Source of the DNA: Filomicrobium sp.
GTDB lineage: Bacteria > Pseudomonadota > Alphaproteobacteria > Rhizobiales > Hyphomicrobiaceae
Assembly: GCA_030665765.1 (NCBI GenBank)
Contig: DAOUZE010000004.1
Location: 1-34,622, forward strand
Direction: 5' to 3'
DNA length: 34,622 nt
Translations under genes and position numbers: made by a program
In this document: positions 1-34,622 of the stretch, piece by piece
Layout of the letters: the number at the start of each line of letters is the position of its first letter
How positions within the stretch are numbered: the first letter of the stretch is position 1
The notes under the pieces: generated by a model
What the model was told of the DNA's origin: nothing
Seen by the model: the letters and a program-made list of their open reading frames with translations, nothing else
Database searches by the model: none

Positions 1-456
1 GGGCGTCATGCGCGGCGGCAATGGCGCGCCAGGGACAATCGTGACACCAAATCTGGGCTTTGATGGCTCGAACACCTCGCGGGCGCTCATCAGCATGCGC
101 GCGACCATACCGAGCGGGCTGAGTGTATACTTGGCGATCCACTCAGCAAAGCGCAGCGACAGCAACGGCAAAGGCGGTATGTCGAGAATCTCGTTTATCG
201 CCTTGAGTTTTTTCGGATCGACCTTCTTCTTCTCTCCGTCGCCGCTCAAAGCGTACCAAACCAACCCTATGCGCGTCTGATGACCGAATGGCACGGTGAC
301 GAAAGCGCCCGGAGGAGGGGGGGCACCGGGGGGCGGCAAATAATCGTACGTCTGATCTAATGCGATCGGCAGCAGCACGGGAACCAGCGCCGTTTCCGCA
401 GTGGTCTTGCTTGCCGAGAACTCGAGTTGGTTGTCCAATCTGGCCGCCGTGGTCAT
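1..456 (-). CDS. priA: Primosomal protein N' (PriA), N-terminal part, cut by window edge
   Basis: PriA is the 3'-to-5' DNA helicase that restarts stalled replication forks. Only the first 152 codons lie in the window; the frame runs open through base 1. The ATG is at 456 on the minus strand. The visible part matches the 3'-DNA-binding domain of the family: a 'LDQTYDYLPP' strand, then 'VTVPFGHQTRIG', then 'LRFAEWIAKYTLSPLGMVARMLM'. The helicase motifs would lie beyond the window. The gene is absent from the ORF track because it runs off the edge. It is divergent from fsa (72 bp apart), an arrangement common in Hyphomicrobiales. A proline-rich 'PPPGAPPPPGAF' loop is a small peculiarity. The family call is from recognition of these motifs. 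Confidence 0.85.
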   Translation of the reverse strand, partial: MTTAARLDNQLEFSASKTTAETALVPVLLPIALDQTYDYLPPPGAPPPPGAFVTVPFGHQTRIGLVWYALSGDGEKKKVDPKKLKAINEILDIPPLPLLSLRFAEWIAKYTLSPLGMVARMLMSAREVFEPSKPRFGVTIVPGAPLPPRMTP

Positions 457-527
457 AAACCGCTAGACATGCGAATCATTTGGATAGTAGGGCACCTGTT
501 AGGGCAAGCCTGGGGCAAGGGACAGCC

Positions 528-1184
528 ATGAAATTCTTCGTCGACACCGCGGACGTAAACGAAATCAAGGAACTGGCAGCAACCGGTCTGCTCGACGGCG
601 TAACGACCAATCCGTCGCTCATTGCCAAATCCGGGCGCGACTTCAAGGAAACGATCGCTGAAATCTGCGAAATCGTTCCTGGGCCCGTTTCGGCAGAAGT
701 CGCCGCCACCGATACAGCGGGCATGCTGAGCGAAGCCCACGAGTTGGCTAAAATCGCCAAGAACGTGACGATCAAGGTGCCTTTGACGTTCGACGGACTG
801 AAAGCGTGCAAGGAACTGTCGGGCGCTGGGCTGATGGTCAACGTGACCTTGTGCTTCAACACCAGCCAGGCTCTGTTGGCGGCAAAAGCGGGCGCTACGT
901 TCGTTTCTCCCTTCGTCGGACGGCTTGATGACGCTGGCCAAGACGGCATGCTGCTAATTCGTGAAATCCGGCAGATCTTCGACAACTACCAAGATCTGAC
1001 GACGGATATACTGGCTGCCTCGATCCGTACAGTGAACCATGTCCGTGAAGCCGCTCTGATCGGGGCCGATGTGGCGACCATACCACCAAGCATCATACGT
1101 GCCCTGATCAAGCATCCACTGACCGATAAGGGGCTTGATGCGTTCATGGCCGACTGGGCGAAGACGGGCCAGAAGATCCTTTAG
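528..1184 (+). CDS. fsa: Fructose-6-phosphate aldolase / small transaldolase
   Basis: This is a 218-residue class I aldolase of the transaldolase/FSA family, a cytoplasmic enzyme that makes or cleaves C-C bonds via a Schiff base. The protein begins '[14 protein letters not shown]' and has '[13 protein letters not shown]', both family signatures. The Schiff-base lysine is Lys83 in 'VTIKVPLT'. The C-terminus carries '[24 protein letters not shown]'. The ATG at 528 is preferred over the upstream ORF-track start because family members begin exactly there and the length fits the roughly 215-residue short subfamily. Whether the physiological activity is fructose-6-phosphate aldolase or transaldolase cannot be read from sequence. 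Its 3' end overlaps the minus-strand ORF 1181..2692 by four bases, but the likely real end of that gene (1228) would leave a gap. Confidence 0.9.
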
Positions 1185-2692
1185 ACTGGCGTCTGTTCGG
1201 ACTGGATTGGGTGGCGGAATGGCGCGGTCACTCCCCAGCCGCCGGAAGGCGGTGTATCGTGGCCTGGAGCTGGGACTGCGGCTTCACGTCGAGGGTTCTT
1301 TGGAGGATCTCGCCTTCGACACTTGCACCATTCTCGACGCGCAATCGCCGGGTGCCTATAGTGCCCGTCACTTGGCCGTAGATCGCCAGTTCCGCAGTTT
1401 GCACCGAACCTTCGACAGTTACCTGCCGCCCGGCGATGAGCAGCGGTCGCTTTGCTGTCACCACACCCTCGATTCTGACACCTCGGGGGGATCATGGCCG
1501 GTGGCTCGATCCCATCCCGACGAGGCTTGGCGGACATGGCGGTATCGATTGGCCAGTCGACAGGTGCCACGATACGGGCCGAAGCGGAAAACGGCGGTGG
1601 GTACCGGATTTGGACCACGCGTCGCACCATTCCGGTATAGACCGGCTGCGCGATCCTTAGTTTTACGGACGTCCAAGTCAGGATCAGCAGTAAAAACGCG
1701 ATGCTCACCACACCCCCCAGCGCCTGGGGCGGGGTTACTTTGAGACCCCAGTGCGGGGCCATGATACTCATGAAACCATGTAAGCCCGGGACGTTCATAC
1801 GTATCGATTCGCTGTCAATAACGGCCAATTCGAATGGTTTCGGTCCAGGCAGGGCCCGCAATGCGATTTGTCTCCCTTGATATAGAAACGCGGTGTCGGT
1901 GGCGATCACAACGTGCGGTGATATTTCACCGGTCCGCGGCGCAGTCATCGCGGGGGATTCATCACTCCGCCCGGGCCGTGGAATGGTGTCGGCGGTCGCA
2001 AGCCGTATGCGCCGCATGTGGGCGCGAGTCAGATTGCGCTGCGGCAAAGGCGGGCCGGAAGCTCCTAGTGGCGGCGACACGGGAATTGGGCCGTCGACTA
2101 GAAAACGGTCCGGTTGGGTTTGCGCAACCAAGGTTTTATCGATCACTGCCGCGAGGACGGTAGGAAACTCCGAACTGACCTGCAGCATTCGGCCTACTGG
2201 AAGTAAGGCCAACGGGTCATTCTGCTGGTGCGAGCGAACGAAGTTAATAATGTGAACATTGGTCAGCCAGCGTGCGGTGCGGTCGTTGATGAGCAGCTTC
2301 GCAAGTTTGTTGGCTTCCCTATCATCTAGAATGCCGACGTAACCTAACACCGGCGGATAACGGCGATTGCGCTTATAACGCTGCGCACCAGCTGGGGGCG
2401 GAGCGACCACATTTGTGTCAAGCGGGAGGACACCCCGGTCGACGAAGCCGAGGGCCTGCGCACCAGCCCGCGTCAGATCGAGCTGACGTGTTGTGTGGAA
2501 CGGGCCGAAATCATTTACGCGGACGTGGATGGCGCGACCGTTCAGGGGGTTGCTCACGAGGAGCTCTGTTCCATCGGGGAAATTAGAACTGGAGGCGCGC
2601 GTTGGGTCGTCGGCATCGAAAACCTCCCCGGAGGAGGTGTACTTACCGGTATTGAAACGATCGATGGAAGGGTGGTCGTAATAGGTTGTCAA
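1181..2692 (-). CDS. RlpA-like double-psi beta-barrel protein, disrupted at both ends
   Basis: The ORF begins at a TTG codon and encodes an RlpA-like double-psi beta-barrel near residues 18-95 ('[16 protein letters not shown]', '[27 protein letters not shown]'). RlpA proteins are exported septal or wall lytic transglycosylases or wall-binding proteins. After a long linker there is one clear transmembrane segment around residues 325-345 ('[15 protein letters not shown]'). Two features suggest this ORF is not intact. A signal peptide lies in the same frame upstream but is cut off by a TAA (see 2783..2902). The last ~100 residues are Arg/Cys/Pro-rich and look out of frame, while a neighbouring frame there encodes a bactofilin domain (see 1228..1491). 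The intact ancestor would be signal peptide, RlpA barrel, transmembrane helix and cytoplasmic bactofilin. The RlpA call is firm; functionality is doubtful. Confidence 0.7.
1228..1491 (-). pseudogene. Bactofilin domain in shifted frame at the end of the RlpA-like gene
   Basis: This 88-codon open stretch sits one frame away from the RlpA-like ORF. It translates to a bactofilin-like beta-helix pattern: '[18 protein letters not shown]', '[16 protein letters not shown]', '[22 protein letters not shown]'. Bactofilins are cytoplasmic polymer-forming scaffold proteins. Removing one C from the C6 run (plus-strand GGGGGG, 1485-1490) would join it seamlessly to the upstream frame at 'PPAMIP'. The only start in this frame is a GTG at 1464 inside the domain, so it is unlikely to be an independent gene. 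The call as a frameshifted C-terminal domain is inference from the repeat pattern and the frame geometry. Confidence 0.65.
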
Positions 2693-2782
2693 GATCGGCG
2701 TTGTGATACCGACCCACTTACGGGTCTCAGCTATCGTCTTAACGCGATGGCAGATCTTTTTAAAGCAATGCGTTTCACCGGG

Positions 2783-2902
2783 TTATTTAGCCTGAACGAG
2801 AAAAAGGGGAGCGAAAAGCCCCGCCGGTGCGATGCTGCCGAAAATCGCAAACCCACAACACTTAAGAAAACCGCAGGCCCACGAAAAGCCATCGCTCGCC
2901 AT
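2783..2902 (-). pseudogene. Signal-peptide remnant of the RlpA-like gene, ended by in-frame TAA
   Basis: An ATG at 2902 opens a 39-codon ORF that ends at TAA (2785-2783) and is in the same frame as the RlpA-like ORF starting at 2692. Its translation reads like an export signal: a short N-region, a long hydrophobic core ('CGFAIFGSIAPAGLFAPLFLV') and 'VQAK' as a possible signal peptidase site. Between the TAA and the TTG at 2692 the frame is open and plausible. RlpA proteins normally have a signal peptide and the downstream ORF lacks one, so this is most simply the missing N-terminus cut by a nonsense mutation. Confidence 0.6.
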
Positions 2903-3164
2903 CGTAATGCGACAAAGACCAGACTAGCGACGCGATACTCTCACTTGAACTACTACCAAGCCCCTGCTGGAAAATGGATTGGCAGAGAAAAACACCGGTT
3001 GGTCAATGTCGGTAAGCGCAAGACCATCTCCCCGTGCCAGAAATTACAAACAAAGCGTTTTAGCGACAAGTGAAACGGGTAGTGCAACCACATGCCTGAA
3101 ACTGTTTTTGAAGATGAGAACAAGTGATCACCGGCCACGTATGTGGGCATTCACTGGGCGACGC

Positions 3165-4160
3165 TTAAAGCACCAGCCACTCCGTGCAGCGAAGCGCCCA
3201 GTCCTCCGATAGGATACTAAGATCGTTTTCTAAGTAGGACTTGCCCATCTCCGCGAGAATCTCGCGATCCTCGGCCAGCCGCTCCACGACGCACCAGCGA
3301 TTCCATTCCAAGGTCAGGCTCCATCGCGAATCTCGGATGTTCGCATCCGGCAGCCGATAGTGAAACGTCGGGCGGGGTTTTACGAGTTTATCCGGAATCT
3401 TGCGGCGGACCCGGTCAGCATCGAGCCATAGAAACAGCGGCAACATATCGAGTTCGCGGTTCCTAGTTGGGTTGTAAATCAAATAGTCTTCAATCAGCTG
3501 GTCGATGTCGGGCCAATATTCATCCTTTAAAATAATATGGATGTAGGCCTTGGGAAAAGGATCAGCGAAGGCCAGGATTCGCCGTGCCATGTCGACGGAG
3601 ATGATTGAACGCAGCCATTCAGAAAGTAAAATCTCCGCCTTCAACACCGCTAGAATCCACTGCGGATCTCGAGTGGCTATGTCCGGGTTGAATTGAACGC
3701 CAAAGGCATGCAGCAGGTTGTCCCGCGTTCCTTGCGCGCCCTCTTCTCGCAGTGCCAGAAGCAAGGCTTCCAGCTCCGGCAGCTGCTCGACGTCGATCGG
3801 GGGGCAAACAACCTCATAGGGAATGACGAGCGAGCCGAGATCGCCATATAACTCGCGCATGGCGTTGCTGAAGGTTTCCATCAGGCCTTGCAAGCCGGAC
3901 GCCGAAGGGCCGACCTCACCAGGCGCTCGGTGGGCATACTGGGTATCGAGTTCGACCAGGAAATTTCCCAGTCGCGTGCCACGGATGTGAAAACGATGCG
4001 GATCTTCTTGCTCAGCCGTACCGCCATAGAGTTTGGCAACGCGTGTGGCGACACGTGAAGGGCTAACGGCAGCAAACTCGATCTCAACGCCAGCGCGGCG
4101 GCGGTTGCCTTCGAAGTTATAATCGCGTGGCGGAAGCCTTAGTTTGGATATCGAAGACAT
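3165..4160 (-). CDS. Amidoligase-like enzyme (Amidoligase_2 family), orphan
   Basis: This 331-residue protein resembles the putative amidoligase family (Pfam Amidoligase_2), distant relatives of glutamine synthetase-like and glutamate-cysteine ligase-fold enzymes that form amide bonds using ATP. Supporting motifs are 'RRAGVEIEFAAVS' (Gly-x-Glu-x-Glu strand, about residues 22-34), 'GNFLVELDTQY' (about 66-76) and 'VIPYEVVCPPI' (about 112-122), typical of the acidic metal/substrate strands. The later 'LLHAFGVQFNPDI' fits the conserved His-containing strand. Family members are often encoded beside a glutamine amidotransferase or cyclotransferase partner; none is visible here. It is divergent from xerC and about 0.26 kb from the broken RlpA gene. 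Substrate is unknown. The assignment is by motif recollection and needs a profile search. Confidence 0.65.
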   Translation of the reverse strand: MSSISKLRLPPRDYNFEGNRRRAGVEIEFAAVSPSRVATRVAKLYGGTAEQEDPHRFHIRGTRLGNFLVELDTQYAHRAPGEVGPSASGLQGLMETFSNAMRELYGDLGSLVIPYEVVCPPIDVEQLPELEALLLALREEGAQGTRDNLLHAFGVQFNPDIATRDPQWILAVLKAEILLSEWLRSIISVDMARRILAFADPFPKAYIHIILKDEYWPDIDQLIEDYLIYNPTRNRELDMLPLFLWLDADRVRRKIPDKLVKPRPTFHYRLPDANIRDSRWSLTLEWNRWCVVERLAEDREILAEMGKSYLENDLSILSEDWALRCTEWLVL

Positions 4161-4322
4161 CAGATGGGTTGCGCCCTAATACGAATACCACTCCGCCGAC
4201 ACAGTAACTCCGTCGATCATAAAATCGAACTCCATGATATCGAAACGGCGGTTTGTTTACCATTGGTTAACCAAATCATCGTGAAGCTTCCCCTCGCAGA
4301 ATGCATAAGTAGGAGAAGCGGA

Positions 4323-5243
4323 TTGGACGATGAGCATAGCTTGGAGCGGACGCTCGAAGCGTGGCTTGATCACCTTGCTCATGAACGAGCATCTTCGGCC
4401 AACACACTAGACGCTTACGCACGAGATTTGCAGCAGTTCTCTGACTTTCTCAGGACAGAGTTCGGGCGTGAACCTTTGCTTGCAGATCTCGCCAACCTGG
4501 ATGCACGCGCGTTTCGAAGATACATGGCAGCGCGGCGCAAGACAGGTGTTCAATCTCGGTCGCTGTCGCGAACGATGTCCGCGCTACGTTCATTTTTCCG
4601 ATGGCTCGAAACACGCGAAATCATAAAAAACCGCACAATCCTACAAGTGCAGATGCCGAAAGTTCCGCACGGCGTACCGAAGCCCCTGACCATTGATAAG
4701 GCGCAAGCGACCGTGGCGCGGGGAATGGATCAGAAAATTGATTGGGTCGCCGCTCGCGATGCGGCTGTTTTATTGCTGCTTTACGGATGCGGGCTGCGCA
4801 TTTCAGAAGCGCTTTGTCTGACGCGTCGAGAGGCTCCGCTGCAAGACCGCGACAGCCTGTTGATCAAAGGGAAAGGTGGGCGCGAACGTCTGGTTCCGGT
4901 GCTGCCGATCGTCCAGTATGCGGTGGCCGGTTATCTGGAGTTGTGCCCCTACTCGCTAGAGCCAGACGATCCATTGTTCGTCGGCGCCAAAGGCGGTCCA
5001 CTGTCACCGCGCATTATCCAACTGACGATGAAGCGCCTGCGCGAACGGCTCGAATTGCCGGAAACAGCAACGCCTCATGCCCTTCGCCATTCCTTCGCAA
5101 CGCACCTTCTGTCGGCTGGGGCCGACCTAAGGCAAATCCAAGAACTCCTTGGACATGCTTCGCTTTCAACGACGCAAATTTACACAGAGGTTGACCGGGA
5201 ACACTTGCTGGCGGTCTATAATGCCGCTCATCCTAGAGCATGA
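4323..5243 (+). CDS. xerC: Tyrosine recombinase XerC
   Basis: XerC works with XerD at dif to resolve chromosome dimers. From the TTG at 4323 the protein has 306 residues, the usual XerC length. It has an N-terminal SAM-like DNA-binding domain ('LDAYARDLQQFSDFLR') and a complete catalytic set: Arg159 ('CGLRISEAL'), Lys184 ('KGKGGRERL'), His252 and Arg255 ('HALRHSFATHLL'), His278 ('LGHASLS') and Tyr287 ('QIYTEV'). The TTG start is chosen because an AGGAG (4311-4315) sits 7 bases upstream. The ORF-track start at 4164 would add 53 residues without family similarity. In Hyphomicrobiales xerC commonly lies near priA and fsa, as here. There are no phage genes or attachment sites, so a housekeeping XerC is favoured over an integrase. 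Confidence 0.9.
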   Translation: MDDEHSLERTLEAWLDHLAHERASSANTLDAYARDLQQFSDFLRTEFGREPLLADLANLDARAFRRYMAARRKTGVQSRSLSRTMSALRSFFRWLETREIIKNRTILQVQMPKVPHGVPKPLTIDKAQATVARGMDQKIDWVAARDAAVLLLLYGCGLRISEALCLTRREAPLQDRDSLLIKGKGGRERLVPVLPIVQYAVAGYLELCPYSLEPDDPLFVGAKGGPLSPRIIQLTMKRLRERLELPETATPHALRHSFATHLLSAGADLRQIQELLGHASLSTTQIYTEVDREHLLAVYNAAHPRA

Positions 5244-5264
5244 GCTCTGTAGTTGATTGAGGTA

Positions 5265-6308
5265 ATGGCGTTGTTGAAATTCGAACGGCTGTACGGTCTC
5301 AAGCGGGGCTGGCACGCAGCAGGTCTCTGCTGTCTTATTGTGCTTGGATTTGTTGATCCGGTTTGGGCTAACGCGAAAAAGTCATGCGGCGGCAGCAGCA
5401 TTCTCGATGAAATCCAGGCAGGAGATCCGGACCTCTTCGCTGGTATCATAAAGCAAGTCCAAGGGACGCAAAATGACGGTACGCTGTTGTGGCGGATCAG
5501 CCGCGACGGCATACCGGACTCGTTTTTGTTCGGCACACTGCACATGACCGATCCGCGCGTTACAAAGCTTTCCAAACAGGTGCGCGCGGCGATTCAAGAC
5601 TCCAAGGTGGTGGCGTTGGAAGTCGCCGACACCGCGCCTGCCGTAGTCGCGGAGGCCCTCGCCAACGCGCCGACGCTAATGATGTTCGATGACGGGCGGC
5701 GGCTTGATCACCTAGTTTCACCAGAACACTTTTCGAAGGTGAAGGAACTCCTCGACGTGGCGCGCCTACCGAGTGGCTTTGCGCGTTCGTTCAAGCCGTG
5801 GGTGGTCAGCATGGTGATGGCGGTAAGTGAATGCGAGCGCAAGCGGATGGAAGGCGGCAAGCCGGTTCTCGATGCGCGGATCGCCGAAGTGGCGCGGGCG
5901 AAGGGGATCCCAGTGGTCGGCCTGGAAACAGTCGAGTCGCAACTTGAGGCTGCGGCCTCGGTGCCGATGAAGGAGCAGGTCGCGATGCTACGATTAAGCC
6001 TGCAGCTGGCGGACCGATCGGACGATCTCAGGGAAACGATCCTGCAGCTCTACCTCGCCAAACAGCTTGGTGCGCTGTTGCCATTACAGCGAATACTGGC
6101 TGAACGTCACGGCATCAAAGACACCGAATTCGCTGGATTCAAATCGCGGATGGTGGACCGCCGGAACCGGAAAATGCGCACGCGTGCATTGCCGCTGCTT
6201 TCAAAGGGCAAAATCTTCATCGCCGTCGGAGCGCTGCACTTGATCGGTGAGGACGGCCTGGTCGCGCTTTTACAGAATGCGGGTTACACACTGGAGCCGG
6301 TCGAGTAG
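5265..6308 (+). CDS. TraB/GumN family exported protein (Tiki-like fold)
   Basis: This 347-residue protein has an N-terminal signal sequence (Arg/Lys-rich start, hydrophobic 'AAGLCCLIVLGFVDPVWA', then 'NAKK'). The mature part belongs to the TraB/GumN family: the first motif 'DSFLFGTLHMTD' and the C-terminal partner 'KIFIAVGALHLIGEDGLVALLQNAGY', whose GxxH-type elements are those proposed as metal-binding in the related Tiki proteases. Cellular role in bacteria is mostly unknown. The ATG at 5265 is preferred over TTG 5253 because GAGG sits just upstream, although spacing is short. It follows xerC by about 20 bases and may be co-transcribed. The 3' end overlaps a minus-strand pseudogene by about 25 bases. 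Confidence 0.85.
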   Translation: MALLKFERLYGLKRGWHAAGLCCLIVLGFVDPVWANAKKSCGGSSILDEIQAGDPDLFAGIIKQVQGTQNDGTLLWRISRDGIPDSFLFGTLHMTDPRVTKLSKQVRAAIQDSKVVALEVADTAPAVVAEALANAPTLMMFDDGRRLDHLVSPEHFSKVKELLDVARLPSGFARSFKPWVVSMVMAVSECERKRMEGGKPVLDARIAEVARAKGIPVVGLETVESQLEAAASVPMKEQVAMLRLSLQLADRSDDLRETILQLYLAKQLGALLPLQRILAERHGIKDTEFAGFKSRMVDRRNRKMRTRALPLLSKGKIFIAVGALHLIGEDGLVALLQNAGYTLEPVE

Positions 6309-6738
6309 TTCTTACTGCCACGCGAGCGTGCATCGAAGGCAAATAACGTGTCTCGGCGCCGTAGAATGTAGAAGGCGACCAGCGGGCCCAAGACTAAAAT
6401 GGTAGCCCAAAATAGAATGTTGGGCCGGTCCCATGGCTCCAAGTATTTGGAACAGCTCGCCAGCGTCGAGCCGGCGTGCATGAAAACAAAACGGCGCCGT
6501 ATGTCCAAGTGCGGAAAGTACCCACCGCAAAGACCAGTAATAGGACCGGTTGTAGGACACCGATCAGCCCGACAACCATCGCGCTGTCGAGGGGAACGTA
6601 GAGTTTGAAAAAAGTCTTGAGCGCTGCTACCGAACCTAGAAATATGTCGAGCGCCCAAATCAGTAGGAAGGCAGCCGCCGACCACCGGATGACCAGCAGA
6701 GCGAACGCGAATTCGGCGTCGGCTTTGTCATTTTGCAT
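6284..6738 (-). pseudogene. Small multi-pass membrane protein (about 150 aa), frameshifted
   Basis: Two overlapping minus-strand ORFs together make one four-helix membrane protein. The first frame gives 'FALLVIRWSAAAFLLIWALDIFLG' and 'LIGVLQPVLLLVFAVGTFRTW'. The second gives 'MHAGSTLASCSKYLEPWD' and 'NILFWATILVLGPLVAFYILRRRDTL'. They join near 'YGAVLF' / 'FMHAGS' if one T is added to the TTTT run at plus-strand 6483-6486 (or the adjacent run to 6491). The ATG at 6738 has GGAAGG 7 bases upstream and is better than the ORF-track start at 6762. The overall look is that of small DoxX-like or unknown-function membrane proteins; I do not recognise a specific family. The stop in the second frame overlaps the end of the TraB-like gene. 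Confidence 0.6.
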
Positions 6739-6778
6739 TGCGAGCCTTCCGCCAGTCCGCAACCTGCAAAGGGCCGCT

Positions 6779-7183
6779 TTAGCCGATGAAGCGCTGCGTG
6801 ATTAAGACAGTCGCAGCAGCGGTCAGCGCGCTGACACCTGCGCCCCACGCCATGTCGACGAGGGCGATGTTGACTGGGAATCCTTTCACCACCGCCAGAT
6901 TGGTAAGGTCGTATGTCGCGTATGCGACAAGTCCGAATATAGCGCCCATCATGGCTGCCTTCTGCCAATCCCCGCCACCCAGAGCCGGCTGCACGACGAA
7001 CACGTAAAGGCCGATCGAATAGATGACGTAGAATCCAAACGCAGCGGCCATGTTGATGTTTTCGGCCATGAGATTGCCGAGACCGTTGCGGTAGAACTCA
7101 CGCGCGATGATGCCTATCCAGATCAGGTCGAGGACCAGCAGGATGCCCGCCATGATCAAATAGGAAAGGATGAGCTTTGTCAC
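6779..7183 (-). CDS. DUF2177 family membrane protein
   Basis: A 134-residue protein with four predicted transmembrane helices, starting 'VTKLILSYLIMAGILLVLDLIWIG' and containing 'REFYRNGLGNLM', 'FGFYVIYSIGLYVFVVQPAL', 'AIFGLVAYATYDLTNLAVVKGFP' and 'VDMAWGAGVSALTAAATVLI'. The pattern 'YATYDLTN' and 'W...' matches DUF2177, integral membrane proteins of unknown function. The GTG at 7183 is chosen as start because the longer ORF-track version (to 7306) would run through a hairpin and T-tract that look like the lpdA terminator, and its extra N-terminus ('FFFYPLVAFP') has no family match. The ribosome binding site is weak. It is followed 40 bases later by the frameshifted membrane protein. Confidence 0.75.
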   Translation of the reverse strand: MTKLILSYLIMAGILLVLDLIWIGIIAREFYRNGLGNLMAENINMAAAFGFYVIYSIGLYVFVVQPALGGGDWQKAAMMGAIFGLVAYATYDLTNLAVVKGFPVNIALVDMAWGAGVSALTAAATVLITQRFIG

Positions 7184-7248
7184 TGTACCGCCATTGTTGA
7201 TTTTCTCACTAGCCACTACGGCGGTTACCGGGAAGGCGACCAGCGGAT

Positions 7249-7293
7249 AAAAAAAAAAGGTCGGCGGTCCCGCAACTTGAGGAACGCGGGAAC
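7249..7293 (-). terminator. Probable terminator after lpdA
   Basis: On the minus strand a hairpin with arms GTTCCCGC / GCGGGACC (plus-strand 7286-7293 and 7266-7273) is followed by a ten-T run (plus-strand A10 at 7249-7258). It lies 40 bases past the lpdA stop, so it would end the suc/lpd transcript. One pair in the stem is mismatched and about 7 bases separate the stem from the T run, so strength is uncertain. Confidence 0.5.
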
Positions 7294-7333
7294 TAGACGA
7301 AGACAACGATGAGGTCGTGGGCGGGCTCCCAGA

Positions 7334-8740
7334 TCACATATGTATCGCGCGTTTTTCGACGGCCAACGCGGCTTCTTTCACGGCCTCGGTTAGCGTCGGG
7401 TGGGCGTGGCAGGTGCGCGCGAGGTCTTCCGAGGAACCGCCGAACTCCATGATCACGGCGGCTTCGGCGATCAGTTCACCAACGTGTGGACCGACCATAT
7501 GAACGCCGAGGATACGGTCGGTTTGCGCATCGGCCAGGACTTTGACAAAGCCGTCCGTGGTGCGATTTACCTTAGCCCGGCCATTTGCCATGAACGGGAA
7601 CTTGCCCGTCTTATAGGCAATGCCGGCTTCTTTTAACTCTTCCTCGGTCTTGCCGACGGAGGCCACCTCTGGTGCGGTGTAAATCACATTGGGGATGACA
7701 TTGTAGTTGACGTGGCCGGCCTGACCAGACAGCAGCTCGGCGATGGCGATGCCTTCATCTTCCGCCTTATGGGCCAACATCGGGCCGGCAATGACATCAC
7801 CGATGGCGTAGATGCCGGGGACATTGGTTTCGAAGTGCGGATCAACAATGATGCGGCGGCGGTTGTCGATGGCGACGCCGATATCCTCAAGGCCTAGACC
7901 TTCTGTGTATGGAACCCGCCCGATCGCGACGAGGACTACGTCGGCCGACATTTCCTCGGCTTCGCCGCCAGCGGCGGGCTCGACGGTCACGGTGCAGCCG
8001 GACGCGCCAGTCTTGAGACCCGTTACCTTGGAACCGAGCTGAAAGGTCATGCCCTGCTTGGTCAAGATCTTCTGGAACTGCTTAGCTACATCAAGGTCCA
8101 TGCCCGGGATGATCCGGTCGAAGAATTCCACCACGTGAACCTCCGCCCCCAGGCGCCGCCACACCGAACCGAGTTCCAGGCCGATGACGCCAGCGCCGAC
8201 GATCAGCAGTTTCTTCGGAACCTTTTCCAGCTCGAGCGCGCCTGTTGATGAGACGACTTGCTTTTCATCGATGTCGATACCTGGCAGGCGGGCAATATCG
8301 GAGCCCGTCGCAATGACGATAGCCTTTGTATCAAGATCGGTCATCTCACCGCCATTTTCCGGCGTGACTTTAACTTTGCCGACAGCGGAGATGCGACCGA
8401 CGCCCTGGTAGGTGTCGACCTTGTTCTTCTTCATAAGAAAGGCGACGCCGTCGACATTGCCCTTTACGCCTTCGGCCTTGAAGGCCAGCATTTTTTCCAA
8501 GTTCAATTCGGGCACTACTCCGATGCCCATACCGGCGAAACAATGGCCGGCTTCCTCGAACAGTTCGGAGGCATGCAGCAAGGCTTTCGAAGGGATGCAA
8601 CCGATGTTGAGACAGGTGCCGCCGTGGGTCGCGCGCTTTTCGACGACGGCGACCTTCATTCCGAGCTGGCTGGCGCGAATGGCGCAGACGTAACCACCTG
8701 GGCCGGTGCCGATGACAACGAGATCGTATGGTCCTGCCAT
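7334..8740 (-). CDS. lpdA: Dihydrolipoyl dehydrogenase (E3)
   Basis: This 468-residue flavoprotein reoxidises dihydrolipoamide on the E2 subunit, passing electrons via FAD to NAD+. It shows the FAD site 'VVIGTGPGGYVCA' (residues 8-20), the redox disulfide Cys43/Cys48 in 'GGTCLNIGCIPSK', the NAD site 'VGAGVIGLELGSVW', the second FAD motif 'YAIGDVIAGPMLAHKAEDEG', and the C-terminal His447-Pro/Glu452 base in 'HAHPTLTE'. The start at 8740 has AAGGAA 8 bases upstream and matches the family N-terminus; the ORF-track start adds 29 unsupported residues. It follows sucB by about 360 bases and is probably the E3 of 2-oxoglutarate dehydrogenase, and may also serve other 2-oxoacid dehydrogenases. A terminator-like hairpin follows. 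Confidence 0.95.
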   Translation of the reverse strand: MAGPYDLVVIGTGPGGYVCAIRASQLGMKVAVVEKRATHGGTCLNIGCIPSKALLHASELFEEAGHCFAGMGIGVVPELNLEKMLAFKAEGVKGNVDGVAFLMKKNKVDTYQGVGRISAVGKVKVTPENGGEMTDLDTKAIVIATGSDIARLPGIDIDEKQVVSSTGALELEKVPKKLLIVGAGVIGLELGSVWRRLGAEVHVVEFFDRIIPGMDLDVAKQFQKILTKQGMTFQLGSKVTGLKTGASGCTVTVEPAAGGEAEEMSADVVLVAIGRVPYTEGLGLEDIGVAIDNRRRIIVDPHFETNVPGIYAIGDVIAGPMLAHKAEDEGIAIAELLSGQAGHVNYNVIPNVIYTAPEVASVGKTEEELKEAGIAYKTGKFPFMANGRAKVNRTTDGFVKVLADAQTDRILGVHMVGPHVGELIAEAAVIMEFGGSSEDLARTCHAHPTLTEAVKEAALAVEKRAIHM

Positions 8741-9097
8741 TTTTGCATTTCCTTCTTTGTCGAATGGCGCGGCTGCTGGATCGTGGCGCGCGGATTCTAG
8801 TGCAGGATTGCTGTGATCGAACGGCAACCACGAACCGCCTGCATCGATTCACCCCGTGACACATGCTCCAAGAAGACCTGGAAACAGCCGAGTCTCAATA
8901 ACGACTTCGTATTACAGGTTGCGGACGGAGGGTGGGGCAGTCGGCGAAGCGGACGGGGCTCCTGATCTTCTGGTGTCCTCTGCGTGGAATACACAAGCGG
9001 CGAAGGCAACCATGCCGCTACCATGATCGACACTGGTGTCGGCCCGGTTACTCTGCGGATTTCATTCAATTGCCACAAGCGACGTCCCTCTGCAGCC
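8741..9097. other. Gene-free spacer between sucB and lpdA
   Basis: This stretch of about 357 bases lies between the sucB stop and the lpdA start. ORFs in it (for example 8797..9180 minus and 8932..9144 plus) have no recognisable protein features and run into sucB or lpdA out of frame. I see no hairpin with a T run. It is long for an operon spacer and could hold a secondary promoter for lpdA or the remains of a lost gene, but nothing supports either directly. Confidence 0.5.
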
Positions 9098-10324
9098 TCA
9101 GAGATCCAACACGAAACGTTGTGGATCTTCCAGGCACTCCTTGACGCGCACCAGGAAGGTGACGGCCTCTTTTCCGTCAACGACGCGGTGATCGTAGGAC
9201 AGCGCCAGATACATCATCGGACGGGCGGCGATCGAACCGTCCTTCATGACAACCGGGCGCTGCTCGATGCGGTGCATGCCGAGGATGCCGGATTGAGGGG
9301 CGTTTAGGATCGGCGTTGAAAGAAGTGAACCGTAGACACCACCGTTGGAAATCGTGAACGTGCCGCCCTGCATTTCCTCGATGGTGAGCTGACCGGAGCG
9401 GGCGCGCTTGCCGAATTCGGCGATTGTGCCTTCGATCTGCGCGATCGACATCGTCTCCGCGTCGCGCACAACCGGCACGACGAGGCCCTTTTCGGAACCG
9501 ACTGCGACGCCGATGTGATAATAGTTCTTATAGATAAGATCCTGGCCGTCGATCTCCGCATTGACTGCTGGAATCTCTCTCAGCGCCTGGATGCAAGCCT
9601 TGATGAAGAAACCCATGAAACCAAGCCGGACGCCATGGCGTTTTTCGAACAAGCTCTTGTATTGATTGCGCATTTCCATGACCGTGGTCATATCCACGTC
9701 GTTGAACGTCGTTAGCATCGCCGCCGTATTCTGGGCATCCTTCAGACGGCGGGCGATGGTCTGGCGCAGGCGCGACATCCGTACCCGCTCTTCGCGTGCA
9801 GCATCGATCTCGGTTGAGGGAACGCGAAGATTCTGGACAGGCGCGCGGACGCTTGCCGCAGGAACGTAAACAGCGGTTGGCGGGGCCGCCGAAGATACTG
9901 GTGCAGCTTGCGCCGCTGCCACGTCATGCTTCAAGACCTGTCCTCGGCGACCACTGCCATCGACCTCAGCCGCAGACATGCCGGCTTCGGCGAGAGCCTT
10001 CCGGGCCGATGGTGATGGCGGCATTTCGGTGCCAGAGCCGTTGGAGGATGGCGCCGCCGGTGTGGGTTGTGGAGGAGCTGCGCCCTCGCCTTCGTTCAGC
10101 GAGCCGAGAATTGCTCCGACTTCGACCGTATCGCCCTCGTTGACGATGATCTCGCCGAGAACGCCTGCGGTTGGGGCCGGGACTTCAACAGTGACCTTGT
10201 CGGTTTCCAGCTCGACGAGGGGCTCGTCGGCTTTGATCGCATCACCGGGTTTTTTGTACCATTGCCCAACGGTGGCCTCGGTGACTGATTCACCCAGCGT
10301 CGGAACCTTGATCTCGATGGCCAT
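9098..10324 (-). CDS. sucB: 2-oxoglutarate dehydrogenase E2, dihydrolipoyl succinyltransferase
   Basis: SucB (OdhB) is the core of the 2-oxoglutarate dehydrogenase complex and transfers the succinyl group from lipoate to CoA. The 408-residue protein has one lipoyl domain (residues 1-77) with the lipoylated Lys43 in 'ETDKVTVEV', a Pro/Ala/Ser-rich linker, an E3-binding domain near 101-140 ('[12 protein letters not shown]...[14 protein letters not shown]') and a catalytic acyltransferase domain ending with His379 and Asp383 in '[11 protein letters not shown]'. The single lipoyl domain and the sucA neighbour distinguish it from pyruvate dehydrogenase E2. The ATG at 10324 has AGAGG upstream. It begins 81 bases after sucA and is probably co-transcribed. 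Confidence 0.96.
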
Positions 10325-10405
10325 TTTGATCGAACCTCTTACTTAATCTATCCTTCGCGAAGCGCCGCCCGGCGACGTGCTCGCCGCTTGAAATCCATCT
10401 CAGCT

Positions 10406-13372
10406 TCAAACCGACAAGGCCTCTTGAGCGAGTGTCTTCTGCTCGGCGAGGTGTCGGCTCAACAGGCCCGTGGCGGTCGAGGCCGACGCCGGTCGTCCCG
10501 CGTACGCGGCGCGGGTGTTGTTGGCGCCGATATGATCAAGAACCCACTCGAGGTTGGGTTCGATGAAGGTCCAGGAGCCCATGTTCTTCGGCTCTTCCTG
10601 ACACCAGACGAAGTCGTTCGCATTCACGAAGCGATTCAATTCCTGAATGAGCGTTCGAGCCGGGAACGGATACAGCTGCTCGATGCGCAAGACGTAGACA
10701 TCGTTGATCCCGGCTTTCTCGCGTTCGTCAGCAAGGTCGTAGTAAACCTTGCCTGAACACATCACGACGCGACGGATTTCGTTATCCGGCTTCAGGCGGA
10801 ATTCCGATGCTGGGTGGGGCCGCCTCTGGTCAGCGTCGTCCCACAGAATCCGATGGAAGGTCTTGCCGGGACCCATTTCAACAATATTCGAAACGACGCG
10901 CTTGTGGCGCAACAGCGACTTCGGCGTCATCAAGATCAGCGGCTTGCGGAACTTACGATGCAGCTGGCGGCGCAAGGCGTGGAAATAGTTGGAGGGAGTG
11001 GTGCAGTTGGCTACCTGCCAATTGTCTTCCGCACACAGTTGCAAAAAGCGTTCGAGACGTGCCGAGGAGTGCTCTGGCCCTTGTCCTTCGTAACCGTGCG
11101 GCAGGAGGCAAACGAGCCCCGACATGCGCAGCCATTTGCGTTCACCGGACGACAGAAACTGGTCGAACAGAACCTGCGCGCCATTAGCAAAATCACCGAA
11201 CTGGGCTTCCCACAAGACCAGTGCGTTGGGCTCGGCTAGAGAGTACCCGTATTCGAAGCCAAGCACGGCTTCTTCCGAGAGCATCGAGTTGATGACTTCG
11301 TAATGCGCTTGGTCGGGCGAGATATGACGCAGCGGTGTGAAGCGACGCTCGGTCTCTTGATCGATCAGTACGGAATGGCGTTGCGAGAAGGTGCCGCGTT
11401 CACTGTCTTGCCCCGACAAGCGCACAGGGAAGCCCTCGGCGAGCAACGTGCCAAAGGCGAGGTGCTCGGCCATGGCCCAGTCGATGCCCGTGCCGCGCTC
11501 TATCATTTCATGTCGACGTTCAAGTAGACGCTTGACGGTTTTGTGGGCATTAAAGTCACCAGGCACTTTGGTGATGCGGCGACCGAGGTCGCGCAGGATA
11601 TCGAGTTCCACGCCCGTGTTGCCACGGCGGGCTTCATCTTCGGCAAAGCCGATCGATGACCAGCGGCCATCGAGCCAATCGGCCTTGTTGGGCTTGTAGT
11701 AGTCGGCGGCGGAAAACTCACTTTCCAAATGCGCTCGGAAGTCGCTGCGCATTTTGTCAACCTGGTTCTCAGTCAGGATTTGCTCGGCGACGAGGCGTTC
11801 GCCGTAGCGCGTGGCAACAGGCGTATGTTTCTTGATCACCCGGTACATGCGCGGCTGGGTGAACATAGGTTCGTCGGCCTCATTGTGGCCGTACCGGCGA
11901 TAGCAGACCATGTCGATGACGACCGGCTTTTGGAATTTCTGGCGGAATTCGGCAGCAATCTTGGCGACATGAACGACCGATTCTGGATCGTCGCCGTTGA
12001 CGTGGAAGATCGGAGCTTCAACCATCTTGGCGACATCGGTGCAGTAGGGCGAGGAGCGCGAGAATCGGGGATTGGTGGTGAAGCCGATCTGGTTGTTGAT
12101 GATAAAATGTATTGAACCACCAGTGCGGTGGCCCTTGAGACCGGAAAGACCGAAGCACTCTGCAACTACGCCTTGGCCGGCGAAAGCGGCGTCGCCGTGG
12201 ATCAATAGCGGTAGGACGCAGTTGCGCTCCTCGGGATCGCAGGCGTGCTGATCCTGCTTGGCGCGAGTTTTACCAAGAACGACAGGATCAACGATCTCCA
12301 GGTGTGACGGGTTGGCGGTCAGCGAAAGGTGGACGTTGTTGCCGTCGAAAATACGGTCGGAAGAGGCTCCAAGGTGATATTTCACATCCCCCGAGCCTTC
12401 GACATCATCGGGTTTAAACGAACCACCTTTGAACTCGTTGAAGATGGCACGGTGCGGCTTCGCCAACACGTTGGCAAGAACGTTGAGGCGGCCGCGGTGC
12501 GCCATACCGATAATGATCTCTTTCACGCCAAGCTGACCGCCGCGTTTGATGATCTGCTCTAAAGCGGGGACCATTGCTTCGCCGCCGTCGAGCCCGAAAC
12601 GCTTAGTACCAGTGTATTTGACGTCGGCGAACTTTTCGAACGTTTCAGCTTCAATCAGTTTATTGAGGATCGCTTTTTTGCCCTCGACGGTGAAACTGAT
12701 CTCCTTTTCCTCACCCTCGATGCGCTCCTGGATCCAGGACTTTTGCGCCGGGTTCGTTATGTGCGTGAATTCAACGCCGATATGCTGGCAGTAGGTGCGT
12801 CGAAGAATGCCGACGATCTGGCGCATGGTGGCGGTTTCGAGACCTAGAACGCGATCGATAAATATTGGGCGGTCGAGGTCGGCGTCGGTGAAGCCGTAGG
12901 TCTCGTGCTCCAGCTCTCTGTGGATCAAGCGATCGGTGAGGCCGAGCGGATCGAGATCGGCGGCCAGATGGCCCATGGCGCGATAAGCGCGGATCAGCAT
13001 CAACGCGCGAATTGAGTCCTGGATAGCGCGAAAGGAGGCCGCCGGGGACATCTCAACGCCATGCTGGTAGGCGTGCCCGGAGAGCTTACCGTGCAGTTCG
13101 CTGTGCAGTTGTTCGTAATCACCGGTCAGCGCGGCGACCAATTCACCGTTCGTTTCCAGTTGTGTCAGCGGGACCGCCCAAGACGGATTGGATGGTTCGA
13201 TCTCGGACGTGCCAGCACCCTCTTGCAGGCTCTCAAAGAAATGGCGCCACTGATCCGGCACGGAGCCGGGATTGCGTGCATATTGATCTTGCATTTCCTC
13301 GATGTAAGCGGCGTTAGCGCCATCGAGAAAGGAGGTCTGCAGGAAAGACTGGTTGAGCGCTTGGCGGGACAT
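10406..13372 (-). CDS. sucA: 2-oxoglutarate dehydrogenase E1
   Basis: SucA is the thiamine diphosphate-dependent decarboxylase of the 2-oxoglutarate dehydrogenase complex. The 988-residue protein has the N-terminal OdhA-type segment ('SFLDGANAAYIEEMQDQYARNP'), the 'GMAHRGRLNVLANVL' motif, the diphosphate/Mg region ('HGDAAFAGQGVVAE', 'NNQIGFTTNPRFSRSS'), 'GHNEADEPMFTQP', and the transketolase-type pyrimidine domain with 'FGYSLAEPNALVLWEAQFGDFANGAQ' in the C-terminal half. The start is ATG 13372, with AGGA 7 bases upstream, rather than the TTG at 13375 of the ORF track. Its order with sucB is standard. In this genome it is separated from sucD by an unrelated insert of roughly 2 kb. Confidence 0.96.
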   Translation of the reverse strand: MSRQALNQSFLQTSFLDGANAAYIEEMQDQYARNPGSVPDQWRHFFESLQEGAGTSEIEPSNPSWAVPLTQLETNGELVAALTGDYEQLHSELHGKLSGHAYQHGVEMSPAASFRAIQDSIRALMLIRAYRAMGHLAADLDPLGLTDRLIHRELEHETYGFTDADLDRPIFIDRVLGLETATMRQIVGILRRTYCQHIGVEFTHITNPAQKSWIQERIEGEEKEISFTVEGKKAILNKLIEAETFEKFADVKYTGTKRFGLDGGEAMVPALEQIIKRGGQLGVKEIIIGMAHRGRLNVLANVLAKPHRAIFNEFKGGSFKPDDVEGSGDVKYHLGASSDRIFDGNNVHLSLTANPSHLEIVDPVVLGKTRAKQDQHACDPEERNCVLPLLIHGDAAFAGQGVVAECFGLSGLKGHRTGGSIHFIINNQIGFTTNPRFSRSSPYCTDVAKMVEAPIFHVNGDDPESVVHVAKIAAEFRQKFQKPVVIDMVCYRRYGHNEADEPMFTQPRMYRVIKKHTPVATRYGERLVAEQILTENQVDKMRSDFRAHLESEFSAADYYKPNKADWLDGRWSSIGFAEDEARRGNTGVELDILRDLGRRITKVPGDFNAHKTVKRLLERRHEMIERGTGIDWAMAEHLAFGTLLAEGFPVRLSGQDSERGTFSQRHSVLIDQETERRFTPLRHISPDQAHYEVINSMLSEEAVLGFEYGYSLAEPNALVLWEAQFGDFANGAQVLFDQFLSSGERKWLRMSGLVCLLPHGYEGQGPEHSSARLERFLQLCAEDNWQVANCTTPSNYFHALRRQLHRKFRKPLILMTPKSLLRHKRVVSNIVEMGPGKTFHRILWDDADQRRPHPASEFRLKPDNEIRRVVMCSGKVYYDLADEREKAGINDVYVLRIEQLYPFPARTLIQELNRFVNANDFVWCQEEPKNMGSWTFIEPNLEWVLDHIGANNTRAAYAGRPASASTATGLLSRHLAEQKTLAQEALSV

Positions 13373-13683
13373 CAATGGTTCCTGTCCGAGAGATTAGAGC
13401 TTTCGTGCCAGTAGGCGGGCACCTCGCGCGAGCTCGCGAAGTGCCTTCGCAACTGCGAACGCACTCGATACTTAGTACACTTCGTCGCAGGGTTTAAGCC
13501 CACCGAAAGTGGCGGATCCGGTGCACGGATCACGAAGAGGTGAGGGCGGTGGCGGCGCGGCTCACCCGACGGCGGCGGCCAGAACAGCCGCAGCCATTGG
13601 CAAAGTCGGGATCCGCGCCTTCAGCCTGCAGAATAATGCTCTGTCGAGGAAAACGACCGAGTTTGGCGCCCGGCTCAATCCTG
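13373..13683. other. Leader region upstream of sucA with palindromes
   Basis: This roughly 310-base stretch has no convincing gene. Close to sucA lies an imperfect 26-base palindrome (13419-13444, centre CGCGAGCTCGCG), followed by a small inverted repeat TTCGCA/TGCGAA. Together they could form tandem stem-loops in the sucA leader. Because sucA is cut off from sucCD by the insert, a promoter here is likely, but I could not pick clear -35 and -10 boxes. Confidence 0.4.
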
Positions 13684-13953
13684 TCATGGTTCGTCATCCG
13701 ACTTATCGTGCTGTTCTTCCAGCTTTTCCTTATGATAGTGGAGTTCCTGGCTCTTGGCCTCAGCAGCCTCCAGTGCGGCTCGAAACGAGGCGATCTCGGC
13801 GTTCTTGGCGCGGATTTCAGCCTCGACGGCTGCGATCTGGCTGCGGAAAAGCAGCATCATACTCTCACGACCGATGGGTATGTCTCCCTGCAATTTGGAG
13901 CTTAAGACGTTGAAGGCAAATCCAATATTGCATTGCCTTTGTGACAAGCTCAT
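13684..13953 (-). CDS. Small coiled-coil protein, unknown function
   Basis: The ORF encodes up to 89 residues. The C-terminal ~58, from 'MMLLFRSQIAAVEAEIRAK', is a highly charged helix with heptad-like spacing ('EIASFRAALEAAEAKSQELHYHKEKLEEQHDK') that should form a coiled coil and ends in an acidic tail. The N-terminal part looks different and the true start may be the Met pair near 13860, preceded by a GAGAG. I do not recognise a family. It lies on the same strand as sucA and downstream of the broken XRE regulator. The compositional bias argues for a real gene, but it could also be a chance ORF. Confidence 0.5.
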   Translation of the reverse strand: MSLSQRQCNIGFAFNVLSSKLQGDIPIGRESMMLLFRSQIAAVEAEIRAKNAEIASFRAALEAAEAKSQELHYHKEKLEEQHDKSDDEP

Positions 13954-14016
13954 CGACGAATATCAAACCTCCGAGCCGGGGCGCGTCATACCAAGGCAGA
14001 AGGCTGTAAGGGACAA

Positions 14017-14798
14017 TCAAAGGTTGCCGATCAACTGCCTGATCGCGAGATCGGCGTCGGCGGGAAGTGAGAATTCGATCCGCAAATCACTGACGGTAAT
14101 GTCTGTGGCGGGACCAAAATGCGCGATCGCCGACACAAGTGACAACACCTTGTCGCCGAACCTGATTTTCGTCGGGATGAAGGGATGCGAAGCGCAGATG
14201 CCATGGTTCGCCGCTTGAAATACCGGAGCCGCCTTCAGGCCATCCATCAGTTCGGCAAGCTTGGGATCCCCACCGCTGGCGTTCAGTTCCGTCTGTAGCC
14301 GCGTGAGAAGATGATGGGCGACTTCGGGCCAGTTGCCGAAACTCTCCGTCAGCTCCGGATGATCCGAGATCATCTTCAGTATGTTGATCGGCGCCGGGCC
14401 GGCGCTCAAGCCGAAGATCGCCTCGCAGGAGGCGTTTGAATCGAGCAGGTTCCAATAGCGGTAGATTAGCACTGCAGGGTAAGGCATGTGCCGATCAAGC
14501 ATGAGATCAAGCGCCGCGCGAACATCCCGGAGGGCGGTGTCGTCAAGTGAGCTCTTCCGGTACTGGGGGCGAAGCCCGCTGCATTGAGTATGTTGTTGCG
14601 TTCAGCAAGCGGCATGCTCATGGCGTCGGCCAAAACAAGAACCATCGGGCGGCTCGGCTGCGCGCGTCCGGATTCCAAGAAAGAGATATGTCTTTGCGAG
14701 ACGTTGGCGGCGAGGGCGAGATGCAGCTGGCTCATTCCGCGACGGCCCCGCCAATCGCGCAGGCACTCCCCGAACGTCGTCTATGTCGGCGTGGTCAT
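14017..14798 (-). pseudogene. XRE-family regulator with MmyB-like ligand domain, disrupted
   Basis: Two minus-strand frames combine to one regulator of about 260 residues. The N-terminal part is a Cro/C1-type helix-turn-helix ('CLRDWRGRRGMSQLHLALAA', 'NVSQRHISFLESGRAQPS'). The second frame carries a PAS-like MmyB-type domain ('MPYPAVLIYRYWNLLDSNASCEAIFGL'). They join if one C is added to the C5 run (plus-strand G5 at 14565-14569), giving 'GFAPQYRKSSLDD'. A second lesion is an in-frame TAG at codon 6 after ATG 14798 (plus-strand 14781-14783); a CAG-to-TAG change would explain it. The alternative ATG at 14735 would delete the first HTH helix. It is divergent from the MAPEG gene, with a shared palindrome between them. 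Confidence 0.75.
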
Positions 14799-14829
14799 GG
14801 CTCTATCACAGCCTTTGTCGGTGCGGGCG

Positions 14830-14850
14830 CAATTACCTGGAAGGTAATTG
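14830..14850. promoter_or_regulatory. Perfect inverted repeat, candidate operator for the XRE regulator
   Basis: CAATTACC-TGGAA-GGTAATTG is an 8-base perfect inverted repeat with a 5-base spacer. It lies in the 117-base divergent region between the XRE regulator start (14798) and the MAPEG gene start (14916). Size, symmetry and position fit a dimer-binding operator that would control both genes. The assignment to this regulator is inference from context. Confidence 0.65.
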
Positions 14851-14915
14851 TTGGAGTGTCCGGCACACCCTAGATGCCGATGTCATCATCGATCGCAACT
14901 TAGAGGACCCCAAAC

Positions 14916-15315
14916 ATGATCGAAGTGGTGACCGCCGTGCTAGTGCTTTTTATTGTTCAGACCTTATCTTCCCCCGGCAATCCAGTACCTGGGTGAGGAT
15001 GGCTCGCTTGCTTTCCGTTCCGCTGTCGCGCTTGGTCCGTGCGATGCCCCGCCACCGATGCCTGCCATGGCGGGGCGCGCGCAGCGGGCCCTGCGTAACA
15101 TGATGGAAGCGATGTTCGTATTCGTACCGCTGGCGTTACTAGCGATCGTTTCGGGTAAGGACCAGGGCCTCGCCATGACCGCAGCGCTAACATTCTTAGG
15201 GGCCAGGGTAGCTTATCTTCCCGCGTATATGTCGGGTATTGTCGGTGTCAGGTCGCTGATCTGGGGTGTCGGCGCCGCCGGGCTCGCGATGATGGCGATC
15301 GCGCTATTGGAATGA
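14916..15315 (+). pseudogene. MAPEG-family membrane protein, frameshifted near N-terminus
   Basis: MAPEG proteins are small four-helix membrane proteins related to microsomal glutathione transferases and eicosanoid enzymes. The ATG at 14916 has GAGG 9 bases upstream and opens 'MIEVVTAVLVLFIVQTLSSPG', which then hits a stop. The rest reads in another frame: 'PAIQYLGEDGSLAFRSAVALG', the family motif 'GRAQRALRNMMEAMFVFVPLALL', and two further hydrophobic helices to 'GLAMMAIALLE'. Removing one C from the C5 run at 14971-14975 restores one ORF of about 132 residues. It is divergent from the XRE regulator, shares the palindrome at 14830-14850 and converges on sucD. Confidence 0.75.
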
Positions 15316-15370
15316 CGCTCAACAAGTATGGCGCGGAGCCGAGGCCTCCGCGCCATTCTCCGTCATTCCA
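15308..15370. terminator. Nested double inverted repeat between MAPEG and sucD, likely bidirectional terminator
   Basis: The inner arms ATGGCGCGGAG / CTCCGCGCCAT (15328-15338 and 15346-15356, loop of 7) are perfect. Outer arms TGGAATGACG / CGTCATTCCA (15308-15317 and 15361-15370) are also perfect. Together they make a 21-base-pair interrupted hairpin between two convergent genes, with the outer arm including the MAPEG stop codon. No T run follows on either side, so intrinsic termination is possible but not certain; it could also protect the sucCD transcript 3' end. Confidence 0.6.
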
Positions 15371-15382
15371 GGAGCTCGGCAC

Positions 15383-16285
15383 TCAGCCCTTCAGAACCTC
15401 GGCCAGGGTTTTGCCGAGGCGGGCGGGTGAGGGTGAGACACGGATGCCGGCGGCTTCCATCGCTGCAATCTTGGAATCGGCTCCGCCCTTGCCGCCGGAG
15501 ATAACGGCACCGGCGTGGCCCATGGTGCGGCCTGGAGGTGCTGTACGTCCGGCGATGAAGCCAGCCATCGGTTTCTTACGTCCCTTGGCGGCCTGCTCGG
15601 TGAGCCAGGCGGCAGCGTCTTCTTCAGCCGAGCCACCGATCTCACCAATCATGATGATCGATTCTGTTTCCGGGTCGTCGAGGAACAAATCGAGCATGTC
15701 GATGAACTCGGTGCCCTTGACGGGGTCACCGCCAATGCCGACCGCCGTCGACTGGCCGAGGCCTTCGTTGGTGGTCTGGAACACCGCCTCATACGTGAGC
15801 GTGCCGGAGCGCGAGAGGATGCCGACCGAGCCCTTCTTGAAAATCGAGCCCGGCATGATGCCAATCTTGCACTCGTTCGGAGTCAGGACGCCTGGGCAGT
15901 TGGGTCCGATGAGGCGCGAGTTTGCGTCATCGAGACGGGCCTTCACCTTGACCATGTCCATAACGGGCACGCCCTCGGTGATGCAGACGATGAGCGCGAT
16001 CTCGGCGTCGATAGCTTCGATGATCGCGGCGGCCGCACCGGCGGGCGGTACATAGACAACGGAGGCGTTGGCGCCGGTGGCCTCCTTACCTTCCTTGACG
16101 GTGGCGAAGATCGGCAACTTATGGCCGGCGGAGCCTTCCCAGGTTGCGCCGCCCTTCTTGGGGTGGATACCGCCGACCATCTGCGTGCCGTGATAGGCGA
16201 GCGCCTGCTCGGTGTGGAAAGTGCCGGTCTTGCCGGTGAGGCCTTGGACAAGGACCTTGGTGTCTTTGTTGACGAGTATGGACAT
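15383..16285 (-). CDS. sucD: Succinyl-CoA synthetase alpha subunit
   Basis: SucD forms with SucC the enzyme that converts succinyl-CoA to succinate with nucleotide triphosphate synthesis. The 300-residue protein has the CoA-binding Rossmann domain at the N-terminus ('[22 protein letters not shown]'-type start, 'GGIHPKKGG'), the CoA-ligase signature ('[13 protein letters not shown]', '[12 protein letters not shown]') and the phosphorylated His near residue 257 in '[13 protein letters not shown]'. It starts 6 bases after the sucC stop, so the two are translationally close. After it comes a strong hairpin rather than sucA. Confidence 0.96.
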
Positions 16286-16291
16286 GCTTTC

Positions 16292-17488
<1,197 letters not shown>

Positions 17489-17693
17489 CGTCTTCTCACC
17501 GTTGTCTCGATGCCAGATCCATTTGTGTCGGTAATCCAGCCGCAACCTTCAGAAATGCGTCGACCCAGTCACCCCGGCCCGCAGCCCACTCTTGGCATAC
17601 AGTGCTCCAAGCGTGGACTGCTCTCGTCTAGCTGTTGGGGTGAGCCTCAGCCATAAGAAAACGGCGCACTCGACGCGCGCCACGATCGCTTGT

Positions 17694-18770
<1,077 letters not shown>

Positions 18771-18777
18771 TTAAGCT

Positions 18778-18806
18778 TTGCTAGACCGAAAAATGGGCGC
18801 GTTCAA
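18778..18806 (-). promoter_or_regulatory. Possible sigma-70-type promoter of mdh
   Basis: On the minus strand TTGAAC (plus-strand 18801-18806) and TAGCAA (18778-18783) are separated by exactly 17 bases, about 120 bases before the mdh start. The -10 match is weak. The position between zapE and mdh is sensible for a promoter of the mdh-suc block, but this is only a pattern match. Confidence 0.3.
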
Positions 18807-18859
18807 GCAAGCCGAGGGGCGATGAAACGAAAGTGGTGGGGTGATCGGGGCGTTTAATC

Positions 18860-20011
18860 TCACATCCGCGCTAGTGGATCTAGGCCACCGGTGCGCTCGG
18901 TACGCGATTCCAAATAGTCTTGCGACCGCATTTCAATCAGTCTGGAAGCCGTGCGTTCGAAAAGCTCTGAGCCGTCACCGGCCACGTAAAGTAAGTCGGG
19001 CTCGCTTTGTGCTGACGCGATTAGACCGACCTTATTATCGTAGAGCGCATCAACAAGGTTGATGAAGCGGCGCGCCTCGTTTCGTTTGGCCGGAGTCAAA
19101 ACCGGGATTTCATCAATCAGCACGGTATGAAAGGCGTGCGCCACGTGAAGGTAGTCGCGCGGGCCCAGCGGACGGGCACACAAGTCATCGAATCCGAAAC
19201 GCGCTACTCCCCTGGTCGCCATCGGGACGTAGACATGCCGGCCCAAGACTTCGAGTGACATTGGCAGCGGTTTTGCCGCATGGCCAGTAAGCCGTGTCCA
19301 GTGGTCGTCGAGTTCCCTCTTGGCCGCTGCATCGGCTGGCGAGAAGTAGAGTGGGTAGCCGGCCAGCTTCTCAAGTCGGAAGTCTTTGCCGGAGGCCAGT
19401 TCAACGACGTCCATATAGTCTTCAATGAGATCGATGAAGGGTAGAAACAGCTGTCGGTTGAGCCCGTTGCGGTAAAGTTCGCTGGGGTGAGCGTTGGATG
19501 TTGCAACGACCGCAACACCCTGCTTGAAGAGCACGGCGAAGAGCCGTCCGAGAATCATAGCGTCGGCGATATCGGTGACGTGCATTTCGTCGAAGCAAAG
19601 TAGCTTCGCTGTCTGTGCGATTTCTGCCGCGACAATCGGGATCGGATCTCCGGGAACCGCCTTGCGAGCGCGGCCGATGCGGTCGTGAACCTCCGCCATG
19701 AACTCATGGAAGTGATGACGCACCTTGGGGGCGAAATCGACCTCGGCGTGGAACAGGTCCATCAGCATGGTCTTGCCGCGACCGACGCCGCCGTGAATAT
19801 AGAGACCGCGCGGAGGCGGAACAGGTTTTCTTTTAAAGAAAACAAACAGGCGAGAAGATGCCGGCCGGTACTCGGTGAGGCGCGCGGCGACGTTGTCGAG
19901 ATGGGTGACAATCTCGGCTTGCTCGACGTTCGGCTCGATTTCGCCTGATGCGACCTTCGCCAAATAGGTCTGCATCACCTTCGATCGACCACTACCGCCC
20001 TTCAAAGCCAT
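18860..20011 (-). CDS. zapE: Cell division protein ZapE / AFG1-like ATPase
   Basis: ZapE is an AFG1-type P-loop ATPase associated with the division ring, and related proteins act in respiratory complex quality control. From ATG 20011 it has 383 residues. The N-terminal region fits the family ('QTYLAKVASGEIEPN', about 14-28). Walker A is 'GGVGRGKT' at residues 74-81, and Walker B is 'LLCFDEMHV'; the sensor region 'VVATSNAHPSELY' follows. 'RFINLVDALYDNKVGLIASAQ' is the conserved C-terminal block. A start at 20038 would add nine residues and cannot be excluded. It lies upstream of mdh as in many Hyphomicrobiales. Confidence 0.92.
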   Translation of the reverse strand: MALKGGSGRSKVMQTYLAKVASGEIEPNVEQAEIVTHLDNVAARLTEYRPASSRLFVFFKRKPVPPPRGLYIHGGVGRGKTMLMDLFHAEVDFAPKVRHHFHEFMAEVHDRIGRARKAVPGDPIPIVAAEIAQTAKLLCFDEMHVTDIADAMILGRLFAVLFKQGVAVVATSNAHPSELYRNGLNRQLFLPFIDLIEDYMDVVELASGKDFRLEKLAGYPLYFSPADAAAKRELDDHWTRLTGHAAKPLPMSLEVLGRHVYVPMATRGVARFGFDDLCARPLGPRDYLHVAHAFHTVLIDEIPVLTPAKRNEARRFINLVDALYDNKVGLIASAQSEPDLLYVAGDGSELFERTASRLIEMRSQDYLESRTERTGGLDPLARM

Positions 20012-20378
20012 GCGTACCCCCGTTTCACCATGCACCATGTCGCATCTGCGCAGACGTCACCGCATTGCTCCCATGCAAAAACCGCGCAGCTTCGAGCGCC
20101 CTGCGGACAGCGGGGGTGGCTAATCCAAAGCGAAAAACGTCTCCATATCAGTGTCCTATGTTTGCACCCCAAACCGTATCGACTTTGGTAGGTATCTGCC
20201 TGCCACATCCACAGCGTCAATTTCGTTCAAGTTCTCGCCAACGACTCCGGTGTATTGTGCGTAGCAACATCATGTCCACATAAGCGGACACAAGCGAACC
20301 GCAGCATCCTCGATAAAACACGGAGCCGGTTTCCACGTCACTTAACGTCAATCGAAATCCAGAGCAGAGGTGAAGTTC
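20012..20378. other. Gene-free divergent region between zapE and the GNAT gene
   Basis: About 367 bases between divergent starts hold no ORF with recognisable features. A short inverted repeat TGTCC/GGACA occurs near 20274-20291. Promoters for both genes should lie here, but I could not assign boxes with confidence. Confidence 0.45.
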
Positions 20379-20957
20379 ATGAGCGAGCAACCGTTCTGGG
20401 GAGGCACAATTCGAAAGCTTTGGCCGTCGGAAAGCGATAAGTTCCGCGACCACCTGCTGAGACTCGACAAGGACAGCCGGCGTATGCGCTTTGCCCACGC
20501 CGTCTCAGACAACTTCATAGATGACTACGCTGGCCGCATGAATGAAATGGGCGCCATCGTTTATGGCTATCTTGAAGGCGGCGAAGTGCGAGCGGTTGCC
20601 GAATTGAAAAAGCTTGGCGACACATGGGGGCAGGAAGCCGAAGCGGCTTTCTCCGTCGAGCCCGGCTATCAAGAAAAGGGAATAGGAACGGAGTTGATGG
20701 GACGCGTTATTCGCGCGGGGCGAAACAGAAGCGTCAATCATCTCTATATGAGCTGCCTTGCAGAAAACCGAAAGATGCAAGCCATCGCACGCAAGCATGA
20801 AGCCGACCTTCGCTTTGAATACGGCGAAGTCATTGGTGAAATTGTTCCAATCGATCCGAACTACTTCTCCATCCTCGCAGAAGCGATGGACGACCGCGTA
20901 GGTTATCTGCTGGCGGTCCTGGACGTAAGTCGGGAGCGCACAAAAAAAGCGGCCTGA
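20379..20957 (+). CDS. GNAT-family N-acetyltransferase
   Basis: This 192-residue protein has the GNAT fold: beta strands around 'GAIVYGYLEGGEVRAVAELKKL', the acceptor strand 'EAAFSVEPGYQEKGIG' and the acetyl-CoA pyrophosphate loop 'QEKGIGTELMGRVIRAGRN' (Q/R-x-x-G-x-G type). The helix after 'SCLAENRKMQAIARKHEADLRF' is the usual C-terminal element. Substrate is unknown. The ATG at 20379 is preferred over GTG 20370 because AGAGG lies 8 bases upstream. It stands alone, divergent from zapE. Similar stand-alone GNATs in Hyphomicrobiales lack assigned functions. Confidence 0.8.
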   Translation: MSEQPFWGGTIRKLWPSESDKFRDHLLRLDKDSRRMRFAHAVSDNFIDDYAGRMNEMGAIVYGYLEGGEVRAVAELKKLGDTWGQEAEAAFSVEPGYQEKGIGTELMGRVIRAGRNRSVNHLYMSCLAENRKMQAIARKHEADLRFEYGEVIGEIVPIDPNYFSILAEAMDDRVGYLLAVLDVSRERTKKAA

Positions 20958-21453
20958 ACTGCACACGACACTTGGCGACAAAAACGGAGTGGCAACCACT
21001 CCTATTAGATCCCCGAGTGCGGCTTATAAAGTATCGCGCAAACAGAGCGCGGCGGATTAGATGCGTCAGTATCTATTCGCCGCGCTTTTTTGTTTTGCCG
21101 TTTCGCCTTCGGGCATTCGTTCGCTCGAAAACATCGGAAACGTTATCGACAAATGCGACTCCAAAATTTGCACTTCAGTGCATCGCTATTTTTGAGTCCG
21201 CTGCAACAAAAATGAAACGTAACGACGTCGCAGCTGCGCATTGCCAGATTCAATTCCAATGTTGGCGCGAACGCTTACCCATCTCTAAACACTCAAAATT
21301 GAGTCTTTACTGCAACAGAATTGAGGGCACTCCAATCTTTTTCACCTGCCAATTCTTTTTTTATGTCAACAAACTCCTTCAAATTGTTCAAAGTTTTTTT
21401 GGGTAGAACGTGATTCGCACAAACACCCCCTGGAAAAATTGGAGATGAAGACA
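20958..21453. other. Intergenic region with hairpins before the histone-like gene
   Basis: About 496 bases without a convincing gene. A perfect 7-base-pair hairpin GGAGTGG-CAA-CCACTCC occurs at 20986-21002. A longer hairpin with a T run follows at 21046-21091. The part from about 21100 to 21440 is more AT-rich than its surroundings and presumably holds the promoter and leader of the H1-like gene. The two hairpins could also belong to a short RNA starting near 20960. Confidence 0.45.
21046..21091 (+). terminator. Rho-independent terminator
   Basis: The arms AGCGCGGCG-GATTAGAT (21046-21062) and ATCTATTC-GCCGCGCT (21071-21086) pair over about 16 positions with one bulge or mismatch, the loop is 8 bases, and a run of six T follows. 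It is about 90 bases past the GNAT stop and is the best intrinsic terminator in the window. Confidence 0.75.
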
Positions 21454-21921
21454 ATGGCAACCACCAAGACGAAGAAAAGCACTGCTAAAACCACTAAGCC
21501 GCGGAAGGCAAAAGCTCCGGCGAAAACCGCCGCCGCTGCTGCTGCAAAACCCGCTGCTAAGACTGCTGCTCCCGCAAAGAGAGCTGCTGCTAAGAAGCCG
21601 GCCGCCCGCAAGACAACCAAGACCACGGCATCCGCTTCCGCTCGTTCGAAAGCACCGGGCCGCGCAGCAAAGAAACCCGTTGCGAAGAAGCCAGCTGCGA
21701 AGAAACTTGCTGCTAAGAAGCCAGTCGCGAAGAAGGCTGCTGCAAAGAAGCCAGTCGCGAGGAAGGCTGCTGCTAAAAAGCCTGTCGCTAAGAAGGCCGT
21801 CGCCAAAAAGCCCGTCGCTAAAAAAGCTGTAGCTAAGAAGGCTATCGCCAAGAAGCCTGCTGCTAAAAAGCCTGCCGCGAAGAAGACCGTCCGCAAGACG
21901 ACTGCTCGCAAGGCAAAGTAA
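21454..21921 (+). CDS. Histone H1-like Lys/Ala-rich nucleoid protein
   Basis: This 155-residue protein is almost only Lys, Ala, Pro, Val, Thr and Arg. After a Thr/Lys-rich start ('MATTKTKKSTAKTTKPRKAK') it consists of tandem pentapeptides of the type A-K-K-P-V/A and variants ('AKKPVAKK'), resembling the C-terminal tails of histone H1 and bacterial H1-like proteins such as AlgP and HctB. It is expected to bind DNA non-specifically and compact the nucleoid. No globular domain is seen. The ATG at 21454 has GGAG 9 bases upstream. The many imperfect repeats make the gene prone to length changes. Confidence 0.85.
   Translation: MATTKTKKSTAKTTKPRKAKAPAKTAAAAAAKPAAKTAAPAKRAAAKKPAARKTTKTTASASARSKAPGRAAKKPVAKKPAAKKLAAKKPVAKKAAAKKPVARKAAAKKPVAKKAVAKKPVAKKAVAKKAIAKKPAAKKPAAKKTVRKTTARKAK
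21661..21890 (+). repeat. Tandem ~15-base imperfect repeats inside the H1-like gene
   Basis: Units of the form GCTAAGAAGCCNGTC and relatives repeat through the gene and encode the A-K-K-P-V/A pentapeptide. Third positions vary between units (AAG/AAA, GCT/GCC/GCG), which suggests old duplications kept by selection on the protein more than recent expansion. Confidence 0.75.
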
Positions 21922-22236
21922 CTAGCAATCGTTTAAGCGTAGCCAGAAAACGGGTTTTCGCCATTCGTCGGCGATGCCCAGAAGAGCAGTCTATACAGGG
22001 TCGCTTATCAGGTCTGAAAGCCCAAATCGAGCTTCAGCGCCAACCATCAACTCAATAAACAAGCGGTCCAGAAGACATCGCCCAATCCGCATAGGTACGT
22101 AAGCGTTTCACGCGGAGGGCTCAAAAATCCCCCTAAAGGATCGGACGAGCTTTTGAGCTTGCCCGGTCCTTTGTTTTATTTGCGGCTCATTCGTCCAAGC
22201 CCGTCGCCTAAACCGGCAGTCAACTGCGGTTTGCCA
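21922..22236. other. Intergenic region between the H1-like gene and sdhB
   Basis: About 315 bases between convergent genes with no supported ORF. It ends with the hairpin described at 22137-22181. The 215 bases between the H1-like stop and that hairpin are long for a plain 3' untranslated region, so a small RNA is conceivable but no promoter is evident. Confidence 0.4.
22137..22181. terminator. Hairpin terminator, possibly bidirectional
   Basis: AGGATCGGACGAGCT (22137-22151) pairs with AGCTTGCCCGGTCCT (22156-22170) over 15 positions with one mismatch and two G-U pairs and a 4-base loop. On the plus strand TTGTTTTATTT follows. On the minus strand the stem is followed by TTTAGGGGGATTTTT, and the hairpin lies about 67 bases past the sdhB stop, so it may end both the sdh operon and plus-strand transcripts. 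Confidence 0.65.
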
Positions 22237-23016
22237 TCAAACGCGGCGTTCAACCATAAGCTTTTTCAGCTCGGCAATCGCCTTTGCGGGATTCAAACCC
22301 TTGGGACAGGCGCGGGTGCAATTGAGGATCGTGTGGCAGCGGTAAAGCCGGAATGGGTCCTCAAGATCGTCAAGGCGTTGCCCCGTCGCTTCGTCGCGGC
22401 TGTCATTGATCCAACGATAGGCCTGCAACAAGATCGCCGGACCGAGATAGCGGTCAGAGTTCCACCAATAGCTTGGACAGGATGTGGAGCAGCAGGCACA
22501 CAGGATGCACTCATAGAGTCCGTTAAGCTGCTCGCGGTCTTCTCGAGACTGCTTCCACTCGATGGGCGGGGTTGGCGTATCTGTTTTAAGCCAGGGCTCA
22601 ATTGAACGATGCTGAGCGTAGAAATGACTCATGTCCGGGACCAAGTCTTTTATGACCGTCATGTGTGGTAGCGGGTAGACCTTAACGGTACCGGAAACGT
22701 CATCGATCGCCTTCAGGCAAGCGAGTGTATTGGTTCCATCGATGTTCATGGAACAAGAACCGCAGATGCCCTCTCGGCAGGAGCGGCGGAAGGTTAAGGT
22801 CTGATCGATTTCATTCTTGATCTTGATGAGCGCGTCGAGAACCATCGGACCGCACTCGTCGGTGTTTATCCAATAGTTGTCGATATGCGGATTCTCACCT
22901 GTGTCGGGAGACCAACGGTAGATCGAGAACTGCTTCCAGCGCCCTTTGCTGCCGCGTTGATTCCAAGTCTTGCCTTGGGTGATTTGTGAATTCTTGGGAA
23001 GGGTCAGCTGGACCAT
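22237..23016 (-). CDS. sdhB: Succinate dehydrogenase iron-sulfur subunit
   Basis: SdhB relays electrons from the flavoprotein to ubiquinone via three clusters. The 259-residue protein has the 2Fe-2S ligands in '[10 protein letters not shown]' and the following 'LAC', the 4Fe-4S ligands in '[12 protein letters not shown]', and the 3Fe-4S/4Fe-4S set in '[21 protein letters not shown]'. All Cys are present. The start at 23016 ('[10 protein letters not shown]') fits alphaproteobacterial SdhB; the ORF-track start adds nine residues. It is the last gene of the sdh block, separated from sdhA by an unrelated gene. Confidence 0.96.
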
Positions 23017-23163
23017 GGGGACGAGCTCTCTTTTGCAGCGCAAATACTATACGATTGACATGCGGGGTGATCGACGCACTGTCAACGTTACGATGGGCGG
23101 GGCTCTCGCGGATCGACGCAATTTTCCGCGATATGTCAGCTGCTTTAAGCGCCGAGATACCGC

Positions 23164-23784
23164 TTATTCGACGCGGTGTTTTTTCAATTCGGCAACGAGA
23201 CGACCAAGCCTGCTGGCAACTTGAAAACCCTTTTCAACGCTGGCTTTGAGCGTTGCGCGCTGCTGGATGAGTTCGTTCAAGGCTTCCTGGCACTCGCCAA
23301 AGCCGTAAAAGACTTCCTCTGGAGCATCAATTTCCCCGTCCTCGACCGCCGACATGACGTCGAAGGCGTTCTGCGAAGCTAAAACCAGCATGGACGCAAC
23401 GTCGTTAATGATCTGCTGGTATTGGCGTGCCGTGTCGGCGCTAACGCGGGTTCCGTGCACACCGAACTTCAAAGGAGTGCCGGTGGCAGCGCCCTCACCG
23501 CCAAACAGCCTAGGATGGCGATGGAAGCGGCGGAAGATCTCAACCAGCCCCATGCAGCAGGTCTCAAGATCGCGCAGCGCGGAATCAGCCTTACGCCGCG
23601 ACTTTGGGCGCTCAGAGGATTTTTCCTCCGCCGACCAGTTGATCGACGCGATGGAGGCGATGGCCCCCAAGGCGGCAAGGGCGGGCAAAACAGCGGCAAA
23701 TGGGTCGGGCGCGTTGCGGGTTGCTTCAGCAGCTGCGCTGTTGGAGGCGGTCGGTTTCGCCTTTTTGGATACGCTTTTTTTCAC
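23164..23784 (-). CDS. Unknown protein encoded between sdhA and sdhB
   Basis: I do not recognise this 206-residue protein. It starts with a basic Lys/Ala/Ser-rich stretch ('MKKSVSKKAKPTASN'), then a hydrophobic helix near residues 30-49 ('AAVLPALAALGAIASIASINW') that could be membrane-associated, a basic 'KSSERPKSRRK' linker and a helical C-terminal domain ('CCMGLVEIFRRFHRH', 'QYQQIINDVASMLVLASQNA', 'QRATLKASVEKGFQVASRLGRLV'). It runs in the same direction as sdhA (gap 216) and sdhB (gap 147), and could be co-transcribed with them. Compositional coherence and length argue for a real gene. Function, and any link to succinate dehydrogenase, is unknown. Confidence 0.65.
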   Translation of the reverse strand: MKKSVSKKAKPTASNSAAAEATRNAPDPFAAVLPALAALGAIASIASINWSAEEKSSERPKSRRKADSALRDLETCCMGLVEIFRRFHRHPRLFGGEGAATGTPLKFGVHGTRVSADTARQYQQIINDVASMLVLASQNAFDVMSAVEDGEIDAPEEVFYGFGECQEALNELIQQRATLKASVEKGFQVASRLGRLVAELKKHRVE

Positions 23785-24000
23785 GATCGATCCTGGAGGC
23801 CGTGCAGGGTGCAGGCAACTTTAGCCCCGCATGAAGCACACGAGCAGGACGAGGCGCTTGAATGCCCGGAGTCTGTGTCAGCTGCAAGACCATGTCGAGT
23901 GCCGGAAGCTATCTGCCGTGCTTGTCAACAGTTCGCGGGGCCGAAGGCCCATCAGGTGGCAATTAACAGCGCCGCGAGAGAAACGGATCAGCTGAACCGG

Positions 24001-25806
24001 TCAATAGACCCGGGCTTTGGGCTCGATGTAATTCATCTCGTTTGTCAGCGTGTAGGCGTGTACCGGGCGGTAGTCGATGCTGATCTTCCTCTTGGCGTAG
24101 TCGGCCCAAGCCAGCGTGTGCTTCATCCACTCAGCATCGTCGCGGTTGGGATAATCCTCGCGGGCGTGCGCTCCACGGCTTTCGGTGCGATTTGCGCCGC
24201 CGGTGACGGTGACGGCCGCCTGCGCGACGAGATTGTCGTACTCGAGCGTTTCGATGAGATCAGAGTTCCACACCAGGGACCGGTCGGAGACACGGATATC
24301 CTCCGAACCATGCCAGATTTCATCGATCAGTTTGACGCCTTCTTCAAGCACGGGACCATCGCGGAAGACGGCGCAGTTCGATTGCATCACCCTTTGCATC
24401 TTGAGACGCAATTCAGAGGTCGGCGTGCCGCCAGAGGCGAAGCGGAAGCGGTCGAGGCGAGCGAGCGCCGGCTCATAGGTCTCGGGCGGCAGGTCGGGTT
24501 GGCTGCCAGACTCGACCACATCGGCACAGCGGAGTCCGGCGGCGCGGCCGAAGACGACAAGATCGATCAGTGAATTGGAGCCTAGTCGATTGGCGCCGTG
24601 GACGGAAACGCAGGCTGCTTCGCCGATGGCCATAAGACCCGGCACGACATGGTCGGGATTGCCGTTCTTCAGGGTGAGAACTTCGCCGTGGTAGTTCGTT
24701 GGTATGCCGCCCATGTTGTAGTGGACCGTCGGAATCACGGGGATCTGATCGCGGCGCAAATCGACGCCGGCGAAAACTTTCGCGCTCTCCGTAATGCCCG
24801 GAAGACGCTCCGCCAAGATATCGGGATCGAGGTGGTCGAGATGCAGGAAGATGTGATCGCCGTGGGCCCCGACACCGCGACCGTCGCGGATTTCCATGGT
24901 CATCGAGCGGGAAACGACGTCGCGGGATGCGAGGTCCTTGGCCGAGGGAGCATAGCGCTCCATGAAGCGCTCACCTTCGGAGTTGGTCAGATATCCTCCT
25001 TCACCGCGAGCGCCTTCGGTGATCAGAACGCCGGCACCATAGATACCGGTCGGATGGAACTGCACGAACTCCATGTCCTGTAGGGGCAGGCCGGCGCGCA
25101 GCACCATGGCGTTACCGTCGCCTGTACAGGTGTGTGCCGAGGTGCAGGAAAAATAGGCACGGCCATAACCGCCGGTAGCGAGAATTGTCTTCCTGGCGCG
25201 GAAGCGGTGGATGCCCCCGTCCTCGAGCGACATGGCGACAACGCCGCGACAGGCACCATCGGCATCCATCATCAAATCGAGCGCGAAGTATTCTACGAAG
25301 AATTCCGCCGAGTGCCGGAGTGACTGGCCGTAAAGCGTGTGAAGCATGGCGTGGCCGGTGCGGTCGGCTGCCGCGCAGGTCCGCTGGGCGGGAGGACCTT
25401 CGCCGAACTCTGTTGTCATCCCACCGAACGGGCGCTGATAGATGCGGCCGTCCTCCGTGCGCGAGAACGGAACGCCGTAATGCTCCATTTCGTAAACCGC
25501 GGCGGGAGCATGGCGGCAAAGATATTCAATTGAGTCCTGATCGCCGAGCCAGTCGGAACCCTTGACGGTGTCGTACATGTGCCAGCGCCAATTGTCGGGA
25601 CCCATGTTTCCAAGTGAGGCGGCGACACCGCCCTGCGCAGCTACAGTATGGGAGCGGGTTGGAAAGACCTTTGTCACGCAGGCTGTCTTAAGCCCGGCTT
25701 CCGCGCAACCCAGCGTAGCGCGCAAGCCCGCACCCCCAGCGCCCACCACCACCACGTCATAGGTATGATCGATGATCGTGTAGGCTTTGCCATTCGTTGC
25801 AGCCAT
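24001..25806 (-). CDS. sdhA: Succinate dehydrogenase flavoprotein subunit
   Basis: SdhA oxidises succinate to fumarate using covalently bound FAD. The 601-residue protein shows '[20 protein letters not shown]' (FAD), the flavinylated His in '[11 protein letters not shown]', '[27 protein letters not shown]', the active-site '[15 protein letters not shown]' type segment with '[19 protein letters not shown]', and the C-terminal '[16 protein letters not shown]' and '[10 protein letters not shown]' blocks. It starts 43 bases after sdhD. Length and motifs are full. Confidence 0.97.
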
Positions 25807-25849
25807 GCCATTGCCTCTTACCGTTTGCCGTCCTGGTGAGGTTTGTTCC

Positions 25850-26227
25850 TCAGGCGAAGCTAAGCTTCAGAATTGCCCATACGCTTGCCGACGCGACGAG
25901 GATCGCAAAGAAATTGTTGAGCAGCAGTAGGACGATTTTCGTGCTTTCACGGGTGATGTAGTCCTCGATGATGACCTGCATCCCGAGCCGCATATGGATC
26001 GTCGCCGATACGATCAGCATCGCCAATAGCAATGCCACGATCGGATTGGCCAGGGTTGACTTGACCGTTGCGTAGTCGGCGCCCGCCAGACTGGCGATGA
26101 GCCAGACGAGGAAAAGGCCGAGTACTAGATTGGCTACCGCGGTGACGCGCTGCATCCAGAAATGGTCGGCGCCTTCCTTGGCGGAGCCGAGATGCCGAAC
26201 GTTTTTGAGCGGTGTGCGCATGTTCAT
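25850..26227 (-). CDS. sdhD: Succinate dehydrogenase membrane anchor subunit
   Basis: SdhD is a membrane anchor that helps bind heme b and ubiquinone. The 125-residue protein has three transmembrane helices: '[19 protein letters not shown]', '[20 protein letters not shown]' with a His that is the candidate heme ligand, and '[23 protein letters not shown]'. The segment '[14 protein letters not shown]' is a family signature, as is the N-terminal '[22 protein letters not shown]'. It begins 37 bases after the sdhC stop. Confidence 0.92.
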
Positions 26228-26264
26228 CGAAATTGCTCCGTCCCGAACAGGAAATGCAGCTTGG

Positions 26265-26672
26265 TTAGCCAGTCAACAGAACGGCGCCCCAGATGAGCAG
26301 CGTCGCGGCGACGGAAATGATTCCTGACATTTTTGAAAGCGTCTTGACGCTTTGGATGTCTAAACCTCGACCCGTATCCCAGATGAAGTGGCGGATACCT
26401 CCCATCATGTGATGTAGGAGGGACCAGGTGAAACCAAACAGAACTATCTTGCCAAGTAGGCTGCCGAATATGCCGTTGACGAAGGCGAAGTATTCGGGGC
26501 CGATGGATGCCGCCACCAGCCACCAAGCCAACAGCAGCGAGCCGAGGTAAAGCGCCGCGCCGGTCATCCTATGCAGGATCGACATGACCATGTTGATCAA
26601 GGGACGGTAGATCTGGAGATGCGGCGAAAGTGGTCGGTTATCGGTACCTTGCGCCGTTCTCGCGTCGGACAT
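26265..26672 (-). CDS. sdhC: Succinate dehydrogenase cytochrome b556 subunit
   Basis: SdhC is the larger membrane anchor. The 135-residue protein has 'RPLSPHLQIYRPLINMVMSILHRMTG', the SdhC signature, and three hydrophobic helices, with the heme-ligand region 'LLHHMMGGIRHFIWDTGRGLD'. The ATG at 26672 is preceded by GGAGG, so the ORF-track start at 26753 is rejected. It is the first gene of the sdh operon. Its promoter should lie in the 145 bases that separate it from the renalase-like pseudogene. Confidence 0.94.
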   Translation of the reverse strand: MSDARTAQGTDNRPLSPHLQIYRPLINMVMSILHRMTGAALYLGSLLLAWWLVAASIGPEYFAFVNGIFGSLLGKIVLFGFTWSLLHHMMGGIRHFIWDTGRGLDIQSVKTLSKMSGIISVAATLLIWGAVLLTG

Positions 26673-26817
26673 TCGCACCTCCAAATTCGTTGCCAGCTTG
26701 ACCGTTGTATTGGTTTTGCTGTTTAGCGCGCTTGTTGCGTTGCGGCAATGCACCTAATGGCAAAGCGAAGACCGCTGCCTGGTGTGGCCAATGCCAGTTC
26801 AGGGGTGATGGTTTCAC

Positions 26818-27814
26818 TACCAGACAGGCCCTGGCAACAGGCAGCCTGATCTATCGAGGGAACAATTGATTGCGTGACCGACGCCCTCACCGCTTTCAAA
26901 AGCATGCTCCGCGATCCGGCCCACGCATCAATCACCGGTAAAACCAACCCGGTCCTCGCTGGAATAGACATAGCTCACGCCCAGCGCCTCTTCGACAAGA
27001 CCGTCGCACCAAAGATGAGCAGTCAGTCGTGTCGGCCGCATCGACGGCACGCTCAGGATATGGCTAACCTCGCCCCAAATTTCGTCGGCCACAAACTCAA
27101 GATCGGCATCCTCGACCTCGCGGCTCCAGGATGGGGAGGCATGTACGACAATCGTTTCGCCGCGAGCGGTTGGCCCGGGTTTCGCATTGTTGCGCGCAAA
27201 CCAATGGATCAACTCCGATAGGTCAAAATAAATATCCTTTCTAGGAGGACCCACTCGTCGAGGCGCACCATTAGCGACCAGCAAGGGGACATGCGAACAC
27301 AGGCTAATTGGCCGGCTATTTCGTCGAATGGGCACAGAAAGAGCTTTGCCTGGGGCGCCAGGACACAGATGGCGACCGCAGAAAAAGGCTCAATAGATGT
27401 CCGGTCGTTGAACCAAATTCGCCAACCTTGTTGTGACTTCTACAATGTATGAACGACCCGGCTCGTGTAGATCCTTACGCCCTGCGCCAACGGACGCACG
27501 GGCGAAATCACTGGAATTCCAACAGACTTGTTGGCGATCGCCGCTGTCCTGTTGCCCTGCGCCGCCGACTGGCCGGGTTTCCAACGGGCGGCGTAACCAG
27601 ACTGAACAAGTTCAGTGATGAAGCCCCTGAAAATGCTGGAGTGACCGGTGATGTATTGAGCGCCATGATCATATGGCAGGACGCCGACACGCATCGTCGA
27701 TATGCGGCCACCGACGCTGCTGTTGGCTTCGAAGATATCAACGTAGTGGCCGGCGCGTCGCAATTCTCGAACGCCCGACAACCCAGCACCTATGATCGCT
27801 GTCAGGCTGGTCAC
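26818..27814 (-). pseudogene. Renalase-like FAD-dependent oxidoreductase, decayed
   Basis: The N-terminal piece (27440..27814) begins 'MTSLTAIIGAGLSG', continues 'GHYVDIFEANSSVGGRISTM' and 'YDHGAQYITGHSSIFRGF', typical of NAD(P)/FAD-dependent amine oxidase-like (renalase-type) proteins. The helix after GxGxxG is about four residues short ('GLSGVRELRRAG'). The C-terminal piece (26928..27335, another frame) reads 'LIHWFARNNAKPGP', 'IVVHASPSWSREVED' and 'GFTGD', then TGA (plus-strand 26928-26930) where the family has Trp (GDWC), and goes on in frame as 'CVGRIAEHAFESGEG' to a TAG near 26818. A middle segment is missing. Frameshift, nonsense and deletion together show a pseudogene. Confidence 0.8.
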
Positions 27815-27932
27815 AGTATTGATCTCTCATCATGCCATTAAGTCGCAGATGGACCGTCTGTGTATAGATTTATGAGGTGTGCGCAATAAGGGTCGAGTGG
27901 TTTATTCGATCAGCCAGGCCTCGCAAACCATC

Positions 27933-28991
27933 TCAGCGCGGCAGGATAAGCCACAGGTCGAGATCGAGGATCACGTTTTCCTGATACTTGCCGTCGGGCT
28001 CTTTCAGCGGATGGGCCGCGCAAGCGAGATCCTTGGTGGCAATGAGGCGGACGCGTAATGCGCCAACGTCATTGCGGCCAGGGAGCTCGGCGCGCTCCAG
28101 CACCTCCGACCAGGCATAGACGGTGTCGCCGGCAAACAGAGGGGCGACGTGCCGACCTCCATTAATGGCCGCGATATGGAAGGCATTGGCCAGACCGTTA
28201 AAGGACAGTGCCCGAGCAACCGAAATGACAACACCACCGTAAATCAGGCGGCGACCGAAGCGACCCTGGGCTTCGGTGTGCTGATTGAAATGCACCTTGG
28301 CGGTATTCTGGAACAAACGCGTGGCGATCTGGTGCTCGGCCTCTTCAACGGTCATACCATCAACGTGGTCGATTTTTTCACCGGTCTCATAGTCGCCCCA
28401 ACGGTGGGGGCTGCCAGCTAGGTCGTAGTCGTACTTGGAGACGTCGATGCTGGGTACGGCGGTGGCCAGCTCTTCTGGCGCAACCCGGTCGGAAAGCTCG
28501 GGTACAAGCGGCTCTGGAACGGGCGCATCGGGATCGCGTTTTCGCACCATCACCCAGCGGGTGTACTCGAGGACTTTTTCGCCGCTCTCGCAGTATCCCG
28601 TCGAGCGGACGTAAACCGTGCCGGTCTTGCCGTTGGAGTTTTGCTTGACCCCAATGACTTCGGACACCGTCGAAAGGGTGGTGCCGGGAAAGACCGGCTG
28701 CAGGAATCGGCAAGAGGCGTACCCGAGATTGGCGACGGCGTTGAGCGACACATCGGGAACTGTTTTGCCGAATACGGTGTGGAATACCAACATGTCGTCG
28801 AGCGGGCTGTCCGGATATCCAATAGCGCGGGCAAAGGCGGCAGAGGACTGGACGGCGAAGCGTGGACCGAAGAGGCCCATGTAGAGGGCGGCGTCGCCTC
28901 GGGTAACCGTACGCGGCGTGGCGTGGCGGATGATCTGACCGGGTAAAAAATCCTCAAAAAAGTTGCCCGGATTGGTTTTTGTGACAGCCAT
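27933..28991 (-). CDS. mcd: Mesaconyl-CoA hydratase-like double hotdog (MaoC) protein
   Basis: The 352-residue protein has two MaoC/hotdog halves ('GQIIRHATPRTVTRGDAALYMGLFG' and 'ATRLFQNTAKVHFNQHTEAQGRFGRRLIYGG'). It resembles mesaconyl-C4/beta-methylmalyl-CoA hydratase (Mcd/Mch) of the ethylmalonyl-CoA pathway in length and in tandem arrangement. That enzyme interconverts mesaconyl-CoA and beta-methylmalyl-CoA. The neighbouring CitE-like lyase gene, 46 bases upstream in transcription order, supports the role since the lyase would act on the product. Other genes of the pathway (ecm, ccr) are not in the window, so a different acyl-CoA substrate is possible. Confidence 0.75.
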   Translation of the reverse strand: MAVTKTNPGNFFEDFLPGQIIRHATPRTVTRGDAALYMGLFGPRFAVQSSAAFARAIGYPDSPLDDMLVFHTVFGKTVPDVSLNAVANLGYASCRFLQPVFPGTTLSTVSEVIGVKQNSNGKTGTVYVRSTGYCESGEKVLEYTRWVMVRKRDPDAPVPEPLVPELSDRVAPEELATAVPSIDVSKYDYDLAGSPHRWGDYETGEKIDHVDGMTVEEAEHQIATRLFQNTAKVHFNQHTEAQGRFGRRLIYGGVVISVARALSFNGLANAFHIAAINGGRHVAPLFAGDTVYAWSEVLERAELPGRNDVGALRVRLIATKDLACAAHPLKEPDGKYQENVILDLDLWLILPR

Positions 28992-29037
28992 GACCGTTCT
29001 CTTCTTCCCCCTTGTTGGTCGCGCTCTTGTTGCCTTC

Positions 29038-29919
29038 TCAGGTGCTCATATCCACGATCGCCTCAGCAATCGCCACCGTTCTTTCAGACATCTGCAAGTG
29101 GAGCCGTTCGACCATCTTGCCATCAACCGTAATAACGCCCCTTGCCGCATTCTCCGGCTGCTTAAATGCCGCAATGATTTTACGCGACCACGTCACTTCG
29201 TCTTCGGAGGGCGAGAAAATCTCGTTTGTGATTTCAACCTGGGCGGGGTGGATCAGCGTTTTGCCGTCCATGCCGAGTGTGCGACCGTGCTCGCACTCGC
29301 GGCGTAGGCCTTCCATGTCGCGGAACTCGTTGTAGACGCCATCCAAAACGTCAAGGCCGTAAGCGCGGGCGGCGACGATCGTCATGGAAAGCCAGGGTAC
29401 GACCGCAAACCGGTCTTCGTAGGCCCGGGCGTGGGACTCCTTGATGAGATCGTTGGTGCCCATGACGAGGCAGGTCAGGCGATGCTCACGCTCGATGCCG
29501 GCCATGGCGATCTCGCGGACGTTGAGGATCGACATTGGTGTTTCCATCATGGCCCAGAGCATCGTCTTATCGGGCGCATCTGCGGCGGTAACTACCTTGG
29601 CGGCCGAGATGATGTCGCCGGGCCGACCGACCTTGGGAACGAGAATCGCGTCTGGCCCTGCTTGGGATGCGGCTTTTAGATCATCGGCGCCCCATGGGGT
29701 TTCCAACGCATTGACGCGAATGATGAGTTCGCGTTTGCCGTATCCCCCCGCCTTTACTGCCGCACAGACCTTTTCGCGCGCTTCCGTCTTGGCATCGGGC
29801 GCGACCGCGTCTTCCAGATCGAGGATCAGGGCATCAGCGGGGATAGTTTTAGCCTTTTCGAGTGCACGGTCGTTCGAACCGGGCATGTAGAGAACGCTGC
29901 GGCGTGGGCGGACATCCAT
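29038..29919 (-). CDS. HpcH/HpaI (CitE-like) CoA-ester lyase or malyl-CoA thioesterase
   Basis: This 293-residue TIM-barrel protein belongs to the CitE-like family ('RRSVLYMPGSNDRALEKAK', 'LILDLEDAVAPDAK', 'PKVGRPGDI', 'METPMSILNVREIA', 'LGMDGKTLIHPAQVE'). Related enzymes cleave malyl-CoA or beta-methylmalyl-CoA (Mcl1) or hydrolyse (3S)-malyl-CoA (Mcl2). The short length and 'VLYMPGSN' start look more like the Mcl2/CitE branch, but I cannot tell lyase from thioesterase by eye. The ATG at 29919 has AAGGAG 6 bases upstream; the ORF-track start adds 37 residues. It precedes the hydratase gene and is likely in one operon with it. Confidence 0.8.
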   Translation of the reverse strand: MDVRPRRSVLYMPGSNDRALEKAKTIPADALILDLEDAVAPDAKTEAREKVCAAVKAGGYGKRELIIRVNALETPWGADDLKAASQAGPDAILVPKVGRPGDIISAAKVVTAADAPDKTMLWAMMETPMSILNVREIAMAGIEREHRLTCLVMGTNDLIKESHARAYEDRFAVVPWLSMTIVAARAYGLDVLDGVYNEFRDMEGLRRECEHGRTLGMDGKTLIHPAQVEITNEIFSPSEDEVTWSRKIIAAFKQPENAARGVITVDGKMVERLHLQMSERTVAIAEAIVDMST

Positions 29920-30139
29920 GCGGGGCTCCTTCTTGAGTGAGGGTTCGCTCTCGTGGAGATCTGGGCGCGTGGTCCCAGGTCGGGTGGCGTTTGTGCGGCG
30001 CGACATTAATCGAGGGGGCAGGAAACGCAAACCAACAAAGGACGCATGAACTGTGCTGTGGGTGATTTGTGCGAGCAGTCTTGCAATTCCAGTAAACTGG
30101 CGGCCTCAATTGCCGACCTGGGAAAGGACATTTCAGCTA

Positions 30140-30964
30140 ATGGGCCGCGTTCTTGCGATATCGTCTTACGTTGCTTTCGGTCATGTCGGCCTAGCTGCCG
30201 TCGTGCCAGCACTGCAGGCGATGCACCATCAGGTCATCGCCGTGCCGACGGTCGTGTTATCGAACCACTATGGTTACCCGCACGTTGGGGATTGCGGCGT
30301 TTCGGCCAACAACATGGTGGCGATTTTAAACGGATTGAGAAACAACGGCTGGCTGAACGAAATTGACGCAGTAATCACGGGATATCTACCCAGCACCGAT
30401 CACGTTGCGATCATTGCAGAAGAGATCGACCTGCTGCGCGTGACAACGCCGGAACTGCGATATCTTTGCGATCCGGTTCTTGGCGACGATCCTGAAGGAC
30501 TCTACGTCTCAAAAGCGCTTGCCGATGCAGTCTGCGAGGAACTGCTGCCGATCGCCGATATCATGACGCCCAATCGCTTCGAGCTATCTTGGCTTACCGA
30601 TACAGAGGTTTCAGGACCAGACGACGCGGCCCTTGCGATCAGGGACCATAAGGGCCGCCTTGTCGTTGCGACATCGATACCGGCCGGTGATGGTCTAATC
30701 GCAAATTGTCTAAGCGGAACGGAGCATCAAAGTCGGATCGTAACCCGTCACCACGATGCGGTTCCGCATGGAACGGGTGATCTTTTTGCGGCATTGCTAC
30801 TTGGGCATCTGCTGGCAGGCCGGGATACAGCTGATGCGCTGGCGCGGGCAACGGTGGGCATACGCACGGTGATCGAAGCCAGTCTTGGCGCCGAGGAGCT
30901 CAGGCTTGTCGACACGATCCAAGACGCGATCGCCGCCGAGACTGCTGGTGTGACCAGCACATGA
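30140..30964 (+). CDS. pdxY: Pyridoxal kinase
   Basis: PdxY phosphorylates pyridoxal in the vitamin B6 salvage pathway. The 274-residue ribokinase-fold protein starts 'MGRVLAISSYVAFGHVGLAA', has the 'VLSNHYGYPHVG' substrate loop, 'CDPVLGDDPEGLYV', 'DIMTPNRFELSWLTD' and the anion-hole/catalytic motif 'VPHGTGDLFAALLLG' with the catalytic Asp. The ATG at 30140 is preferred because the family begins there and AAGGA lies upstream; the ORF-track start adds 29 residues. It overlaps the following DUF429 gene by four bases (ATGA). Confidence 0.9.
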   Translation: MGRVLAISSYVAFGHVGLAAVVPALQAMHHQVIAVPTVVLSNHYGYPHVGDCGVSANNMVAILNGLRNNGWLNEIDAVITGYLPSTDHVAIIAEEIDLLRVTTPELRYLCDPVLGDDPEGLYVSKALADAVCEELLPIADIMTPNRFELSWLTDTEVSGPDDAALAIRDHKGRLVVATSIPAGDGLIANCLSGTEHQSRIVTRHHDAVPHGTGDLFAALLLGHLLAGRDTADALARATVGIRTVIEASLGAEELRLVDTIQDAIAAETAGVTST

Positions 30965-31692
30965 GCGCCGTTGTAGCAGGAGTCGATGGATGCCGTGCGG
31001 GTTGGCTTGTGGTAACTCGGCCGCTTGACGAGCCTGCAGCCGCCCAAGTGCGTCTGGTGGCCCGTTTCACCGAGGTTCTCGGATTGCTACCGACGCCGGA
31101 AATCATCGCTGTGGACATACCGATCGGGCTACCCGAGCGTGGCGAGAAAGGCGGTCGGACGTGCGACACGGAAGCCCGTGCACGGCTCGGTGGCCGGCAA
31201 TCCTCCGTATTTGCGGTACCTGCACGGGCGGCGGTGATGTGCGAAGACTACGCGCAAGCCTGTCTGGTCGCTTTGAAAAACTCCGACCCGCCGCGGAAGG
31301 TGTCGAAGCAAACGTTCAATCTGTTTGCAAAGATTCGCGAAGTCGATGCTTTGATGACCCCTGAGTTGCAGACGCACATCCTTGAGGTCCATCCCGAGGT
31401 GGCGTTCTGGGCAGCGAACGGTGAAAAGGCGTTGACGGAGCCGAAGAAGCTGAAATCACGGGCTTATCCGCCTGGATTGGAACTGCGCCGCGGCCTGCTC
31501 GAGCGCGCGGGATATGCCCGTGATTTGCTGCGATCTCAGCCGTTTCGTTTGAGCGATGCCGGGCCCGACGATCTGCTCGATGCGACCGTCAATTCATGGA
31601 GCGCCGCGCGTATCGCCAACGGCCAGGCGCACCGTTTTCCATCTGAACCGCAACGCGACATGAAAGGCCTGCGCATGGAAATCTGGGGCTAG
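30961..31692 (+). CDS. DUF429 family protein (RNase H-like fold)
   Basis: A 243-residue protein of the DUF429 family, predicted to adopt an RNase H-like nuclease fold. Motifs are 'AGVDGCRAGWLVV' (first acidic strand), 'IIAVDIPIGLPERG' (second), 'SVFAVPARAA' and 'ILEVHPEVAFWAANG', and a C-terminal 'DAGPDDLLDATVNSWSAARI' helix with acidic residues. Function is not established. The ATGA overlap with pdxY implies translational coupling. Confidence 0.85.
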   Translation: MSAVVAGVDGCRAGWLVVTRPLDEPAAAQVRLVARFTEVLGLLPTPEIIAVDIPIGLPERGEKGGRTCDTEARARLGGRQSSVFAVPARAAVMCEDYAQACLVALKNSDPPRKVSKQTFNLFAKIREVDALMTPELQTHILEVHPEVAFWAANGEKALTEPKKLKSRAYPPGLELRRGLLERAGYARDLLRSQPFRLSDAGPDDLLDATVNSWSAARIANGQAHRFPSEPQRDMKGLRMEIWG

Positions 31693-31861
31693 CCGGGCGG
31701 AAAACATGCCGCTTCTTTCCGCTTGGTCGCGAAATGGCTAGCCACAGTTCGTCATCGCTGACCTCGTTTCCGGTGATCGGATTTCCCAAAATCCCATTGA
31801 CGAACACGCATTTGGGGCTATCTCCGTTGTGATACGCCCGCCGAAGAAAGGACGACGCCCA

Positions 31862-32500
31862 ATGGCATTCCCCGAGCACCTCGTCGATCGGTTCCAACGG
31901 TTTAAATTCCGACATTTCGCTCCCAATGCGGATCATTATCAGGAGCTCGCGGAGAAGGGTCAAAAACCAGATGTGATGATGGTGTCGTGTTGCGACAGCC
32001 GGGTCGATCCAGAAACTATCTTTTCGGCGATGCCGGGTGAACTATTCGTCGTCCGCAACGTGGCAAACCTGGTACCACCGTTCGAGACCGGTGGAAACTA
32101 TCACGGGGTCAGCGCGGCGCTTGAGTTCGCCATTTTGAATCTGAGGGTTAAACACGTTGTCGTAATGGGCCATTCCAGCTGCGGCGGGATCACGGCGGCA
32201 CTACACGGACATGCCGCGCATGAGACAGAATCGCGGTTCATTTCGAAGTGGATGTCGATGCTGGATGAAGCCAAAAGCCGGCTGAAGATGGCGCATCCGG
32301 GGACCGCCGAAGACAGTCAAATGCAGCGGTGGCTGGAGCAGGAGGCCGTCGCGACTTCGCTAACAAACCTGCGTACCTTCCCTTGCGTGCAGCAGCTTGA
32401 AGCCAAGGGCAAACTGCAACTGCACGGAGCCCACTTCGATATTGGTTCTGGTCAGCTAACGGTGCTCAACGAGGAATCCGGGGAATTCGAAACACTCTGA
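31862..32500 (+). CDS. Beta-class carbonic anhydrase
   Basis: This 212-residue enzyme hydrates CO2 to bicarbonate. The zinc ligands are Cys43, His104 and Cys107, with the Asp45/Arg47 dyad, in 'CCDSRVDP' and 'VVMGHSSCGGI'. 'FVVRNVANLVPP' and 'YHGVSAALEFAILNLRVKHVV' are further signatures. The ATG at 31862 has AAAGGA 9 bases upstream. The preceding 169 bases hold no supported gene. It converges with ccmG, with only five bases between the stops. Bicarbonate supply would suit carboxylation steps of the ethylmalonyl-CoA or anaplerotic pathways, but that link is speculative. Confidence 0.93.
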   Translation: MAFPEHLVDRFQRFKFRHFAPNADHYQELAEKGQKPDVMMVSCCDSRVDPETIFSAMPGELFVVRNVANLVPPFETGGNYHGVSAALEFAILNLRVKHVVVMGHSSCGGITAALHGHAAHETESRFISKWMSMLDEAKSRLKMAHPGTAEDSQMQRWLEQEAVATSLTNLRTFPCVQQLEAKGKLQLHGAHFDIGSGQLTVLNEESGEFETL

Positions 32501-32505
32501 ACCGT

Positions 32506-33111
32506 TTAGCTGGTGGAGCCGGTGTGGGCCTTTTCGATGGCCGGGATCACCTCACGAGTGAGGCTTTGTTCCGTGATCGGCCCGACGTGTTTGTAGACAA
32601 TGCGTCCCTGACCATCGATCACGAACGTCTCGGGCATGCCGTAGACACCCCATTCAATGGCACCGCGACCACTGGAATCCGTGCCAACCTTGGCGTAGGG
32701 GTTGCCATAGCGGCCAATGAAGCGGCGGGCAGCCGACGGCTGGTCCTTGTAGTTCACCCCGTAAATTGACACGCCTGTGCGGTTTCCCAGCGCCATAAGC
32801 AGCGGGTGCTCTTGCACGCAGGGGATGCACCACGAAGCCCAGAAGTTCACCACCGTTACCTTGCCCTTACCGAGGTCTTCTCCAGTAAAACCGGCGATTT
32901 CCGTGCCACCCCCCTTCAAACCCTCAAGGGCCGGAAAAGCAGCCGTCGGCGACGGTTTGCCGATCAGCGCCGAAGGCAGTTTCGAGGGATCGCCCTGCGA
33001 CAGTGAAAAGGCGAATGCGGCCGCCAGCATCGCAAAGACGACGAGAGGGGCAATCGCCCAACCCAATTTGCGGCCCGGCGCCGGTGCGGCTTCGGTATTC
33101 GTTTCGGTCAT
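32506..33111 (-). CDS. ccmG: Cytochrome c maturation thiol oxidoreductase CcmG/DsbE
   Basis: CcmG reduces apocytochrome c cysteines for heme attachment in the periplasm. The 201-residue protein has an N-terminal membrane anchor near residues 17-37 ('GWAIAPLVVFAMLAAAFAFSL'), a thioredoxin fold with the active site 'WCIPC' (Cys95, Cys98), and 'GVYGMPETFVIDGQGRIVYKHVGPIT' with the cis-Pro segment typical of CcmG. Its start overlaps the ccmD stop (ATGA type). It is the last visible gene of the ccm operon. Confidence 0.93.
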   Translation of the reverse strand: MTETNTEAAPAPGRKLGWAIAPLVVFAMLAAAFAFSLSQGDPSKLPSALIGKPSPTAAFPALEGLKGGGTEIAGFTGEDLGKGKVTVVNFWASWCIPCVQEHPLLMALGNRTGVSIYGVNYKDQPSAARRFIGRYGNPYAKVGTDSSGRGAIEWGVYGMPETFVIDGQGRIVYKHVGPITEQSLTREVIPAIEKAHTGSTS

Positions 33112-33290
33112 TGGGTACTTTCTGTTTCGCCGGAACGGGGTCGGCGGCGGGCGCCTTTGGCCTGAAGGCCTTCAAGCAAACGCTTTTGGCGGGCGCCATC
33201 GTACATCAGCCATGCCGTAAGGCTCGCCAGAACGAGGGTGAAAATCGCATAGCTGGCGATAATGAAAGTGGCGTGCGGTCCCAGATCCAT
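33108..33290 (-). CDS. ccmD: Heme exporter protein CcmD
   Basis: CcmD is a small membrane protein needed to release holo-CcmE from the CcmABC complex. The 60-residue protein has a single helix ('FIIASYAIFTLVLASLTAWLMY') followed by a basic tail ('RQKRLLEGLQAKGARRRPR'). The start at 33290 has GAGG upstream; the ORF-track TTG at 33302 lies within that site. It sits between ccmC and ccmG with overlapping or near-touching ends. Confidence 0.88.
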   Translation of the reverse strand: MDLGPHATFIIASYAIFTLVLASLTAWLMYDGARQKRLLEGLQAKGARRRPRSGETESTQ

Positions 33291-33305
33291 GCGGTTCCTC
33301 AAAGC

Positions 33306-34109
33306 TTACTCGGCAGCGGCCACAGCTTCTTTCGCACGCGCCCGATCGACCTCTGCGATGCGTAGAGCTTTGACTCGACGGCGTAAAATCTCGTTGCGCA
33401 TCCCCTTCATGTGGAGCGCGAAGAACAAGAACGTGAAGCCCAGCGCCGAATAGAGCAGCGGATAGAGCTGGGATGAGTGAATTTTAGGCCCGTCGGTACG
33501 GAAGACGCTTGAGGGCTGGTGCAAGGTGTTCCAGGCCGGGATTTCAAGGCCGAGCCACGGTATTGACAAGCCTTCAACCGAGATCTTGATGAACGGTAGG
33601 ATCACAACACCGACCAGCGCCAGGACCGCGGTCAACTTGGATGCCAGCGTCTCTTCCTCAATCGACGTGCGCAGCGAAATTAGGCCCAAATATAAGAAGA
33701 AGAGCAGCAGCACCGAGGTCAGACGCGCATCCCACACCCAGTATGTGCCCCACATCGGCTTGCCCCAGAGCGACCCTGTTATCAGCGCCAGCAAGGTGAA
33801 AGCCGCGCCGATCGGGGCGGCAGCCTTCGCGGAGACATCGGCCAATGGGTGGCGGAAGACAAGTAGTCCGAAGCTCGAAAGCGCGATGAGTGCGTAGCCC
33901 ATCATGCCGAGCCAAGCCGACGGCACATGAATGTACATGATGCGGATCGTCTCGCCCTGCTGGTAGTCGGGCGGAGCCGTCCAGCCTCGGTAGAGGCCGT
34001 AGACGATCAGCACAACGGCAATCCCCGCGAGCCATGGCAGGAGAGTTCCCGAAAGCGCCATGAACCGAGTCGGATTGGCAAGTTTCTGTGTGATGGACTG
34101 GGTCTGCAT
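33306..34109 (-). CDS. ccmC: Heme exporter protein CcmC
   Basis: CcmC delivers heme to CcmE in the periplasm. The 267-residue protein has six hydrophobic helices and the tryptophan-rich WWD-type motif 'WGKPMWGTYWVWDARLTS' that binds heme, with the flanking His in 'IMYIHVPSAW' and in 'WNTLHQPSSVF'. The start at 34109 ('MQTQSITQKL') is preferred since the ORF-track extension to 34175 has no membrane or family features. It is separated from the following ccmB by about 200 bases with no supported gene. Confidence 0.93.
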   Translation of the reverse strand: MQTQSITQKLANPTRFMALSGTLLPWLAGIAVVLIVYGLYRGWTAPPDYQQGETIRIMYIHVPSAWLGMMGYALIALSSFGLLVFRHPLADVSAKAAAPIGAAFTLLALITGSLWGKPMWGTYWVWDARLTSVLLLFFLYLGLISLRTSIEEETLASKLTAVLALVGVVILPFIKISVEGLSIPWLGLEIPAWNTLHQPSSVFRTDGPKIHSSQLYPLLYSALGFTFLFFALHMKGMRNEILRRRVKALRIAEVDRARAKEAVAAAE

Positions 34110-34312
34110 AGCTCTATTTCTAGGCGCTCGGGGCCGGTTTCGCAATTCGCCGACAGTCAAGGTATAGCGCGGCAATTTGGTCTTTCGTTGCCCTGTCTGC
34201 GTCAGGTTGCAGATTCACGTGAAACAGTTTGTCCACAAGGGACGGCGTCACTTAGACCGTGACGAGCGGTCGTTCTCAATCAGTGACGCCACCAACCGGC
34301 CGTTGCCGGGTC

Positions 34313-34622
34313 TTATTGCATCTGGATGCGCAAGGTCGCTGCGGCGGCGATTGGACCAAGGACAAGAGCACCGAGTGACAGCGCACTGAGTATCAGAAAC
34401 GACGGCCAAAAAGCGTTGGTTGCCAGCAGCGCGCCGGAAATCGCGGAGATGCCGTAGATCAGACTCGGGACGTAGAGCGGCAAAATGAGCAGGGCCAAAA
34501 GCAGACCGCCACGCCTTGCCCGCAACGTCAAAGCCGCTCCGATGGCCCCCAAAAAGCTGATGGCCGGCGTCCCGGCGAGCATTGTGGCGATCAAAACACC
34601 GTAAGCGGAGATGTCGAGGTTC
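34313..34622 (-). CDS. ccmB: Heme exporter permease CcmB, C-terminal part, cut by window edge
   Basis: CcmB is the permease of the CcmAB ABC transporter in cytochrome c maturation. The frame is open to base 34622, reading 'LDISAYGVLIATMLAGTPAISFLGAIGAALTL', then 'ARRGGLLLALLILPLYVPSLIYG', and ending 'LGPIAAAATLRIQMQ'. The hydrophobic pattern and 'GTPAISFLGAIGAALT' with 'LILPLYVP' are typical of CcmB C-termini. About 102 codons are visible. ccmA would be expected beyond the window. Confidence 0.88.
   Translation of the reverse strand, partial: NLDISAYGVLIATMLAGTPAISFLGAIGAALTLRARRGGLLLALLILPLYVPSLIYGISAISGALLATNAFWPSFLILSALSLGALVLGPIAAAATLRIQMQ

Follow-up and report, generated by a model that had tools for sequence, protein, structure and literature searches.

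Related regulators and membrane proteins

The closest described relatives of the regulator analysed here are the MmyB-like/MltR proteins (PF17765; structure 3pxp; PMC3406030), which join an XRE-type helix-turn-helix to a PAS-like ligand domain and are encoded divergently from a putative target with which they share an upstream region. MltR has been crystallised with a fatty-acid-like ligand (myristate; 3pxp) and was proposed to be ligand-activated (PMC3406030). Targets in this group are SDR/MDR or antibiotic-related, which is a trend in actinomycetes and no strict criterion for MmyB-like/MltR regulators, and a term search of PMC3406030 did not find MAPEG. A compendium of XRE palindromic motifs (PMC12565409), as set out in its main text, covers autoregulatory XRE dimers with palindromes upstream and supports the general logic considered below; the palindrome motif described here does not appear in that main text, and the supplementary motif tables may already list it. 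Literature searches on the motif, on PF17765 and on MAPEG together with XRE returned nothing relevant. The MAPEG family (PF01124), which includes microsomal glutathione transferase 1 and prostaglandin E synthase, consists of small multi-helix membrane protein domains.

The locus in Filomicrobium sp.

The window, which is the whole 34,622-nucleotide stretch of Filomicrobium sp. DNA that was analysed, carries a regulator-MAPEG pair placed within the TCA-cycle cluster mdh-sucC-sucD / sucA:

14017..14798, minus strand: pseudogene of an XRE regulator with an MmyB-like ligand-binding domain (Pfam HTH_3 and MLTR_LBD), carrying a nonsense codon and one frameshift
14830..14850, strand not applicable: predicted operator palindrome CAATTACCTGGAAGGTAATTG, with the family core CAATTACCTNNNAGGTAATTG, in most cases present once per genome
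14916..15315, plus strand: pseudogene of a MAPEG-family small integral membrane protein (Pfam PF01124, E 9.4e-20), carrying one frameshift

The regulator shares the domain plan of MmyB-like/MltR proteins, with an MLTR_LBD domain (PF17765, E 1.7e-20) and an N-terminal XRE-type helix-turn-helix that is matched on the broken fragment (HTH_3, E 5.6e-6) and conserved in intact homologues, and it likewise lies divergent from the adjacent gene, with an upstream region common to both. The predicted structure of its homologue in G021, a genome of the same genus, has a mean pLDDT of 91.5, and the best match of this model is MltR itself (3pxp, E 2.4e-12). In contrast to MltR, the recognition helix differs here, a 21-bp operator can be predicted, and the partner is MAPEG, or mostly another small membrane protein elsewhere, rather than an SDR/MDR or antibiotic-related gene. 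The MAPEG homologue in G021 (locus L006) is intact, has 132 aa and is related to MGST1 (phmmer E 1.8e-4); the copy in the window, which differs from the named family members in being bacterial and frameshifted, keeps the Arg, Asn, Glu and Tyr residues that are invariant in the MAPEG alignment.

A first-pass annotation, made from the letters and open reading frames alone, had described a perfect palindrome between an MmyB-type XRE regulator and a divergent MAPEG gene, both of them broken. The Pfam domains, the comparison with the intact homologues in G021 and the repeat itself bear this out: positions 14830-14850 form a perfect 8-N5-8 palindrome, CAATTACC-N5-GGTAATTG, between the minus-strand regulator and the plus-strand MAPEG gene. 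That annotation also had the end coordinate right, and the regulator start codon lies at 14798. Allowing up to three mismatches, the window contains no other match (0.08 expected), and the 4.0-Mb, 542-contig assembly contains no other with fewer than three. The palindrome is perfect in the window, in G021 and in the sister genome G022 (locus L117), and the spacers differ between all three.

G021 carries the regulator-MAPEG pair in the same place as the window. The remaining six genomes of the genus showed no such module near sucA; among them, the sucD-sucA junction could be read through only in G015 and G016, and in G015 the two genes are ~250 bp apart. What lies upstream of sucA differs from genome to genome within the genus (L209-L214), with other genes there, such as one for a cation-efflux-like membrane protein. 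Between the regulator and sucA, the window also contains an 89-aa open frame (13684-13953, minus strand) with no Pfam match, which is conserved in G021 (dN/dS 0.18) and has 59% identity in G017, a genome without the module.

Linkage of the palindrome to the regulator family

Across 398 genomes of the order, the extended pattern at up to one mismatch gave 22 sites, every one of them at an MLTR regulator locus, against no reversed-control matches; at two of these loci (L180 and L181) the site is ~400-500 bp from the regulator. This ties the palindrome to the regulator family, and so the first-pass annotation's own refuting case, a palindrome unlinked to that family, is not what was found. Palindromes are common between divergent genes, and the site could be read as that of another regulator whose nearness to the MLTR gene is coincidental, since in 103 genomes of the family at up to two mismatches 3 of the 12 sites lay away from MLTR genes; those three, however, equal the reversed-control count and so stand at background level, with the other nine at MLTR genes, and together with the complete linkage across the order this makes coincidental nearness highly improbable. 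One two-mismatch palindrome (L156, G026:C5:793184) has no adjoining MLTR gene and is flanked by a MAPEG-like gene and an MFS-type transporter; it is at background level and possibly due to chance.

Scanned for exact matches, the genome collection gave at least 120 stretches with the palindrome. Among the matches listed, 34 of the 120 adjoin an MLTR gene and span Proteobacteria, Planctomycetes, Cyanobacteria, Acidobacteria, Rokubacteria and relatives of Leptospira, every MLTR gene found in the 120 stretches sits at the palindrome, and a T...A spacer occurs in 27 of the 34 MLTR-adjoining palindromes versus 13 of the 86 others. The exact extended site was present in the window only among 399 genomes of the phylum, which indicates that the exact form is rare. 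A many-site regulon was rejected, there being one site per genome where the site is present, as befits a local regulator. A phage origin was likewise rejected, as the exact extended site was not found in viral contigs.

The regulators that carry the site have the recognition helix S.RH.SF.E.GR in common. An MLTR regulator of a different helix type (L028) is without the site, and some MLTRs of the same family (L013 and L014) have no recognisable copy of it. Symmetric variants of the site were also observed: CAACTACC-type sites lie beside regulators with E[LVI] instead of E[ST] before GR or DR, regulators that may be a single clade, and in G192 both half-sites are changed (CAATTCC/GGAATTG) between an intact MAPEG gene and an intact MLTR gene. 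The two symmetric variants point to both half-sites being read directly by the regulator, as judged from the sequence changes. Intact MLTR-MAPEG pairs thus carry the palindrome, exactly in G021 and as a symmetric variant in G192, where their lacking it had been named as a refutation.

Promoter pattern and predicted control

When 46 loci were aligned on the palindrome, A and T peaks appeared at matching places on both flanks, consistent with the outer TTG of the palindrome forming the first three bases of a -35 hexamer, followed after 17 bp by a -10 hexamer. In a filtered set, TANNNT was present on the regulator side in 18 of 38 loci (1.6 expected; 0 of 2000 shuffles) and on the partner side in 6 of 37 (1.8 expected; 7 of 2000 shuffles). 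An independent set of 21 further loci (L164-L184) showed the partner-side peak at the same place and a regulator-side TATAAT peak at 31-32, not 33. No -10 peak was found at palindromes that are not beside an MLTR gene. Outside the palindrome, the rest of the -35 hexamer is a poor remnant that does not match ACA. Both divergent promoters probably have their -35 TTG within the site, and the promoters at the window locus were read from the sequence on the basis of the family-wide -10 peaks at matching spacing:

14804..14832, minus strand: predicted regulator promoter, with -35 TTGCGC starting inside the left end of the operator and a -10 that is weak here
14848..14876, plus strand: predicted MAPEG promoter, with -35 TTGTTG starting inside the right end of the operator, a 17-bp spacer and -10 TAGATG (poor match)

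The palindrome very probably serves the adjacent XRE/MmyB-like regulator as its dedicated operator, overlapping both -35 elements such that one dimer would control both divergent genes; the overlap is drawn from the base pattern, alongside the observed domains, site-regulator linkage, conservation and lesions. In the proposed mechanism, a regulator dimer, as expected from the family, would read both half-sites, each of which would provide, in its outer TTG, the start of the -35 of one divergent promoter, and a single bound dimer would control both the regulator gene and the small membrane protein gene, here MAPEG. Coverage of both -35 elements suggests repression, including autorepression, and repression of both genes through the covered -35 regions is modestly favoured over class-II-type activation. 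Release would be by a small, probably lipid-like ligand in the PAS-like domain, as the family suggests; by analogy with the MltR-myristate structure (PMC3406030), a fatty-acid-like or hydrophobic ligand may be expected for the family of the window's regulator.

The same operator could also act with the opposite sign, the ligand-bound dimer being a class-II-type activator centred at about -43 from both start sites. This is possible but rather doubtful: MmyB has been described as an activator, ligand-induced DNA binding is the model proposed for MltR (PMC3406030), the centre of the site falls close to where a class II activator binds and what remains of the -35 elements beyond the palindrome matches poorly, and against these points stands the shape of the predicted overlap. 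Symmetric overlap with two -35 elements that include the regulator's own is typical of autorepression.

Partner genes across loci

Among 61 loci, the partner belongs to one 4-helix family in 18, some of them fused to SRPBCC or hydrolase domains, is a DUF2834-like 3-helix protein in 17, belongs to another 4-helix family in 11 and is MAPEG in 2, the window's own MAPEG being additional; helices were counted with a simple hydropathy scan. The two 4-helix families have no Pfam match, and a few loci have soluble partner proteins. The pairing of MAPEG with MLTR recurs in another family, in G192, where both genes are intact, and among the best MAPEG matches of the order, an adjacent MLTR gene was found only there, besides the window's genome. 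MAPEG is one partner option among unrelated small membrane-protein families, and MAPEG as a general partner was rejected, given that most of the 61 loci have other small membrane proteins. The idea of a self-contained regulator-MAPEG unit therefore holds in that the palindrome belongs to the regulator family, but not in taking MAPEG as the defining partner. A wider reading, tentative and somewhat short of probable, is that a widespread Gram-negative subfamily, recognisable by its S.RH.SF.E.GR helix and by a symmetric operator with both -35s, controls an interchangeable small membrane protein, implying a shared membrane-lipid or hydrophobic-compound function.

Decay of the regulator and MAPEG genes

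The lesions in the window are as follows:

14565..14569, minus strand: G homopolymer run near which the regulator frame is lost, a 1-nt deletion relative to G021 and G022
14781..14783, minus strand: in-frame TAG at regulator codon 6, absent in G021 and G022
14966..14966, plus strand: extra nucleotide shifting the MAPEG frame, a 1-nt gain near 14966 relative to G021

A harmless in-frame 6-nt deletion is also present near the end of the window's regulator. In G022 the regulator and MAPEG are both broken too, by a 1-nt deletion in the regulator's helix-turn-helix region and by a 2-nt insertion and a 9-nt deletion in MAPEG, with the operator intact and no disabling lesion in common with the window. 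The first-pass annotation had seen joint loss of a functional unit in the two broken genes, and the breakage of both by different lesions in G022 supports this.

Between the window and G022, dN/dS was 0.22 for MAPEG and 0.23 for the regulator (sucD 0.05), and values of ~0.2 indicate that selection acted on both genes through most of their past and that the breaks are recent; old neutral decay was rejected on the same values. Read from these sequences, the pattern implies that the decay of both genes is recent and that the predicted operator was left as a relic. Backup copies were rejected as well, since the window's genome (G000) yielded no further MLTR or MAPEG gene.

Alternatively, the breaks may be sequencing or assembly errors, with both genes intact in the living organism. 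Two of the three lesions are 1-nt indels, one of them within a homopolymer, the assembly consists of 542 contigs, another gene in the window is apparently degenerate, and the low dN/dS that persists between the window and G022 is compatible with error. One lesion, however, is a nonsense codon, three lesions fall within ~1.3 kb while mdh, sucC, sucD and sucA nearby have open frames, and the regulator and MAPEG carry other lesions in G022, where mdh, sucC and sucD are likewise open, so that error is an unlikely explanation and recent decay is preferred.

The apparently degenerate gene is a truncated flavin amine oxidase fragment (27443-27826, minus strand; Amino_oxidase, E 1.8e-9), possibly a second pseudogene. 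Elsewhere, the regulator reads as two ORFs at L009 (G100), through an in-frame stop, and at L032 (G024), through a frame change, the partner gene being open at both. Regulator breakage is therefore not confined to Filomicrobium.

Implications

The module is very probably a real regulator-operator-target unit, a Gram-negative version of the MmyB/MltR arrangement that is in recent decay. The analysis provides a predicted operator for a regulator subfamily for which no published site was found in the literature searched, and places several small membrane-protein families that have no known function under a common control logic. If the proposed subfamily function is true, unrelated proteins, namely MAPEG, the DUF2834-like proteins and the two 4-helix families, would serve one membrane-lipid or hydrophobic-compound function. 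The loss of both genes by different lesions in two genomes is natural evidence that the regulator and MAPEG work as a unit.

Follow-up and report, generated by a model that had tools for sequence, protein, structure and literature searches.

A lineage-restricted, probably membrane-anchored protein family usually encoded beside sdhA and sdhB in Hyphomicrobiaceae

SdhE/SDHAF2 (PF03937), the flavinylation factor of succinate dehydrogenase (SDH), is a small protein that acts on SDH, and according to a passage in PMC5042078 SdhE is conserved in alpha-, beta- and gammaproteobacteria. The gene described here, which we call X, lies between sdhA and sdhB in a 34,622-nucleotide stretch of Filomicrobium sp. 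DNA (the window), and if its product were an SDH accessory factor it would likewise be a small protein acting on that enzyme. However, X is about twice as long as SdhE/SDHAF2 and has a hydrophobic helix, and neither X nor its 27 relatives matched PF03937. All 15 genomes that we tested encode SdhE, whether or not they carry X; in that of the window it is located on contig C355. The known assembly need of SDH is met by SdhE, and because SdhE is encoded elsewhere in all 15 genomes, X is not its replacement. Two other described groups bear some likeness to X. DUF7319 (PF24003) has a weak local similarity to residues 124-180 (E 0.0045), seen likewise in 14 of 28 members of the X family, but X, scoring 16.9 bits where the cut-off is 27, does not belong to it. 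The sensor domains of Tar, Tsr and PcaY contain a four-helix bundle like that predicted for X, but the resemblance is general only (Foldseek E 0.5 or worse, TM-scores of approximately 0.3-0.5), and X has no signalling domain.

A conserved gene of Hyphomicrobiaceae and close kin

A first interpretation made from the letters of the window (the sequence-only reading) had proposed a gene for a 206-residue protein lying co-directionally between sdhA and sdhB. This was borne out, with both flanking genes identified by profile matches; the ORF is on the minus strand and has a GTG start preceded by AGGA (Table 1). X is separated by 216 bp from sdhA and by 147 bp from sdhB, and sdhD and sdhC lie upstream of sdhA on the same strand. 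Homologues are present in 28 of the 59 relatives (window genome included; E down to 1e-114) and base differences from the nearest congener number 19/8/99 on codon positions 1/2/3, so X is no spurious ORF but a genuine gene. It evolves under purifying selection, with a dN/dS of 0.02 against the closest congener and up to 0.16 against other congeners where the ratio was computable. Two opposite-strand ORFs over X (23354-23824 and 23422-24573) were regarded as shadows because the substitutions fit the X frame.

Table 1. Positions of X, its coding subregions and the surrounding sdh features in the window
Feature	Position	Strand	Basis or remark
sdhB, iron-sulfur subunit	22237..23016	-	NF004616 over cut-off; ATG start, listed TTG at 23043 is upstream
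CCGCATG, block that follows TTGACA and is likewise conserved in the Filomicrobium clade	23059..23065	-	Gap alignment
TTGACA, promoter -35-like, conserved	23080..23085	-	69 nt before sdhB ATG; comparison of relatives
X CDS, family-specific 206-aa protein	23164..23784	-	GTG start; ORF list, homologues, alignment, codon-position substitutions
Four-helix bundle codons, residues 66-201	23182..23589	-	AlphaFold2, full protein and isolated domain
Conserved loop PLKFGVHG codons, residues 104-111	23452..23475	-	P104, K106, F107, G108 invariant in alignment A1
Hydrophobic helix codons, residues 29-51 (probable single membrane span)	23632..23700	-	AlphaFold2 helix; best 19-mer Kyte-Doolittle mean 2.1
AGGA, likely ribosome-binding site of X	23791..23794	-	Six bases 5' of GTG start
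sdhA, succinate dehydrogenase flavoprotein	24001..25806	-	TIGR01816 over cut-off
sdhD	25850..26227	-	PF01127
sdhC	26265..26753	-	PF01127; ORF as listed, true start may be internal

Homologues are present in most Hyphomicrobiaceae. Most of the 74 distinct named loci bear the labels Hyphomicrobium, Filomicrobium or Hyphomicrobiaceae; one comes from a Methyloligella MAG, and a few have other labels (Devosia, Rhodoferax, unclassified MAGs). The cultured species H. facile and H. zavarzinii carry X. When 398 genomes of the order were searched with a profile, the yield was 24 clear members, of which the window's own family accounts for 21 and three other families for one each, with partial weak matches at E 0.002-0.007 treated as chance. 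Among 385 sampled alphaproteobacteria, only the window's own genome matched and the 384 others lacked X. The family is therefore limited to Hyphomicrobiaceae and three neighbouring families, with one copy per genome as a rule. We obtained no convincing family match in Pfam, NCBIfam, PHROG or PADLOC (no match at all in PADLOC; E 0.02 or worse in PHROG, to different families) and no significant match to the sequences of solved structures in the PDB. Foldseek searches, two against the PDB and one against viral models, gave nothing at E 0.001, the top matches being generic helix bundles, and our literature searches returned no paper on the gene. X thus defines an unnamed family of about 200 residues, typical of Hyphomicrobiaceae and close kin, which appears undescribed in the libraries and literature searched and can be recognized by the marks APDPFAAVLPALAALGAIASIA, PLKFGVHG and EDGEI.APEELFFGFGE.QERLN.

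Some loci have several unrelated genes beside X, which could be taken as a sign of mobile cargo, or of a defence or toxin gene that landed in the sdh locus by chance. We consider this very improbable, as scans of viral contigs and of plasmids gave no relative, matches to PADLOC were lacking and those to PHROG unconvincing, each genome carries a single copy, purifying selection is strong, and identities among X proteins track those among the corresponding SdhB proteins (r 0.63).

Predicted fold and topology

The sequence-only reading had called for a structure prediction and expected one hydrophobic helix and a helical C-terminal domain. AlphaFold2 supports both (mean pLDDT 81.7, pTM 0.78), placing a helix at residues 29-51 and, after it, a four-helix bundle (66-89, 116-148, 156-174 and 179-201); modelled in isolation, the bundle domain gave the same helices with a pLDDT of 84.9. 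A hydrophobic 19-mer was found in 126 of 126 X sequences, and the Kyte-Doolittle value of the helix is comparable to those of the sdhC and sdhD spans. Summed crudely over the residues, the insertion energy is marginal for X (+1.8) compared with sdhC (-0.4) and sdhD (-0.8). X is probably inserted in the membrane by this helix, judging from its sequence, or the helix may pack on the bundle instead of spanning the membrane. On average across the family, the 12 residues before the helix carry a net charge of -1.8 and the stretch after it +3.7, and by the positive-inside rule this would place the N-terminus outside and the bundle in the cytoplasm. The basic N-terminus that had been pointed out in the window's protein is atypical among the family, in which the basic stretch follows the helix. 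Invariant or near-invariant residues include R23, P28, L33, L39, I45, R64 and R86, followed by the loop P104-x-K106-F107-G108, D149, Q166 and R176. Uncharacterised membrane proteins confined to one lineage are, as a kind, familiar.

Linkage to sdhA and sdhB

The sequence-only reading had asked whether homologues of X always lie between sdhA and sdhB; this arrangement was found at 44 of the 74 named loci. A further 18 have one of the two genes only (13 sdhA, and five sdhB, one of these having sdhA close by on the opposite strand), ten have neither and two are unclear; some loci stop at contig edges, so that single cases may be incomplete. The distance between X and sdhB is 79-228 bp among named loci, whereas that between sdhA and X ranges from 37 to 5931 bp. 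On a quick X tree with long branches, which makes the counts rough, the link to sdhB changed at least six times and that to sdhA at least ten times. In one genome (G029), sdhB lies on the same contig 112 kb from sdhA-X and has retained its own downstream neighbours, and in another (G020) X, sdhA and sdhB each lie at a separate place. The unlinked copies have no common neighbour, as far as could be seen with codon-usage gene calls. SDH also occurs without X in the same family: G010, G033 and G034 have sdhA and no X, and in G009 (78% complete) an empty gap of about 120 bp separates sdhA from sdhB. One further genome (G023) lacking X, sdhA, sdhB and mdh was rejected as a case of co-loss, the whole region being apparently missing from the assembly. 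The link between X and sdh is strong yet not obligate.

These arrangements bear on the proposal that X is a family-specific SDH accessory factor, anchored in the membrane, that holds SdhB or SdhA-SdhB near SdhC-SdhD during assembly, or tunes activity. The main point in its favour is the short distance at which X precedes sdhB in three families; this holds for G051 and for G072, both from other families, although in the latter sdhA is 30 kb off, and X was also kept next to sdhB in a 1.8-Mb genome. The usual co-directional position between sdhA and sdhB and the probable membrane helix fit as well. However, the link has repeatedly been lost while X was kept, SdhE is present in every genome tested, sdhB is set off from X by a promoter-like element (see below), and X evolves faster than SdhB, with a mean identity of 66% against 84%. 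Neither constant sdhA/sdhB linkage nor presence wherever the lineage has SDH was found, the latter in view of G010, G033, G034, other families and the class at large. Because the X-sdhB pair persists over three families we do not dismiss such a role, which we nonetheless regard as unlikely.

To see how X compares with the boundary elsewhere, sdhA-sdhB spacing was surveyed in the 97 genomes of the order in which both genes were placed, 91 of them without X. The two genes had been described as normally adjacent, but in just 44 of these 91 is the gap 150 bp or less; it is within 400 bp in six and 0.4-6 kb in 29. We read 27 of the 0.4-6 kb intervals (L224-L250), of which nine contain FkbM-type methyltransferases (two called by Pfam, the rest via BLAST to those two) and eight contain an unnamed 145-aa family that carries GYSGTPLPxKLGL. 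Single cases include a sulfotransferase, SUFU, CreD, a pyruvyl transferase and others. The methyltransferases and the 145-aa family, found in other Hyphomicrobiales, occupy the same slot in the same direction as X, but they are unrelated to it in sequence and no TTGACA (see below) precedes sdhB there. Genes at this position elsewhere in the order might have been diverged copies of X, but sequence comparison rejected this (best E 0.44). Thus the sdhA/sdhB boundary is open to insertions in the whole order, and since unrelated genes have repeatedly come to occupy it, position alone is weak evidence for the function of X. This recurrence cautions more generally against inferring function from an operon-like position. 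Several Hyphomicrobium genomes (L054, L056 and L060) have 4-6 kb of extra genes between sdhA and X, which by eye encode short-chain dehydrogenase-like, NUDIX-like and small secreted proteins and one FkbM-like protein.

A promoter-like element before sdhB and the place of X

In an alignment of the X-sdhB gap from eight genomes, the sequence has diverged except at TTGACA and CCGCATG. TTGACA is the most over-represented hexamer before sdhB, occurring in 47 of 50 X-sdhB gaps where 1.1 were expected by shuffling, although related sequences inflate such counts; it mostly lies 60-90 nt before sdhB, and in some few gaps as far as 159 nt away. It is also present before sdhB in eight of 11 Hyphomicrobiaceae genomes without X upstream (0.2 expected), but in none of 27 genomes from other families whose sdhA and sdhB are separated by genes. 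Among sdhA-X gaps, four of 35 contain it (0.9 expected). No comparable conserved element was found before X. As TTGACA accompanies sdhB even without X upstream and nothing like it precedes X, it belongs to sdhB rather than to X, and the divergence of the surrounding sequence argues against mere shared descent. A consensus promoter scan of the window gave no sigma-70 site, the element being seen only by comparing relatives, and the -10 region that follows does not fit the consensus. The comparison suggests that TTGACA is a promoter -35 element making sdhB its own transcription unit in Hyphomicrobiaceae, and hence that a core respiratory operon has come apart into two units within a single family. 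For this reason the earlier description of X as embedded in the sdh operon is doubtful. The apparent separation of sdhB is a side result that is more testable than the X family itself.

One could go further and suppose that X emerged in Hyphomicrobiaceae while sdhB was turning into a separate transcription unit, as a membrane partner of SDH that coordinates separately made SdhB with the membrane anchor, but we think this quite doubtful. The sequence-only reading had left the choice between an assembly or regulatory factor and an unrelated passenger, and of these the passenger is favoured and the SDH factor weakened, because the link has repeatedly been broken with X kept, SDH occurs without X, SdhE is found everywhere tested and unrelated genes occupy the slot. 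We therefore believe it likely, though by no means certain, that X is a stand-alone, lineage-specific and probably membrane-anchored protein whose placement near sdh is inherited gene order and not the mark of a dedicated SDH factor. This draws on the observed conservation and family limits of X, its repeated unlinking, the element before sdhB and the other occupants of the slot; no positive function for X was found. From the predicted structure, X would be anchored in the inner membrane by its single N-terminal helix and would hold its four-helix bundle on the cytoplasmic side, with conserved end loops that may bind a partner there. At the insertion-tolerant boundary, an sdhB with its own promoter would let the sdhCDA and sdhB ends separate, after which X could remain with either end or leave, and X may be expressed by read-through of sdhCDA transcription or from its own weak promoter. 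Against a pure passenger stands the fact that 49 of the 74 named loci retain X at a distance of 79-228 bp upstream of sdhB, together with the G051 and G072 arrangements. A specific form of the passenger explanation would assign X to the cell-envelope or cell-cycle machinery of the budding, prosthecate Hyphomicrobiaceae, which its distribution closely fits and with which a probable membrane protein agrees. With unlinked loci that share no neighbour of such a role, and X in three other families, we hold this to be a slim prospect.

The surroundings of the locus provided several further observations. The search for Rfam RNAs in the window found none. On the plus strand, a Lys/Ala/Pro-rich histone H1-like protein (PF07382; 21439-21921) adjoins sdhB, and small Lys/Ala-rich proteins are encoded near sdhB in G029 and G020 too. 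On the minus strand, an FAD/amine-oxidase-like oxidoreductase (26853-27814) is broken by an in-frame stop and a frame change, representing a pseudogene or an assembly error; a protein of this kind of about 325 aa is intact between mch and sdhC in most related loci. Also on the minus strand, MaoC/mesaconyl-CoA hydratase-like and CitE/malyl-CoA lyase-like genes (27933-30030) lie upstream of sdhC, in a synteny that is kept across much of the family.
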